Source of the DNA: Bacteroidales bacterium
GTDB lineage: Bacteria > Bacteroidota > Bacteroidia > Bacteroidales > F082
Direction of reading: 5' to 3'
DNA length: 64,000 bases
NCBI GenBank assembly: GCA_028277395.1
Contig: JANQGJ010000054.1
Coordinates: 1 to 64,000, forward strand
The first letter of the stretch is position 1. Each line of letters starts with the position of its first letter. Positions 1 to 64,000 of the stretch are shown here, in pieces. Below the pieces are notes generated by a model. The model was not told where the DNA came from and ran no database searches. It saw nothing but the letters and a program-made list of their open reading frames with translations. A program made the position numbers and the translations under genes.

Positions 1-3000
1 GTTAAGGTTACAGGGCCGATTTCTGTTGGTCCAGGGATATATATCGGTTTGGTTACATTGGGATCAACAAATGTCCCGGTTCCACTTGTGGTCCAGTATA
101 GATTAATATAGTTTGTCGCAAAAGAAGAATCTGTCGAGTTGGCAAAATCATAAGGAACTCCAAAACATGTATTTTCATCACTTCCTGCCTGTGCATACGC
201 ACCTGGAATTACTACTAACTCCATGTAAGAGGTGTCATTCGGACATGGGGAAATGCCATAGCCTACCATCATCATCGTAATTGTATCATTTTGTACGGAC
301 CCTTCACTTGGGTGGGGAAAATAAGTAGGGGCCAATAATGTGGCATCATCAAAATAGCCTAATCCATTTGTAAACCACTGGATGGAGGTAAAATCATCTG
401 CGCTTGGCGGAATAGCAGATTCTGTTAAATCAAAATAAACATCCTGGCAGGTGACTTCATCTGAGCCGGCATCTACTTCACATGCTGCATTGATTATCAA
501 CTGTTGGGTGGACTGCTGGGAACATACATCAAGTATTACATCAACTGTACCAGGCGTAGTATATGTATGGAATACATCAATACCTGTACCCATGGCTGAA
601 CCATCTCCAAAATCCCATTCCCAGGGGGTAAAGGTTACCCTGTCGCCTGTGCCCGTAAAGTCTACATTAAAATCCTGGCAGGTGGGGCTCTGGAAAATAC
701 TAAAACCAATGTTTACATCCTGTACATTACGTGTGTGAATAGTTGTATCAATACAACCATTATTATTGGTATAAATTGATAGAACTGTCATATCGCCATC
801 AATTGTGTAAGTGTGGCTAACATCCTGGCCAGTACCGGTATTACCATCGCCAAACTGCCAATTCCAATTTACAATATCTCCTGTTATGTCATTGGCATTG
901 AAATCAACAACTTCCCCCATACAACTGGTATCATTGGGAGAAATTGTGTAATCAGATTCCGGCAGAGTATTAACCAACACTTGTTTAATAGTTGTGTCAG
1001 TGCACACATTAAGCCGGACATTGTATAGTCCAGGATTTGTATAAACATGTGATTGGTTCTTCCCGACAGCAGTATTTCCATCTCCAAAGTCCCATTCCCA
1101 ATCAGTGAAAGTTATATCATCTCCCGTACCGGTAAAAAATGATGTTTCTTTAAAGCAAATCGCAGGTGATAATATATCAAAATCCGTGAATACAGAATCA
1201 ACATAAACCGAATCACTTATATCAGCAGAACAACCATACACATTAGATATTGACAATGTTACGTAAAAGGTCGAATCACCATATTGGTAGGTATGTGATG
1301 CGTTTTGACCACTTCCTGTAGATCCATCACCAAAATCCCAGTCCCAGCTATTTATAACAACGGTACTGGAACCACTAAATGAAACAACCTGGTCCACACA
1401 ACTTGTATCAATTGGAGAATAAACGAAGTTCCCATCAGGTACCGAATCAATGGTAAGGATCATTGTTGAAGTATCATCACTACATGGAAGTTTACCGTAA
1501 GCGATTATTGACAGAGGCACACTACCAAGTTCATTTGGGCCATTATAATATATAGGTCTCAATAATTTAGGGTTATTAAAAGTTCCAGTACCTCCAAACC
1601 AAAGAACCGAATCAGCACTAATGGTATCAGGTAATATTGTGGAAGTGTTAAAATCAAAAGGATTATCCATACAAATTGTATGATCTGATCCGGCATTGGC
1701 AACAGCTTTAGCAAGTACAATAGCATCATCTGATGCTGTTTTAGAACAAACACTTAAACTAACATTGAAAGTACCTGAAGTATTATAAACATGTATGGTA
1801 TCGCGACCTGTTCCTGTATTACCATCGCCGAAGTCCCAATTCCAATCAGTATATGTAACAATATCACCGGTTCCTGTAAAAGTTACGGTATCTTCAAAAC
1901 ATACCGGAACAACATCAATTGTAAAACCAATATTAGGATCGGTTACCCAAATATCTCTGTATATTGTATCTGTACAACCTAAATCATCAATTGCCCATAA
2001 CATTACACTGTCAGTCAATACATTTGTATAGGTATGGTTTGTATTTTGTCCGGTTCCTGTATTTCCGTCACCATAACCCCAACCCCATGAAACTATATTT
2101 AACCCACTTAAATCAGTTCCATCAAAAGATGTAAGAGAATTTATACAAACTGTATCATTTGGGCCAATACCAATTTGTGGTTGTGGAAGAGGGTCAAAAG
2201 AAAGTACCATATCATTACTATGAGAATCTACGCATGGTGCAAGAGGATCAGCTGTTAAAGTAAGAGTTACTGAACCCGCTAACCTATCATTAACTCCAGG
2301 AGTATATGTGGCTGTAAGTGAAGTTGGGTCATCAAATATACCATCTCCTGCTGATGACCAAAGTGCTGTTGAACTGTTAGTAATAATACCAGATAATGTG
2401 ATCGTTGTATTCAAACAAATATTCTGATCAACACCTGCATCAGCAATGGGTAGTGGATCGAAAGTAAGTTCAATTGTATCATTTTGAGTATCGGTACATG
2501 GCAAAATTGGATCAGCCGTTAAAATTAACTCTACCGAACCAGCTGTAAGGTCTGCCGTACCTGGTGTGTAAATCGCTGATAAAGAAGACGGATCATCAAA
2601 TACTCCATCACCTAATGTTGACCATAAACTGGAATTACTATGTGTTATAGTTCCTCCCAGCGAATAAGTCTGGTTAACACAAATTGTATCATCTATACCC
2701 GCATCAGCAATTGGTAAAGGGTCAAATGTAAGTGTCATATCATCCTGATCAAAATCAGTACATGGAGAAATCGCATCTGTTGTCAGGGTAAGTACAACAG
2801 AACCTGCTACTAAGTCTGCCACTCCAGGCGTATAAAGAGCATTCAGGAGTGTTGCATCATCAAATGTTCCGTCACCAGCAGTTGTCCATAAGCTTGAGTT
2901 ACTAAATGTTCTTGAACCGATAAGAGTAATCGTACCATTAACGCAAATTGTATCATCTAATCCTGCATCGGCCATTGGTAATGGATCAAAAGCAAGATTC

Positions 3001-6000
3001 ATAGTATCCTGATCAGAATCAGTACATGGAAGGATAGCATCTGAATTTAATATTAAATCAACCGATCCGGCCATTAAATCATTTGCTCCCGGTGTATATA
3101 CAGCATTCAACAATAAAGGATCATCAAAAGTACCATCACCAGTAGTTGACCATGAACTTGAATTACTATTTGTTCTAATCCCGGATAGGGTAAAAGTTTG
3201 GTTAACACAAACCGTATCATTTATACCGGCATCAGAAACTGGTAGTGGGTCAAATACCAGATTCATAGTATCATTCTGTGAATCTGTACATGGCAGTATA
3301 GCATTAGCTGTTAAAACTAAATCAACAGATCCAGCCACCAAATCATTAGCACCTGGTGTATAAACAGCTGATAACAATGTTGCATCATCAAAAATGCCAT
3401 CACCTGTAGTGCTCCATAAACTAGAATTACTGTGAGTTCGTGTTCCTGCCAGTGTCATAGTACCATTAACACAAATTGTATCATCAATTCCGGCATCCGG
3501 AACAGGTAATGGATCGAACGTTAGCAACATATTATCCAAATCAGGATCAACACAAGGAGCATCAGCATTAGCTCGCAGGGTGAGTGTAACTGAACCTGCA
3601 GCAATATCTGCTACACCTGGCGTATAAGTTGCTGTAAGAGAAGAAATATCATCAAATATTCCATCACCACTTGTTAACCAGGCGCTGGAACTACTATTTG
3701 TTCTGATACCATTCAGAGTTATTGTTTGATTAACACAAATTGTATCATCAAGGCCTGCATCGGATATAGGAAGACGTGAAAATACAAGATTCATTGTATC
3801 CTGATCGGTATCTGTACATGGTAAAATTGCATTAGCAGTTAATAATAATTCAACTGATCCTGCTACAAGATCTGATGCACCCGGAGTATAAACCGGATTG
3901 AGCAATGTTGGATCACTAAAACTACCATCTCCAAGTGTAGTCCAGGTACTTGAAACACTATTATTTATAGTTCCACTAAGAGTAATTGTTGTATTCTCAC
4001 AAATAGTAGCATCTGTTCCGGCATTAGCAACAGGTAAAGGATCAACCGTTAATACAAAATCATCCTGATCAGATGCTGTACAAGGACTAATTGCATCTGC
4101 AGTTAAGGTTAGTACAACCGATCCGGCAGCAATATCTGCAGCTCCTGGTGTATATGTAGCACTAATAGATGTATTATCATCAAAAGTACCGTCTCCGGCT
4201 GTCGCCCATGATACGAGATCACAATAACTGGTATCAGCAACAACAGTGAAAGAACCATTCTCACAAATCGCTGTATCAGAACCTGCATCTGCAACGGGTA
4301 AGGGATAAAACTCCAATGTCATATCATCAATTACCGATCCTGTACAAGGTGCTACTGCATTTGCTGTAAGTGTAAGAACAACAGAACCATTAGTTATATC
4401 ATTTGCACCTGGTGTATAAACCGGAGCAAGAATTGTAGAATTATTAAATGTTCCATCACCGGCAGTTGTCCATAAACACATACTACTGTAGGTAGTATCA
4501 CCGGCCAGTGTAACTGACTGGCTTACACAAATTGTATCATCTGGTCCGGCATCAACTAGTGGTAGTTCCTGAATACCAATAAACAAACTTGTTGTATCTC
4601 CGTTCCCACAATTAGCATTATAACCCCAAACCCGTATATTCCCTGTTGTAGCACCAGATCCAAAATCAATTGTAATAAAATTATCAGATGGATTTGCCTG
4701 ATTTATGGTAACATCATTACCGGTAAAATCCCAGTTATATATTTCAGTATTAGGATCAATTGCAACAGAAATGGGAATTCCAGTAGCTCCGGCACAATAA
4801 TTTTGAGTTGGTTGATCAAAAACCAAATCATCCGGTTTCCTTTCTTCAACTATTGTTATTTTGCCTGATGTAATTGATGAGGTGTACCACCAGGTATTTA
4901 TGGTATGAAAATCACCATTAGACCAGCTATGACATCCTGACCAGGGAGAAGCAGTTCCCTGACAACCCGGATCAAACATTGTTCCGCCACCTCCTGATTG
5001 TATATTTGAGTCATCCCAAAAAACCAGTGGTGCAGGCATCCCGGCAGGACTAACCATTTCGATCACAAATCCATTATTGTTCGATTCAACATCATATAAT
5101 GGTAAGTTTGTTAAACCATTTATATACTTAACCGTATAATCTATGCTGGTATTATTCGGAACAGCCAATGGAGTTGGTGAAGATCCATCATATCCGTCCC
5201 ACACAACTTTGTTAATACCTACTTCAACTACTTTTACAAGGGTTCGGTCAATATAAGGTAAACCAAATTCCAGTTCTATCTCAACATTACCAGGTTTATC
5301 TACCTCTATGTAAAAATCAATTGTACCATCATCACAATTAGCTTGTCCGGTTACCGGCGAAACTATAGAGCCTGTAATTGTTGCCGGAGGAAAAAGAACA
5401 GGATCAGGTTCATTCAGAAAGATACGGTATTCCGGTAATTTAACCTGCTGATTTGCAACTGATTTTCTGTCCTGCGTAAAATCACCTGAAGTTCCAACAC
5501 CAGTTTGATTACAAAACAATAGCCAATATCCTCCAATAAGAGAATTTAGCTCAAGAGAAGTAACTATACTATCACTGGCATAAACATAAAACTTCCCGGA
5601 ACAGAAATTTTGTCCTGTAAAGCTATCGAACTGCCAGGCATGTGAATATAAACGTCCTTCCTGAATTGTATTTGTAGCTGTTTCATAAACAGTTAAATCA
5701 AACAGGTCCATTCTAAACGTACCTATGGATGTTGTACTTGGATTACTTTGTAAAACTCTGTTAAACTCTATATAATAGGTTCCAACATCAGGAGGAGTCC
5801 ACTCAATGGCAGGATAACCTCCGGTTCCTACTATCTGTTCCGGTCCTAATCTGGCATTTGCAATATCAGGAATATTACCAATACCTGATTGCGGAACCTG
5901 AGATTCCAGTTTTACTTTGTTTCCATAAATGTCTCTGATTTGATATACAGAATGCCAGTTTGTATTTGTATTGGGATCAAATCCAAGGTATACAATCTCT

Positions 6001-6296
6001 GTTGCAGAATTAATCTCAAAATAGAGTCTGTCAAGTGTATCACAATTATAAATTGCGAACTGACTCCTGTCTCCGTTTCCATTATTACATTTTCCCAGAA
6101 AATCATTACATAATAGCAGTCCTGTTGAATGGTTCCCTATATAGACTTCCTTTGATCCTTCAGCTTTTAATAGTGACGGTAGAAATAAAAAACAAATCAA
6201 TATTAGCCTAAGATTCCATTTTATTCTTGGGTTATACAATATAATACTTTGAAATCTAAAATGTTTTAGAGTAAAACTTTTAATCATAGTTAACAT
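1..6296 (-). CDS. giant secreted repeat/PKD-domain surface protein (partial, C-terminus beyond left edge)
   Basis: The frame is open from an ATG at 6296 to base 1 without a stop, giving 2098 residues of a longer protein. An ATG at 6287 is an alternative start. The N-terminus has a long basic region, then a hydrophobic stretch ending near LLKAEG, read as an export signal. Next comes a beta-rich region of about 500 residues with several cysteines. Nine tandem repeats of about 88 residues follow (DAGxDDTIC, LWTTxGDGxFDD, YTPG, LTLTA, PCT). The visible C-terminal part alternates six PKD-type domains (WxWDFGDGN motifs, complementary to about 605, 847, 1079, 1325, 1832 and 2068) with at least three diverged copies of the 88-residue unit. 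Proteins of this design in Bacteroidota usually end in a sorting domain for type IX secretion; that end lies outside the window, so cell-surface adhesion or matrix function is inferred. Confidence 0.88.
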   Translation of the reverse strand, partial: MLTMIKSFTLKHFRFQSIILYNPRIKWNLRLILICFLFLPSLLKAEGSKEVYIGNHSTGLLLCNDFLGKCNNGNGDRSQFAIYNCDTLDRLYFEINSATEIVYLGFDPNTNTNWHSVYQIRDIYGNKVKLESQVPQSGIGNIPDIANARLGPEQIVGTGGYPAIEWTPPDVGTYYIEFNRVLQSNPSTTSIGTFRMDLFDLTVYETATNTIQEGRLYSHAWQFDSFTGQNFCSGKFYVYASDSIVTSLELNSLIGGYWLLFCNQTGVGTSGDFTQDRKSVANQQVKLPEYRIFLNEPDPVLFPPATITGSIVSPVTGQANCDDGTIDFYIEVDKPGNVEIELEFGLPYIDRTLVKVVEVGINKVVWDGYDGSSPTPLAVPNNTSIDYTVKYINGLTNLPLYDVESNNNGFVIEMVSPAGMPAPLVFWDDSNIQSGGGGTMFDPGCQGTASPWSGCHSWSNGDFHTINTWWYTSSITSGKITIVEERKPDDLVFDQPTQNYCAGATGIPISVAIDPNTEIYNWDFTGNDVTINQANPSDNFITIDFGSGATTGNIRVWGYNANCGNGDTTSLFIGIQELPLVDAGPDDTICVSQSVTLAGDTTYSSMCLWTTAGDGTFNNSTILAPVYTPGANDITNGSVVLTLTANAVAPCTGSVIDDMTLEFYPLPVADAGSDTAICENGSFTVVADTSYCDLVSWATAGDGTFDDNTSISATYTPGAADIAAGSVVLTLTADAISPCTASDQDDFVLTVDPLPVANAGTDATICENTTITLSGTINNSVSSTWTTLGDGSFSDPTLLNPVYTPGASDLVAGSVELLLTANAILPCTDTDQDTMNLVFSRLPISDAGLDDTICVNQTITLNGIRTNSSSSAWLTSGDGIFDDISSLTATYTPGVADIAAGSVTLTLRANADAPCVDPDLDNMLLTFDPLPVPDAGIDDTICVNGTMTLAGTRTHSNSSLWSTTGDGIFDDATLLSAVYTPGANDLVAGSVDLVLTANAILPCTDSQNDTMNLVFDPLPVSDAGINDTVCVNQTFTLSGIRTNSNSSSWSTTGDGTFDDPLLLNAVYTPGANDLMAGSVDLILNSDAILPCTDSDQDTMNLAFDPLPMADAGLDDTICVNGTITLIGSRTFSNSSLWTTAGDGTFDDATLLNALYTPGVADLVAGSVVLTLTTDAISPCTDFDQDDMTLTFDPLPIADAGIDDTICVNQTYSLGGTITHSNSSLWSTLGDGVFDDPSSLSAIYTPGTADLTAGSVELILTADPILPCTDTQNDTIELTFDPLPIADAGVDQNICLNTTITLSGIITNSSTALWSSAGDGIFDDPTSLTATYTPGVNDRLAGSVTLTLTADPLAPCVDSHSNDMVLSFDPLPQPQIGIGPNDTVCINSLTSFDGTDLSGLNIVSWGWGYGDGNTGTGQNTNHTYTNVLTDSVMLWAIDDLGCTDTIYRDIWVTDPNIGFTIDVVPVCFEDTVTFTGTGDIVTYTDWNWDFGDGNTGTGRDTIHVYNTSGTFNVSLSVCSKTASDDAIVLAKAVANAGSDHTICMDNPFDFNTSTILPDTISADSVLWFGGTGTFNNPKLLRPIYYNGPNELGSVPLSIIAYGKLPCSDDTSTMILTIDSVPDGNFVYSPIDTSCVDQVVSFSGSSTVVINSWDWDFGDGSTGSGQNASHTYQYGDSTFYVTLSISNVYGCSADISDSVYVDSVFTDFDILSPAICFKETSFFTGTGDDITFTDWEWDFGDGNTAVGKNQSHVYTNPGLYNVRLNVCTDTTIKQVLVNTLPESDYTISPNDTSCMGEVVDFNANDITGDIVNWNWQFGDGNTGTGQDVSHTYTIDGDMTVLSIYTNNNGCIDTTIHTRNVQDVNIGFSIFQSPTCQDFNVDFTGTGDRVTFTPWEWDFGDGSAMGTGIDVFHTYTTPGTVDVILDVCSQQSTQQLIINAACEVDAGSDEVTCQDVYFDLTESAIPPSADDFTSIQWFTNGLGYFDDATLLAPTYFPHPSEGSVQNDTITMMMVGYGISPCPNDTSYMELVVIPGAYAQAGSDENTCFGVPYDFANSTDSSFATNYINLYWTTSGTGTFVDPNVTKPIYIPGPTEIGPVTL
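2185..4572 (-). repeat. nine tandem ~264-bp coding repeats
   Basis: The codons for the recurring DPLP motif recur at about 2449, 2712, 2977, 3241, 3504, 3769, 4032, 4297 and 4561. The period is therefore 263-265 bases, about 88 codons, and always preserves the frame. The units are clearly related at DNA level (for example the recurring ACACAAATTGTATCAT) but not identical. This suggests old duplication with continuing divergence. Each unit encodes a beta-sandwich-like module with a conserved Cys pair (TIC near the start, PCT near the end). Confidence 0.9.
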
Positions 6297-6806
6297 ATTA
6301 ATTCCTAAATCCCGTGATGAACGCCCCTCTGGTCAGTACTTTAGGATAGCAAGACATGTGGTTGTCTGAACACTAGTAAGTACATACACCTTATTTAAGA
6401 CCACATTTTTTAAAAAAAGTTGCTTTAAGATAATCCATCTTTTTCACATTTCATAATTCTCATGAATTAATCATGCCAGATCAGACATCTCAAACATACA
6501 TGTGGCTGATATAAAACAACTTACCTTCGTTAATTGTAAATTCCTCTAAACTCTTGTTAAATATCATTTTATGACCTGTAAATTTATCATTAATTATGAT
6601 TAAAACTACCGTTACATAGTACAAAACATTAATTTGTATTGATTCTTAATTATTTCAATGATTGGAAAGGAGAATATATGGAAATAATTGGGTAAAAAGT
6701 TTACGATCTTCAAGTGTAAAACAGATAATATATATCTAATTGTATCACAAGAAATTATTGGATAAAAATAAAAAACCCGTAACACAAATTACGGGTTCCC
6801 ATTCTG
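6297..6806. other. 510-bp intergenic region upstream of the giant protein
   Basis: No convincing gene is visible. The right end holds the terminator of tRNA-Ser. Near 6350-6370 a short inverted repeat AGACA/TGTCT encloses a 6-base loop, and the octamer ACATGTGG recurs near 6497. Either may be regulatory for the giant gene, but I see no clear TAnnTTTG promoter close to its start. Confidence 0.5.
6765..6797 (-). terminator. intrinsic terminator after tRNA-Ser
   Basis: Read on the minus strand, a 9-bp perfect stem (6789-6797 with 6774-6782) and a 6-base loop are followed by a run of T (complement of the A-run at 6769-6773 and beyond). It lies about 10 bases past the tRNA 3' end. Confidence 0.85.
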
Positions 6807-6891
6807 CGGAGAAGGAGGGATTCGAACCCCCGGATCCGTGAAGATCAACGGTTTTCAAGACCGCCGCATTCGACCACTCTGCCACTTCTCC
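6807..6891 (-). tRNA. tRNA-Ser(TGA)
   Basis: An 85-base cloverleaf with a 7-bp acceptor stem (GGAGAAG with CTTCTCC), a D arm, anticodon loop CTTGAAA with anticodon TGA (complement of 6855-6857), the long variable arm typical of class II tRNAs, and a T arm with TTCGAAT. It reads UCA serine codons. The discriminator is G and a 3' CCA is not encoded. Confidence 0.96.
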
Positions 6892-6896
6892 GGGGG

Positions 6897-6904
6897 CAAA
6901 AGTA
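6897..6904 (-). promoter_or_regulatory. -7 promoter element of tRNA-Ser
   Basis: TACTTTTG on the minus strand matches the Bacteroidota TAnnTTTG element and ends about 6 bases before the tRNA 5' end. Confidence 0.75.
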
Positions 6905-7163
6905 ATATTTTTTGTAAATCCTGTTAACTTCTGAATAAAAAAAAGTTGATAAATTTGTAACCCCTTGTAATACTGTTATTTCCAAGCTAGTGATTGTTGG
7001 AAATATTGCAAGGTCATCATAAAAATGTTATGATTTCAATCCAAATTATTATCAAAAAACATTGAATCAGGTTTAACTTCCAATGATTTTTATGCAACAT
7101 ATAACATTTTCAGCTGGAGAATCAGCAATAATTATTGCTTAGCGCAGTTTTTTCCTAAGTTGA

Positions 7164-7952
7164 TCAATAATTGTTACAAAGGTCATATAGCCTTTTTACA
7201 TTTGTGCTATCCTGTGAGAATTTGCATTTTACCTCCTGCAGCCTCTCGAAATATTTTCCATTTATATCAGGAACCCGATCTGATATTGCAAGCCACGAAG
7301 GAGTAATAGCTCCTTCAAACGGAGATTCATGTCCGCCGTAACCTAAATTATTACTCAACACAGAGTTAACATCACCCGGATGACAGGAGGCAACTGAGAT
7401 TCCTTTTGAGCAAAACAAATCAGCAAAAGCCTTTGAAAGCATTCTGTTGGCCTGCTTAGATTGCCTGTAAGCTATATCATTATTGTAATATCTGTTTTTG
7501 AACTCTATATCGTCCATATCCAGTCCTCCTGCCCAATAGCTGGCAACGTTTATAATCCTGGCACCTTCAACTGATTCCATAAAACTGCTCATGAATTTCA
7601 TCATCCAAAAGTACCCAAGTACATTTGTTGCAAACTGCATCTCAACACCATCTGCAGTTTCAAGTCTGGAACGAGGAGTAGTTGCTGCATTATTTACCAT
7701 AACATGTACAGGAGTTTTCCATTTTTCCGACAAACCAGTTATTGACCCCTTCAGAGAAAGATCAACAACCTCATAGTCCACATCATTGGTCCCGGTTGTT
7801 TGCTTCACCTCAGAAACAGCTTTCACCAACCTTGGTTCATTTCGACCAATTAGAATTACTTTGTATTTATTACTGTTTGCAATAGCCTCAGAGATTGCTT
7901 TTCCAATTTTCCCATAAGCTCCGGTTACAATTGCAATTTTCTTTTGTTTCAT
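7164..7952 (-). CDS. short-chain dehydrogenase/reductase (retinol-dehydrogenase-like)
   Basis: This 262-residue protein has the classical SDR fold. The dinucleotide-binding motif TGAYGKIGKAI is near residue 10, an NNAAT variant of the NNAG structural motif near 88, a strand ending NVASYW carries the serine, and the catalytic Tyr-Lys pair sits in YRQSK. Spacing and the long C-terminus resemble the retinol dehydrogenase/WWOX/protochlorophyllide reductase branch, not FabG. The substrate cannot be told from sequence. It is a single gene, divergent from the cyclophilin gene downstream, with the intergenic region 7953-8085 between them. The ATG start immediately precedes a typical MKQKKIAIVTG N-terminus. 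Confidence 0.85.
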   Translation of the reverse strand: MKQKKIAIVTGAYGKIGKAISEAIANSNKYKVILIGRNEPRLVKAVSEVKQTTGTNDVDYEVVDLSLKGSITGLSEKWKTPVHVMVNNAATTPRSRLETADGVEMQFATNVLGYFWMMKFMSSFMESVEGARIINVASYWAGGLDMDDIEFKNRYYNNDIAYRQSKQANRMLSKAFADLFCSKGISVASCHPGDVNSVLSNNLGYGGHESPFEGAITPSWLAISDRVPDINGKYFERLQEVKCKFSQDSTNVKRLYDLCNNY

Positions 7953-8046
7953 ATTACATATGTTTTGTACTATTCGACATTTATTTCATAACAATATAAA
8001 TCGTAACCAAACAATTATTACATCTTAAAATTAATAATAAAGATTG

Positions 8047-8054
8047 TATTTTTG
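8047..8054 (+). promoter_or_regulatory. -7 promoter element before the cyclophilin gene
   Basis: TATTTTTG matches TAnnTTTG and lies 31 bases before the ATG. No clear -33 box is visible. Confidence 0.7.
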
Positions 8055-8085
8055 CGTACTCTAATTATTCAAAATATAAATTTAT

Positions 8086-8520
8086 ATGAAAAGTGCCGAA
8101 ATACATACCGAGAAAGGTATAATGAAAGTTGAGTTTTTTAATGATGATGCACCAAATACAGTTGCAAACTTTGTAAGCCTTGCTGAAAAGGGGTTTTACG
8201 ATGGGTTGAATTTTCACCGAGTAATACCTGACTTTGTTATTCAGGGCGGGTGTCCGCAAGGAACAGGGGTTGGAGGACCTGGCTATTCAATTGATTGTGA
8301 GCTTGATGGCAACAACCAATACCACGACAGAGGCGTGTTATCAATGGCTCATGCCGGACGCAACACAGGAGGATCACAGTTTTTTATATGCCATTCACGT
8401 GCTAATACAGCTCATCTTGATCGTAATCATACTTGTTTTGGTAAAGTAACCGAAGGATTAGATGTTATTGATGATATTCGCCAGGGTGACAAAATAGAAA
8501 AAATAGTTGTAGTTAAATAA
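8086..8520 (+). CDS. ppiB: cyclophilin-type peptidyl-prolyl cis-trans isomerase
   Basis: A 144-residue single-domain cyclophilin that catalyses isomerisation of Xaa-Pro bonds during protein folding. Visible family motifs include NFVSLAEKGFYDG, FHRVIPDFVIQGG (with the catalytic Arg), GVLSMAHAG and GGSQFFI. Length is typical of compact bacterial PpiB proteins. There is no signal peptide, so a cytoplasmic location is expected. It is followed by a hairpin and then the BatA-like gene 87 bases downstream. Confidence 0.95.
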   Translation: MKSAEIHTEKGIMKVEFFNDDAPNTVANFVSLAEKGFYDGLNFHRVIPDFVIQGGCPQGTGVGGPGYSIDCELDGNNQYHDRGVLSMAHAGRNTGGSQFFICHSRANTAHLDRNHTCFGKVTEGLDVIDDIRQGDKIEKIVVVK

Positions 8521-8526
8521 TTATAA

Positions 8527-8576
8527 CTTGCTGCTGATAATTATTGCGATTTTCGTAATTAGTTATCAGTAGCAAC
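8527..8576 (+). terminator. imperfect hairpin after the cyclophilin gene
   Basis: The segment starting TTGCTGCTGATAA pairs with a near-complement ending at 8576 (about 14 bp, two mismatches). No strong T-run follows on the plus strand, so it may be a weak terminator or an RNA-stability hairpin. Confidence 0.4.
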
Positions 8577-8607
8577 ATTTCATTATCACTGAACTCAAAA
8601 CTTCTTC

Positions 8608-10653
8608 ATGACTTTTTTAAATCCTGAATATCTCATTGGTCTATTTGCACTAAGTATTCCTGTAATCATTCATTTATTCAATTTCAGAAGACATAAAAGA
8701 ATGTATTTCAGCGATATATCAAGATTAAAAAATATTACAACCCAAACAAGAAAACAGCATAAGTTAAAACATATTATAGTTTTAATCCTAAGATTATTAT
8801 CTCTGTCAGCCATAATTATTGCACTTGCCGGCCCTGTACTACCAGAAGGAAAATCAGTCAGATTATCAGATACAAAAACAATTGCCGTTTATATTGATAA
8901 CTCATTCAGTATGATGGCTGAAGGGAACAGCGGCAGATTATTTGAGGAAGCAAGGCTTGAGGCATTAAATGTTGTAAGTTTATCCCCGGATAATGCCAGG
9001 TATATATTACTGACAAATGATAATAAAGGCAGTTTGATGAGACTGCTTGGAAAAGAAGAACTAATATCAGAAATTGAAAGCCTGACTATTACACCCGGAA
9101 CAAAAAAACTATCGCAGATTGTTGATGTTCGCAACAGAATTATGTCGAATAACAATATAAATGCATCTGATACTTATCTTTTTTCTGATTTTCAATCCAA
9201 TTTATTTGATATTGAGTCCCTTAGCAACGACAGCTCAAATCATTATTTTTTCATTCCATTAGACCACCTTAATAACAGAAATATTTTTATTGACAGTCTC
9301 TACATTGACAACAATGAGATCTCGACAGGAAATACAATAGGTTTGAATGTGAATATTACAAACGATTCTGACGACGATTATAAAAAAATACCTCTAAAGC
9401 TGACTGTTAATAATCAGCAAAAAGCTGTAGCTGGTTTCGATATAAATGCCGGGATGACAACTCAAATACCCCTGAATTTTACTTCCGGTATTACCGGATG
9501 GCAAAAAGGAATGGTTGAAGTTGAAAACTATCCAATTACATTTGATGACAAACTGTATTTCTCATATTATATGAGTACCGGGATTAACGTACTTATAGTT
9601 AACCATGATGGAAAGAATAATGCATTAAAAACATTTTATTTGTCAGACGATACTTTTAACGTATCTGAGGTAAATTTCAGGTCAATAAATTATGGTAATT
9701 TATATGAGTATGACCTGGTTATACTAAATTCAATACCGGAAATTTCCAGTGGATTAATAGTACAATTAAAAGAATTTGTATACCGGGGAGGTAATTTACT
9801 ATTTATTCCTCCTCATTATGAAAATGCACACGTTATTTCTACATTCTTTAAAGAATTAAACCTGGGTGAGTTAAAAGCTATTGACACATCGGATACAAGA
9901 GTAACAAGACTAAAACTTTCGAATAAACTATTTTCAGGGTCGGTTAAAAAAGTTCCGCAAAACGCTGAATTGCCAAACGTATTTAAACACTACCAATATA
10001 ACTTTCCCGCAAATTCAAATGTTGAAACACTGGTTAGCTTATTATCAGGGAATGATTTTCTCTCAAGTAAGAAAATTGGTGCCGGTGAGTTATTCATATT
10101 GTCAGTTGGACTGGACAGAAGCTATGGTGATTTTACTACACAATTGCTTTTTTCTCCAATAATGCATGGTATCGCTGCGAAAAGAGGGATTTCCGATAAG
10201 CTCTACTATATACTTGGTAAGGATAAAAATATCAGAATAGCAACAGGTAGTTTGGTGCCTGGAGAAAAACCGGCAATATTGCGATCATTAAATGATGGTA
10301 AATCATTAATTCCATTTCAAAAATATGGAAATAACGAGTTGAACATTCAGCTTGAGAACCTTGAGATCAACAATGGTTTTTATGAAGTAATACTCAATGA
10401 TTCAGTAATCTCGGTACTTGCATTCAATTATAACAGAACAGAATCTGATATGAATTTCTATAATCAGGAACAACTGTTTGAAGCTTGTAGTAAATCCGGG
10501 TTAAATTATTTCGATATATTAAACCTATCAGATCCCAATTATACGGAAGTGATAAACGAGTTGCAAAAAGACAGTGATTTTTGGAAGCTATTTATTATTT
10601 TCGCACTTTTTGTATTATTAATGGAGATATTAATATTGAGATACTGGAAGTAG
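8608..10653 (+). CDS. BatA-like membrane protein with vWA-type domain
   Basis: A 681-residue membrane protein. The N-terminus is the double-transmembrane module of the BatA/aerotolerance family (helices near 7-23 and 55-75, with the short basic FNFRRHKR segment between). A von Willebrand A-like domain follows, with metal-site residues D97, S99 and S101 in IDNSFS. A middle region near 320-420 (VLIVNHDG, YDLVILNS, FVYRGGNLLFIPP) resembles a glutamine-amidotransferase-like fold. A C-terminal helix ends in LRYWK. The likely topology is a large domain held at the membrane. No MoxR, BatB or BatD genes are adjacent, so any role in a Bat complex is inference. A protein of similar layout is encoded at 56272-58371. 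Confidence 0.82.
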   Translation: MTFLNPEYLIGLFALSIPVIIHLFNFRRHKRMYFSDISRLKNITTQTRKQHKLKHIIVLILRLLSLSAIIIALAGPVLPEGKSVRLSDTKTIAVYIDNSFSMMAEGNSGRLFEEARLEALNVVSLSPDNARYILLTNDNKGSLMRLLGKEELISEIESLTITPGTKKLSQIVDVRNRIMSNNNINASDTYLFSDFQSNLFDIESLSNDSSNHYFFIPLDHLNNRNIFIDSLYIDNNEISTGNTIGLNVNITNDSDDDYKKIPLKLTVNNQQKAVAGFDINAGMTTQIPLNFTSGITGWQKGMVEVENYPITFDDKLYFSYYMSTGINVLIVNHDGKNNALKTFYLSDDTFNVSEVNFRSINYGNLYEYDLVILNSIPEISSGLIVQLKEFVYRGGNLLFIPPHYENAHVISTFFKELNLGELKAIDTSDTRVTRLKLSNKLFSGSVKKVPQNAELPNVFKHYQYNFPANSNVETLVSLLSGNDFLSSKKIGAGELFILSVGLDRSYGDFTTQLLFSPIMHGIAAKRGISDKLYYILGKDKNIRIATGSLVPGEKPAILRSLNDGKSLIPFQKYGNNELNIQLENLEINNGFYEVILNDSVISVLAFNYNRTESDMNFYNQEQLFEACSKSGLNYFDILNLSDPNYTEVINELQKDSDFWKLFIIFALFVLLMEILILRYWK

Positions 10654-10747
10654 TTAATGCTTAAAATTATATTGGAGTTTTCAGTTTATCATTTTTTCTG
10701 TTTACCAGCGAATAACAGATGTTAATATAAAAGAGCAATAAAAGATA

Positions 10748-13477
10748 ATGAGTGATATTGAAGAAACCGGTGATCAGTTAGCAAATCATCAGATAAACCA
10801 GGAAGAAGGTCATAAAACAACACACCTTAGGGGTATGTATCAAAACTGGTTTCTGGATTATGCCTCTTATGTAATACTGGAACGTGCTGTTCCTGAGGTT
10901 GATGATGGCTTAAAACCAGTTCAACGCAGAATACTCCATGCCATGAGTCGACTTGATGACGGCAGGTTTAACAAAGTTGCCAATATAATTGGTCATACAA
11001 TGCAGTTTCACCCTCATGGCGACGCATCAATTGGTGATGCACTGGTACAACTGGGTCAAAAGGAATTATTGATCGATATGCAGGGTAACTGGGGTAATAC
11101 ACTTACAGGTGACCGGGCTGCTGCTCCCAGATATATTGAAGCACGATTATCGAAGTTTGCGAAAGACGTCGTATTTAATCCTAAGACAACCACATGGAAA
11201 TCTTCATATGACGGTCGTAATAAAGAACCAGTAACATTACCTGTTAAGTTCCCGTTGCTTCTTGCACAGGGAGTTGAAGGAATTGCTGTTGGTCTGGCCT
11301 CAAAAATTTTACCTCATAATTTTGTTGAATTACTTGATGCTTCAATATCTTATCTTCAAAACAAAGATTTTGAATTATTACCTGATTTTATTACAGGTGG
11401 TATGGCAGATTTTTCAAAATATAATGATGGTTTAAGGGGAGGAAAAGTGAGGATCAGGGCTAAAATTTCCCAGACTGATAAAAAAACGCTTACTATTAAC
11501 GAAATCCCCTACTCTACTACAACATCATCATTGATTGACTCCATCGTTGCAGCAAATGACAAAGGGAAGATCAAAATAAAGAAGATAGATGACAATACTG
11601 CAGAGAATGTAGAAATTGCTATTCATCTGGCTGCTAATGTATCCCCAGATCAAACTATTGATGCACTATATGCATTTACCAACTGTGAAGTAAGCATTTC
11701 TCCCAACTCTTGTATTATTGTAGAGCAGAAACCTCATTTTATATCGGTAAAAGATATCCTTAAACAAAATACAGATCATACTGTTTACCTGTTAAAAAGA
11801 GAACTGGAAATCAGGTTAAATGAACTGGAAGACATGTGGCATAACTCATCTCTTGAGAAAATCTTCATAGAAAACAGGATTTATCTTGATATTGAAGAAT
11901 GTGAAACATGGGAATGTGTTATAGAAACAATTGACAAAGGATTATCTCCATTCAAGAAGTTATTAAAACGTGAAGTTACTGAAGAAGATATAGTTCGATT
12001 AACAGAAATTAAGATAAAGAGAATCTCAAAATTCAATGCCTTCAAAGCTGATGAGATGATCAAATCAATCGAAGAAGAAATAAATGAAGTAAAAAACCAT
12101 CTTGCCCACCTGGTTGATTTTGCGATAAACTATTTCAGGCAGATCAAAAAGAAACACGGTAAAGGCAGAGAAAGAAAAACTGAAATTAGAAATTTTGATA
12201 CAATTAATGCCTCCAATGTAGCCGTTGCGAATTCAAAACTATATATTGACAGGGATGAAGGATTTGTTGGCACAGCTCTTAAGAAGAATGAATACATTAC
12301 TGAATGTTCTGATATAGACGATATTATAATATTCAAGACAGATGGTACTATGGTTGTTCATAAAGTTGCTCCTAAAGTGTTCATTGGTAAAGGGATTATT
12401 CATGTTGATGTTTTTAAGAAAAATGATGACAGAACCATCTACAACATGATATATCAAAACGGTAAACGAGGAAATTATTATGTAAAACGTTTTGCTGTTA
12501 AAGGGATTACAAGAGATAAGGAATATGATCTGACGATTGGTACCGAAGGAACAAAAGTTATATACTTTACAGCAAATCCTAATGGTGAAGCTGAAGTTAT
12601 CAAAATAAACCTCAGGGCAAAGCCAAAGCTTAAGAAGTTACATATGGACTTTAATTTCAGCGACTTAGCCATTAAGGGAAGGAATTCAAGAGGTAATATT
12701 CTGTGTAAACATGCAATAAAAAATATTGTAAAAAGAGAAGAGGGAGTTTCCACGCTTGGTGCACTAAATATCTGGTTTGACGATACCGTACGCAGACTGA
12801 ATTCTGATGAAAGAGGTGAGTACATTGGTGCATTTAAGGGAGATGACAAGATACTATCGATCATGGATTCGGGAGAATTCAAACTTTCTGGATATGACTT
12901 ATCAACTCATTTTGAGGACAATATGATTGAAGTAATAAAGTTTAATCCTGATACTATAATATCAGCTGTTTACTTTGATGGAGATCAGAAGAAATACTAC
13001 ATAAAAAGATTTCAACTTCCTGAAAATACTACAACTAATAAGTTGTTTAATTTTATTGGTGAAGAAAAAGGATCTAAACTGATAACATATTCATTCGATT
13101 ACCTTCCCCGTCTTCAGTTTGAGATAAAGAAAAAAGGTAGTGATGAGACTGAAGTTGAAGTGGTTCCTTTGGCTGATTTCATTTCTGTTAAAAGTTTCAG
13201 GGCTAAAGGAAAACGGTTGTCAAATTACGACTTAAAAAAATTAAAGCTCATTGAACCTTTACCTTATACACCTCCTGAAAAAGTTGAGAACGAAGAGTCT
13301 GAACATGTTGATGATAATGGGATTGCAGATGAAGAAAACCAATTAATAACCGGAGAATCAGAATCGAATGATCAGTCAGGATCGGACAATGACAACATTT
13401 CGGATATTTTAAAAGATTCAAAGATATCACCACCTGATGATGTAAAAGATCCTCCACAGCTGGAACTTGAGTTTTAG
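10748..13477 (+). CDS. parC: DNA topoisomerase IV subunit A
   Basis: A 909-residue type IIA topoisomerase A subunit that cleaves and rejoins DNA to decatenate daughter chromosomes. The N-terminal part shows the winged-helix and breakage-reunion region (ERAVPEVDDGLKPVQRRIL, HPHGDASIGDALV, and RAAAPRYIEARL with the active-site Tyr near residue 129). A coiled coil and a beta-pinwheel C-terminal region follow. The last 80 residues are acidic and low in complexity. The C-terminal domain lacks a clear GyrA box, and the overall form matches the ParC of Bacteroidota, so topoisomerase IV is preferred over gyrase. ParE is not in the window. Confidence 0.9.
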   Translation: MSDIEETGDQLANHQINQEEGHKTTHLRGMYQNWFLDYASYVILERAVPEVDDGLKPVQRRILHAMSRLDDGRFNKVANIIGHTMQFHPHGDASIGDALVQLGQKELLIDMQGNWGNTLTGDRAAAPRYIEARLSKFAKDVVFNPKTTTWKSSYDGRNKEPVTLPVKFPLLLAQGVEGIAVGLASKILPHNFVELLDASISYLQNKDFELLPDFITGGMADFSKYNDGLRGGKVRIRAKISQTDKKTLTINEIPYSTTTSSLIDSIVAANDKGKIKIKKIDDNTAENVEIAIHLAANVSPDQTIDALYAFTNCEVSISPNSCIIVEQKPHFISVKDILKQNTDHTVYLLKRELEIRLNELEDMWHNSSLEKIFIENRIYLDIEECETWECVIETIDKGLSPFKKLLKREVTEEDIVRLTEIKIKRISKFNAFKADEMIKSIEEEINEVKNHLAHLVDFAINYFRQIKKKHGKGRERKTEIRNFDTINASNVAVANSKLYIDRDEGFVGTALKKNEYITECSDIDDIIIFKTDGTMVVHKVAPKVFIGKGIIHVDVFKKNDDRTIYNMIYQNGKRGNYYVKRFAVKGITRDKEYDLTIGTEGTKVIYFTANPNGEAEVIKINLRAKPKLKKLHMDFNFSDLAIKGRNSRGNILCKHAIKNIVKREEGVSTLGALNIWFDDTVRRLNSDERGEYIGAFKGDDKILSIMDSGEFKLSGYDLSTHFEDNMIEVIKFNPDTIISAVYFDGDQKKYYIKRFQLPENTTTNKLFNFIGEEKGSKLITYSFDYLPRLQFEIKKKGSDETEVEVVPLADFISVKSFRAKGKRLSNYDLKKLKLIEPLPYTPPEKVENEESEHVDDNGIADEENQLITGESESNDQSGSDNDNISDILKDSKISPPDDVKDPPQLELEF

Positions 13478-13571
13478 TTATAGGTACTGCTATAAATATA
13501 AATTCCTGTCTTTTATTTCATTTAATACTGTAATGTATAAGACTTCGATTTATACTTTCGTAAAAATTATA

Positions 13572-13579
13572 TATTTTTG
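13572..13579 (+). promoter_or_regulatory. -7 promoter element before the flavin reductase gene
   Basis: TATTTTTG, 78 bases upstream of the ATG at 13658, followed by the frequent GC-containing initiation context TTTTTGCCGCCC. Confidence 0.65.
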
Positions 13580-13657
13580 CCGCCCTTATTTACAAATCAT
13601 TTGTGTAAATTTTCACATTTCAAATACTAAAATTACAAAACTAAATTATCAGTAATA

Positions 13658-14311
13658 ATGCAAATTACAGGACTACACAAACTAATCGAAATAAAAGATC
13701 TGACTGAATCAACATATATACTTAAAATTGAAAGAAAAGGGATGGAATTTGAGGCCGGGCAGCACATATTGCTTGGCAGAGCTAATGATCCTGATCAGAG
13801 AGAATATTCAATTTACAGTGGCGTTAATGATGAATACCTTGAAGTTTTAATCAAAGAAGTAACTGACGGATCTGTCTCAAAACACCTGAAAAATCTAGCT
13901 TCGGGAGACATGTTAAATGTAGAAGGTCCGCTGGGTTTCTTTGGGTTAAACAAAAATAAAATTTCCAATGGTAAATTTTTGTTCGTTGCCAGTGGAACTG
14001 GGATTGCACCATTTCATAGTATGATACGTACAAATCCAAACCTCAACTATAAAATTCTTCATGGTATAAGAACCTGCGATGAAGCTTATGGAATGGAATC
14101 ATATGAAAAAGAAAGATATGTCAGGTGTGCCTCCAGGGAAACTGAATGTGATTTTACAGGTAGAGTTACTGACTATATAAAACAGAATACTTTTGATAAG
14201 GATACTTTGTGCTATTTTTGCGGAAACTTTAAGATGATCAAAGAAGCTATGGATTTGCTTGAGAAAAAAGGTATTCCGGGAAACCAACTTCACGCAGAGG
14301 TTTATTTCTAA
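13658..14311 (+). CDS. ferredoxin-NADP(+) reductase-like FAD oxidoreductase
   Basis: A 217-residue protein with the two-domain ferredoxin-NADP reductase fold. The FAD-binding beta-barrel has REYSIYSG near residue 48. The NAD(P)-binding domain has the glycine-rich GTGIAPF near 110, and YFCGNFKMIKEA follows near the C-terminus. It is short and has no fused ferredoxin or haem domain. It should move electrons between NAD(P)H and a soluble carrier in the cytoplasm. Partner and direction cannot be decided from sequence. It has its own promoter and the following miaB-like gene is 139 bases away. Confidence 0.8.
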   Translation: MQITGLHKLIEIKDLTESTYILKIERKGMEFEAGQHILLGRANDPDQREYSIYSGVNDEYLEVLIKEVTDGSVSKHLKNLASGDMLNVEGPLGFFGLNKNKISNGKFLFVASGTGIAPFHSMIRTNPNLNYKILHGIRTCDEAYGMESYEKERYVRCASRETECDFTGRVTDYIKQNTFDKDTLCYFCGNFKMIKEAMDLLEKKGIPGNQLHAEVYF

Positions 14312-14450
14312 AAAACAACACGATAAAATCATGAATTCGACAATTGTGTAATATCCGGCAATCAAATAATATCGGTTTACGGTATTGTAATGATTATTTT
14401 ACCTGGTATTAATTCTAATTTCGTCGTTTAATCGATTAAAAAGTAAACAC

Positions 14451-15881
14451 ATGAAATATCATATAGTACAACTCGGCTGTCAAATGAATATCAGCGATGG
14501 TGAAAGAGTACGTAAAGTACTTGAAGACACCGGGTTTACTCTGACAGACAAACCAGAAGAAGCCAGCTTAATTGGTGTAATCGCATGTTCTGTTCGTCAA
14601 AAGGGAATTGACAAAGTGTATAACATGATAAGCACCTGGAATAAATGGAAAAATTCCAGAAATCTTCTGACTTTTGTTTCCGGATGTGTTCTGCCTGCTG
14701 ATAAAGAAAAATTCCTGAAACTATTTGATATGGTTTTTACCATGAGTCAACTACCGGAAGTACCGGATATGATCAGGCAATATGGAATAGTTACACCACA
14801 TGGTATTAGTCAGGGAAATGGAAATGATAGCAATATAAATACCGGTAATATCCAGGATACTACGGAATTCAAATTAAATCCGGTGAAAATCAATCCTGAC
14901 AAAAATTCCCTGGTACAAAAACCGGAGATAGGAATTGAAGATTTTTGGCAAATTGAACCTAAATATGGTTCGAATATTGAGGCATATATTCCAATCCAAA
15001 ACGGATGTGACAAATTTTGCACTTATTGTGCTGTTCCTTACACAAGAGGACGTGAGGTTTCCAGGCCATCGGAAGAGATATTGAATGAACTTCGATTACT
15101 TGTGGAAAAAGGAGTTAAGTCGATTACTATTTTGGGTCAAAACGTTAATTCTTATGGCCTTGATAAAAAAGGAAATGAAATTAGCTTTGCAAAGCTACTG
15201 GAAAAGATAGGTGAGTATGGTAATGTATCCGGAAAGGATTTCTGGGTTTATTTTACCTCACCACATCCCAGAGATATGAGTGTGGAAGTCATAGAAATGG
15301 TTGCAAAATACAAATGTCTGGCTAATCAGATTCACCTTCCGGTTCAATCCGGGGATGATAAAGTTTTGGTGAGAATGAACAGAAACCATTCTATAAGTGT
15401 TTATCGGGATATTGTAAACAGCATACGAAGGTTGGTTCCTGATGCTACAATTTTTACAGATATAATTGTTGGTTTTACGGGTGAAACACCAGAAGAGTTT
15501 GAGAATACCATCGGAATAATGGGAGAATTCAAATACAATATGGCATATATAGCTCAATATTCCCCTCGTCCTGGTGCAACCAGCTCAAGATGGGCTGATG
15601 ATATTCCTAAGGAAGTTAAGAAAGAAAGGTATCATCGTCTTACCTCTGAAATGACAAAATATACTCAACTATATAATAATAAGCTTATTGGTACAACACA
15701 GAAAGTATTGGTAAGAGGAACTGACAGAAAAGAAGGATATTTATCTGCTATCACTGAAGGCAGGATTGTAGCCCGTTTTAAATCAAATGACAATGGTCTT
15801 ATTGGAGATTTTATTAATATCCTGATTACATCCGCTGCACCACTTTCAATTGAAGGGGAGCTTATTAAAAATGAAAATTAG
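14451..15881 (+). CDS. miaB: MiaB-type radical SAM tRNA methylthiotransferase (divergent)
   Basis: A 476-residue enzyme of the MiaB/MtaB family, which adds methylthio groups to modified A37 in tRNA. The N-terminal UPF0004 domain has the three auxiliary-cluster cysteines C10, C46 and C79. The radical SAM cluster is C186, C190 and C193 (CDKFCTYC). A TRAM domain closes the protein. The N-terminal domain is unusual: the common VNTCSVR motif is replaced by VIACSVR, the segment between C46 and C79 is diverged, and a Gly/Asn-rich insertion lies near 118-165. It is followed after 8 bases by an MtaB gene, probably in one operon. It may be MiaB itself or a divergent paralogue. Confidence 0.82.
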   Translation: MKYHIVQLGCQMNISDGERVRKVLEDTGFTLTDKPEEASLIGVIACSVRQKGIDKVYNMISTWNKWKNSRNLLTFVSGCVLPADKEKFLKLFDMVFTMSQLPEVPDMIRQYGIVTPHGISQGNGNDSNINTGNIQDTTEFKLNPVKINPDKNSLVQKPEIGIEDFWQIEPKYGSNIEAYIPIQNGCDKFCTYCAVPYTRGREVSRPSEEILNELRLLVEKGVKSITILGQNVNSYGLDKKGNEISFAKLLEKIGEYGNVSGKDFWVYFTSPHPRDMSVEVIEMVAKYKCLANQIHLPVQSGDDKVLVRMNRNHSISVYRDIVNSIRRLVPDATIFTDIIVGFTGETPEEFENTIGIMGEFKYNMAYIAQYSPRPGATSSRWADDIPKEVKKERYHRLTSEMTKYTQLYNNKLIGTTQKVLVRGTDRKEGYLSAITEGRIVARFKSNDNGLIGDFINILITSAAPLSIEGELIKNEN

Positions 15882-15889
15882 TCCAACTC

Positions 15890-17179
15890 ATGAGTAAAAA
15901 AATTGCATTTAAAACATTGGGATGCAGGTTAAATCTGTTTGAAACCGATTCTCTTGCTTCTGAATTCTCAAAAAGGGATTATAAGATCGTAGATTTTTCT
16001 GACAAAGCTGATATATATGTAATTAACACGTGCACCGTTACAAGTATGAGTGATCAGAAATCAAGAAGGGTAATAAGTCAGGCAGGACGCAGGAAAGAAG
16101 ATGGGATCACTATTGTAACCGGTTGTATGGCTACCAACTACAAAGAACAACTTGAAAAAAATAAGAATATAGACTATGTGGTTGACAACGATCACAAAAC
16201 CTCTGTAATTTCAATTGCTGAAGCCCATTTCAATGGCGAAATTATTGACAATAATTCATTTGAGAAAGACCTGTTTAATTATGAACCGGCAAAAGACACA
16301 TTTCACACCAGAAGCTTCATTAAAATACAGGATGGGTGTGATAATTTTTGCACCTTTTGTATAATTCCCAAGGTAAGAGGAAGAGCAACCAGCAGACCGG
16401 TTGAGGATGTACTAAATAATATCAGGAAAGTTGTTGAGTTTGGTTATAAAGAAATAATAATAACAGGAGTTAATATTGGCAGATACAATAGTGATGGCAA
16501 TGATTTTGAGGCTCTGGTCGAAAAAATGCTGGAAATTCCCGGTGATTTCAGGATAAGGATATCTTCCATTGAACCCGACGGATATACTGACAGTTTCTTC
16601 AGGTTGTTTAAGCATCCAAAACTTGCCCCGCATATGCATATCTGCCTGCAAAGTGGTTCTGAAGAAATACTGCTTAGAATGCGCAGGATGTACACTGCAA
16701 AACTATTTAAAGAAATGTCTGAAAAACTTCAGGAGATGTATCCCGGGTTTAATCTGACTACAGATATAATTGTTGGTTTTCCGGGTGAAACAGATGAACA
16801 ATTTCAGGAAACGGTAAGCATGACGAAATCAATTGGGTTCGGCCATATTCATACTTTTAAATATTCTGTTCGAAAAGGAACAAGAGCTGAAAGATTGCCG
16901 GATCATATAGACGAAAAAGAAAAAAACCGGCGAGGTGATATAATAAGGAAAGTATCTGAAGAGTCAAGACTTAATCACAGAAAATCATTTATTGGTAAGA
17001 CTCAAAGGGTATTGGTCCAGAAAATTCTTGAAGATGGATATGCAAGAGGATTTGGGGAACATTATATTCCCGTAATAATAACCGAACTTGGTCTTAAAAC
17101 AAATAAGTTTTATGATGTCGAAATTCATGGATTAACAGAAAAAGATGAACCTACAATGCTCGCTGGTTTAATAAAGTAA
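15890..17179 (+). CDS. mtaB: tRNA t6A37 methylthiotransferase
   Basis: A 429-residue radical SAM methylthiotransferase. It starts with the MtaB-type N-terminus (AFKTLGCRLN with C12, INTCTVTSMSDQKSRR with C48, and TGCMAT with C79) and has CDNFCTFC (C150, C154, C157) for the catalytic cluster. The CRLN form and the SDQKSRR motif point to MtaB, which converts t6A37 to ms2t6A37 in ANN-decoding tRNAs, and not to MiaB. It is directly downstream of the MiaB-like gene, so both A37 thiomethylation steps are probably transcribed together. Confidence 0.92.
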   Translation: MSKKIAFKTLGCRLNLFETDSLASEFSKRDYKIVDFSDKADIYVINTCTVTSMSDQKSRRVISQAGRRKEDGITIVTGCMATNYKEQLEKNKNIDYVVDNDHKTSVISIAEAHFNGEIIDNNSFEKDLFNYEPAKDTFHTRSFIKIQDGCDNFCTFCIIPKVRGRATSRPVEDVLNNIRKVVEFGYKEIIITGVNIGRYNSDGNDFEALVEKMLEIPGDFRIRISSIEPDGYTDSFFRLFKHPKLAPHMHICLQSGSEEILLRMRRMYTAKLFKEMSEKLQEMYPGFNLTTDIIVGFPGETDEQFQETVSMTKSIGFGHIHTFKYSVRKGTRAERLPDHIDEKEKNRRGDIIRKVSEESRLNHRKSFIGKTQRVLVQKILEDGYARGFGEHYIPVIITELGLKTNKFYDVEIHGLTEKDEPTMLAGLIK

Positions 17180-17219
17180 CAAAAAAAAGGTAATTGTTTT
17201 TTTATATTAAATATTTATA

Positions 17220-17227
17220 TATTTTTG
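17220..17227 (+). promoter_or_regulatory. -7 promoter element of rpsT
   Basis: TATTTTTG followed by GCAGCCC, 35 bases before the rpsT ATG. Confidence 0.75.
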
Positions 17228-17262
17228 CAGCCCGAAAATAATAATGTAAACGCAATAGAAAT

Positions 17263-17517
17263 ATGGCTAATCATCAATCAGCAATTAAAAGAATCAGACA
17301 GACAGAAGCTAGAACTCTACATAACCGTTATTACGCTAAAACAATGCGTAATGCTGTTAGAAAATTCAGAACACTTACTGACAAGAAAGAAGCTGAAGAT
17401 TCTTTACCAAAGCTTTACGAAATGATTGACAGGCTTTCGAAAAAGGGAATTATTCACAAAAATAAAGCCGGAAATATCAAATCGAGAATCACAAAATTTG
17501 CCAACGGATTGGCGTAG
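17263..17517 (+). CDS. rpsT: 30S ribosomal protein S20
   Basis: An 84-residue, strongly basic, helical protein with the S20 N-terminus MANHQSAIKRIRQ and the conserved HKNKAGNIKSRITK near its end. It binds 16S rRNA in the lower body of the small subunit. It has its own promoter and a strong terminator, so it is a single-gene unit. Confidence 0.97.
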   Translation: MANHQSAIKRIRQTEARTLHNRYYAKTMRNAVRKFRTLTDKKEAEDSLPKLYEMIDRLSKKGIIHKNKAGNIKSRITKFANGLA

Positions 17518-17538
17518 GCAATAAAAATAATAAATTTT

Positions 17539-17569
17539 AGCCCTGCTATTAATGTGGCAGGGCTTTTTT
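17539..17569 (+). terminator. intrinsic terminator after rpsT
   Basis: AGCCCTGC (17539-17546) pairs with GCAGGGCT (17557-17564), with a 10-base loop and a run of six T. Confidence 0.92.
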
Positions 17570-17710
17570 GAATGACCTCCCCCCGACCCAATAATTTCAT
17601 TGATTAATAATAAACAACCTGAATTGCTAATGCAGTTAAGGATATTCCTATAATTTGATTTTACCAGGATAACGATCCAATATTATTATTCAATTAAAGT
17701 ATTAACTACA

Positions 17711-18403
17711 ATGAAAAAAAAATTACCTATAAAACAATGGGCAAATGACGATCAACCAAGAGAGAAACTAGCCTTGTACGGGAAAAGACAGTTAAGTAAA
17801 GCTGAGCTGATCGCTATACTTATTGGAATGGGGAACAGAGATGAATCGGCAGTTGAGCTTGCAAGAAGAATTTTAAAATCAGTAGACAATAACCTTGCAG
17901 AACTTTCGCAATTAGACATAAAACAACTTTCCTCTTTTAATGGAATCGGACGCGCAAAAGCAATAACAATAATTGCCGCACTTGAAATTGGAAGAAGACG
18001 CCGTGCCGATGATGTAATGCAGCGAAAGAAAAAAATAAGTTCAAGTAAAGATGCATACGACCTGATGTATGCGGATCTAAGTGATAAAAATCATGAAGAA
18101 TTCTGGATATTGCTTCTTGATCGTGCCAACCAGTTGATCACTAAAATCAATATTAGTGAAGGTGGTATTTCCGGGACAATTGCAGATCCAAAAAAAATTT
18201 TCAAACACGCTCTTGAAAATAACAGTTCAGCAATTATCCTGGCCCATAATCATCCATCCAACAACCTGCAACCCAGCAAGAATGATATCAAACTAACCAG
18301 CACTATCACAAAAGCTGGTGAGACTTTAGAAATAAATGTTCTCGATCATATTATTGTTGGTAGCGATAATTATTTTAGTTTCGCGGATGAATCCATGATA
18401 TAG
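17711..18403 (+). CDS. radC: RadC family protein (JAB/MPN metalloprotein)
   Basis: A 230-residue RadC protein. The N-terminal half has a helix-hairpin-helix-like region (SSFNGIGRAKAITIIAALEIGRRR). The C-terminal half is a JAMM/JAB domain with the metal-binding AHNHPSNNLQPS motif followed by the Asp in KNDIKLT. The genetic name implies DNA repair, but the biochemical role of RadC proteins is unsettled. It is a full-length chromosomal copy, not one of the truncated mobile-element forms. Confidence 0.93.
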   Translation: MKKKLPIKQWANDDQPREKLALYGKRQLSKAELIAILIGMGNRDESAVELARRILKSVDNNLAELSQLDIKQLSSFNGIGRAKAITIIAALEIGRRRRADDVMQRKKKISSSKDAYDLMYADLSDKNHEEFWILLLDRANQLITKINISEGGISGTIADPKKIFKHALENNSSAIILAHNHPSNNLQPSKNDIKLTSTITKAGETLEINVLDHIIVGSDNYFSFADESMI

Positions 18404-18463
18404 TTTTAAAAGCTAATTGTATTTTGGTATTCAGGGAATTTAACAATAACATTTTTGTTTAGA

Positions 18464-19609
18464 ATGATAAAAATTGTAACCGTAATTGGTGCCAGGCCAC
18501 AGATCATAAAAGCAGCTGCATTAAGCAGAGCTATCAAAAACACATTTTCTGATAAAATTAAAGAAATAATAGTTCATACTGGTCAGCATTATGACAAAAA
18601 CATGTCGCAGGTTTTTATTGATGAGCTTAAAATACCTGAACCGGATTATAATTTGAATGTAGGAAGCGGAGGTCATGCAAAACAAACTTCTGATATGATA
18701 ATTGGTATTGAGGAAATACTAAAGGATATAAAACCTGATTTTCTTGTATTATACGGGGATACAAACTCAACTTTGGCAGGAGCAATTGCGGCCTCTAAAA
18801 TTCATATTCCAATTGTTCATATTGAAGCCGGATTAAGATCTTTTAATAAGTCGATGCCTGAAGAAATCAACAGAATAATGTGTGATCATACTTCTACACT
18901 GATGTTCTCTCCGACAAAAACAGGAATAAATAATCTGATATCTGAAGGATTTAACCTGCAAAACAAACCTCCATATTACCCTGATAATCCCGGAATATTT
19001 CATTGTGGGGATATAATGTACGATAATAGTCTGTATTTTAAAACCGTTTCTGACAAACAAAGTAATATATTAAAGGAGTATGGCCTGGAAAAAGGTAATT
19101 TTATTCTCAGCACAATACATCGTGATAATAATACAGATATACCTGAAAGACTTAATTCAATATTTACTGCATTACTTGAGATAGCCAATAAAGAAAATAT
19201 TCCGGTTGCAATACCACTTCATCCACGAACCGGCAAATTACTCAGGATAAATCTGGAAAATAGTCTTTATAATGCTATCATTGAGAATAAAAATATATTG
19301 ATATTACCACCTGTTTCATTTTTGGATATAATTGCTCTTGAAAGCAATTGCAGGTTAGTAATGACAGACTCCGGAGGCGTTCAAAAAGAAGCATATTATT
19401 TTAATAAACCATGTATAATATTTCGCTCGGAAACCGAATGGGTTGAAATTGTAAATGAAGGTGCAGCGATAATTGCAAATGCTGATAAAGATTGCATAGT
19501 CAATTCATATTTTAAACTAAGCAAAAATTTGAATATTAAGTTTCCACAGTTATTTGGAGATGGAAAAGCGGCAGAGTTTATTTGCAATAAGTTGCTTGGA
19601 CTAAACTAA
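18464..19609 (+). CDS. wecB: UDP-N-acetylglucosamine 2-epimerase (non-hydrolysing)
   Basis: A 381-residue epimerase that converts UDP-GlcNAc to UDP-ManNAc for surface polysaccharide synthesis. Visible motifs are VIGARPQIIKAAAL at the N-terminus, HTGQHYDKNMSQVF, HIEAGLRSF with the catalytic Glu, PEEINRIMCDH, and the C-terminal DSGGVQKEAYYF. The ATG at 18464 is chosen over a TTG 9 bases upstream because it begins directly with the beta-strand. No other polysaccharide genes adjoin it. Confidence 0.93.
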   Translation: MIKIVTVIGARPQIIKAAALSRAIKNTFSDKIKEIIVHTGQHYDKNMSQVFIDELKIPEPDYNLNVGSGGHAKQTSDMIIGIEEILKDIKPDFLVLYGDTNSTLAGAIAASKIHIPIVHIEAGLRSFNKSMPEEINRIMCDHTSTLMFSPTKTGINNLISEGFNLQNKPPYYPDNPGIFHCGDIMYDNSLYFKTVSDKQSNILKEYGLEKGNFILSTIHRDNNTDIPERLNSIFTALLEIANKENIPVAIPLHPRTGKLLRINLENSLYNAIIENKNILILPPVSFLDIIALESNCRLVMTDSGGVQKEAYYFNKPCIIFRSETEWVEIVNEGAAIIANADKDCIVNSYFKLSKNLNIKFPQLFGDGKAAEFICNKLLGLN

Positions 19610-19700
19610 AACACAAATTACGGTAAGACCTGATCCTCTGTTAATTACAAACATCAAACGTTCTTAAAGGAACAAACATAAATTTTATTTTAAAGTAATA

Positions 19701-19730
19701 TTGTATCTAACAAATATATTTGTATTTTTG
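19701..19730 (+). promoter_or_regulatory. promoter of the rpsF-rpsR-rplI operon
   Basis: TATTTTTG at 19723-19730, with TTG at 19701-19703 placed 19 bases upstream as a plausible -33 box. The ATG of rpsF is 52 bases further on. Confidence 0.75.
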
Positions 19731-19781
19731 CGCTCCCGTTTTTAGGGGAATAAAAAATATAATAACTAATATTAAATTATT

Positions 19782-20138
19782 ATGAACCAGTACGAAACCG
19801 TTTTCATTTTAACTCCCGTTTTGTCTGAAGATCAGATGAAGGAAGCGGTAAAAAAGTATGAAGAATTTCTCACTTCAAATGGTGCTGAAATAGTACATCG
19901 TGAAGATTGGGGATTACGTAAACTTGTTTACCCAATCCAGAAAAAAACAACCGGATTTTACAATTTGTTTGAATTTAAAAGTGATGGCCAGTTAATAGCC
20001 AAACTTGAGCTTCAACTAAAGCGTGATGAGCGTATTTTGCGCTTCCTTACTGTTAAACTCGACAAACATGCAATTGCATATAACGAGAAAAAACGCAGAA
20101 CTAAAAAAGAAAAGGAAACCAAAGAAAAAGAAGCTTAA
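19782..20138 (+). CDS. rpsF: 30S ribosomal protein S6
   Basis: A 118-residue S6 protein ([16 protein letters not shown] at the N-terminus, [15 protein letters not shown] near residue 45) with a basic Lys/Glu-rich tail typical of longer S6 forms. It binds S18 on the platform of the small subunit. It is the first gene of a compact operon with rpsR (30 bases on) and rplI; the ssb gene that often sits here in other phyla is absent. Confidence 0.97.
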
Positions 20139-20168
20139 ACCTATTTCTAATTATTAAATTTAAGAACT

Positions 20169-20438
20169 ATGGCACAACCAAATTCAGACATAAAATATTT
20201 GACACCGATTGCAGTAGATACAAAAAAGAAAAAATACTGCCGTTTCAAAAAAAGTCGCATTAAATATATCGACTATAAAGACCCTGACTTCCTCTTGAAA
20301 TTTGTAAATGAACAAGGTAAATTATTACCTCGCCGAATTACCGGAACTTCAACAAAATATCAAAAGAAAGTTGCACAAGCAGTTAAAAGAGCTCGTCACC
20401 TTGCATTAATGCCATATGTGGCTGATTTATTAAAATAA
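20169..20438 (+). CDS. rpsR: 30S ribosomal protein S18
   Basis: An 89-residue basic protein with the S18 core ([20 protein letters not shown], then [16 protein letters not shown] and [11 protein letters not shown]). It pairs with S6 in the ribosome, consistent with its position directly after rpsF. Confidence 0.97.
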
Positions 20439-20439
20439 C

Positions 20440-20446
20440 AGGAGGG
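20440..20446 (+). promoter_or_regulatory. rplI: strong Shine-Dalgarno sequence of rplI
   Basis: AGGAGGG ends 6 bases before the rplI ATG. Most starts in this window have no such sequence, which makes this one stand out and fixes the start. Confidence 0.8.
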
Positions 20447-20452
20447 AAAAAA

Positions 20453-20902
20453 ATGGAAGTAATTTTAACACAGGATGTAAATGGTGTAGGTTATAAGAAT
20501 GACCTGATCACAGTAAAAGACGGATTTGGAAGAAATTATCTAATCCCTAAAGGATTTGCTACTATTGCAACCGATTCGAAAAAGAAAGCTCTTGCTGAAC
20601 TTAAGAAACAACAAGCTTACAAAGAAGAAAAGATAATTAAGGAAGCTGAATCAATTGCAGAACTTCTTAAAGACCTTGAATTAACTATTGGAGTAAAGGC
20701 CGGTACATCAGGTAAGATCTTTGGTTCAGTTAACTCAATTATGGTTGCAAATGCAATTAAAGAGGCCAAAGACCTTGATATTGATCGTAAGAAAATTCAT
20801 TTTGACGAAGAGCATATTAAGGAAATTGGTAAATACAAAGCTACCATTAAACTTTACAAAGAAGTAAAAGTTGATATTGGACTTGACGTTGTTGGAGAAT
20901 AA
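20453..20902 (+). CDS. rplI: 50S ribosomal protein L9
   Basis: A 149-residue L9 protein. The N-terminal domain has the signature GRNYLIPKGFA, a long helix rich in Lys/Glu/Ala follows, and the C-terminal domain contains GKIFGSV and an HFDEEHIKEIGKY segment. It ends the rpsF operon and is followed by a strong terminator. Confidence 0.97.
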   Translation: MEVILTQDVNGVGYKNDLITVKDGFGRNYLIPKGFATIATDSKKKALAELKKQQAYKEEKIIKEAESIAELLKDLELTIGVKAGTSGKIFGSVNSIMVANAIKEAKDLDIDRKKIHFDEEHIKEIGKYKATIKLYKEVKVDIGLDVVGE

Positions 20903-20933
20903 TTATCTATTCTGAAAATATACTAACTTTGAG

Positions 20934-20966
20934 CCCCTTTCGTGATTAATACGAAAGGGGTTTTTT
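20934..20966 (+). terminator. intrinsic terminator after rplI
   Basis: CCCCTTTCGT (20934-20943) pairs perfectly with ACGAAAGGGG (20951-20960) around a 7-base loop, followed by six T. Confidence 0.95.
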
Positions 20967-20990
20967 GTTATCAAAAATGTGGTGTTTTCG

Positions 20991-21758
20991 ATGCTAAGCA
21001 AATCTAAGATAAAGCTAATAAACCAACTGAAACAAAAGAAGTACAGAAAGCTTCACAATATGTTTATTGTTGAAGGCAGTAAGATTACGTTGGATTTTTT
21101 ATGCAGTGATATAGATGCAGTTGAATTGTTAGCCACTCCTGAATGGTTAAATAAGAACCAGCCAAAACTAACAGGTATACAAACCCATATAATAAACAAA
21201 AAGGATTTAAAAAAAGTTTCGTCATTATCAACACCCCCGGATGTACTCTCCGTTTTTCGTATCCCTGAATGGTACTACAATGATCCCCAACTAAAAACTG
21301 ATAGCTTTTGTATCGCACTTGACGACATTAGCGATCCGGGAAATCTGGGGACTATAATAAGAACTGCCGACTGGTTTGGTATTTCAGAAGTATTTTGTTC
21401 TGATACCACGGTTGATGCATTTAATCCAAAGGTAGTTCAGGCAACAATGGGTTCGCTTGCCCGGGTGAAAGTTTATAGCACCAACTTAAAAGCACTATTG
21501 CAATCATGCCCGGATAATTTACCAATATATGGTGCATTGCTTGACGGACAGCCTGTAAACGAACTTGAAAATCCTAAAAGCGGTATAATTATGATTGGAA
21601 ATGAATCACATGGTATTTCAAAAGATTTAATTCCATTCATTAATAATAAAATCACCATACCTATGCTTAATGAAAACCAGGTAAGCCAACCTGAATCACT
21701 TAATGCATCTATAGCTACTGCCATTATTTGTTATGCTTTAAAAATAAGGCTGCAATAA
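20991..21758 (+). CDS. TrmH/SpoU family RNA 2'-O-methyltransferase
   Basis: About 255 residues. The N-terminus (SKIKLINQLKQKKYRKLHNMFIVEG) is the substrate-binding region of 23S rRNA-type SpoU enzymes. The C-terminal SPOUT domain has LDDISDPGNLGTIIRTADW, IMIGNESHGIS and SLNASIATAI, which form the knotted SAM site. The target is an rRNA or tRNA ribose; which one is not evident. The ATG at 20991 is preferred to the GTG pair at 20979-20982 because it matches the usual N-terminus of the family. The gene starts just after the rplI terminator. Confidence 0.9.
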   Translation: MLSKSKIKLINQLKQKKYRKLHNMFIVEGSKITLDFLCSDIDAVELLATPEWLNKNQPKLTGIQTHIINKKDLKKVSSLSTPPDVLSVFRIPEWYYNDPQLKTDSFCIALDDISDPGNLGTIIRTADWFGISEVFCSDTTVDAFNPKVVQATMGSLARVKVYSTNLKALLQSCPDNLPIYGALLDGQPVNELENPKSGIIMIGNESHGISKDLIPFINNKITIPMLNENQVSQPESLNASIATAIICYALKIRLQ

Positions 21759-21790
21759 ACAAAAGACGTATCAGGATCAACGATTTTACA

Positions 21791-21798
21791 TATTTTTG
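21791..21798 (+). promoter_or_regulatory. -7 promoter element before the small membrane protein gene
   Basis: TATTTTTG followed by CACACAAAA, 25 bases before the ATG at 21823. Confidence 0.72.
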
Positions 21799-21822
21799 CA
21801 CACAAAATAATTATACTATAAA

Positions 21823-22077
21823 ATGTATCTAAAACTACTATTAATATCTGTTGTATTAATTGCACTTGCAATTGCAGCCATAGCAATTAAAATGTTTTTG
21901 AAGAAAGATGGTGAGTTTAAAAAACAATGTTCATCAGTTGACCCGGATACAGGTAAAAAGTTAGGTTGTTCATGCGAAGGATCTCCCGGTGATGGAAGAT
22001 GCAGGAATGATGAAGTAGCTGATCATAATAAACCTCATTCTATTTCCAAAATTAATGAGTTAACTGCTGACTTATAA
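21823..22077 (+). CDS. small Cys-rich membrane-anchored protein
   Basis: An 84-residue protein with one N-terminal transmembrane helix (residues 3-26), a short basic stop-transfer segment KMFLKKDGEFKK, and a polar tail with four cysteines spaced as C-x(12)-C-x-C-x(7)-C (QCSS...GCSC...GRC). I do not assign a family. The cysteine cluster could hold a metal or disulphides. It has its own promoter, and the GT-C-like gene 40 bases downstream is probably co-transcribed. Confidence 0.7.
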   Translation: MYLKLLLISVVLIALAIAAIAIKMFLKKDGEFKKQCSSVDPDTGKKLGCSCEGSPGDGRCRNDEVADHNKPHSISKINELTADL

Positions 22078-22116
22078 TCTAATTGCATAAACTACATCAA
22101 CTATATAAATTAAACC

Positions 22117-23640
22117 TTGAGATACAGTCGGGAAATATTAGAGAATTTTATATTCATTATCCTCTTGTTCCTGCTCTATTTCATTTTGGATTTTCATAAT
22201 ATCCTGCTTTTAAGACCTCAATCAATACATTTTATAAGACAAACTGATAGTCTTGCATTTGTACAAACGTATTATAATGATGGTTTTAAATTTTTTGAAC
22301 CCACTGTTCTTAGTCAACGAAGCACCGACGGAAGAGCTATTGGTGAATTCCCAATATTATATTACATTACTGCTTTGTTATATAATGTATTTGGTCAGCA
22401 TGAACTAATATTAAAACTTCTGAATATTTCAATTCAAACAATTGGATTACTTTATTTATTCAAACTACTTCGCAAAGTATTATCCGATGTGATTTATGCA
22501 TTTACTTTCACTTTTCTGTTTTTATCATCAGCAATACTATTATATTATACGAACAATTTTTTACCGGATGTTGCAGCATTAGGCTTAACATTAGCAGGAT
22601 GGTACTTTTATTATCAATACTTTATATCAAGAAGTAAAGTTAAGCATTTCATTATCAGCATTGTTCTGTTCACTTTTTCATCTTTGTTAAAAGTTACCTA
22701 CGGATTAAATCTTGCAGCAGCTTTTTTATCTCTGCTAATTGAAGTAGCATATCTTAATAGAAGAACAAATATTAAGCAATATACTCCGGTATTAATAATG
22801 TTTATTTCATCCATACTTGTAATTGCAGGTTGGTATGGTTATGTTATAGCCTATAACAGTTCAAGCAATGCTAATGCTTTTTTAACTGTGATCAGACCTA
22901 TCTGGAATATGGATCGATCACAAATAATGTCTGTACTTGGTTTATTAAATGAATATAACTGGTTTACAAACGTTTACTACCAGAGTACACTACACTTTTT
23001 CTTTTTAATTATTATAGTCGGATTATTTTACTATAAAAAAGCCAATAAAACAATTCTGCTGTTCGCGGCAACAACATCATTGGGATGTTTATTCTACGTA
23101 ACATTCTTCTTTTATCAGTTCCATGATCATGATTATTATGTAATTGCAATTTTTCCGGCATTGATATTACTGGTAGCAGGATCATTTTCAGCATTGATCA
23201 ACAAATTTCCCAGGTTTACAGGCAATATTATTGCTAAAGTTGCTGTAATCATTCTAATGATATTAAGCATGAATTATGCAAAAGATAAATTATCAGGCAG
23301 ATACGACAGAGGATATGACTATTTTGCCAATATTGGTAAACAGTTAAACATGTTTGATAATTATCTTGATTCAATAGGAGTGAAAAAAGAGTCCAAAATA
23401 TTAGTAATAGGCGATCCTACTCCTAATGGAAGTTTGTATTTCATGAATAGAAAAGGATGGACTTACAGAGATACAAATGATGCAACTTTGGACAAACTAA
23501 CTCCAGGTATCATTGCTAATGCAAATTATCTTTTGATGACTGATAGTTTATTCATAAACAAAAAGTCAGTTTCCCAATTATGTGGTAATCATGTTGGCAG
23601 TTACAACGGTGCACAGCTATATATTTTAAAACAACGGTAG
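22117..23640 (+). CDS. polytopic membrane glycosyltransferase-like protein (GT-C type)
   Basis: A 507-residue protein with about ten to twelve hydrophobic helices. The first luminal-type loop carries the acidic RQTDSLAF segment and the QRSTDGRAIGEFPILYY stretch expected of GT-C (PMT/ArnT-like) enzymes, which transfer sugars from polyprenyl-phosphate donors on the outer face of the inner membrane. A soluble C-terminal domain of about 120 residues follows the last helix. The start is a TTG at 22117; no in-frame ATG gives a complete first helix. Donor and acceptor are unknown. Confidence 0.72.
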   Translation: MRYSREILENFIFIILLFLLYFILDFHNILLLRPQSIHFIRQTDSLAFVQTYYNDGFKFFEPTVLSQRSTDGRAIGEFPILYYITALLYNVFGQHELILKLLNISIQTIGLLYLFKLLRKVLSDVIYAFTFTFLFLSSAILLYYTNNFLPDVAALGLTLAGWYFYYQYFISRSKVKHFIISIVLFTFSSLLKVTYGLNLAAAFLSLLIEVAYLNRRTNIKQYTPVLIMFISSILVIAGWYGYVIAYNSSSNANAFLTVIRPIWNMDRSQIMSVLGLLNEYNWFTNVYYQSTLHFFFLIIIVGLFYYKKANKTILLFAATTSLGCLFYVTFFFYQFHDHDYYVIAIFPALILLVAGSFSALINKFPRFTGNIIAKVAVIILMILSMNYAKDKLSGRYDRGYDYFANIGKQLNMFDNYLDSIGVKKESKILVIGDPTPNGSLYFMNRKGWTYRDTNDATLDKLTPGIIANANYLLMTDSLFINKKSVSQLCGNHVGSYNGAQLYILKQR

Positions 23641-23892
23641 CTAAACCTGTCTGACAATCCTTAATATTCCGACTTCCCGGTAGTAATATTTATATTATAA
23701 ACCTTGAAGTACAAGAAATTCCGAATGATAAAATTGAAATTAATCCGGAGTTTTGCAAATGATAGTCAAAAAGAATAACTTTGACGACGGTAAAAATAAT
23801 TCTATACTACTATTAAAACTAGTGCGGTTTTTTTAAATTTGTATTTCACTAACGCGTTAATTTATAGTTAATAGAAGAGGAATTGTGAATTT

Positions 23893-24177
23893 ATGATGTC
23901 AAATATAAGATTTATCAAAATAGCGCTTACTCTGATTGTTGCCGGAGTTTGGATAATAGTAATGCAAAATGCAGGAATTTTTCCCAGGATAAAACCACAG
24001 GTTATAGTTGCTGATTCAGCATTAAGGGTAATGGGTGAGGTAGAGGTTAATAATACTGTTTTTATCAAAGGTTCAGTTGATGCAAATATTGAAAGTATTA
24101 ATGGTTACAGTAAATTTTACAAAGACCCCCGAACTGGTGAATATTATGTAATTCCAATTACTGATCCTTATGAGTAA
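23893..24177 (+). CDS. small membrane-anchored hypothetical protein
   Basis: A 94-residue protein with an N-terminal hydrophobic segment (residues 6-24) and a short beta-rich periplasmic tail (VMGEVEVNNTVFIKGSVDANIESI), ending in ITDPYE. I do not recognise a family. Consecutive ATG codons at 23893 and 23896 could both start it; AGAAGAGGAA about 15 bases upstream is a weak purine-rich ribosome site. Codon use is like the neighbours. Confidence 0.6.
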   Translation: MMSNIRFIKIALTLIVAGVWIIVMQNAGIFPRIKPQVIVADSALRVMGEVEVNNTVFIKGSVDANIESINGYSKFYKDPRTGEYYVIPITDPYE

Positions 24178-24266
24178 ACTGCTTGTACACGGGAACATTT
24201 AAGAGAAATTTAGGATCATACTATTAAAATCGTGTATCAATATCTCTAACTCTATTGCAATTTTGT

Positions 24267-26057
24267 ATGTTTAAACAAAAACAAAGTATTTTTCTTACTG
24301 GTGTATGGTTATTATTTTGTTTTGTTTTAGCAGGCCAGAACATAAATAAGGATAAGTACTATTTTAAATTATCTCTGGCCAGAGACAGCCTGGAGAAGGT
24401 TTACATTTATCATGATATTGTAACAGAGTTAAAACAATCTCATCTTGACAGTGCCATTGATTTTAATAAGAAAGCTTTAAAACTGGCCAATCAGATTAAC
24501 TCAGCAGATGCCTGCGGTGCCACAAATGAATTGATGGGAGAGCTATATGGTAAGAAAAATAATATTCAACCCGCAATCAATTACTATTTAATTAGTGCAA
24601 AGATTTACGAAGAACTGGAAAATCTCAGAAAACTTTCCAGTATTTACGGCAATCTCGGTATGCTCTATTATAACAACAATTATGATACTGAACGCACATT
24701 GTATTATTACAGAAAATCATTAGACTACGCAGTACAGTTAAACGATAAGAAACTTATTGCGGAAGCCTATAATCGTATTGGGGGTATTCTTTATAATCAA
24801 CAAAATTACAATGATGCATTGTATTATTTCAATAATGCACTGGATATTTTTGAAACGATATCAGACAGGGAGAACGCTGCAATCACATTAAACAATATTG
24901 GAGATGTTTACCGGCTTAAGGGTGACCTGGAAGAAGCTTTACAGTATTACAAGAGGAGTATTGAAATAAGCAAATCGCTCGATAATACAAACCTAATGGC
25001 TGTTACTTATGTTAACATTGGACAAATATACAGTCACAAAGGAATAAATGATCAGGCATTTGAGTATTATGAAAAAAGCTTGTTAATATATGAAAGAATA
25101 AATGACATTAACGGGTTAACAGCACTTTACAACCTGCTTGCTGATGAATATCTGGAAACAAATGAGATAGAGGGTGCATTTTCTTCTTACCAAAATGCTT
25201 TTAAACTTGCTATTGAAAATAACCAGTGGATTCACATTAAACAATCATCACTCGGACTGAGCAAGATATATGAATTGAATAAGGATCATACGAATTCTTT
25301 AAAATATCTGCATATTTATGCAAGATATAACGATTCGATAATCAAAAAACAAATGTCAGATGAATTGCACAACCTTCAGTCACATTTTCTAAGAAGTATA
25401 AGCGAAAAAGAACTTCAAATAAAAGACGCTGATATTGAACTTCTTGAAAGTGAGCGCAAAATCAATAATTTAAAACAGAACTTCTTAATTTTTGGTGTTA
25501 TAGCTTTGATCATTGTTTCTGTAATTTCAATAATAAGGATGCGAAACAGAGTAAAGAAAGAAAGACTAATAAATCAGAAAGACAGGCAACTACACGAAAC
25601 TCAGAAGGAACTGCTCAAGCTGGAACTTGAGAGTAAAGATAATGACCTGATCAATTTTGCACTACATCTTGTTCAAAAGAATGAGGTACTTAAACAGTTA
25701 AAATCAGACTTAAACAAAATATCCACCGGTGATAACGATGAATTTAACCGTCAGATAAAAGAATTATCAATACATATTCAACAAAGCTTGCAGGTGAATA
25801 AAGAGATTAAAGAATTTCAGGATAAAGTTGATCTTACTTATGATGACTTCTTTAACAAATTAAAACTGAGATTCCCACTGTTAACTAAAAATGAAAAAAG
25901 ACTCTGTGCTTTATTAAGGTTAAATTTAAGTTCAAAGGAAATTTCTTCATTAAATAACACCTCTGTCAGAGCTGTGGAAATGAGTCGTTATAGACTTCGC
26001 AAAAAATGTAATATTGATAGCCAGGAGTCATTAACCGAGTACCTTCAAAATTTGTAA
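24267..26057 (+). CDS. TPR-containing membrane regulator with C-terminal LuxR-like HTH
   Basis: About 596 residues. An N-terminal signal or anchor (to about residue 22) is followed by six or seven tetratricopeptide repeats (for example YNRIGGILYNQQNYNDALYY) up to about residue 370. A transmembrane helix (FLIFGVIALIIVSVISII), a coiled coil, and a C-terminal helix-turn-helix (LLTKNEKRLCALLRLNLSSKEI, then SVRAVEMSRYRLRKK) follow. This architecture is common in Bacteroidota and suggests a periplasmic sensor passing a signal to a cytoplasmic DNA-binding domain; the ligand is unknown. The ATG at 24267 is preferred to a TTG 12 bases upstream. An ECF sigma gene follows. Confidence 0.85.
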   Translation: MFKQKQSIFLTGVWLLFCFVLAGQNINKDKYYFKLSLARDSLEKVYIYHDIVTELKQSHLDSAIDFNKKALKLANQINSADACGATNELMGELYGKKNNIQPAINYYLISAKIYEELENLRKLSSIYGNLGMLYYNNNYDTERTLYYYRKSLDYAVQLNDKKLIAEAYNRIGGILYNQQNYNDALYYFNNALDIFETISDRENAAITLNNIGDVYRLKGDLEEALQYYKRSIEISKSLDNTNLMAVTYVNIGQIYSHKGINDQAFEYYEKSLLIYERINDINGLTALYNLLADEYLETNEIEGAFSSYQNAFKLAIENNQWIHIKQSSLGLSKIYELNKDHTNSLKYLHIYARYNDSIIKKQMSDELHNLQSHFLRSISEKELQIKDADIELLESERKINNLKQNFLIFGVIALIIVSVISIIRMRNRVKKERLINQKDRQLHETQKELLKLELESKDNDLINFALHLVQKNEVLKQLKSDLNKISTGDNDEFNRQIKELSIHIQQSLQVNKEIKEFQDKVDLTYDDFFNKLKLRFPLLTKNEKRLCALLRLNLSSKEISSLNNTSVRAVEMSRYRLRKKCNIDSQESLTEYLQNL

Positions 26058-26121
26058 CAAATCAGATGTAGAAGTAATCCCAACCCTTTAGCTCTGATTA
26101 TCATAATGTTAAATATCACAC

Positions 26122-26177
26122 TGTAGAGGTGGTGTTATTCATATTCATTATAAATAAAGGTTTTGTAGAGGTCGTGT
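26122..26177 (+). promoter_or_regulatory. paired 14-bp direct repeats upstream of the sigma-factor gene
   Basis: TGTAGAGGTGGTGT (26122-26135) and TGTAGAGGTCGTGT (26164-26177) differ at one base and start exactly 42 bases apart, that is four helical turns. They lie upstream of the -7 element at 26214, as expected of a two-site operator or activator site. Confidence 0.5.
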
Positions 26178-26213
26178 AGAAATGTAATTGTCAATAATTC
26201 ACTTTATCAATAG

Positions 26214-26221
26214 TACTTTTG
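26214..26221 (+). promoter_or_regulatory. -7 promoter element of the ECF sigma gene
   Basis: TACTTTTG, 22 bases before the ATG at 26243. An upstream TTG start at 26219 would overlap this element and is therefore unlikely. Confidence 0.65.
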
Positions 26222-26242
26222 TTTACGAAATACACAATTACT

Positions 26243-26833
26243 ATGGTAGAGACATCTAAAAATCAGGAGATCGACAGCTTAATAGAAAGGTGTTTGCAAA
26301 ACGATAGAAGTGCACAGTTTAGTTTTTATGAAAAGTACTCAAAAAAAGTTTATGGTATCTGTCTGAGGTATGCAAAAAATAACACTGATGCAGAAGATAT
26401 ACTTCAGGAAGGTTTTATAAAAGTATTCAAATACCTGGAAGACTATAGCGGCAAAGGACCAATTGAAGGATGGATGCGTAAAATTATGATAACAACCGCA
26501 TTAAACTACTACAAAAAGAAAAACCTGCTAAACAAAGATATAGATCCTGAAAACACAAGAGTAACTCTGCCAAATGATTATGAGATATTATCATCTATGA
26601 CACATAAGGAAATACTTCTTTTAATACGTCAACTCCCCTGTGGATACCAGACTGTTTTCAATCTCAATACCATTGAAGGGTATTCGCATAAAGAGATAAG
26701 TAAAATAATGAATATTTCTGTAAACACTTCCAAGTCACAGTTATCAAGAGCCAAAAACTCTTTGAGAAAGAAAATAGAATCATTTTTTGATCTTGATCCG
26801 ACCGTGATTTCAACAGCAGCCCTTGCCAGTTAA
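26243..26833 (+). CDS. ECF-type RNA polymerase sigma factor
   Basis: A 196-residue sigma-70 family protein with only regions 2 and 4. Region 2 has the YGICLRYAKNNTDAEDILQEGFIKVFKYL core and then the WMRKIMITTALNYYKKK DNA-melting part. Region 4 has LPCGYQTVFNLNTIEGYSHKEI followed by the recognition helix MNISVNTSKSQLSRAKNSL. No anti-sigma gene is adjacent. It is preceded by two direct repeats and follows the TPR/HTH regulator, so a regulatory link is possible but unproven. Confidence 0.9.
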   Translation: MVETSKNQEIDSLIERCLQNDRSAQFSFYEKYSKKVYGICLRYAKNNTDAEDILQEGFIKVFKYLEDYSGKGPIEGWMRKIMITTALNYYKKKNLLNKDIDPENTRVTLPNDYEILSSMTHKEILLLIRQLPCGYQTVFNLNTIEGYSHKEISKIMNISVNTSKSQLSRAKNSLRKKIESFFDLDPTVISTAALAS

Positions 26834-27009
26834 ATCAACTTATTTATTTGTTTTATACATCACGAATAAGTTCTCAATTTCCAGTAAGTTCATAAGTATT
26901 CAATAAAAATACAATTCGTTAGTGATATTAACTATACTGTTTTTCGTATTATTGAAACTTAGTAAAAAACCATAGTATAGAGAAATACTAAATACAAATT
27001 TTTTAATAG

Positions 27010-28293
27010 ATGGCACAAAACGAAACGGGATCAACCCAAAATCTAAGTAAAAGAACTTACATTCTGTCGATATCAATAATTGGTTTACTTTTCTTCATTT
27101 TTGGTTTTGTAACCTGGCTTAACGGAATACTCATCCCATATCTGCAGATTGCTTGTGAGTTAACAAATTACCAGGCACTGTTTGTAGCCTTTGCGTTTTA
27201 CATTTCATATACAGTTATGGCTCTTCCATCTTCATGGATACTAAAAAAAACCGGATTTAAAAATGGAATGACCATTGGACTATTTGTTATGGCCATTGGT
27301 ACATTAATGTTCATACCCGCAGCAAGAACCCGTATATATGAACTATTTCTACTCGGACTATTTATCATGGGGACGGGGTTAGCTTTACTCCAAACTGCTT
27401 CAAATCCATACGTAACTATAATTGGGCCACGTGAATCTGCAGCCAAAAGGATCAGTATTATGGGGATTAGTAATAAAGTAGCAGGAGCTCTGGCACCGCT
27501 TATTCTGGCATATTTTATCCTGCAGGATGGTGATGCCTTTGTGGAGAAGTTAAAATTGATGAATGAAACAGCAAAAGTCGCAGCGCTTGATGAACTTGCT
27601 TCAAGAGTTATAACTCCATACTTAATAATGACTGCAGTACTATTCCTGCTTGGAATCATGATAAGATTTGCGCCATTGCCTGATATCGAAGAAGAACAGG
27701 ACAATGATGAAGAAACAGCACCTGCCACAAAGAAAAATATCTTCCAGTTTCCAAATTTGATCCTGGGAGTAGCTGCACTATTTTTCTATGTTGGCGCAGA
27801 AGTAATTGCAGGTGATACAATTATCAGATATGGTATTTCCATGGGTATACCTATTGATACAGCCAAAATATTTACTTCACTGACACTTTTTTCAATGATC
27901 ATTGGCTATATACTGGGTATCATATTCATCCCGCGTTTTATTAGTCAGGAAAAAGCATTATCAGTTTCAGCAATACTTGGAATCGCATTTTCACTGGTCA
28001 CAATATTCACTCCACCAATGATCTCTGTTACTTTTGTTGCACTCCTTGGACTGGCAAACGCACTTGTCTGGCCCGCAATCTGGCCACTGGCGTTAAAAGG
28101 ATTACATGGATTTATTAAAACCGGATCAGCAATGTTAATAATGGCAATTGCAGGTGGTGCCTTTTTACCATTGGTCTGGGGCAAACTTGCTGACATATTT
28201 ACCGAACAGTCAGCATATTGGGTATTAATACCTTTATATGTTTTCATTTTGATGTACTCAACCAGGTGGCATAAACTTACCAACTGGAAATAA
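27010..28293 (+). CDS. sugar MFS transporter (FucP/GluP family)
   Basis: A 427-residue, twelve-helix major facilitator protein. The N-terminal half has FFIFGFVTWLNGILIPYLQ and LLQTASNPYVTIIGP, the substrate-pocket signatures of the fucose/glucose/galactose:proton symporter group. A charged loop (EEEQDNDEET) joins the two six-helix halves. It sits upstream of a nucleotidyltransferase and an APH-type kinase in the same direction, so it probably imports the sugar they process, perhaps glucose, galactose or an N-acetylhexosamine. Confidence 0.88.
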   Translation: MAQNETGSTQNLSKRTYILSISIIGLLFFIFGFVTWLNGILIPYLQIACELTNYQALFVAFAFYISYTVMALPSSWILKKTGFKNGMTIGLFVMAIGTLMFIPAARTRIYELFLLGLFIMGTGLALLQTASNPYVTIIGPRESAAKRISIMGISNKVAGALAPLILAYFILQDGDAFVEKLKLMNETAKVAALDELASRVITPYLIMTAVLFLLGIMIRFAPLPDIEEEQDNDEETAPATKKNIFQFPNLILGVAALFFYVGAEVIAGDTIIRYGISMGIPIDTAKIFTSLTLFSMIIGYILGIIFIPRFISQEKALSVSAILGIAFSLVTIFTPPMISVTFVALLGLANALVWPAIWPLALKGLHGFIKTGSAMLIMAIAGGAFLPLVWGKLADIFTEQSAYWVLIPLYVFILMYSTRWHKLTNWK

Positions 28294-28679
28294 TCAATTC
28301 TGACATATTCAATCTTGCAGACTATGCACATGGTAACGATAATATAGCACTGTCTGCCGCTTCATAGTATGATCCATAATATTAAAAGTCTGAAACATAT
28401 GATGACTTACAATAAAATTCCTTTTTCCTGTACACATTATCAATGATTATTATACTAAACCTAAATTGGTGATTGTGCATATACATTCATTTACTACTGT
28501 AAAAAGAAAAAAATGTAATAAAAAATGATTGGTTTGTAAGAATTCAATACCAAATTTAATTACATCTGTATCTATTAAAAAATTCATAATACTATTATTT
28601 CAAAACCTGAAATACTATAATTAATCTTTATATCTTGCAGCAATTTTGTATCACGAAATTGAAAATTAAATCAATAAAA
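28294..28679. other. 386-bp AT-rich intergenic region
   Basis: No open frame, RNA gene or clear hairpin terminator is visible. The sequence is very AT-rich towards its right end, and the stretch before 28680 contains GCAATTTTGTATC, which lacks the TA of the usual -7 element. Confidence 0.5.
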
Positions 28680-29579
28680 ATGAAGCCAACACTATTAATA
28701 TTAGCAGCGGGAATTGGTAGCCGGTATGGAGGTGTAAAACAGATGGACAAAATTGGTCCTTCCGGAGAAAGTATTATAGATTACTCAGTATTTGACGCCA
28801 TAAGAGCCGGATTTGGTAAAGTTGTTTTCGTCCTTAACCCAAAGATTAAAGACGAATTTAAACAAATTTATGATAAGAGATTAAATGGAAGAATAGAAAC
28901 AGAATATGTTTTACAGGAACTTTCTGCCGTACCTGAAGGAATTGTACTCAACCCTGAAAGGGTAAAACCATTAGGTACCGGTCATGCCGTTTTAGTTGCA
29001 AAAGACCTGATAAATGAACCATTTGCGGTTATAAACGCTGATGATTTTTATGGCAGCAATGCTTTTGAATTAATAAGTGATTATTTATCAGATATTCCGA
29101 CTACCTCATCAGATTATGCAATGGTTGGTTATAAACTTAAAAATACTTTATCCGAAAATGGCAGCGTTTCCAGAGGTATTTGTGAAACAAGTGAAGGTAT
29201 GTTAACCGATGTTGTTGAAAGAACAAGCATAATCTCTGAGAATGGCGAAGTTGTTTATGATGATAATGGTTCTAAGGTAAATATTGATAAAGAATCAGTA
29301 GTTTCAATGAATTTCTGGGGCTTTTCACCACTTTTTTTCAAACAACTGGAAAATGATTTCATTGATTTCATAACAAGAAATGCCAATGAACTAAAAGCGG
29401 AATTCTTCATTCCAACGGTTGTTAACAAACTGATTGAATCAAATAACGCCACAATAAAAATGTTAACAAGTAATGATAAGTGGTTTGGTGTGACCTATCA
29501 GGAAGACAAAGCAGATACAATAGCAAAAGTCCATGAGTTAGTTAATAAAGGTAACTACCCTGAAAATCTCTGGAATTAG
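28680..29579 (+). CDS. sugar-phosphate nucleotidyltransferase
   Basis: A 299-residue nucleotidyl-transferase starting MKPTLLILAAGIGSRYGGVKQ, the nucleotide-binding signature of the family, followed by GPSGESIIDYSVFDA and the metal-binding NADDFYG near residue 120. It should join a sugar-1-phosphate to a nucleotide. The ATG at 28680 starts directly at the first beta-strand and is preferred to an in-frame TTG 45 bases upstream. The kinase gene begins 16 bases after its stop, so sugar phosphorylation and activation are probably coupled in one operon. Confidence 0.87.
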   Translation: MKPTLLILAAGIGSRYGGVKQMDKIGPSGESIIDYSVFDAIRAGFGKVVFVLNPKIKDEFKQIYDKRLNGRIETEYVLQELSAVPEGIVLNPERVKPLGTGHAVLVAKDLINEPFAVINADDFYGSNAFELISDYLSDIPTTSSDYAMVGYKLKNTLSENGSVSRGICETSEGMLTDVVERTSIISENGEVVYDDNGSKVNIDKESVVSMNFWGFSPLFFKQLENDFIDFITRNANELKAEFFIPTVVNKLIESNNATIKMLTSNDKWFGVTYQEDKADTIAKVHELVNKGNYPENLWN

Positions 29580-29595
29580 CTAAAATTTAATTATT

Positions 29596-30666
29596 GTGTT
29601 TAGTGTTAGTACTGAGATACTTGATTGTTTCTTCAATCATGACGAAATAATTAATATTCGAAATTACGGCGGTGGTCATATTAATGGGACGTTTTTAGTT
29701 AACACGAAGCAGGGGGATTTCGTTCTCCAGAAAATAAATAAGTCTGTTTTCAACACAGAGCATCTTATACATAATTATAATGAACTTAATAAGGCTGATA
29801 AGATTCTGAACGTTTCCTTAAAGCTGTATCCTGATTTCATTGTTTCCAGAAATAATAATATTCATCATATTGACAAAACAGGTAGCGCATGGAGATTAAT
29901 TGAATATGTTGACAATTGCGCAACTTATTCGATTTCTCCCAATACTATTGTATCCGAGCTTGCTGGAACTACAATGGGACGTTTTCAAGCGTTCTTAAAC
30001 AAACTTGATCCTGAAAACTTTAAAGACACAATTCCGGATTTCCATAATCCAGCAAGAAGATTGTCTGACTTTTACACATCAGTTAATAATGCCGAAGGCA
30101 AAGTCGTTTCATCAGCGATAAATGAGATTCAATTTGCTAAGCGTAATAAGCAAATTTCTGAGGATATGGCAAAATATCTTTCGCAAGATATTTTGCCAAC
30201 TCGTATTACTCATAATGATACCAAGATAGATAATATTCTCTTTTTAAAAGATAAAAAAAGAGCATACGTTATTGATCTTGACACGGTTATGAAGGGCGCA
30301 ATTGCTTTTGATTTTGGAGATATGGTGAGGTCAATTACCTCCGGTGCAAGAGAAGACGAACCTGATCTTAGTAAGGTCGCTTTCAATCTGGATCATTTCA
30401 GATCATTGGCAAAAGGATATTTAACTACAATCTCTGACAATATTTCAGAAAATGAAAAAGATAGTTTATTACCAGGCATACTTTCGGTAATTTATACTCA
30501 GGGGATCAGGTTTTTAACTGACCATCTTTCTGGTAATAAATATTACAAAATTCAGTATCCTGAACACAACCTGGTCAGATGCAGGACTCAATTTAAATTA
30601 CTTCAGGATATTATGGAAAAAAGAAATGAAGTCTCAGATGTGATTTACAAGTTTGTGATCAAATGA
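29596..30666 (+). CDS. APH-family sugar kinase (N-acetylhexosamine kinase-like)
   Basis: A 356-residue protein of the aminoglycoside phosphotransferase/choline kinase fold. It has the nucleotide-loop region (RNYGGGHINGTFLV, FVLQKIN), the catalytic loop HNDTKIDNILF and the metal-binding VIDLDT, with FDFGDMVRS after it. This form is close to NahK-like anomeric kinases that make N-acetylhexosamine-1-phosphate. Pairing with the upstream nucleotidyltransferase and sugar transporter supports sugar salvage rather than drug resistance. The start is GTG at 29596. Homologues in Bacteroidota are sometimes labelled mucin-desulfating sulfatase, a name not supported by this fold. Confidence 0.82.
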   Translation: MFSVSTEILDCFFNHDEIINIRNYGGGHINGTFLVNTKQGDFVLQKINKSVFNTEHLIHNYNELNKADKILNVSLKLYPDFIVSRNNNIHHIDKTGSAWRLIEYVDNCATYSISPNTIVSELAGTTMGRFQAFLNKLDPENFKDTIPDFHNPARRLSDFYTSVNNAEGKVVSSAINEIQFAKRNKQISEDMAKYLSQDILPTRITHNDTKIDNILFLKDKKRAYVIDLDTVMKGAIAFDFGDMVRSITSGAREDEPDLSKVAFNLDHFRSLAKGYLTTISDNISENEKDSLLPGILSVIYTQGIRFLTDHLSGNKYYKIQYPEHNLVRCRTQFKLLQDIMEKRNEVSDVIYKFVIK

Positions 30667-31056
30667 AAAAAGCTGTAAAATAACATTTAAATTTTACAGC
30701 TTTTCACTTAATCTCTCTTCTCGAAAATTTCAGTTTAACAGGATATTAAGATGTCCCATGGAGTTGGTGCCATAAACTCTTAGTGCAGCAGCATAACTTA
30801 AAATAATTTTGATTGATAAGTCAGAAGGGCCTATTTGAGTTTGAGATTTCGACTTTACTCTGGGCAGATCCTGATGTTTGTTAGGAGTAAATTTAATCAT
30901 ACGCAATCATTGAGTTAAACAATATATCTAACAAACGATAATTGTATGATTTTATTACTTCTCTATTGAAAAAGAATTATATGATTCTGAACATCAAATT
31001 ATAAACAAATTGAGTTCAGATGTAATTAACCTTAGGGATAATTGGGGAAAGGTCAG
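30667..31056. other. 390-bp intergenic region between convergent genes
   Basis: It separates the kinase gene (plus) and a sigma-factor gene (minus). Apart from the terminator at its left end I see no gene, RNA or repeat. Confidence 0.5.
30671..30704 (+). terminator. intrinsic terminator after the sugar kinase gene
   Basis: AGCTGTAAAAT (30671-30681) pairs with ATTTTACAGCT (30691-30701), followed by T residues; A residues on the left side could let it act weakly in the other direction. Confidence 0.88.
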
Positions 31057-31644
31057 TTATGCAGTTAAAATAACTTTCTTTTCTTCAATTATTTTACGCA
31101 TATTTATTATAGCATAACGCATCCTTCCCAGGGCAGTATTAATACTTACATCTGTTTGTTCTGCAATATCCTTAAAGCTCAATCCCGAATAGCATCTTAG
31201 GTAAAGTACCTCCTTTTGCTCTTCAGGTAAAAATTCCAGCAGTTTTTTAACATCAGTATGAATCTGATCAACAACAAGTTTTTCTTCGATTGATGGATCT
31301 GTAAAGCTAATAGTATCGAACACATCAAAATCATTATGGGAATTTTCGACAGTAGGAACCTTTTTCGATTTCCTGAAATGGTCAATTACCAGGTTATGGG
31401 CAATTCGCATTACCCACTGGATAAATTTACCTTCATCATTATAGCTTCCACGCTTTAATGTGTTAATAACTTTTACATAAGTATCCTGAAAGATATCATC
31501 AGCCAATTGCTTATCTTTTACCAACAAAAAGATGTATGAATACAACCTGTTTTGATGGCGTTCAATAAGAGTTTGGAGGCTGGAGTGATTACCGTTAATG
31601 AAACTTTTGATAAGCTCTTTTTCACTAATAGCTACTAAACTCAT
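31057..31644 (-). CDS. ECF-type RNA polymerase sigma factor (conserved Bacteroidota type)
   Basis: A 195-residue sigma factor with region 2 (YSYIFLLVKDKQLADDIFQDTYVKVI and FIQWVMRIAHNLVIDHFR) and region 4 (LPEEQKEVLYLRCYSGLSFKDI, then the recognition helix VSINTALGRMRYAIINMRKI). The end of region 4 is very like a single-copy sigma factor widely kept in Bacteroidota. No anti-sigma gene is next to it. It is divergent from uvrA, with promoters for both in the shared 167-base gap. Confidence 0.92.
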   Translation of the reverse strand: MSLVAISEKELIKSFINGNHSSLQTLIERHQNRLYSYIFLLVKDKQLADDIFQDTYVKVINTLKRGSYNDEGKFIQWVMRIAHNLVIDHFRKSKKVPTVENSHNDFDVFDTISFTDPSIEEKLVVDQIHTDVKKLLEFLPEEQKEVLYLRCYSGLSFKDIAEQTDVSINTALGRMRYAIINMRKIIEEKKVILTA

Positions 31645-31728
31645 TTTTACCTATTTTATGTTAATTGAACAAAAAAATGGTAAATTTTAATCGATAATCT
31701 TTCTCCTATTGGTTAGTTAAACATAATG

Positions 31729-31736
31729 CAAATATA
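31729..31736 (-). promoter_or_regulatory. -7 promoter element of the second ECF sigma gene
   Basis: TATATTTG on the minus strand, 85 bases before the ATG at 31644. Confidence 0.5.
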
Positions 31737-31767
31737 AGGATTATATTCGCAAAAGCAAATAAAGTTC

Positions 31768-31775
31768 TAGTTTTG
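31768..31775 (+). promoter_or_regulatory. uvrA: -7 promoter element of uvrA
   Basis: TAGTTTTG followed by CACATTT, 36 bases before the uvrA ATG. Confidence 0.65.
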
Positions 31776-31811
31776 CACATTTATTTTCAAAAAACAAAGC
31801 AATTTTTATAA

Positions 31812-34622
31812 ATGAGCGACAATAGTATTACACACATATCTATCTCTAAATCAAGAGTTAACAACCTTAAAAACTTAAGTGTATCCATACCTAAAAAAAA
31901 ATTGATTGTAATTACCGGTCTTTCAGGTTCCGGTAAGTCATCACTTGCTTTTGATACTCTTTATGCAGAAGGACAGAGGAGATACGTTGAGAGTTTAAGT
32001 TCGTATGCCAGACAATTTCTTGGACGAATGGATAAACCTGAGGTTGATGCAATTCACGGAATATCTCCTGCCATTGCAATTGAACAGAAAGTTAAAAGCA
32101 GAAACCCACGGTCAACTGTAGGTACATCAACTGAAATATATGAGTATATAAAACTTCTGTTTGCAAGAATTGGAAAAACTTACTCACCAATTTCTGACAA
32201 ACAGGTAAAAAGACATACTATTTCCGATGTTGTTGCTCATATATCAGGATTACCTCAGGATACTGTTGTTATTATTTATTCACCTTTACTGGTAGCATCA
32301 GATCGAAAACTGAAAGATCAGTTACAGGTACTTCTACAACAAGGATTTAGCAGAGTTATCAGATCAGGTGAGATTAAACGGATTGATGAAATACTCGACC
32401 TTATTAAGGATGATACAGAACCTGATGAATGTTACCTGGTTATCGACAGAATTAAAGTTAATGAAGATGATGAAGATCTGGAATCCAGGATTGCCGACTC
32501 GGCACAGATTGCTTTTTATGAAGGTGGTGGAACCTGTATGATATCATATGATATAAATGACAGAAACAATGTTGAAAAGTTTTCTAACAAATTTGAGCTT
32601 GACGGGATAAAATTTGAAGAGCCCAGCCCGAATATGTTTGCTTTTAACAATCCATTGGGTGCCTGCAAACGATGTGAAGGCTTTGGGACAATAATCGGGA
32701 TTGATCCTGATCTGGTTATTCCAAACCCATCATTATCAGTTTACGAAGAAACAATAGCCTGCTGGAAAGGTGAAAAAATGAGTGAATGGAAAGATCAGCT
32801 CATTCAAAATGCTCATAAATTTGATTTCCCTGTTCATCGTCCATATTATCAGCTTACAAATGAAGAGAAAGAATTGCTCTGGACCGGCAACGAACACTTT
32901 GAAGGAATTAATGCCTTTTTCCGGTCGGTAGAAGAACAGACTTACAAAATTCAATATCGTGTAATGCTTTCAAGATACAGAGGGAAAACAAAGTGTCCTG
33001 ATTGTAAAGGAACACGGTTAAGAAAAGATACAAATTATGTAAAAATCGGAGGCAGAACCGTTAGTGAAATTGTTCAGATGCAACTCAATGAAGCATGGGA
33101 TTTTTTCTCGAACCTGTCTTTAGACAAATATGATAGTAAAATTGCAGGGAGATTATTGCTTGAAATAAAAACCAGATTAAAATTTTTGCTGGATGTGGGA
33201 CTCCCCTATCTAACATTAAACCGACTTTCTTCAACCCTTTCAGGAGGTGAATCACAACGAATTAACCTGGCCACATCATTAGGAAGCAGTTTAGTGGGAT
33301 CAATGTATATACTTGATGAACCCAGTATTGGTTTGCACCCAAGGGATACCGACAGGTTAATAAATGTACTTTACAGGTTAAGAGACATAGGTAATTCTGT
33401 AATTGTTGTTGAACATGACGAAGAAGTAATTAAAGCTTCGGATCAGATAATTGATATTGGTCCCGATGCAGGTGAAAACGGAGGAAACCTTGTATTCCAG
33501 GGCACTTTTGATGAGTTACAAAGTGATGATGTCAGTTATACTGCATTATATCTAACTAACAGAGAACAGATTAAAGTGCCGGAATTTCGACGAAACTGGA
33601 AGGATTATATCGAAATTGTTGGAGCAACTCAAAACAATTTGAAGAATTTAACTGTTAAAATTCCTCTTAATATACTCCTCGTTATCACCGGGGTTAGCGG
33701 ATCAGGAAAATCAACTCTTGTAAAAGATATTCTGTTTCCTGCTGTAAAAAGACAACTGGAAGGATATACTGGTAAAGCCGGACGTTTTGGTTACCTTGCA
33801 GGTGAGTTAAATAATATTTCAGCTATTGAATATGTGGATCAAAACCCAATAGGGAGATCTTCCAGATCTAACCCTGCAACTTATTTGAAAGCATTTGATG
33901 ATATAAGGGGATTGTTTGCTTCCCAAAAACTATCGAAACTAAGAGGTTATAAACCGGGATATTTCTCATTTAACATTCCCGGAGGAAGATGCGAGAAGTG
34001 TGAGGGAGAAGGTGTTATTAAAGTTGAAATGCAGTTTATGGCTGATATATTTTTAAAATGTGACTCCTGTAACGGACACAGATTTAAAAACGAGGTTCTG
34101 GATATCAAATACAACGGCAAGAATATTTCTGACATTCTTAGTATGACTATTGATCAGGCAATTACCTTCTTTAGTAAAACGGAAAAACCAGGTAGTACGA
34201 TCAAAAAGATAATAGATAAGATCACTCCCCTGGCAGATGTTGGGTTAGGATATTTACAACTGGGACAACCCTCAAATACACTCAGTGGCGGAGAAGCTCA
34301 AAGAGTAAAACTGGCCTTCTTCCTTTCAAGGGGTAACAATGGATCACCAACACTATTTGTTTTCGATGAACCAACAACAGGGTTACATGTTCACGATATA
34401 AGCAAATTACTAATTTCATTAAATTCATTAATTGAAATCGGACATTCGGTTATTGTAATTGAACATAATTCTGAGATAATAAAGTCAGCAGACTGGATTA
34501 TTGATCTGGGACCTGACGGTGGTGATAACGGAGGAGAGCTTATTTTTGAAGGAGTACCGGAAGATATTGTTAAATGTAAAGAATCTCACACAGGAAGTTA
34601 CCTAATAAATAAATTAACCTGA
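31812..34622 (+). CDS. uvrA: UvrABC excision nuclease subunit A
   Basis: A 936-residue tandem ABC ATPase that finds bulky lesions in nucleotide-excision repair and loads UvrB. Both nucleotide sites are intact: Walker A GLSGSGKS (K42) and GVSGSGKST, signatures LSGGESQRI and LSGGEAQRV, and Walker B strands ILDEPSIGLHP and VFDEPTTGLH. Zinc-binding CxxC pairs are visible (CKRCEGFG, CPDCKGTR, CEKCEGEG, CDSCNGHR). Length and all domains are as expected for a functional UvrA. Bacteroidota often carry two UvrA paralogues; whether this is the canonical one needs a tree. No uvrB adjoins it. Confidence 0.95.
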   Translation: MSDNSITHISISKSRVNNLKNLSVSIPKKKLIVITGLSGSGKSSLAFDTLYAEGQRRYVESLSSYARQFLGRMDKPEVDAIHGISPAIAIEQKVKSRNPRSTVGTSTEIYEYIKLLFARIGKTYSPISDKQVKRHTISDVVAHISGLPQDTVVIIYSPLLVASDRKLKDQLQVLLQQGFSRVIRSGEIKRIDEILDLIKDDTEPDECYLVIDRIKVNEDDEDLESRIADSAQIAFYEGGGTCMISYDINDRNNVEKFSNKFELDGIKFEEPSPNMFAFNNPLGACKRCEGFGTIIGIDPDLVIPNPSLSVYEETIACWKGEKMSEWKDQLIQNAHKFDFPVHRPYYQLTNEEKELLWTGNEHFEGINAFFRSVEEQTYKIQYRVMLSRYRGKTKCPDCKGTRLRKDTNYVKIGGRTVSEIVQMQLNEAWDFFSNLSLDKYDSKIAGRLLLEIKTRLKFLLDVGLPYLTLNRLSSTLSGGESQRINLATSLGSSLVGSMYILDEPSIGLHPRDTDRLINVLYRLRDIGNSVIVVEHDEEVIKASDQIIDIGPDAGENGGNLVFQGTFDELQSDDVSYTALYLTNREQIKVPEFRRNWKDYIEIVGATQNNLKNLTVKIPLNILLVITGVSGSGKSTLVKDILFPAVKRQLEGYTGKAGRFGYLAGELNNISAIEYVDQNPIGRSSRSNPATYLKAFDDIRGLFASQKLSKLRGYKPGYFSFNIPGGRCEKCEGEGVIKVEMQFMADIFLKCDSCNGHRFKNEVLDIKYNGKNISDILSMTIDQAITFFSKTEKPGSTIKKIIDKITPLADVGLGYLQLGQPSNTLSGGEAQRVKLAFFLSRGNNGSPTLFVFDEPTTGLHVHDISKLLISLNSLIEIGHSVIVIEHNSEIIKSADWIIDLGPDGGDNGGELIFEGVPEDIVKCKESHTGSYLINKLT

Positions 34623-34703
34623 TTTGATAAGTCAATACCCCAACTATTTAAGTAGTTTAATAGTTTAATTACCTAAATAATGTAATATTGATCATTTAAT
34701 TAA

Positions 34704-34711
34704 TATTTTTG
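34704..34711 (+). promoter_or_regulatory. -7 promoter element before the propeller lipoprotein gene
   Basis: TATTTTTG followed by CACTCGCC, 35 bases before the ATG. Confidence 0.72.
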
Positions 34712-34746
34712 CACTCGCCGAAATTAAACTAAACAATTTTACTAAA

Positions 34747-35868
34747 ATGAAATATTTAACCATTATTACTTTTACAGTTTTATCGATTGCTGTTTCTTCC
34801 TGTATGAATGGAGGACATTCCCATGAAGGTGGTTCACATCACCATCATAGCAACCAGGAACCTGATACGACAATTCATTATCCACAGGAAAAACACCTCA
34901 CAAACATAAAACAGCTAACTGATGGTGGTGACAATGCTGAGGCATATTTCAGTTTTGACAACTCAATGATAGTATTTCAGGCAAAAGTTCCTAAATGGGG
35001 AAGCAAATGTGATCAGATATACTATTTCAATTTTGATGATGGTGATATGAAAACCGAGATGCCACAAATTTTAAGTAATGGCTTAGGCAGAACAACATGT
35101 TCCTACTTTATGCCTGGTGATACTACAGTTTTATATGGATCGACAAGATCAGGTAGTGATTATTGCCCACCAGAACCTGAAAGAAGGGAAGATGGTAAAT
35201 ACGTTTGGCCTATCTATCCTGATTTTGACATTTATATTGCTGACTTACAAGGCAATCTTGTTGACACTCTTGTTTCGGGACCGGGTTATGATGCTGAAGC
35301 TACAGTCTCACCATTAGGTGATAAAATAGTTTTTACTTCTGACCGTACTGGTGATTTGGAATTATATACATGTGATATTGATGGTAGTAATATAAAACAA
35401 ATAACTTTTGAACTTGGCTATGATGGTGGTGCATTTTTCTCACCAGATGGCAGCAAGCTGGTTTTCAGGTCTTCTCGCCCTAAAACCGAAGAAGAAATAA
35501 AAGAATACAAAGAGTTAATGACAGAAGGGCTTGTAAAACCCACTAACATGGAACTCTATGTTTGCAATATTGATGGTAGTGATCTAAAACAGGTTACTAA
35601 CCTGGGCAAGGCTAACTGGGCACCATTTTTCCATCCATCGGGTGAAAAAATTATATTCAGCTCAAACCATGCAAGTAAGAAAGGATATGAGTTCAACCTT
35701 TTCATGATAAACATTGATGGTACCGGACTTGAAAGAATTACATACGATGGTGTTTTCGACGCATTTCCAATGTTTTCATATGATGGCAAAAAACTGATCT
35801 TTTCCTCAAACAGAAATAATGGAGGAACCAGAAACACAAACCTTTTCATTGCTGACTGGGTTGAGTAA
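34747..35868 (+). CDS. TolB-like beta-propeller lipoprotein with His-rich N-terminus
   Basis: A 373-residue protein. The N-terminal signal ends in a lipobox (AVSSC, Cys at residue 19), so it should be lipid-anchored. A His/Gly-rich linker follows, with seven His within residues 23-35 (HSHEGGSHHHH), suggesting metal binding. The rest is a WD40-like PD40/TolB propeller with repeated blades (YDAEATVSPLGDKIVFTSDRTGDLELY, YDGGAFFSPDGSKLVFRSSR, FDAFPMFSYDGKKLIFSSNR). Such propellers usually bind proteins or carbohydrates; the partner is unknown. It has its own promoter and no peptidase domain. Confidence 0.85.
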   Translation: MKYLTIITFTVLSIAVSSCMNGGHSHEGGSHHHHSNQEPDTTIHYPQEKHLTNIKQLTDGGDNAEAYFSFDNSMIVFQAKVPKWGSKCDQIYYFNFDDGDMKTEMPQILSNGLGRTTCSYFMPGDTTVLYGSTRSGSDYCPPEPERREDGKYVWPIYPDFDIYIADLQGNLVDTLVSGPGYDAEATVSPLGDKIVFTSDRTGDLELYTCDIDGSNIKQITFELGYDGGAFFSPDGSKLVFRSSRPKTEEEIKEYKELMTEGLVKPTNMELYVCNIDGSDLKQVTNLGKANWAPFFHPSGEKIIFSSNHASKKGYEFNLFMINIDGTGLERITYDGVFDAFPMFSYDGKKLIFSSNRNNGGTRNTNLFIADWVE

Positions 35869-36122
35869 TAATTGATAATGATCGAATCAAACCATATTTT
35901 GATTATCACAATTATTTTGAAACAAATGATTAATCTGAGAAAATAAGTCTCAGTAGTTGTACTCTTAGTTTAATTTTCATTGAAAATCATCATAGATTTA
36001 ATCTGTTTAAGTAAATTTGTAATAATCAGGTAAACATTAAGTATTATCATATTGAATTGTTTATGCATAATTATATAATTACATTGTTACGCTAATCTAT
36101 AATAATTAAAATGTAAAACCGT

Positions 36123-36632
36123 ATGTCTGAAGAACTACGTCAAAAGGTTTTTGACAAATTAGATTCCCTTGATATAGATTTCAGCATTTACGAGCATCCT
36201 CCATTGGACACTATCGATATTGCTCTCAGATACTGGAAAGATATTGATTCAATGCACTGTAAGAATTTGTTTTTCAGAAACCACAAAGGCAAAAAACATT
36301 ACCTTGTTATAATAAAAGATACAACCCCTTTCAATATCAGCAGTCTTGAAAAAAAACTAAAACAAGGCAAACTAACATTTGCATCGGAGAAGCGACTGAA
36401 AAAATATCTGGGAGTTCGTCCCGGCTCGGTATCTCCTTTCGGACTGATCAATGATGAAGATACCCATGTACATGTTTTTTTAGACGAGCAATTGCAAAAT
36501 GCCGACAGAATAAGCTTTCATCCAAATGACAATACTGCAAGTCTGGTATTGAAATATGAAGATTTCATTAAATATCTGAATGCCGTGGGAAATAGTTATG
36601 AATTTATTGACCCAACACCTAAAATCGACTAA
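36123..36632 (+). CDS. ProX/YbaK-type aminoacyl-tRNA deacylase (PrdX-like)
   Basis: A 169-residue free-standing editing domain of the YbaK/ProXp-ala family, which hydrolyses mis-charged tRNA such as Ala-tRNA(Pro). Visible features are the YEHPPLDTIDIAL N-terminus, CKNLFFRNHKGKKHYLVI with the conserved Lys residues near 60, ASEKRLKKYLGVRPGSVSPFGLI, and the FHPNDNTASLVL segment. The fold is nearly the full length of the protein. The arginine deiminase gene begins 10 bases after its stop, so the two are probably co-transcribed. Confidence 0.88.
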   Translation: MSEELRQKVFDKLDSLDIDFSIYEHPPLDTIDIALRYWKDIDSMHCKNLFFRNHKGKKHYLVIIKDTTPFNISSLEKKLKQGKLTFASEKRLKKYLGVRPGSVSPFGLINDEDTHVHVFLDEQLQNADRISFHPNDNTASLVLKYEDFIKYLNAVGNSYEFIDPTPKID

Positions 36633-36641
36633 TTTTGCACA

Positions 36642-37907
36642 ATGCAGAAAATAGACATTAATATAAAAAGTGAAATTGGAAAGCTGGATGGTGTAATAGT
36701 TCACTTACCCGGACCTGAAGTTGAAAATATGACTCCTGAGAATGCTCAGAGAGCATTATACAGCGACATACTTAACTTATCAGTAGCTCTTCCCGAATAC
36801 AATAATTTCATTGGAGTTCTGAAAAAATTCACTAATGTATACGATGTAAGCGATTTGTTGTTCGACATAATTCAAAATACTGAGTATAAAAACGAATTAC
36901 TACAACACATTTGTACAATTGAACACAATAAAGATGAAGAAGTATGCAGTTTCATTGAAAATATAAATGATGCAGACCTTGCTAATCAACTTATACAGGG
37001 AATTGAAATGCGTAAGGACAACCTTACCCGTTTTCTTGATAATGAAAGGTATTGCCTGCATCCACTCCCAAATTTTTTCTTTACCCGTGATGCAAGTTTC
37101 TCAATAGGCAGTGAAGTAATGATTGGGAAAATGGCCAATAGCGTTCGTGACAGAGAAACGCTGATAATGGATTCTGTTTTCAGACATCATCCTTTATTTA
37201 AAGCCAAAACGGTTAACCCGGTATTATCATATGACAAATCAGGTAAAGGAACAATTGAAGGTGGAGATGTGATCGTAGCCAGAGAAGATATATTGCTGAT
37301 AGGTACTGGTGACAGAACATCAACACAGGGAATCGACTCTGTAATTGAGCATCTGAAAACCAAACCCGGAATTCATCATATTATAGTTCAGGAACTCCCA
37401 TTTAAGCCTGAATCATTTATACACCTTGATATGGTTTTTACTTTTCTTGACAGAGATAAGTGTATGATATTTGAACCATTAATAATTAATGCTACAAAAT
37501 ACCTAACCATTCATATTACTATTGACAATCACAATGTTGTAAATATTAAAGAAGAAAAAAACATATTAGCAGCGTTGAGATCATTGGGAATGGATCTTGA
37601 ACCGGTATTTTGCGGAGGGAATAATGATATGACAATAATGGAAAGGGAACAATGGCAAAGTGGAGCAAATTTCTTTACTCTGGAACCAGGTAAAGTTATT
37701 GGTTATGGAAGAAATGTTAATACAATTGAAGCACTTAACAAAAGTGGATTTGACATAGTTAAAGCACGGGATATTGTTTCGGGAGCCGAAAACATTGAAG
37801 ACCATGATAAATTGGTGGTTACCATCGTTGGCAATGAGTTATCAAGAGGTGGTGGTGGTGCAAGGTGCATGACTATGCCGGTTTCAAGACAGGAAGTTAT
37901 ATGGTAG
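36642..37907 (+). CDS. arcA: arginine deiminase
   Basis: A 421-residue enzyme that hydrolyses arginine to citrulline and ammonia. The guanidino-group fold is complete, with FFTRDASF, EGGDVIV, the catalytic His region HLDMVFTF, CGGNNDMTIMEREQW and the nucleophile C409 in GGGGARCMTMP. Length matches the family. No ornithine carbamoyltransferase, carbamate kinase or arginine/ornithine antiporter gene adjoins it, so a complete ADI operon is not present here; citrulline use or ammonia release may be separate. It lies 10 bases after the editing-protein gene. Confidence 0.93.
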   Translation: MQKIDINIKSEIGKLDGVIVHLPGPEVENMTPENAQRALYSDILNLSVALPEYNNFIGVLKKFTNVYDVSDLLFDIIQNTEYKNELLQHICTIEHNKDEEVCSFIENINDADLANQLIQGIEMRKDNLTRFLDNERYCLHPLPNFFFTRDASFSIGSEVMIGKMANSVRDRETLIMDSVFRHHPLFKAKTVNPVLSYDKSGKGTIEGGDVIVAREDILLIGTGDRTSTQGIDSVIEHLKTKPGIHHIIVQELPFKPESFIHLDMVFTFLDRDKCMIFEPLIINATKYLTIHITIDNHNVVNIKEEKNILAALRSLGMDLEPVFCGGNNDMTIMEREQWQSGANFFTLEPGKVIGYGRNVNTIEALNKSGFDIVKARDIVSGAENIEDHDKLVVTIVGNELSRGGGGARCMTMPVSRQEVIW

Positions 37908-37943
37908 TATACTTGATTTCATATTAATATTACATCAAAAAAA

Positions 37944-39488
37944 GTGACCTTGATAAAACGTAACTTGGAATCGTATTACAGATCAAATCCCATAGGAATT
38001 ATTCTGGTTGTGGGATTTATCCTTAGGCTGATAGCAGCAATATTCTCTAAAGGATATGGCTGGCATGATGACCAGTTCTTAATAATAGAGATAGCACAGT
38101 CATGGATTGATGGAATTGATTATTACTCATGGTTACCGTCGGAAGACGGAACTAATACTCCCGAAGGATTTAGCTTTTTTTATGTGGGAATTCATTATCT
38201 GCTATTCTGGTTTTTTGAATTTATTGGCATTTATGATCCACAATTCAAAATGCTGTTAATAAGACTTTTACATGCCACATGGTCGTTACTGATCATTTAT
38301 TTTGGTTATAATATAACCCTTAGATTGAGCAACGAAGATAATGCTAAACTTGTGGCCTGGATTTTAGCCGTTTTCTGGATGTTTCCAATGATAAGTGTTC
38401 GTAATCTTGTTGAATTTGTGTGTATTCCATTTATAATGTATGGATTATGGATAATTATAAAGTCTGATTGTAAAACCAGATATTACACATGGTTATGGGC
38501 CGGGATAATTTTCGGACTGGCATTCAACATCAGATTTCAAACTGCATTAATAATTGGATCAATAGGATTGGTTATGCTAATTCAGAGTAAATGGAAGGAG
38601 GCAATTACTGTAGCATTAGGAACAATTTTATCAATAATCATATTCCAGGGTGGCATTGATTATTTTGTCTGGGGTAAACCTTTCGTACAGCTCACAGAAT
38701 ATGTTGATTACAATATGCATAACGCAGCACTGTACATTGTAAGTCCTTGGTACACATACGTACTCTTCATATTTGGAATCATGATACCACCTGTAAGTAT
38801 ATTTCTGTTTACCGGATTCTTTCATCAATGGAAGAAAATACTTATAATTTTTCTGCCGGTTCTGATTTTTCTGGTATTTCATTCTTATTATCCAAATAAA
38901 CAGGAGAGGTTTGTAATAACTATCATTCCCCTGTTTATAATAACAGGTATGATTGGATGGCAGATATTGTATCACAGCTCTATAAAAAGTAGCATAATTA
39001 AGAAATTTGTTAAGGGATCCTGGATTTTTTTCTGGATAATAAACTTTATACTGCTTGTTCCGGTTACAATTATGTATTCCAAACAGGCCAGAGTTGAAAG
39101 TATGGCCTATATGTCAAAATACGGAGATATAAATAACTTCATGATTGAAGACATTAACCAAACGGTATTAAGATTTCCACCACAGTTTTATCTGCAAAAC
39201 TGGTATAATTATCAAACACTTATGAAAAATGATAATTATAACGAATTCATTAAAAAACACCGATCTGATGATATTTCCATACAACCGGGCTTTGTACTGT
39301 TCTATCAGCCTGATCAGATTGAATTAAGAGTTGAAAATCTCAGGCAGGTTTATCCCGATCTGGTTTTTGAGACTATAATTGAACCCGGATTTATGGACAG
39401 AGTTCTCTATTGGCTAAATCCAATCAACGATAATCAGAACATATATCTATATAGAAATAAAGCAGTTATACCCAATAAAATAGAGTAA
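37944..39488 (+). CDS. polytopic membrane glycosyltransferase-like protein (ALG9/GT22-like)
   Basis: A 514-residue protein with ten or more transmembrane helices. The first helix is followed by KGYGWHDDQFLIIEIAQSW, an acidic DD motif in the position of the GT-C catalytic loop, and later by the HATWSLLIIYFGYNI and FNIRFQTALIIG segments seen in ALG9/GT22-type mannosyltransferases. A soluble C-terminal region follows. It probably transfers a sugar from a lipid-linked donor. The start is uncertain between GTG at 37944 and TTG at 37950. No polysaccharide cluster surrounds it. Confidence 0.72.
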   Translation: MTLIKRNLESYYRSNPIGIILVVGFILRLIAAIFSKGYGWHDDQFLIIEIAQSWIDGIDYYSWLPSEDGTNTPEGFSFFYVGIHYLLFWFFEFIGIYDPQFKMLLIRLLHATWSLLIIYFGYNITLRLSNEDNAKLVAWILAVFWMFPMISVRNLVEFVCIPFIMYGLWIIIKSDCKTRYYTWLWAGIIFGLAFNIRFQTALIIGSIGLVMLIQSKWKEAITVALGTILSIIIFQGGIDYFVWGKPFVQLTEYVDYNMHNAALYIVSPWYTYVLFIFGIMIPPVSIFLFTGFFHQWKKILIIFLPVLIFLVFHSYYPNKQERFVITIIPLFIITGMIGWQILYHSSIKSSIIKKFVKGSWIFFWIINFILLVPVTIMYSKQARVESMAYMSKYGDINNFMIEDINQTVLRFPPQFYLQNWYNYQTLMKNDNYNEFIKKHRSDDISIQPGFVLFYQPDQIELRVENLRQVYPDLVFETIIEPGFMDRVLYWLNPINDNQNIYLYRNKAVIPNKIE

Positions 39489-39569
39489 ACAACCTCATTG
39501 ATTTAGTGAGATCAGGTGTTTAATCCGCTATACTAATTAATAATTTTCGTTATTATTGTCCATACTGAT

Positions 39570-39577
39570 TATATTTG
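39570..39577 (+). promoter_or_regulatory. -7 promoter element before the hydrolase-ligA pair
   Basis: TATATTTG followed by CATAAACACG, 38 bases before the ATG at 39615. Confidence 0.68.
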
Positions 39578-39614
39578 CATAAACACGACTTCGAATTTTA
39601 ATTAATTCTGTAAA

Positions 39615-42711
<3,097 letters not shown>

Positions 42712-42751
42712 AAATAAACTCTGAAAATTCACATCATCAGGATAAGTCTTG

Positions 42752-43447
42752 TTAAAAAGCATACGATACACCACCAGAGAGTGAAAGAATTCCGATGTGC
42801 GCCTGTTCGTTTACAAGTTTTTTGTTTCTGTAATACTCAAAATCGATCACGGATCCTATGTATGATGCATTAACATGTACATTAAAATTATCATTGACTT
42901 TGACTTTACCACCACCTGAAAACAAAAAAGCAATAACTAATTGATTGTCGTGTGTTTCATAATAGTTAATTGTGGAAAATGCAGTGGTTGTTTTTACAAG
43001 TGCAGTAGGTTTATATACATTTCTGAGTCCTCCCATCATCTTAAACAGAAGAGAGGCATATTCATTTACAGGCACATCAAAAACCAACCCTATCAAACCT
43101 GAGATATCTCTAAACGACTCAGTCTCAGCAGTCACAGTTTGGAAAGCAGGACTTGCATCAAAGTAGCCTTCAATCAGTTTACTTTCATCAATGGAATTTA
43201 CGTTATAATTAATCATGAAATTCAAACCAACATTCCAGTTGTAATAATAAGATACTTCAGCTGAAATATTTGTTCCCATTTTTGCATAACTACTGAGGTT
43301 TATACCTTTTTGCATTCCAAAATCATATGCTGGTATTGCAACCCCAACTGACAATGAGGCTAGTCCTCTGTTGTAAATATATTCCTGAGAATATGACAAT
43401 TGAGTTAGGGATAAAATTAATGAGTATAGTATTAATAATCGTCTCAA
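42752..43447 (-). CDS. outer-membrane beta-barrel-like exported protein
   Basis: About 231 residues. The frame is open further upstream to 43519, but a TTG near 43447 gives a clean signal peptide (RRLLILYSLILSLTQLSYS, cleavage before QEY) and is preferred; the longer form would overlap the patB gene. The mature part alternates Gly, aromatic and hydrophobic residues in amphipathic strands (for example AEVSYYYNWNVGLNFMINYN, VNASYIGSVIDFEYY) and ends in aromatic SYAF, like the last strand of an outer-membrane barrel. No family is assigned. It is convergent with ligA. Confidence 0.65.
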   Translation of the reverse strand: MRRLLILYSLILSLTQLSYSQEYIYNRGLASLSVGVAIPAYDFGMQKGINLSSYAKMGTNISAEVSYYYNWNVGLNFMINYNVNSIDESKLIEGYFDASPAFQTVTAETESFRDISGLIGLVFDVPVNEYASLLFKMMGGLRNVYKPTALVKTTTAFSTINYYETHDNQLVIAFLFSGGGKVKVNDNFNVHVNASYIGSVIDFEYYRNKKLVNEQAHIGILSLSGGVSYAF

Positions 43448-43505
43448 GTAACCATCTGATTTAAGCAGCAATTTACAAAAAAAGTATATGCTGATATTAA
43501 AAATA

Positions 43506-44663
43506 TCAACAAATATCAATGATTTTTTCCATAGAATTAATTACAACAGATTTAGGTGTTGCTACGTTAATCCTCTGGAATCCCTGGCCTCCGTCTCCGA
43601 ACATCGGACCATGGCTTAATCCAACACCAGCTTTTTCAATGAGCATTTTTTTAATAACTTCATCATTCAACCCGGTCTCATTAAAATCCAGCCATCCAAG
43701 ATACGTGGCTTCCGGCTTTACAAGCTTGATCCGACTATTGGCTTCTTCTAACAAATAATCAATAACATTATAGTTTTCCTGTATATATACCATAAGTTCG
43801 TCCACCCATTCTGCTCCATATTTATAACCGGCTTCAGCAGCTACGGCACCAAATAAATTACCCATTGACAGGTGAAGGTTATTAACTACCTTCTCGAATT
43901 TTGCTCTCATTTCATCATTTACTATAATAACTGATGAAGTAGCCAGTCCCGCAACATTGAATGTTTTGCTTGGGGCAATACATGTAACGGTGATTGATGC
44001 AATTTCTGGTGTCAGAGAAGCAAACGGAATGTGCTTATACCCAGGCAATATCAAATCATTATGGATTTCATCCGAAATAATAATAACGTTATTTCTGAGG
44101 CATATCTCTCCAATTTTCGTTAATTCTTCTTTTGTCCAGACTCTTCCAACAGGGTTATGAGGGCTCGAAAAGAAAAACATACTGGCACTTTCAGCCTTTT
44201 CTTCAAAATCCCTGAAATCTATTTCATATTTACCATTTTGATATACCAGTCGGTTCTGTAACAATTCTCTTCCATGATCAGAAACAGCATTAAAAAACGG
44301 AAAATAAACAGGTGGTTGAATAATAATCTTATCACCGGGACTGGTAAACGCAAGAGTTGAAAAGTTTAGTGCAGGGACAATACCCGGGCTAAAAACAATC
44401 CATTCATCACGAATCTTCCAGTTGTGTCGTTTGTTTATCCAATCAACTATCGAATTATTATATGATTGTGTTCGATAGGAATATCCATAAATAGGATGTT
44501 CTGCTCTTTTTTTTATGGCAGTTCTAATAAAATCCGGGGTTTCAAAATCCATATCTGCTACCCACATAGGTATAACGTCAGGATTACCGAAGAACTTATC
44601 CCGAAGATCATATTTAATATTGGCTGTGTCTTTTCTGTCAATTACTCTATCAAAATCATACAT
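43506..44663 (-). CDS. patB: MalY/PatB-type PLP-dependent C-S lyase or aminotransferase
   Basis: A 385-residue fold-type I PLP enzyme. It starts with the MalY/PatB signature (YDFDRVIDRKDTANIKYDL and VIPMWVADMDFETP), has SSPHNPVGRVW for the phosphate/cofactor region, SDEIHNDL, and the PLP-binding Lys in APSKTFNVAGL. The family cleaves cystathionine or cysteine conjugates, giving a thiol or H2S, pyruvate and ammonia. It is monocistronic or linked to the barrel gene downstream; no methionine or cysteine biosynthesis genes adjoin it. Confidence 0.87.
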   Translation of the reverse strand: MYDFDRVIDRKDTANIKYDLRDKFFGNPDVIPMWVADMDFETPDFIRTAIKKRAEHPIYGYSYRTQSYNNSIVDWINKRHNWKIRDEWIVFSPGIVPALNFSTLAFTSPGDKIIIQPPVYFPFFNAVSDHGRELLQNRLVYQNGKYEIDFRDFEEKAESASMFFFSSPHNPVGRVWTKEELTKIGEICLRNNVIIISDEIHNDLILPGYKHIPFASLTPEIASITVTCIAPSKTFNVAGLATSSVIIVNDEMRAKFEKVVNNLHLSMGNLFGAVAAEAGYKYGAEWVDELMVYIQENYNVIDYLLEEANSRIKLVKPEATYLGWLDFNETGLNDEVIKKMLIEKAGVGLSHGPMFGDGGQGFQRINVATPKSVVINSMEKIIDIC

Positions 44664-44818
44664 AATCAGATGTAAATTAATTCAATCACAGGTATATAGC
44701 AATAGTTCATACAATATTAGCTAGAACAATTTCACTACACCCATTCGGAAACAATGATGTGCATGTTGTAAACAAGTGAAATGGTCGTTAAAACTACTGT
44801 TTTATAATACCCCGAATG

Positions 44819-45940
44819 CTATTGGGTTAGCATTACAGGCATTATTAGCATCAGAATATCTTCAGGATCGTCATCTTCACGTTCTGAAATAATGATCCCT
44901 GCCCTGTTTGGCGCTGACAACTCAAGAATAATACGCTCAGGTTCAAGAGTTCCAAGCATTTCCTGCATAAATCTTGAGTTAAATCCAATCTCTATATCGT
45001 CGCCTTCATAACTACAGGTAAGTCTTTCCTTAGCCTCACTTGAGTAATCTAAATCTTCTGCAGTAAGCAATAACTCCTTACCGGATATTTTAAATCTTAC
45101 CTGGTGAGTTGATTTACTACCAAAAATAGATACCCTTTTAATTGCATTTAACAATCCTTTCCTATCAATGGTCAGACTATATGGGTTTTGCGTTGGAATT
45201 ACAGCTTCATAATTTGGATACTTTCCATCAATCAATCTACATATTAAAACAAGATCATCAAATTCAAGTTTAATGTTTGTATCATTCAGCTCTACACTTA
45301 CTATAAGCTCTTCATCTTCAGGCATGATATTTTTAAGATGATTTAAAGGCTTCTTAGGTAAAATTATTGAAGTTGGATTTTCAGAACTAAAATCATGTCT
45401 TCGATATCTAACAAGTTTATGAGCATCAGTTGCTACAAAAGTAATACTATCAGTTCCTATTTCAAACAGTACCCCTGACATAACCGGACGCAATTCATCA
45501 TTTCCGGTTGCAAATAATGTCTTATTAAAAGCATTAACGAGTAAAGCCGAGTTTAACTCAAGTGATGTTGTGTTTTCCATTACAGGAATTTGCGGAAATT
45601 CTTCACTCTGATGCCCAATAAGTTTGTATTTTCCTTCTCCTGCGAATATTTCAATACTGGTATCAACCACAGTAATTGTAACAGGAAGTTCAGGTAATGA
45701 TTTCATTATATCCAATAGCATTTTAGCAGGAATAGCTATTACGCCAGGTCCTTCTGACATATCAGTAGTTAGGGTAACAGAGATGGTTGTTTCCAGGTCG
45801 GAAGCAGTGATTTGCAACTTATCTTCACTAAGTTCAAATAAAAAGTCTTCAAGAATCGGGAGTGTGTTATTAGTGCCTAAAACTCCACTCACTTTTTGTA
45901 ATCCACGTAGTAAGGTTGTACTTGATATGATAAATTTCAT
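44819..45940 (-). CDS. dnaN: DNA polymerase III beta sliding clamp
   Basis: A 373-residue clamp that rings DNA and tethers the replicative polymerase. The start MKFIISSTTLLRGLQKVSGVLG at 45940 is the family N-terminus; an in-frame ATG 96 bases further upstream would add unrelated residues. Three clamp subdomains are recognisable (ASDLETTISVTL, FVATDAHKLVRYRR, and the C-terminal LMLIMPVMLTQ). It stands alone here, away from dnaA and recF, as often in Bacteroidota. Confidence 0.95.
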   Translation of the reverse strand: MKFIISSTTLLRGLQKVSGVLGTNNTLPILEDFLFELSEDKLQITASDLETTISVTLTTDMSEGPGVIAIPAKMLLDIMKSLPELPVTITVVDTSIEIFAGEGKYKLIGHQSEEFPQIPVMENTTSLELNSALLVNAFNKTLFATGNDELRPVMSGVLFEIGTDSITFVATDAHKLVRYRRHDFSSENPTSIILPKKPLNHLKNIMPEDEELIVSVELNDTNIKLEFDDLVLICRLIDGKYPNYEAVIPTQNPYSLTIDRKGLLNAIKRVSIFGSKSTHQVRFKISGKELLLTAEDLDYSSEAKERLTCSYEGDDIEIGFNSRFMQEMLGTLEPERIILELSAPNRAGIIISEREDDDPEDILMLIMPVMLTQ

Positions 45941-46169
45941 TGGTAGAAAAAGTTTATTATTCTTAGAATCAAATAAATGATAATTTGAAATCAAATTACT
46001 ATGTACAATGCAAATAAACCAAATTGCATTATACATGCGCGAGTAAAATTATAAAAAAAACAATAGCACAGCCCCTGACTTAATCAACAGTTTTTCACAA
46101 AAATGTAACAATCATTAATCTTTAAGTAATACGTTGCCTGTATAAAATGTATATACCCAAAAAAAGAGG

Positions 46170-49100
46170 TTATTTTTTTTCAATGTTCTCCATTTTTCTA
46201 ATGAAGTCAACACTCTTCCTTCTTGTAGATGTTACAAACTCATAATAGTCCGTTTCGCTATCAGGATTCAGAATACGCTTTTCGGCTTTTAAAGTTTCTA
46301 TTCTTTCATTAAAGGCATTATCTGATGACAGTGCCTGCATTATTCCATTTTTATAATTAAAGAAATACCAGCTTGATTTGGTTGGTTTCAAATAAATATT
46401 AACAGAACTGCCTGTTCTGCCTTTCTCAATCTGTACCCAACCATCCACATACTTATTAACAACACTTCCTGCCAGATATCCAATCCCGATTTTACCAATC
46501 GAAATATAAGATCTTGAGAATGGATCCCAGTAAAACTTTAAATCACTAAAAATAATCTTATGGCTTAGCTGATCAGGAACTTTCTTCATCTGACCATATA
46601 GCGCCAGTTCGTTAATGTGTTTTTCTGCATCACCGGAAATAAGATTCTTTCTTAAAAACATTGGAAACAACCCTTCTGCCATATTTCCTGCCGGATTATT
46701 TGTTACACGAATACTATCTGCAATCATTTCAATTGCTTTATTGTCGAAGTAGAAATCAAGTAAGAGTGTATTATTGATGTAGGTTGAGTCAGCAATTATC
46801 AGGTGTTCAAATGTTCCTGATGATTTAACGGTTATCATATTCAAATCAAGCCCAAGGTTGAAATTACCATCGCCTCTGAGTACGCACCTTGAATTATCAA
46901 GTGTTACGAAGTTATTCTGAATATTACTTCCCGAAAACCTTTCGGGTGTACCTACTGAGAAAGCTCCTTTTACAGTATCAAAAATCAATTTACCTGTGGC
47001 ATTTACAAATAACAGATCAGCCTCACTTTTCAATGGTTCAAGTATCATTGGGTAATATCTTCGGTACTGCTCAGAATATCCTAACCCGAAGAACGCAGGT
47101 TTTCCATCATGCGATCTTGAATTTACTGTAACATCAAAGGAGATATCCTTATTATTAATTACCTGGTTAAAAGACACCCAGTTATCAACATTGGCAACAC
47201 ATTCCTCATTTATTTTGTAGCCTCCGTTAAATCTAAGGTCCTGACGTGATGCCAATAAACTAACTTCTCCCCTAAAGAAGTATTCGGGACTCAAAAAGAA
47301 AATCTCTCCTTCCGGAATTTGACCGAAACCTGTTGTTACCCCCTCATTATTCGGTGAAATGCTACTTAAATAAACAGGTTGTTTCATATCGTACCTGTCA
47401 GAATAATCAATCCATCCTTTTGCTGTATAATTTCTACGGTTAAAAATATTAACCTCTGATTCATAGATACTATGATATTTTGTAGCAGTATCAGTAATTA
47501 TAAGTGCATCCATAAGAGTTTGAACCTTTGCTGCCCGTAAAATTTTAACGCTCTCATTATTTGGAAATATCGCGGCATCAGCAACCTTGATCATCTTAAC
47601 ACCCTCAATGTCTATAGTATAATCATTAAGATTATATGTAGCGTTTCCTGCAAAAAATCTAAGTGAATCAATTGTCTCAGCCACTGATATAAATTCGGGA
47701 CCGCTAAGTTTGTAATCGATAAGTTCAAGCATATTCAAAGTGTCGAGGGCAGCATAATCCTCTCCAATATTGCTGCTAAGAAGAAGTTTATCTTCAGGCA
47801 TTATCCACTCAACCTCATCAAGAGTAGATATGAATTTGTTAAATGGAAACCCAATAAACGAATTATCATGAATATTTCTGAACCACCCTTTTTGTTCATC
47901 AAAATCAATCTTTGCAAAATAATCACGAACATCAAGAACAAGTGAGTCGCTATCCCGGTTTTTAAGAAAGAAGTCAGCAGTGTCAGCCGTTAACTTACTG
48001 TAATTAAACCTTATACGATTTGACACTATCTCTGATTGGTCGAATAAATAAGATCCATCTCCATTCATGTATTCAGGGTTCAGTGATAATGTACCTTCAA
48101 GCCATGAATTATCATATACAATGAAAGGTCCTGCATCACTGTTAAGAGTCATAACATTTGTATCAATAACCCATTGAATGTTTACAGTATCACCCTGCGC
48201 TGACGGAAAGTCATACTTATCAGGACTACTCATAACAACAAATTCATTACTAACACCTGTTAAAGAATCTGGATAAAAAATATAATCCTCAGAACTTGAA
48301 AAAGATGACAAATAGTTTAAATCACCATTACCTCTAAAACCATTATTACTCAGGGATATTTCATTATAAAATCTACCCAGACCACCATAAATATCGTAAC
48401 CCTTTTCACCTGTATTATGGTTAAAGCCTAACGAGTAGTCAGGCATTACAACAAGGGGTTGGTTTATAGTACTAAAAATTCCGGCAGAAGTCAGATTTCC
48501 TTCGAATGATAACCCTTCAGTAGTAAAACTTGAGATACTGTCAAATATAAACGGGTCAACAGCATAGTAAAACCTTTCAGGAATTAAGGTGCTATCCTGA
48601 ATATATGTTTCATTGAAATAAACATAGCTCACATCATTACTCACAAATATGGGGTATTCTTCATATTTTTTCAGACTTGATTTATTATAAGGCATATCTA
48701 TATAGATTGTCCCTACCATATCCTCGATAACATTTTTAACTTTTATCAGTGAGTCGGCTTTGCGTATTGAATCGTTATAAACCACATGAAAAGCAAGTGA
48801 ATCAACAAAATTCATCTTAAGCATAAAGCTGTCATAAACGAACGTACTGTTTCTAGAATAGAAATCAAGCAACCCCATCTGGACCTGTCCGTCAAAAGTA
48901 AAATTCCTGTTCTTCTTGAAGGATATTGTTTTATCGTAAGGAAATATGTAAACCTCCTGGGAGTCACTGATACTGACCTCAGGAACACCATTTACATTTA
49001 ATTCCAGGGTGTTAAGGTCAATTGAAGCATTTGGTCGCCCGTCAACACTTGATATAAGCTTAATTACATCATAATCAATACGACCACCTTTGGCATCCAG

Positions 49101-50651
49101 AAAATATTTAAAACGATCTTTTACAACAGCTCTTTCAGTTCTTGAATTATAAACAAGAAACCCCTTATTTGACATATCAATTAACAGTGCCGATACCTGA
49201 TCCGCAGGTTTTTCCATAAAAGATGCAAGAGCATTAAGTTTTATTTCTGTTTCACCATATTTATGAAGGTAATTCGCAATAACATAAAATGGGTTTACAT
49301 CATCAATTCCCTGAACCCTGTAGAAATCATTCTCTGAAAAGTAATTACTTGAAACAAATTGAGCAAGATTACGATTTTTAACATTTCTAATCCTTTTAAA
49401 CAGCAATTCAGGTTCATCCATTTTCCAAAACAAAGCCTGTACATAAATATCCAGTTCGTGATACGAGTCGAAAAAAGGTGTAATTGATTTTCCATTAAAG
49501 TCAGTGTACATTACAAACTGTCTGTTATCATTGGAATATTTAACTCTCAGTGAGGGATGATACAGTGAATCTTTATCGAAATAAAATACGAACTCAGCAT
49601 CTGACGATATAAAATCCTCAGCACTCAGCCTGAATTTTTCAGCACGAACCATGGCGTAAAGACTATCACTCTTGGTTAATTTTACAACTGCTTTACTCCT
49701 TTTTCCACCAACACCATACAACTCCAGTCCTTCAAGTTGTGCTCCACCATAAAAGCTTACTTCAGGATAAATATTATCAAGTTGAAACTCATCAAAATAT
49801 GCTTCAAATCTGGGAAACGATGTTTTTTTGGTAGGCGGGCTTGATGAAATTCTTTCTGTAAGACGACCAACAATTGGATTGCTAAAAAACCGCTTGTAAT
49901 GTAATACTGCAGAATCAATAACATATGTTGGCTGGTTCACGTCGATTTCATATACATCCACATTTGCGTATATCTCACCTGCCATTTCATCTCCAAACCT
50001 TGCCCATTCCAGGGTACCTGACACCCCGTCCCATTGTTTAAGTTCATAATTGAAAACACCATTTGTTTTCTCAATTATTGAACTGTCTTTCCGGGTAGCA
50101 CAGATTAAATCTCCTTTTTGAAACTTAACAAGAAAATTTGTATCAAGATAAAAGTTAAACCTGGATTTCCTGTGGTACCATGACAATGATCCTTTTTTAT
50201 GAAACCTACTGTTTTCAAGCAGGTCGGCTGAAAATTCCAGAAAATCCCCAAATCCGGTCAACTTTTTTTCATCCAGCAATTTACTTGCATATGCATGCCA
50301 TGAAATAATACTTTTCGGTAACTGCTGTGATTCTGATATTAACGTCAGTGCATAGATATAATCGTACAGATATGGGAAGGTCCTGATTTTTCTGGCACGC
50401 ATTTTTTCAACCAGATTTCTAACCTCATCTTTTTCTGCTTTGTTAAATCTGCCTATACTCCATCTCAGGTAAAACCTGTCCAATAATTCCTGCGACTTCT
50501 TTTGGTATGTTTTAGATGATGTATTTAACAAAATTGACGAAATCTGCTGGAAAAAAACTTCCGAATTTGCTGATAGCGTATCAGGTTTCTGACCATAAAC
50601 TTTGGTAATACATAATATGGTAATCAATAATAATGTAAAGTATTTCCTCAT
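46170..50651 (-). CDS. very large exported protein of unknown function
   Basis: A 1493-residue protein with a clear signal peptide (residues 1-20, cleaved after KVYG). No familiar catalytic motif is visible. An N-terminal helical region of about 150 residues is followed by more than 1200 residues rich in beta-type alternation and Asp/Asn/Tyr/Phe, with phrases such as GTLEWARFGDEM, LTFEGNL-like strands and repeated DS/DT pairs. A helical segment near 440-540 (YVIANYLHKYGETEIKLNALASF) resembles a small winged-helix module. It could be a periplasmic or outer-membrane-associated structural protein. Codon use is like the neighbours. It lies just downstream of prmA, tpiA and slyD in the same direction. 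Confidence 0.75.
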   Translation of the reverse strand: MRKYFTLLLITILCITKVYGQKPDTLSANSEVFFQQISSILLNTSSKTYQKKSQELLDRFYLRWSIGRFNKAEKDEVRNLVEKMRARKIRTFPYLYDYIYALTLISESQQLPKSIISWHAYASKLLDEKKLTGFGDFLEFSADLLENSRFHKKGSLSWYHRKSRFNFYLDTNFLVKFQKGDLICATRKDSSIIEKTNGVFNYELKQWDGVSGTLEWARFGDEMAGEIYANVDVYEIDVNQPTYVIDSAVLHYKRFFSNPIVGRLTERISSSPPTKKTSFPRFEAYFDEFQLDNIYPEVSFYGGAQLEGLELYGVGGKRSKAVVKLTKSDSLYAMVRAEKFRLSAEDFISSDAEFVFYFDKDSLYHPSLRVKYSNDNRQFVMYTDFNGKSITPFFDSYHELDIYVQALFWKMDEPELLFKRIRNVKNRNLAQFVSSNYFSENDFYRVQGIDDVNPFYVIANYLHKYGETEIKLNALASFMEKPADQVSALLIDMSNKGFLVYNSRTERAVVKDRFKYFLDAKGGRIDYDVIKLISSVDGRPNASIDLNTLELNVNGVPEVSISDSQEVYIFPYDKTISFKKNRNFTFDGQVQMGLLDFYSRNSTFVYDSFMLKMNFVDSLAFHVVYNDSIRKADSLIKVKNVIEDMVGTIYIDMPYNKSSLKKYEEYPIFVSNDVSYVYFNETYIQDSTLIPERFYYAVDPFIFDSISSFTTEGLSFEGNLTSAGIFSTINQPLVVMPDYSLGFNHNTGEKGYDIYGGLGRFYNEISLSNNGFRGNGDLNYLSSFSSSEDYIFYPDSLTGVSNEFVVMSSPDKYDFPSAQGDTVNIQWVIDTNVMTLNSDAGPFIVYDNSWLEGTLSLNPEYMNGDGSYLFDQSEIVSNRIRFNYSKLTADTADFFLKNRDSDSLVLDVRDYFAKIDFDEQKGWFRNIHDNSFIGFPFNKFISTLDEVEWIMPEDKLLLSSNIGEDYAALDTLNMLELIDYKLSGPEFISVAETIDSLRFFAGNATYNLNDYTIDIEGVKMIKVADAAIFPNNESVKILRAAKVQTLMDALIITDTATKYHSIYESEVNIFNRRNYTAKGWIDYSDRYDMKQPVYLSSISPNNEGVTTGFGQIPEGEIFFLSPEYFFRGEVSLLASRQDLRFNGGYKINEECVANVDNWVSFNQVINNKDISFDVTVNSRSHDGKPAFFGLGYSEQYRRYYPMILEPLKSEADLLFVNATGKLIFDTVKGAFSVGTPERFSGSNIQNNFVTLDNSRCVLRGDGNFNLGLDLNMITVKSSGTFEHLIIADSTYINNTLLLDFYFDNKAIEMIADSIRVTNNPAGNMAEGLFPMFLRKNLISGDAEKHINELALYGQMKKVPDQLSHKIIFSDLKFYWDPFSRSYISIGKIGIGYLAGSVVNKYVDGWVQIEKGRTGSSVNIYLKPTKSSWYFFNYKNGIMQALSSDNAFNERIETLKAEKRILNPDSETDYYEFVTSTRRKSVDFIRKMENIEKK

Positions 50652-50713
50652 AGTCAGTTAATTAAAACCACTTTAAACACAAATGCTGCATTCTACCTAT
50701 CTGCTTTTATGAT

Positions 50714-51553
50714 TTAATTTTGCTTTCTAAATGCTGCTGCTACCCAATTATTCTTTTCTTTTTTCTCAGTAAATAACAATCCGTATTTTTCTGATTCAAT
50801 GCATATATCATTAAAATCCTGAATATAAAACCCGCTAAAATAAATTTGACCGCTATTGTTTAACGCATTTGCATAGAATTTCATATCCTGTAGCAAAATA
50901 TTTTTATTTATGTTTGCCATTATTGTATCAAATTTCATATCACCGGGTATCATTTCTGCACCACCAACCACAACCGAAATATTTTCTATTACATTGATCT
51001 CAGAATTTTCCTTTGTATTTTCATATGACCATTGATCAATATCTATAGCTGTAACTCTTTCAGCTCCTTTCATGGATGCAAGAATGGCGAGTACACCTGA
51101 ACCACAACCCATATCCAGTACATTCTGACCTGACAGGTTGTTTTCGAGCAAAAAGCTAATCATCAGGTATGTTGTTTCATGATGAGCAGTTCCAAAAGCC
51201 ATTTTAGGCTTGATAATAATTTCATGCTTCATCCCATCAATTGGTTCATGAAACGGTGCACGAACATAACAACTATTTTCAATAATTACAGGCGGATAAT
51301 TGCTCTCCCATACTTCATTCCAGTTTTTATCAGGAATTAATTCGACTTTCAAAGATTGCTTGACAAAGCAGCTGTTAATATAATCAATGGAAAGAATATC
51401 ATCCAGATCATACGAATCTTCCTGAATATAAGCAATTAAAACCTTTGATTGCTCTTCAAAACTTTCGTAACCCACAGCAGATAATAATGCAATAAGTATA
51501 TCGGATTTTTCCTGCTCAACCGGAACAGGAAATGAAACTTGATAATAATTCAT
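50714..51553 (-). CDS. prmA: ribosomal protein L11 methyltransferase
   Basis: A 279-residue PrmA protein that trimethylates ribosomal protein L11. The N-terminal L11-recognition domain is recognisable, then KPKMAFGTAHHETT, the SAM-binding LDMGCGSGVLAILASMKGA, and the catalytic-loop variant IMANINKNIL. Length is slightly shorter than the E. coli enzyme but complete. It runs in the order slyD, tpiA, prmA with gaps of 79-89 bases, which may be one transcription unit. Confidence 0.93.
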   Translation of the reverse strand: MNYYQVSFPVPVEQEKSDILIALLSAVGYESFEEQSKVLIAYIQEDSYDLDDILSIDYINSCFVKQSLKVELIPDKNWNEVWESNYPPVIIENSCYVRAPFHEPIDGMKHEIIIKPKMAFGTAHHETTYLMISFLLENNLSGQNVLDMGCGSGVLAILASMKGAERVTAIDIDQWSYENTKENSEINVIENISVVVGGAEMIPGDMKFDTIMANINKNILLQDMKFYANALNNSGQIYFSGFYIQDFNDICIESEKYGLLFTEKKEKNNWVAAAFRKQN

Positions 51554-51642
51554 TTTAACTGGGATAAATTAGCAAATGCTCAATTGTACAGGTCAAAACA
51601 TATTAAACTACAATGCCGGCATTTTCTTTGTAAACAGATCCT

Positions 51643-52398
51643 TTAGAAACTCATCACTATTTTAACAAAATCATCGGGTTTAAGTGATGCCCCACCTATC
51701 AAACCTCCGTCAACATCTTCATTGGCAAATAGTGTTGCTGCATTTTGCGCATTACAGCTACCCCCATATAGTATTGTAGTTTGATCCGCAATCTCATTTG
51801 TATATTTCTCAGAGATCAGTAAGCGGATATAATTATGCATTTCCTGCGCCTGTTCCGGAGTAGCTACAACTCCCGTTCCAATTGCCCAAACGGGTTCATA
51901 TGCAACTACAACATTTGAGAATTCATCTTCATTGAGGTGAAACAAACCTTCTTCCATTTGCTGTTTCACAATATCAAAATGAACATTTTCCTCTCTTTGA
52001 TCGAGTAATTCTCCAATACAGAAGATAGGTTTCATGTTATTTTCGAGCAACATGTCCACCTTTTTCGCAAGATCGGCATTGGTTTCATTGAAATAGGTCC
52101 TGCGTTCGCTGTGTCCGACAATACTATATTCAATATTCATTGAGTTTAGCATGTAGGCTGAAATTTCTCCGGTATAAGCACCATTGTCATGTGCGCTTAC
52201 GTTCTGAGCCGCTACACTTAAACCTGATTCTTCTGCATAATCTGATATCATTTCAAGATAAACTGCAGGTGGGCAAACAACTACATCACAGTCTAGCTCC
52301 TTTTCGTCAAGTTCTTCAGCAATAACACTTATTAGTTCTTCGGCTTCCTGAAAACTTTTATTCATTTTCCAGTTACCGGCAACAATTTTTTTTCTCAT
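51643..52398 (-). CDS. tpiA: triose-phosphate isomerase
   Basis: A 251-residue TIM-barrel enzyme interconverting DHAP and glyceraldehyde-3-phosphate in glycolysis. Catalytic residues are all visible: Lys in GNWKMN, His in IVGHSERR, and Glu in VVAYEPVWAIGTG. The phosphate-binding GGS and GGA/SLK segments (LYGGSCNAQN, LIGGASLKP) close the protein. Full length. Confidence 0.97.
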   Translation of the reverse strand: MRKKIVAGNWKMNKSFQEAEELISVIAEELDEKELDCDVVVCPPAVYLEMISDYAEESGLSVAAQNVSAHDNGAYTGEISAYMLNSMNIEYSIVGHSERRTYFNETNADLAKKVDMLLENNMKPIFCIGELLDQREENVHFDIVKQQMEEGLFHLNEDEFSNVVVAYEPVWAIGTGVVATPEQAQEMHNYIRLLISEKYTNEIADQTTILYGGSCNAQNAATLFANEDVDGGLIGGASLKPDDFVKIVMSF

Positions 52399-52477
52399 AG
52401 CAATAATTAATCAGTGGCAGCCAGTCAGTAGAATGTTTATGACAAACAGAAACAAAAAGTGACTGCCGTTAGTTGTA

Positions 52478-52984
52478 TTAATGGTGGTGTCCGCCATCGC
52501 CATGAACATGACCATGGGATAATTCTTCCTCAGATGCATCTCGAACATCTATAACTTTTCCGGAAAAATGGAGATTTTTTCCTGCCAGTGGATGGTTAAA
52601 GTCCATAACAACTTTATCAGATTTAATTTCAAGCACCCTACCATCAATCGGACGTCCTTCCTGGTCCTGCATGGTGATCATATTACCAATCTTCAAAAGT
52701 TCTTCATCAATTTTACCATCTTTCTCGAATATCTTCTTTTCGAGTTCAATAATTGCATCTTCAGTAAATTCACCATAACCTTCCTTTTGGTTCAATCCAA
52801 ATGCAAACTCAGTACCCGGCTCCAGTCCATCTAAGTTTGATTCAAATACCGGTAATAATGTACCATTTCCAAATAAATGAACAAATGGTCTTTCTTCAGT
52901 AACCTGTTGAATAATATCACCATTGTTATCTTCAAACCTTAAGGTATAAGTTAAGGTAACTACTTTATTTTTTCCAACTTTCAT
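52478..52984 (-). CDS. slyD: SlyD-like FKBP peptidyl-prolyl isomerase with His-rich tail
   Basis: A 168-residue FKBP-type protein with the SlyD layout. The FKBP core (VTLTYTLRFEDNNGDIIQ, then PFVHLFGNGTLLPVFESNLDGLEPG) is interrupted by an insert-in-flap domain, then VVMDFNHPLAGKNLHFSGKV closes the fold. The tail is His-rich (SHGHVHGDGGHHH), which in SlyD binds nickel or zinc. A cytoplasmic chaperone/isomerase with a possible metal-storage role is expected. Its own -7 element lies upstream. Confidence 0.92.
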   Translation of the reverse strand: MKVGKNKVVTLTYTLRFEDNNGDIIQQVTEERPFVHLFGNGTLLPVFESNLDGLEPGTEFAFGLNQKEGYGEFTEDAIIELEKKIFEKDGKIDEELLKIGNMITMQDQEGRPIDGRVLEIKSDKVVMDFNHPLAGKNLHFSGKVIDVRDASEEELSHGHVHGDGGHHH

Positions 52985-53062
52985 ATTTATCGTTTAAAGT
53001 GTGTCTTATTTTATTATCTGTTTCAGTTTCAATAAAATATATTATTGTCTTAAAATAACCGG

Positions 53063-53070
53063 CAAAAGTA
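53063..53070 (-). promoter_or_regulatory. slyD: -7 promoter element of slyD
   Basis: TACTTTTG on the minus strand followed by CCGG, 79 bases before the ATG at 52984. Confidence 0.65.
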
Positions 53071-53149
53071 CAAAAAATGTGCTGTTTTTATGTATTATTG
53101 CATTAATTATAATTTATTAATCAATAAGTTAAATTTTCTTTTAAATAAT

Positions 53150-54172
53150 ATGTTAACCAAAAATATTACTCTTTATTGTTTGACTGTTATTCTTCTGTTT
53201 GGTTGCAAAACAGCAAATATTGAAAGTGTGAATGAGATCAGACAGGATAATAAATATGATAGTGAGTTTCCATCAGAAAGTGTTTCGTCAGAATTAAGTT
53301 ACATATCCAAAACGGTTAAAAAACTTGACATACTGGCGTTTTATGCAACTTACACTTTTCCGGTTGACAGTAAGTTAAAGGAAACTGATATTGGTGATTC
53401 AGTTCTTGATGTTTATTCATACAGCAAATCAATAACCCATGAAGCAGTATCAGGTACAGCAACTGTAATTTATAATTACGACAATATAGTTGGTTTATTA
53501 ACCTGTGCTCATGTAGTTGATTTTGAAGATCGAATTTACAGTTACTATGATGAGGATGAAAAATACGTAAAAAGCATTGCTGTTAAGATCAAGCAACAAA
53601 ATCACATTAGCGGATTTGCACCCGGTGATCCTGTTGAGATTGTAGCAATTGACAAATCCAAAGACATTGCAATACTTTTCAAAAAGCTTAACAATGATGA
53701 TAAAATCATAAAAACAATGAACTATCCTGCTGGAAAGTCTAAAGATTTACAATGGGGAAGTGTTGTTTATATTATGGGGTTTCCATTGGGCAACCTAATG
53801 GTTACAAGGGCTGTTGTAAGTATTACCGATAAGATGAAGACCGGTTTTTTTGTAACAGATGCGCTGTATAACCATGGCATTAGTGGCAGTCCCGTATTTG
53901 CAGTTCGTGATGGAATGCCAAATTTTGAATTAGTTGGAATGGCTTCTTCTTCTGCCGCACAGGCATCAAATATTCTTATACCTGATGAAAACTTTGTAAA
54001 TGAAACGAAATCAAGGTCAGTTTATACAGGTGATATTTTTGTTGACAACAATAAGTTAATAAGTTACGGTGTTACTTATTCGGTAACTATTGATGAAATT
54101 ATTACTTTTATAAACTTGAATGAAGATGCCCTCTCTGCAAAAGGATTTGATATGAACAACTTTTTCATGTAA
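53150..54172 (+). CDS. trypsin-like serine protease lipoprotein
   Basis: A 340-residue protein. The ATG at 53150 begins a lipoprotein signal with its lipobox Cys at residue 19 (LLFGC). The chymotrypsin-fold domain keeps the triad: H121 in LLTCAHVVD, D172 in SKDIAILF and S245 in HGISGSPVF. There is no PDZ domain, unlike DegP-type proteases. It should act at the cell envelope; substrate unknown. The sugar-transferase gene follows after 27 bases, so both may be expressed together. Confidence 0.85.
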   Translation: MLTKNITLYCLTVILLFGCKTANIESVNEIRQDNKYDSEFPSESVSSELSYISKTVKKLDILAFYATYTFPVDSKLKETDIGDSVLDVYSYSKSITHEAVSGTATVIYNYDNIVGLLTCAHVVDFEDRIYSYYDEDEKYVKSIAVKIKQQNHISGFAPGDPVEIVAIDKSKDIAILFKKLNNDDKIIKTMNYPAGKSKDLQWGSVVYIMGFPLGNLMVTRAVVSITDKMKTGFFVTDALYNHGISGSPVFAVRDGMPNFELVGMASSSAAQASNILIPDENFVNETKSRSVYTGDIFVDNNKLISYGVTYSVTIDEIITFINLNEDALSAKGFDMNNFFM

Positions 54173-54199
54173 TTTTACACACCACATTATAGAATATAC

Positions 54200-55006
54200 A
54201 TGTCACAAGATAAAACACCAAAGACAGATAATAAGTTTAACAAGTATCGAATTGGCCGTGGTAAAAGGTTTTTCGATATTGTGTTCTCATCTTTGGCATT
54301 GCTTGTTTTCTCACCATTTATGCTGCTTATTGCCCTTGCAATAAAACTTACTTCCAAAGGTCCGGTTTTTTACAAATCCGTAAGAGTTGGTACAGGATAT
54401 GATATTTTTAAATTTTATAAGTTCCGGACAATGTACCAGGGAGCTGATGCAGAAAGGTCTAAACTATCGGAATTAAATGAGTACTTAATCTCACATAAGA
54501 TTAAAAATCGTTCATTCACTAACGTTGAAGATTGCCCTGACTGTAAAGAAGGTGAGCCATGTTCTCCAATTTTGTTTATTGACGGAATTGAGATTTGTGA
54601 GTCAATGTACCTTAGAAAAAAACGACTTAGGTTGCTTGAATCTACTTTCTTTAAGGTAAAGGATGACCCCAGGATAACTCCGGTAGGAAAATTTCTGAGA
54701 AGCACACATCTTGATGAGTTACCTCAGTTTCTGAACGTAATTAAAGGTGATATGTCGATCGTTGGTAACAGGCCGATTCCTCTTTATGAAGCAGAAAAAC
54801 TAACAACCGACGAATGGTCGTACAGATTCCTCGCTCCGGCCGGAATTACAGGACTATGGCAGGTTGATAAAAGTAAAATGCTAAAAGCAGAGAACAGGAT
54901 CCGCCTCGACAATAAGTATGCTATGGTAGCAAGCCCCAAACAGGATTTTATCATTATCCTAAAAACAATTCCTTCACTGTTTACAGTAAAAAATACCGGG
55001 TATTAG
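54200..55006 (+). CDS. polyprenyl-phosphate sugar transferase with Cys-cluster insertion
   Basis: A 268-residue monotopic phosphoglycosyl transferase that starts a surface polysaccharide by moving a sugar-phosphate to undecaprenyl phosphate. Motifs: RGKRFFDIVFSSLALL reentrant helix (residues 20-50), KGPVFYKSVRVG, KFRTM, and the catalytic Asp-Glu in LDELPQ (residues 172-173), then GDMSIVGNRP and AGITGLWQV. Between KFRTM and DPRITPVG lies an insertion of about 75 residues with CPDCKEGEPC (C112, C115, C121) and C133, which could bind a metal. It is the only polysaccharide-initiation gene in this part of the window. Confidence 0.9.
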   Translation: MSQDKTPKTDNKFNKYRIGRGKRFFDIVFSSLALLVFSPFMLLIALAIKLTSKGPVFYKSVRVGTGYDIFKFYKFRTMYQGADAERSKLSELNEYLISHKIKNRSFTNVEDCPDCKEGEPCSPILFIDGIEICESMYLRKKRLRLLESTFFKVKDDPRITPVGKFLRSTHLDELPQFLNVIKGDMSIVGNRPIPLYEAEKLTTDEWSYRFLAPAGITGLWQVDKSKMLKAENRIRLDNKYAMVASPKQDFIIILKTIPSLFTVKNTGY

Positions 55007-55012
55007 TTTAAA

Positions 55013-56257
55013 CTATACTAACAAACCGGAATTTTCCAGTTTTTCTTTGCGCTGAAGTAATGTTGGGTGTGAATAATTGAAAAACACATACAATGGATGA
55101 GGTGTAAGGTTACTAAGATTTGCTACGGAGAGCTTCATAAGTCCGGATATAAGAGCTTTGCCAAGTTTATATTCAGCAGCAAAATTATCCGCCTGGTACT
55201 CATGCCTGCGCGAAACTATATTTGTTAAGATACCAATCAGTGTGGAAATGGGCGAAAAAAGTAATCCAAATGCTACCAGTCCCATGTAAAAACTTGGTTC
55301 AGTGGCACCCAAAGCCAATGATAATTCAGGTCTGTTAATTGCCAGTGATAATAACCATATCATTAAACCGCTCTGTATAACAGACATTATTAATCCTAAT
55401 ATTACATGATGGAGCTTATTATGGCCAACTTCGTGAGCCAGGACTGCTACAACCTCCTCTACTGTTAAATCATTAATAAGGGTATCATATAATACTATTC
55501 TTTTTTTAGGTCCCAATCCACTAAAATAAGCATTTGCCTTAGTGCTGCGTTTCGATCCGTCAATAACAAAAATGTTATCGATTTTAAAGCCTGATTTTAC
55601 AGCAAAAGACATTATTTCCGTTTTGAGTTCACCATCATCAAGTGGAGTTTGTTTATTAAATAAAGGAACAATTAGCCTGGAATAGAACATTGTCATAAAA
55701 ATCATGAAACTACTTAATCCGGCCATAACTATTACCCAAAACCAATCTCCGGTTTCATTCCATGCCCATATTATAAATGAAAGTATTCCACCTCCAAGAA
55801 TTGCACTAATGAGCCATGACTTCAACTTATCAGTAATAAATGTTAACGGGGTTGTTTTATTAAAACCAAACTTCTCTTCAATAACAAATGTACCGTAAAG
55901 TTGAAACGGAAGGGATAGCAGGTCCATGGCTAATCCCAATATTCCAAAAAACAAGAGTGACTTAAAATAAATATTATCTGTTAGAGTATTCACGTAATTA
56001 TCAACAACTGCAAATCCGCCTGCAAATAAAACCGACAGTATTAATATAAATGAAAATGTACTGGTTATCATTGAGAAACCCAGGTTAACTTTTTCATAAT
56101 TTTGGGAGTCTTTGTATTTTTTTTCATCATAAATTCCATGAAGGCTTTCAGGAACTTCTTCCCGCATGCTGATATAATTGAGATAGTCAAGTAACCTGTC
56201 AAGAAGGTAATCAAAAATAATTATACCTACGATTATCCAAAACAGAGTTTGATGCAT
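55013..56257 (-). CDS. Ste24-type M48 membrane metalloprotease
   Basis: About 414 residues with several hydrophobic helices in the N-terminal half, as in CAAX protease 1/Ste24. The zinc motif is HEVGHNKLHH (His near residue 275), and a third ligand Glu lies in RRHEYQADNFAAEY. It would degrade or process membrane or periplasmic proteins. The ATG at 56257 is preferred because the longer form overlaps the upstream vWA gene. The gap between the two is 14 bases, so they are likely one operon. Confidence 0.9.
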   Translation of the reverse strand: MHQTLFWIIVGIIIFDYLLDRLLDYLNYISMREEVPESLHGIYDEKKYKDSQNYEKVNLGFSMITSTFSFILILSVLFAGGFAVVDNYVNTLTDNIYFKSLLFFGILGLAMDLLSLPFQLYGTFVIEEKFGFNKTTPLTFITDKLKSWLISAILGGGILSFIIWAWNETGDWFWVIVMAGLSSFMIFMTMFYSRLIVPLFNKQTPLDDGELKTEIMSFAVKSGFKIDNIFVIDGSKRSTKANAYFSGLGPKKRIVLYDTLINDLTVEEVVAVLAHEVGHNKLHHVILGLIMSVIQSGLMIWLLSLAINRPELSLALGATEPSFYMGLVAFGLLFSPISTLIGILTNIVSRRHEYQADNFAAEYKLGKALISGLMKLSVANLSNLTPHPLYVFFNYSHPTLLQRKEKLENSGLLV

Positions 56258-56271
56258 ATTTGAAAAATTTA

Positions 56272-58371
56272 TTAATAGTTTCCAAAATATTTCCGAAGAA
56301 ACCATTCAAGACATAATAAAAATATCAATCCGATCAGGATAAATACAATTGACCTGATTCCAGTGTACTTATCCTGGTAATGTACTTTTGTCTTAAGTGA
56401 GTCCAGATTAACAATTGTACTTTTTAACTCCTCAATCTGTTGCGGATAGTACATTGTTCCATCATGATCCTGTGCAAGGCGGCTAAGCATTCTGTGATCA
56501 GCATTCAAATAGTTACTTTCAATATTCGATCTGCTTACAACAAACTCTCCAGCATCCGTAAAATTTTCATTACCCAGAACAGCTGATGCTTTATAACTAT
56601 ATACTCCAACAGGTAACCTGTTAAGATCCAACAGGTAATAGTTTTCATATGGAGAAAAAATGAAATTAAATTTTTCATTATTCTCATTAGTCATAACCAA
56701 TGTAACATCCGATGTATTATCAGGTTCCAGAGACTGATTAAAAAGTTCTGCTGTTAACAGAACGTTGTCGGCATTGATGTATTCACCTTTTGTGAGTACT
56801 TTAAATCTCCGTTTATCAACATCGGCAAGAAGATACATCAATGATTTGTTCAATAGTGCATCAACAGCATCGGCATTGTTGTATTGTACAATATTTTGCA
56901 TCCTCCATTGCCAGATTCCCTCACCGGTTATAACGGCACGTTTCTCTCCGAGATCATTATAGAATGCAATTAAGGGAAAGTTGGTGATTACATTTGCGAT
57001 ATTTTGCCATCCAAATACCTGTGTAGTTGATGATAGCTGATAATTCCCTAAAGGAACGAGTAAAGGAGGAAATGTACTTAATTGATTACTAAGTTCCCTG
57101 TCGAATGTAAAAAGTGGAAACGAATTTGCCGGTTCAAAACCTGCATCAGCCATTGATCCAACAGCAGAACTAATATCCATACCTTTAAAATACCTGCTAA
57201 AAATTGCTAATCTGGATTGTTTTCCCAGTACAAACAAAATTGGTTTACCACTTTCATCAATGCTCTTCATCATCCGACTCATAGTATTAGCCTTAGATGG
57301 CACCTGATAAAGTATAAACATATCATAATTATCAATATCAGCAACATTATCGGAAACATAAGCGATATCAACCTCCAGATTCTGGTTTACAATGATTGAT
57401 TGTTTTATTGCTCCAACATCGGGATGAGGTGCAAAGGCCAGAATTAGAATTTTGCTCCTGTTATCCAGTATATTAATAAAAATATCCCTGCTGTTATTTT
57501 CAACTATCTGCTCATTCTCTGCACCATCAACAACAATACTATATCTCTTTTTACCATTACCTGTTGCCTGAATATTGAAGACAACAGTTTTGTTGAATGT
57601 ATTTCCAGACACAGTCAGTCTCTTTTCCTGAATGATCCTGTTATCCTGCTTCAGCTTAACTGAAGTTTTCAATCCATCCAGCATGTGTGCATTAATGCTA
57701 ATTTCAACAGGGAAAATATCGCCTGTATAAACAATTGAATTATGTCTGATATCATTAATTTTTATATCACGCATCCTGAAACTATCGCCAAGAGCTACTG
57801 TAAAAACCGGAGTAACAATATCACTTGCTGCATAAACAGGATCAATTCCGTTATTCATTATTCCATCACCGATAAGAACTATTGCTCCTACATTTAATCC
57901 GGAATAATTCTGTTTAACATGTGAGAAAAAATCAGAATAATTAGAGGTATTATCAAGAAAATCCTGATTATCTGACTCCCTGACGAAATCGCCAAACAAG
58001 AACTGATCAACATCAAGATCTTCAGAAAGCTCCAGTGCAAATGATTTAACAGATTCTGCAAACTCATTTACATAATAGACCGAATCTTTTGTTTTCAAGA
58101 TTGAAGATGAGTTATCATGCCCAATGATAACAATTGGTTTCTCAAGCTGTTTATTTTTTGTTTTAATGTATGGAGACAATAACAAAAAAGCAAGAAAAGC
58201 AACTACTGAAAACCTAAGTATAAAAAGAAAAACAGATATTGAAGCACTAAGTTTATTAAGAGGATTACGGATGTAAAGCAATCCTGCATAAATCAATCCT
58301 GATAGTACAACAAATATAATGGTCCACCATGGATACGAAATATAAATATCTGTAATCACAAGTAATTTCAT
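56272..58371 (-). CDS. membrane protein with vWA-like and GATase-like domains
   Basis: A 699-residue protein with two N-terminal transmembrane helices (about 15-33 and 44-66), a vWA-like domain in which HDNSSS keeps the D86-S88-S90 part of a metal site, a middle region (LILAFAPHPDVGAI, NYDMFILYQVPS, KPILFVLGKQSR) like an amidotransferase fold, and a C-terminal helix (IRSIVFILIGLIFLLCLEWFL). The layout parallels the 8608-10653 protein, but the N-terminal module differs. Such proteins are common and uncharacterised in Bacteroidota. It is upstream of, and probably co-transcribed with, the Ste24-type gene. Confidence 0.78.
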   Translation of the reverse strand: MKLLVITDIYISYPWWTIIFVVLSGLIYAGLLYIRNPLNKLSASISVFLFILRFSVVAFLAFLLLSPYIKTKNKQLEKPIVIIGHDNSSSILKTKDSVYYVNEFAESVKSFALELSEDLDVDQFLFGDFVRESDNQDFLDNTSNYSDFFSHVKQNYSGLNVGAIVLIGDGIMNNGIDPVYAASDIVTPVFTVALGDSFRMRDIKINDIRHNSIVYTGDIFPVEISINAHMLDGLKTSVKLKQDNRIIQEKRLTVSGNTFNKTVVFNIQATGNGKKRYSIVVDGAENEQIVENNSRDIFINILDNRSKILILAFAPHPDVGAIKQSIIVNQNLEVDIAYVSDNVADIDNYDMFILYQVPSKANTMSRMMKSIDESGKPILFVLGKQSRLAIFSRYFKGMDISSAVGSMADAGFEPANSFPLFTFDRELSNQLSTFPPLLVPLGNYQLSSTTQVFGWQNIANVITNFPLIAFYNDLGEKRAVITGEGIWQWRMQNIVQYNNADAVDALLNKSLMYLLADVDKRRFKVLTKGEYINADNVLLTAELFNQSLEPDNTSDVTLVMTNENNEKFNFIFSPYENYYLLDLNRLPVGVYSYKASAVLGNENFTDAGEFVVSRSNIESNYLNADHRMLSRLAQDHDGTMYYPQQIEELKSTIVNLDSLKTKVHYQDKYTGIRSIVFILIGLIFLLCLEWFLRKYFGNY

Positions 58372-58487
58372 TTGTGGGCTTGCTATTAAACTAAGTTAAC
58401 GAATAATGTCACTGTTTGTTACAAATTTTGCAAACTATCAATCATCAAACAGGTCAGCGCTTAACATCATTCAACTAAACCCGGGAA

Positions 58488-59234
58488 TTACGTATCCATA
58501 CCTCCGCATACATTTATCACTTGTCCTGATACATATGATGACAGATCAGATCCAAGGAATGTAGCAACATCTGCAACATCCTCAGGTTTTCCTGAGCGAC
58601 GTAAAGGAATGGTTTTGATCCAGGCTTCTCGCACTTCACCACTAAGTTTATGAGTCATATCTGTTTCAATAAACCCCGGAGCAATGGCATTACAGCGTAT
58701 ATTACGTGAACCCAGCTCCTGTGCGATGGATTTTGTAAAACCAATCATACCGGCTTTTGAAGCAGAATAATTTGACTGACCTGCATTACCGCTAACACCA
58801 ACCACAGAGCTCATATTAATAATTGACCCTCCGCGTTGCTTCATCATGGTACGTTGAACGGCTTTTGTCAGATTGAAGGCAGATTTCAGATTAACTGTAA
58901 GTACCGCATCCCAGTCTTTTTCCTGCATTCTCATCAAAAGGTTATCACGTGTAATACCGGCATTATTAACCAATATGTCGATACGTCCAAAGTCATCAAC
59001 AACAGCATTTATGAGTTTTTCACTATCCTCAAACGAAGCTGCATTTGAAGCATATCCTTTAGCCTTAACACCAAGAGCAGTCAATTCCGCCTCAGTAGCC
59101 TCCATATTTTCATCATAATTAAGATCTGAAAATGCAACATTGGCACCTTCTTCGGCATATTTCATAGCAATAGATTTACCTATACCTCTTGCTGCACCTG
59201 TAATTAAAGCAGTTTTTCCTTCCAGTAATTTCAT
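58488..59234 (-). CDS. fabG: 3-oxoacyl-[acyl-carrier-protein] reductase
   Basis: A 248-residue SDR of fatty-acid elongation that reduces 3-oxoacyl-ACP with NADPH. Motifs: TGAARGIGKSIAMKYAEEGA, NNAGITRDNLLMRM, the catalytic Ser in INMSSVVG, YSASKAG, and NAIAPGFIETDMT. Length and the C-terminal SYVSGQVINVCGG fit FabG closely. It stands alone, without fabD, fabF or acpP beside it. Confidence 0.95.
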   Translation of the reverse strand: MKLLEGKTALITGAARGIGKSIAMKYAEEGANVAFSDLNYDENMEATEAELTALGVKAKGYASNAASFEDSEKLINAVVDDFGRIDILVNNAGITRDNLLMRMQEKDWDAVLTVNLKSAFNLTKAVQRTMMKQRGGSIINMSSVVGVSGNAGQSNYSASKAGMIGFTKSIAQELGSRNIRCNAIAPGFIETDMTHKLSGEVREAWIKTIPLRRSGKPEDVADVATFLGSDLSSYVSGQVINVCGGMDT

Positions 59235-59458
59235 ATTAAAAAAATAAAATTGTTATTGTTAAGACAGAAAATAAACGAGAACTAACTCAAATAGTTCAGT
59301 CTTCTAAAAAGCATTTTAGTGCGTGTCAAAGATATAAATTTTAACATCTTTATAATATTTCATTTTGATTCCATATTTCGGATATGGGAATTAAATCTGT
59401 ATCACATTAGTGAAAAAGAAATTAAGATTAGTTTTTAATGATATATCAAAAAATATTG

Positions 59459-59466
59459 TACTTTTG
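59459..59466 (+). promoter_or_regulatory. -7 promoter element of tRNA-Arg
   Basis: TACTTTTG, 16 bases before the tRNA 5' end. Confidence 0.75.
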
Positions 59467-59481
59467 CACTCCGAAATTAAC

Positions 59482-59554
59482 GGACTCGTAGCATAACGGA
59501 TAGTGCACCTGACTACGGATCAGGAGGTTGCAGGTTCGAATCCTGCCGGGTTCA
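59482..59554 (+). tRNA. tRNA-Arg(ACG)
   Basis: A 73-base cloverleaf: acceptor GGACTCG with CGGGTTC (two G-U pairs), D arm, anticodon stem CCTGA/TCAGG with loop CTACGGA and anticodon ACG, T arm GCAGG-TTCGAAT-CCTGC, discriminator A. CCA is not encoded. It reads CGN arginine codons after A-to-I editing. Everything to its right up to the window end looks accessory. Confidence 0.96.
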
Positions 59555-59565
59555 CTTCAAAATCA

Positions 59566-59600
59566 AGAGGTTGCAAAGACAAAAATTGCAACCTCTTTTT
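59566..59600 (+). terminator. intrinsic terminator after tRNA-Arg
   Basis: AGAGGTTGCAA (59566-59576) pairs perfectly with TTGCAACCTCT (59586-59596), followed by T residues. Confidence 0.93.
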
Positions 59601-59648
59601 ATTTGCACTCAATTTGCACGCATAATTTGGGCTATTTTGGGTCTATTT

Positions 59649-59870
59649 TCATAAATAAAAATCTTCAGAATTGCCTTTGGGTTCATATGAGAATAAATAA
59701 TCAATATCGCCGGTAATGCAATTTGGATCATCTTTATAACTTCTGCGGAGTAATTTAATAATTGGCTCTGAACCATTTTCGATAATATATATTACCCCCT
59801 CTCCTATTATCGTTTCTTCAGCAATTATCGTTTTTAGAATTTTTATTTGTTTTGGTGTTGATTTTTGCAT
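59649..59870 (-). CDS. small hypothetical protein
   Basis: A 73-residue frame, MQKSTPKQIKILKTIIAEET at the start, then a short beta-rich middle (GEGVIYIIENG) and an acidic end. I do not recognise it. It is in the accessory region, opposite in direction to the cassettes, with no clear promoter; it could be a real small gene or a remnant. Confidence 0.4.
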   Translation of the reverse strand: MQKSTPKQIKILKTIIAEETIIGEGVIYIIENGSEPIIKLLRRSYKDDPNCITGDIDYLFSYEPKGNSEDFYL

Positions 59871-60182
59871 GGCAGATAATGATTAGAAAAATAAAAAAAT
59901 CCCATTGCAATTGGATTTGATAAAATCTATTTGCAACGGAACGAATTTTTGCCGAGAGTGTTTTAACTTATCTAATTGTCCAGAAGAAATTTTTAACTGA
60001 AATCAGATTGACTTGCGAATTCAAACTTCATTAATGCATCCTAATAATTTATAAGAAATTTTTAACATATATTTGTCTTAACAACAAGTTGTGGTGCATT
60101 TAGGTGAGATGGAATCTAATAATCTAACGTAACAAATCATCATTTTGGGATTTGGAATAATGGATAAATAAAGAGTGATAAA
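59871..60182. other. 312-bp leader of the first cassette-like segment
   Basis: No gene is visible. It contains a 14-base direct repeat AAGAAATTTTTAAC at 59984-59997 and 60053-60066, a -7 element directly after the second copy, and the GTTGTGGTGCAT motif at 60088-60099 that resembles the ends of the downstream cassette sites. Confidence 0.5.
60068..60075 (+). promoter_or_regulatory. -7 promoter element driving the cassette-like genes
   Basis: TATATTTG followed by TCTTAAC, about 107 bases before the ATG at 60183. It sits directly upstream of the putative first cassette junction, where an integron cassette promoter would be expected. Confidence 0.5.
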
Positions 60183-60923
60183 ATGAGCTTTTCAAAAGAA
60201 TATATATTAAGCGAGATTAAAAAAGTTGCCGAGTTGAATAATGGTGAGATGGTTGGAAGGAGAAAGTTTGAAACCATAACAGGTATTAAGGAAAAGGATT
60301 GGAAGGGAAAGTTCTGGATTAATTGGTCAGATGTTGTTTTGGAAGCAGGGTATCAACCAGGAGTATTTTCCAAAGCTTGGGATGATGATATATTACTTGA
60401 AAGATTAGCTGAATTGATACTTGAACTTGACCACTTTCCTCAGATTGCAGAACTTAAGATGAAAAGAAATATGGACTCTTCTTTTCCAAATGAGAAAACG
60501 TACAGAAAGTTTGGAACTAAAGTGTTTAGAGCAAAAGCTGTTTATGAATGGGCTTTAGATAAAACAAAGTATCACAGAGTGGTAGAGATAACTAAACCAT
60601 TGTATTTAGAAGCACTAAAAGAGAGTGATAAAGGAAATGTTGGGGACATACTGGAAAACTCAACTCAAATTGGTTATGTGTATTTAATGAAATCAGGTAA
60701 ATATTATAAGGTTGGTAAGACTAATTCACTTGATAGACGTCAATATGAAATCGGATTGCAATTACCTGAAGGAATTGAGCCGATTCATAGTATTGAAACG
60801 GATGATCCGAGTGGAATTGAAGCATATTGGCATAATAGATTTAAAGACAAAAGACTTAATGGAGAATGGTTTGACTTGTCCAATGCTGATGTTATAATAT
60901 TTAAGAAGAGAAAGTTTATGTAA
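60183..60923 (+). CDS. GIY-YIG domain protein with N-terminal HNH-associated repeats
   Basis: A 246-residue protein. The N-terminal 125 residues contain two copies of a helical module like those next to homing endonucleases (GRRKFETITGIKEKDWKGKFWINWSDVV, then a copy near 70-120 ending RKFGTKVFRAK), probably DNA-binding. The C-terminal domain (about 163-235) is of the GIY-YIG MUG113/T5orf172 type: GYVYLMKSG, YYKVGKT, the Arg pair at 185-186, IEAYWHNRF with a likely catalytic Glu at 213, and GEWFDLS. A nuclease or DNA-binding role is inferred. The first Tyr motif is GYVYLM and the second YKVG, so the family name motif is relaxed. It is the only gene of the first cassette-like segment. Confidence 0.78.
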   Translation: MSFSKEYILSEIKKVAELNNGEMVGRRKFETITGIKEKDWKGKFWINWSDVVLEAGYQPGVFSKAWDDDILLERLAELILELDHFPQIAELKMKRNMDSSFPNEKTYRKFGTKVFRAKAVYEWALDKTKYHRVVEITKPLYLEALKESDKGNVGDILENSTQIGYVYLMKSGKYYKVGKTNSLDRRQYEIGLQLPEGIEPIHSIETDDPSGIEAYWHNRFKDKRLNGEWFDLSNADVIIFKKRKFM

Positions 60924-60934
60924 TAAAAACGACA

Positions 60935-61067
60935 CCGCAACACGCGTTAAACAAAATTGCGCAGAAAGTAGTAATTTACAGGCATGGTAACATTTAATAA
61001 AATATATAACGGCTGGACAGGTAAGCGTTTCAAAATGCGCAACTTTGTTTAGCGCCACCCGTTGTAG
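60935..61067 (+). repeat. attC-like imperfect palindromic site 1
   Basis: Outer boxes CCGCAAC (60935-60941) and GTTGTAG (61061-61067) are partly complementary. Inner arms at 60944-60962 (GCGTTAAACAAAATTGCGC) and 61037-61055 pair over 19 bases with two mismatches around a 74-base loop. The site begins 11 bases after the stop of the GIY-YIG gene and ends 17 bases before the next ATG. Size and arrangement (R''-L''-loop-L'-R') resemble an integron attC site. Confidence 0.6.
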
Positions 61068-61084
61068 TACATACCGCTGACGAA

Positions 61085-61666
61085 ATGACAACAGAGGAAT
61101 TTAAGGCGTATTGGGAAAATAATTATTCTGATTCATATCCGATCGATTATGAAATGAAACATGTTTTTAATGAGAGATGGTTTAGGATTCATAGTTTGCC
61201 AGATTCAAAACGATATGCAGATAATGAAGCTGATTATGATATTTTATTAAAAAGACAAAACGACCTGATTTCAGACCTGTTTACTTCAAATGACTTTCAT
61301 ATCATCACTGGATTTTTTAAACATAACAAATCAGAAAAACTAACTGATGACTATTTCGATTTAGAAACATTCCAAAAACTTGATACCTTAGAATTACATA
61401 AAATTAGACCTGAAGAATATCATGATGACAAAATGTACTATGATATATTTTTAAAATCGGCGAAATGGAAATTAAATGATTTTAACTCTCTTTTGATAAA
61501 AATTGCTGATGGCGAAAGAAGGGCAATGTTTGTAAATATGATAGTTAATATCACTATCGTTCCCTATGATGGAGGCATGGATGTAATTTTACCTGATTCA
61601 GAAATTCGAGATAAATATAAAATTAAATATAAGGATTGGCTTTCACTTAGAGAAGATGGCTTATAG
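61085..61666 (+). CDS. DUF3885-like hypothetical protein
   Basis: A 193-residue soluble protein. Recognisable features are FNERWFRIHSLPDSKRYADNEADYD near residue 28 and the C-terminal VPYDGGMDVILPDSE followed by KYKDWLSLR, the typical N- and C-terminal parts of DUF3885 proteins. No function is known for that family. It starts 18 bases after the attC-like site and is followed by the membrane-anchored gene after 23 bases, so the two probably form one cassette. Confidence 0.65.
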   Translation: MTTEEFKAYWENNYSDSYPIDYEMKHVFNERWFRIHSLPDSKRYADNEADYDILLKRQNDLISDLFTSNDFHIITGFFKHNKSEKLTDDYFDLETFQKLDTLELHKIRPEEYHDDKMYYDIFLKSAKWKLNDFNSLLIKIADGERRAMFVNMIVNITIVPYDGGMDVILPDSEIRDKYKIKYKDWLSLREDGL

Positions 61667-61689
61667 ATAACATGATAAAATAACAAACT

Positions 61690-62100
61690 ATGGACTTTGA
61701 TTTAATAAAAGTAATTATATCGGTTATGATTGTGGTTATCGGTTGGATTACAGGTCACATTCTAACTAATAAAATAAACCGGAAACAAAAAAGAAGAGAT
61801 ATTTCAACTGAACACTTGATAAATGCTTATAGAGTTCTAACAAACGATATTTCCCATCGGGATGAGAATGCCGAAAGATCATTGAAACTAGAAAATATTT
61901 TATCTGACATCCAGCTTTTTGGTTCTAAAACGCAGGTTGATTTAGCGAAAAAACTTGTCAATGACGTTGCTACAGGTGGTAGTTTTCAATTAGATCCTTT
62001 AATTAATGATTTACGAGATGACTTACGAAATCAATTAGGATTAAGCAAACTTGAAGGTAATATAACATGGCTGAGATTCAAAGAAAAGAACAATAAATGA
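61690..62100 (+). CDS. small membrane-anchored protein of unknown function
   Basis: A 136-residue protein with an N-terminal transmembrane helix (residues 6-24, IIISVMIVVIGW-like) followed by a basic segment KINRKQKRRD and a charged helical domain (HLINAYRVLTNDI, LSDIQLFGSKTQVDLAKKL, LRDDLRNQLGL). I know of no defined function; short proteins of this kind, with an FGSKTQVDLAKK-like segment, are the sort of orphan often seen in accessory DNA. Its stop lies 12 bases before the second attC-like site. Confidence 0.6.
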   Translation: MDFDLIKVIISVMIVVIGWITGHILTNKINRKQKRRDISTEHLINAYRVLTNDISHRDENAERSLKLENILSDIQLFGSKTQVDLAKKLVNDVATGGSFQLDPLINDLRDDLRNQLGLSKLEGNITWLRFKEKNNK

Positions 62101-62112
62101 AGTATGTACGTG

Positions 62113-62184
62113 CTATAACACACAATATAAAACAGTTGGGGGGTCAGTGATTTGCGAGAATTTTATTCTTGCGCCAACTTTTTT
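62113..62184 (+). repeat. attC-like site 2 (left arm complete, right end eroded)
   Basis: CTATAAC (62113-62119) would be the outer box. AAAACAGTTGG (62129-62139) pairs with CCAACTTTTTT (62174-62184), 10 of 11 bases, and an inner hairpin GCGAGAA/TTCTTGC (62154-62160 with 62166-62172) fills the loop. No matching outer GTT box is seen to the right. GTATGTAC (62102-62109) just outside is the exact inverse of GTACATAC (61067-61074) at the other end of this segment. Confidence 0.5.
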
Positions 62185-62374
62185 CTCGATTGATACAAAC
62201 GCGCTCCGAAAACCCAGCAGAAAAAATTTCGTGAAAATTGGCTTGACTTTTTTCGTTCAGTCTTTACAATTTTGATGTGCCATAAGGTCGCTGAAAGTTC
62301 TTCTCAAAAATTAACACAAAATTGGATTATACTACCTATAGACTTGAAAAACAGGTGTCGAATGGGTGAAAATT

Positions 62375-62421
62375 GGCTCATAACCCGAAGGTCGGGGGTT
62401 CGAATCCCCCCTCCGCAACCA
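62375..62421 (+). pseudogene. 3' half of an initiator tRNA (fMet-type) with encoded CCA
   Basis: The sequence runs from GGCTCATAA (anticodon CAT at 62379-62381) through the CCCGA 3' half-stem, variable AGGTC, a perfect T arm GGGGG-TTCGAAT-CCCCC, the acceptor strand CTCCGCA, discriminator A and CCA. The three C's after the loop and the A at position 72 are marks of bacterial initiator tRNA. No D arm or 5' acceptor strand exists upstream, and the 5' half of the anticodon stem is only partly present, so it is a fragment. It begins where tyrosine integrases often cross over. Confidence 0.75.
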
Positions 62422-62477
62422 CTAAGCCAGTCATAAAGCAAGAATCCTTGAACAAAAAATGTGTTAATTGGTAGTCC

Positions 62478-62508
62478 AGCGACCCTATGGCAAAGCCCTA
62501 AGGTCGCT
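62478..62508 (+). repeat. hairpin just upstream of the recombinase gene
   Basis: AGCGACC (62478-62484) pairs with GGTCGCT (62502-62508), with an inner GGC/GCC stem and AAA loop. It ends 4 bases before the ATG. TAAGGTCGCT of its right arm (62499-62508) recurs exactly at 62283-62292. Confidence 0.6.
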
Positions 62509-62512
62509 CGCC

Positions 62513-63406
62513 ATGTCTCAACTTCAAAAACTTCATCACCGCTTTTGCCAACATTCATTAGTATTTAAAGGGAATAGTCCACGAACAATTGACTGGTTTA
62601 AATACGATTTCCGTTGGTTTCTCGAATTCGCAAAAATTAAACGATTAGAACAACTTACAAAACAGAATATCCAAGACTGGATTTTGAATGGAAAACTAGA
62701 AAAAGAATGGTCAGCAAAAACTATTCGATTGCGTTTACAATCAATGAGTTTGTTTCTTGACTGGTGTGTACAGGAAAACTATATCAAAGAAAATCCATGT
62801 TCAAAAATACCCAAGCCAAGATTGCCAAAAAGTATCCCAAAACATCTATCGGCAGACCAAGCGCAATTATTGCTTGACTGGGTGAGCAATTATTCTTTCA
62901 ATTACAAATTTGAGAAAAGTAGGGCGCAGGCAATCATTGCAACTTTTATTTACACTGGGATTCGTAAAGCAGAACTTATGAGCCTAAAAGTGAACGATGT
63001 TGACTTTGAAAGCAAGTCCCTCATTGTAAGACAAGGAAAATGTAGTAAAGACAGAATAATTCCAATGCACGAAAGTTTGATTGAGTCTTTGCAACGATAT
63101 TTAAAAGATCGCGCGAGGTTAGGAAAATGTTGTCCGTATTTCTTCACTGCTATGCGACAAGATTCAAAGATGGGAGACTCCGTTATAAAACGACTTGTGG
63201 AGAAAATTAGAAAGAAAAGCGGAATTCAGTTTTATCCTCATTTATTACGTCACACGTTTGCAACATTGATGTTGGAAGGTGGGTGTAATCTGTTTGCGCT
63301 TTCACAAATGATGGGGCATTCTGATATTAAGACGACAACCATTTATTTGTCTGCAACAAAATCTCACCTTCAAGAACAAATTACGAAGCACCCTCTCCAG
63401 TTCTAA
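62513..63406 (+). CDS. tyrosine recombinase (XerC/D-like)
   Basis: A 297-residue site-specific recombinase. The N-terminal SAM-like domain (about 1-95, TIDWFKYDFRWFLEFAKIKRLEQLT) precedes the catalytic domain, which keeps R151 (TGIRKAEL), K176 (RQGKCSKD), H243 and R246 (PHLLRHTF), H269 (MMGHSD) and Y278 (TTIYLS). It has no additional IntI patch between the Lys and the HxxR, so it is not a classical integron integrase. The ATG at 62513 is chosen over an in-frame upstream start because the hairpin lies before it. Its 3' end overlaps by 4 bases that of a homologous recombinase on the other strand. Confidence 0.9.
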   Translation: MSQLQKLHHRFCQHSLVFKGNSPRTIDWFKYDFRWFLEFAKIKRLEQLTKQNIQDWILNGKLEKEWSAKTIRLRLQSMSLFLDWCVQENYIKENPCSKIPKPRLPKSIPKHLSADQAQLLLDWVSNYSFNYKFEKSRAQAIIATFIYTGIRKAELMSLKVNDVDFESKSLIVRQGKCSKDRIIPMHESLIESLQRYLKDRARLGKCCPYFFTAMRQDSKMGDSVIKRLVEKIRKKSGIQFYPHLLRHTFATLMLEGGCNLFALSQMMGHSDIKTTTIYLSATKSHLQEQITKHPLQF

Positions 63407-64000
63407 ATCAATTGAAGTTCATTAAAACTCTTTTTTATGCTTTCGTTGGAAACAGAAAGATATATTTGAGTGGTACTAATGCAACTATGTCCCATGATTT
63501 CCTTTAACTTGTAGAGATTCAAATCTGCGTTCACAGAAAGTCGTGCGAATGTATGTCGAAGCATATGGGGTGTTATTTTAATACCAGAAGCAAGAGAGAT
63601 TTTTTTAAAGATATTATACAGGTTTTTTTCTGTTAGTCGTTTTTCCGAACGAACACTCGTAAAAAACCACTGTCCAATATTTCCATTTTTTTGTTTTTCT
63701 TTCATATAGCCTCGAAGTACAACAGATAATCTGGGATGAATCGGGACAAGACGATCCTTTTTTCCTTTTCCTTGCCGAATGATTATTTGTTCACTTTCTA
63801 AGTTTACATCATTTGTTTTGAGGTTAAGCAATTCACGAAGCCTCAAACCTGAAAAGATGAACATTGTTAAGATTGCTTCGTTTCTTATTTTTTCGATTTT
63901 ATAATGCCAAGGATACCAAGCTGTGTGATAGAGAATCTTCATAGTTTCCTCCTTTGTGATACATCGGGGGAGGCGTTTTGGGATTTTGGGTTTTTCAATA
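63403..64000 (-). CDS. tyrosine recombinase, partial at right edge
   Basis: The frame is open from the window edge (64000) to a TAG at 63403. The first visible residues (KPKIPKRLPRCITKEE) match the linker before the catalytic domain in the neighbouring recombinase, so the ATG at 63942 is internal and the true start lies outside. Catalytic residues seen are Arg in SGLRLREL, Lys in RQGKGKKDR, His and Arg in PHMLRHTF, His in IMGHSC and Tyr in QIYLSV. It is a homologue of, not a copy of, the 62513-63406 protein. The two are arranged tail to tail. Confidence 0.88.
   Translation of the reverse strand, partial: IEKPKIPKRLPRCITKEETMKILYHTAWYPWHYKIEKIRNEAILTMFIFSGLRLRELLNLKTNDVNLESEQIIIRQGKGKKDRLVPIHPRLSVVLRGYMKEKQKNGNIGQWFFTSVRSEKRLTEKNLYNIFKKISLASGIKITPHMLRHTFARLSVNADLNLYKLKEIMGHSCISTTQIYLSVSNESIKKSFNELQLI

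Follow-up and report, generated by a model that had tools for sequence, protein, structure and literature searches.

The DNA analysed here, a stretch of 64,000 nt that we call the window, closes on two convergent recombinase genes, the first of which is preceded by a piece of initiator tRNA. The features that concern us are, in order of position:

59482–59555, forward strand: tRNA-Arg(ACG), the regenerated attL of the enclosing island
62117–62213, forward strand: hairpin repeat, 79% similar to a repeat of the Persicobacter plasmid pPP2
62243–62270, forward strand: TTGACT-16-TACAAT, by consensus match only a sigma-70-like promoter, lying upstream of the tRNA half
62279–62292, forward strand: left copy (13/14) of the palindrome arm, GCCATAAGGTCGCT, some 83 nt left of the tRNA half
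62375–62421, forward strand: foreign initiator tRNA, 3′ part only, spanning anticodon loop to encoded CCA
62478–62508, no strand: 31-bp near-palindrome AGCGACCCTATGGC-AAA-GCCCTAAGGTCGCT, just before the int1 ATG
62513–63406, forward strand: int1, a simple tyrosine recombinase of 297 aa, with core-binding and catalytic domains and the catalytic motifs
63403–64000, reverse strand: int2, a second simple tyrosine recombinase, extending past the window to contig position 64290

The tract at 62375–62421 reads GGCTCATAACCCGAAGGTCGGGGGTTCGAATCCCCCCTCCGCAACCA and is present as a single copy in the 4.86-Mb draft genome (whole-genome search). It comprises a CAU loop, a 5-bp T-stem (GGGGG/CCCCC), the sequence CTCCGCA and an encoded CCA, and 32 of its nucleotides recur unchanged in the complete tRNA-fMet of a viral contig. 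Its resemblance to a tRNA is beyond chance; the strict T-arm motif has five occurrences in 330 kb of comparable sequence, a background of about 0.006 per 400 nt. An earlier note on this DNA had recognized in these 47 bases the 3′ half of an initiator tRNA with its CCA. This holds, with one correction in detail: along its 5′ strand the anticodon stem matches only in part (ATTGG vs UCGGG), so that true tRNA identity begins at GGCTCAT. That stem, broken in the window, is fully intact in a counterpart from another genome, G021, described below. Neither ARAGORN nor Rfam at curated thresholds calls the tract, because it is only half a tRNA; the G021 counterpart scores 28.9 bits against the Rfam tRNA cut-off of 29. 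Assignment to tmRNA or to another Rfam family was discarded, the T-arm alone matching, far under the family cut-offs. Two further statements of the note proved correct: both complete tRNAs of the window lack an encoded CCA, and a recombinase gene lies just downstream, its ATG (62513) 91 nt past the CCA of the tract.

That gene, int1, has its first in-frame start upstream of the ATG, a TTG at 62468. It is convergent with int2, and the two proteins, 36% identical to each other, are each about 296 aa long and consist of core-binding and catalytic domains only, with the R-K-HxxR-H-Y motifs of simple (Xer-like) tyrosine recombinases. They fall under every curated cut-off for XerC, XerD and integron integrases, with 188 and 178 bits against the NCBIfam cut-offs of 335 and 330 for chromosomal XerC and XerD. 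An integron was likewise rejected, int1 reaching 107 bits against the NCBIfam integron-integrase cut-off of 265. Simple recombinases are known from mobile elements, for example the Int of phage Brujita or XerT (PMC8138268). The present pair is like them in having core-binding and catalytic domains and no arm-binding domain, and unlike them in being a convergent pair accompanied by a tRNA half. In the viral contigs, phages and plasmids searched, no relative of int1 exceeded about 31% over most of the protein.

The pair and its tRNA half lie within a larger element. A 47-bp perfect repeat of the 3′ half of tRNA-Arg occurs at 59510–59556 and again at contig position 94186–94232 (attR; G000:C101), so that the tract has one copy 2.8 kb on its left and the other 31.8 kb on its right, and TTTGCAC...TTTGCAC repeats are found near both ends. 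Beside attR is int3 (92814–94082; 422 aa), which has an arm-binding domain, while a T4SS coupling protein and a MobA/VirD2-like relaxase are encoded between the repeats. With its att repeats, integrase, relaxase and coupling protein the region is, to judge by these features, an ICE/IME-like island of about 34.7 kb inserted in tRNA-Arg, with a crossover near the anticodon loop. The earlier note had placed an integration scar at the tract itself. The real scar of the region is the duplicated tRNA-Arg 3′ half (59510–59556 and 94186–94232), and the tract is nested 2.8 kb inside the island. The island, which extends beyond the window, also carries a RadC-like gene and a TIR-domain gene (CAP12/Pycsar-type). 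At a contig end elsewhere in the genome (G000:C54:306-416), an elongator tRNA-Met is followed by sequence that resembles the tRNA-Arg attL region at 78%, perhaps marking another island of the same integrase type.

A sister of the int1/int2 module is found in Bacteroidetes bacterium GWF2_41_31 (G021), which belongs to a different genus and is the sole genome among 149 relatives to possess int1 at 77–78%. There, too, the same tRNA-fMet half precedes int1, and int2 is convergent. The blastn match between the two modules begins exactly at 62375 and spans int1 into int2, at 73% identity overall; the 91-nt spacer between the half and int1 is clearly similar in both, and the left flank is not. Within the half, the two differences in 47 positions together change one T-stem pair from G-C to A-U, which could reflect two different donor tRNAs. 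The G021 island sits in tRNA-Lys, as indicated by a 46-bp repeat (contig positions 185288–185333 and 232191–232236, plus or minus one base); its int3 adjoins attR, and the fMet half with int1 and int2 is near the tRNA-Lys end of the island. Identities between the two islands amount to 77% for int1 and 70% for int2, against 54% for int3, 62% for the RadC-like gene and 24–49% for transfer-type genes. As int1 and int2 are more alike than the rest, it seems that the module passes from island to island independently. A tRNA part running from the anticodon arm to the 3′ end is thus found beside a tyrosine recombinase gene and conserved with it in independent elements, as would be expected of a tRNA-derived attP. 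In this genome no tRNA 5′ half is joined to the tract, and none lies beside the G021 half, where an intact one upstream would, according to the earlier note, have spoken against an attachment site.

Where does the half come from? The host's own tRNA-fMet, on contig C41, is 78% identical to the tract and has no CCA. Because it differs in this way, the tract is, by comparison of the two, foreign to the host; the earlier surmise of an origin elsewhere is borne out, and the identity to the genome's complete tRNA-fMet for which it had asked is missing. Foreign, yet not exotic: complete tRNA-fMet genes nearly matching both halves (40/43, with a degenerate pattern) are present in two other sampled Bacteroidota; these genes, at most three bases off, have ordinary chromosomal genes as neighbours, and one encodes its CCA. 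A scar left by duplication of the host gene was rejected on the sequence and copy number of the tract. That it should be the displaced 3′ half of a tRNA-fMet of the host or of a former host, left by an element which the downstream recombinase integrated, is very unlikely. Its extent from anticodon loop to CCA, its position and the adjacent recombinase are typical of such halves, tyrosine recombinases commonly crossing over at the anticodon arm. However, the tract is not identical to the 3′ half of the host tRNA; the host genome yielded no second copy, no partner site with an intact tRNA-fMet and no displaced fMet half; the same half occurs in G021, whose own tRNA-fMet differs from it equally; and the enclosing island is integrated in tRNA-Arg. 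Intact tRNA and displaced half with an integrase between them, an arrangement absent for fMet, are displayed instead by tRNA-Arg with int3. Both G000 (the host) and G021 are draft assemblies, and the host genome is about 95% complete, so that a second, unassembled tRNA-fMet is just possible. Tandem accretion is a further conceivable origin of the tract.

More distant relatives of int1 (41–46%) occur in Niastella populi (two copies), a Myxococcales MAG, G177 (a complete genome of the same class) and G837. Upstream of members of this family we read, by eye from the anticodon loops, the 3′ part of a tRNA-Gly(GCC) at L049, the 3′ part of a tRNA-Ile(GAT) at L058, at L047 (Niastella populi) a whole additional tRNA-Thr(GGU) that a group-I-like insert divides, and the 5′ part of a tRNA-Lys(UUU), with its anticodon arm, at L154. 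Counting the six loci with readable upstream sequence, a T-arm-bearing 3′ part lies within about 200 nt of the gene in five (fMet, fMet, Gly, Ile, Thr) and the tRNA-Lys 5′ part precedes the gene in the sixth, which brings tRNA sequence to six of six. No T-arm lies in the 600 nt upstream of any of 38 distant recombinases (about 25–32% identity), and with the low background of about 0.006 per 400 nt the association of the family with tRNA pieces is not accidental. The pieces differ from the resident tRNAs where compared, and their form varies, L047 with its intron-bearing tRNA-Thr and L154 with its 5′ part being the extremes. At L047:3697-3951 the tRNA-Thr(GGU) is interrupted in the anticodon loop by the insert of about 190 nt, some 35 nt before the int1-family gene; the insert folds with group-I-like helices and is not called by Rfam. 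A group I intron in the leader of the window was considered and dropped, there being no Rfam match.

This regularity weighs on two further explanations. It is extremely unlikely that the tract is a fortuitous relic of some tRNA gene, from a phage or a bacterium, unlinked to the recombinases; tRNA genes are common cargo and the viral contig with a complete tRNA-fMet shares 32 identical nucleotides with it, but tRNA sequence at six of six family loci, with a T-arm in five, against 0/38 at distant recombinases is hardly what such a relic would leave. Quite improbable, too, is a conserved RNA element, in which the half, placed in the int1 mRNA leader, would act as a processing signal (T-arm and CCA) or as an attenuator together with the palindrome. 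The paired T-stem change between the window and G021 would suit it, as would leader RNAs that fold better than their shuffles (z −3.7 and −4.4) and a left arm copy able to pair with the 5′ arm of the palindrome (15/16) in a manner mutually exclusive with the hairpin. Against this, tRNA identities vary across the family and both halves are represented, which a DNA target fits better, the anticodon stem of the window is broken, and the z-scores do not single out the tRNA half.

The sequence around the half helps to delimit the module. In G021 the palindrome differs, and its left arm copy differs along with it; left copies matching the best arm as well as those observed were reached in 0/2000 shuffles for both the window and G021, one of the two G021 arm comparisons being reached once in 2000. 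The TTGACT box of the promoter is also present in the left flank of G021. Further to the left, the similarity of the hairpin repeat to that of pPP2 stops at about 62213, the window copy being truncated, and this point probably marks where the inserted region begins on the left; a search of the remaining contig revealed no right-hand remainder of the repeat. A 13-bp direct repeat, GTGAAAATTGGCT, occupies 62231–62243 and 62366–62378, its second copy entering the tRNA anticodon loop. Flanking repeats resembling the AAGGTCG of the tRNA were tried as copies of it and set aside as suggestive only (p about 0.004–0.6 by shuffles, in the window and G021).

Several of these facts would suit a junction scar, left when int1 mediated an insertion at a non-tRNA or secondary site, with the tRNA half and the int genes forming the right side of the element and everything left of 62375 being target DNA. 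The window and G021 become similar precisely at the anticodon arm, the left flanks are otherwise unrelated, the hairpin repeat is cut off at about 62213 and the 13-bp sequence is repeated at 62231 and 62366. We nevertheless consider such a scar rather unlikely, for each left flank holds a copy of the palindrome arm of its own module, at a similar distance, and both contain a TTGACT box, unexpected of arbitrary target DNA. The arm copy argues for counting some of the left flank as module sequence, as in an unsplit attP; the shared left motif being hard to explain otherwise, we give an unsplit site more weight than an old junction.

Foreign, conserved together with int1/int2 and nested in a tRNA-Arg island, the tract is thus probably all of an attachment site, or else the core and right half of one, belonging to an int1/int2 module specific for the initiator-tRNA gene of other Bacteroidota lineages. 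This module would be carried as cargo near the left end of the ICE/IME-like island that int3 inserted in tRNA-Arg. The mechanism that we propose follows what is established for integrases that target tRNA genes. attP and a tRNA-fMet gene would be brought together by int1/int2 at the core in the anticodon loop, CTCATAA, and the element-borne 3′ half, CCA included, would complete the tRNA of the recipient, so that insertion into an essential tRNA gene would be tolerated. With no tRNA 5′ half attached to it, the tract looks like an unsplit or orphaned attP, which would give the island a second possible integration specificity. Of the attachment-site remnant proposed earlier there survives the tie to the adjacent tyrosine recombinase and the start at the anticodon arm, and not the duplicate of a host tRNA. 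That int1/int2 act on the tract, that they target tRNA-fMet and that the site remains active today we infer by analogy; no locus was found with int1/int2 in an intact tRNA-fMet gene and the displaced half at the far end, hence the inferred target. It also counts against the preferred reading that int1/int2 have no arm-binding domain, the arm repeats at 62279 and 62478–62508 having no assured role, that the abrupt start of similarity at 62375 would suit an old recombination junction as well, that the T-stem difference may stem from separate donor tRNAs and that the tRNA piece varies in form across the family.

Islander maps genomic islands that use tRNA genes as attachment sites of tyrosine integrases (PMC4383910). 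As outlined there, such sites resemble ours in that a tRNA 3′ part from the anticodon arm lies beside a recombinase gene and could in principle regenerate its target; unlike the sites of that outline, the half in the window is foreign, unjoined to a 5′ half and inside the island of another integrase in another tRNA. Phages with tRNA-dependent lysogeny make good the disruption of an essential gene with a whole tRNA of their own (PMC10865867). Integrase, tRNA target and element-borne tRNA are linked there, because the target tRNA is essential, and a like link appears here, with the difference that the int1 family carries a tRNA part only, L047 excepted. The tripartite ICE3, an ICE with several recombinases (PMC5882170), likewise unites at least two systems of site-specific recombination in a single ICE; unlike ICE3 as summarized in that source, the island described here shows no sign of an ICE split into parts, nor of coordinated recombination.

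An orphan tRNA half does not necessarily witness a past insertion in a local tRNA; it may be the portable docking site of a nested recombinase module. As a tentative extension, which we regard as possible rather than probable, some Bacteroidota ICEs may own a second and independent integration system, using tRNA-Arg or tRNA-Lys via int3 and tRNA-fMet via int1/int2 depending on the host. Its attP would be an essential initiator-tRNA half from another lineage, served by a pair of simple recombinases. If active, it would provide one ICE with two host-dependent tRNA targets and would help to explain how an island crosses between lineages with differing tRNA genes, for example in CCA encoding.

Finally, on plasmid pPP2 (L036:4001-4119) hairpins of about 100 nt separate a long run of single hypothetical genes, all on the same strand, a series resembling a cassette array.
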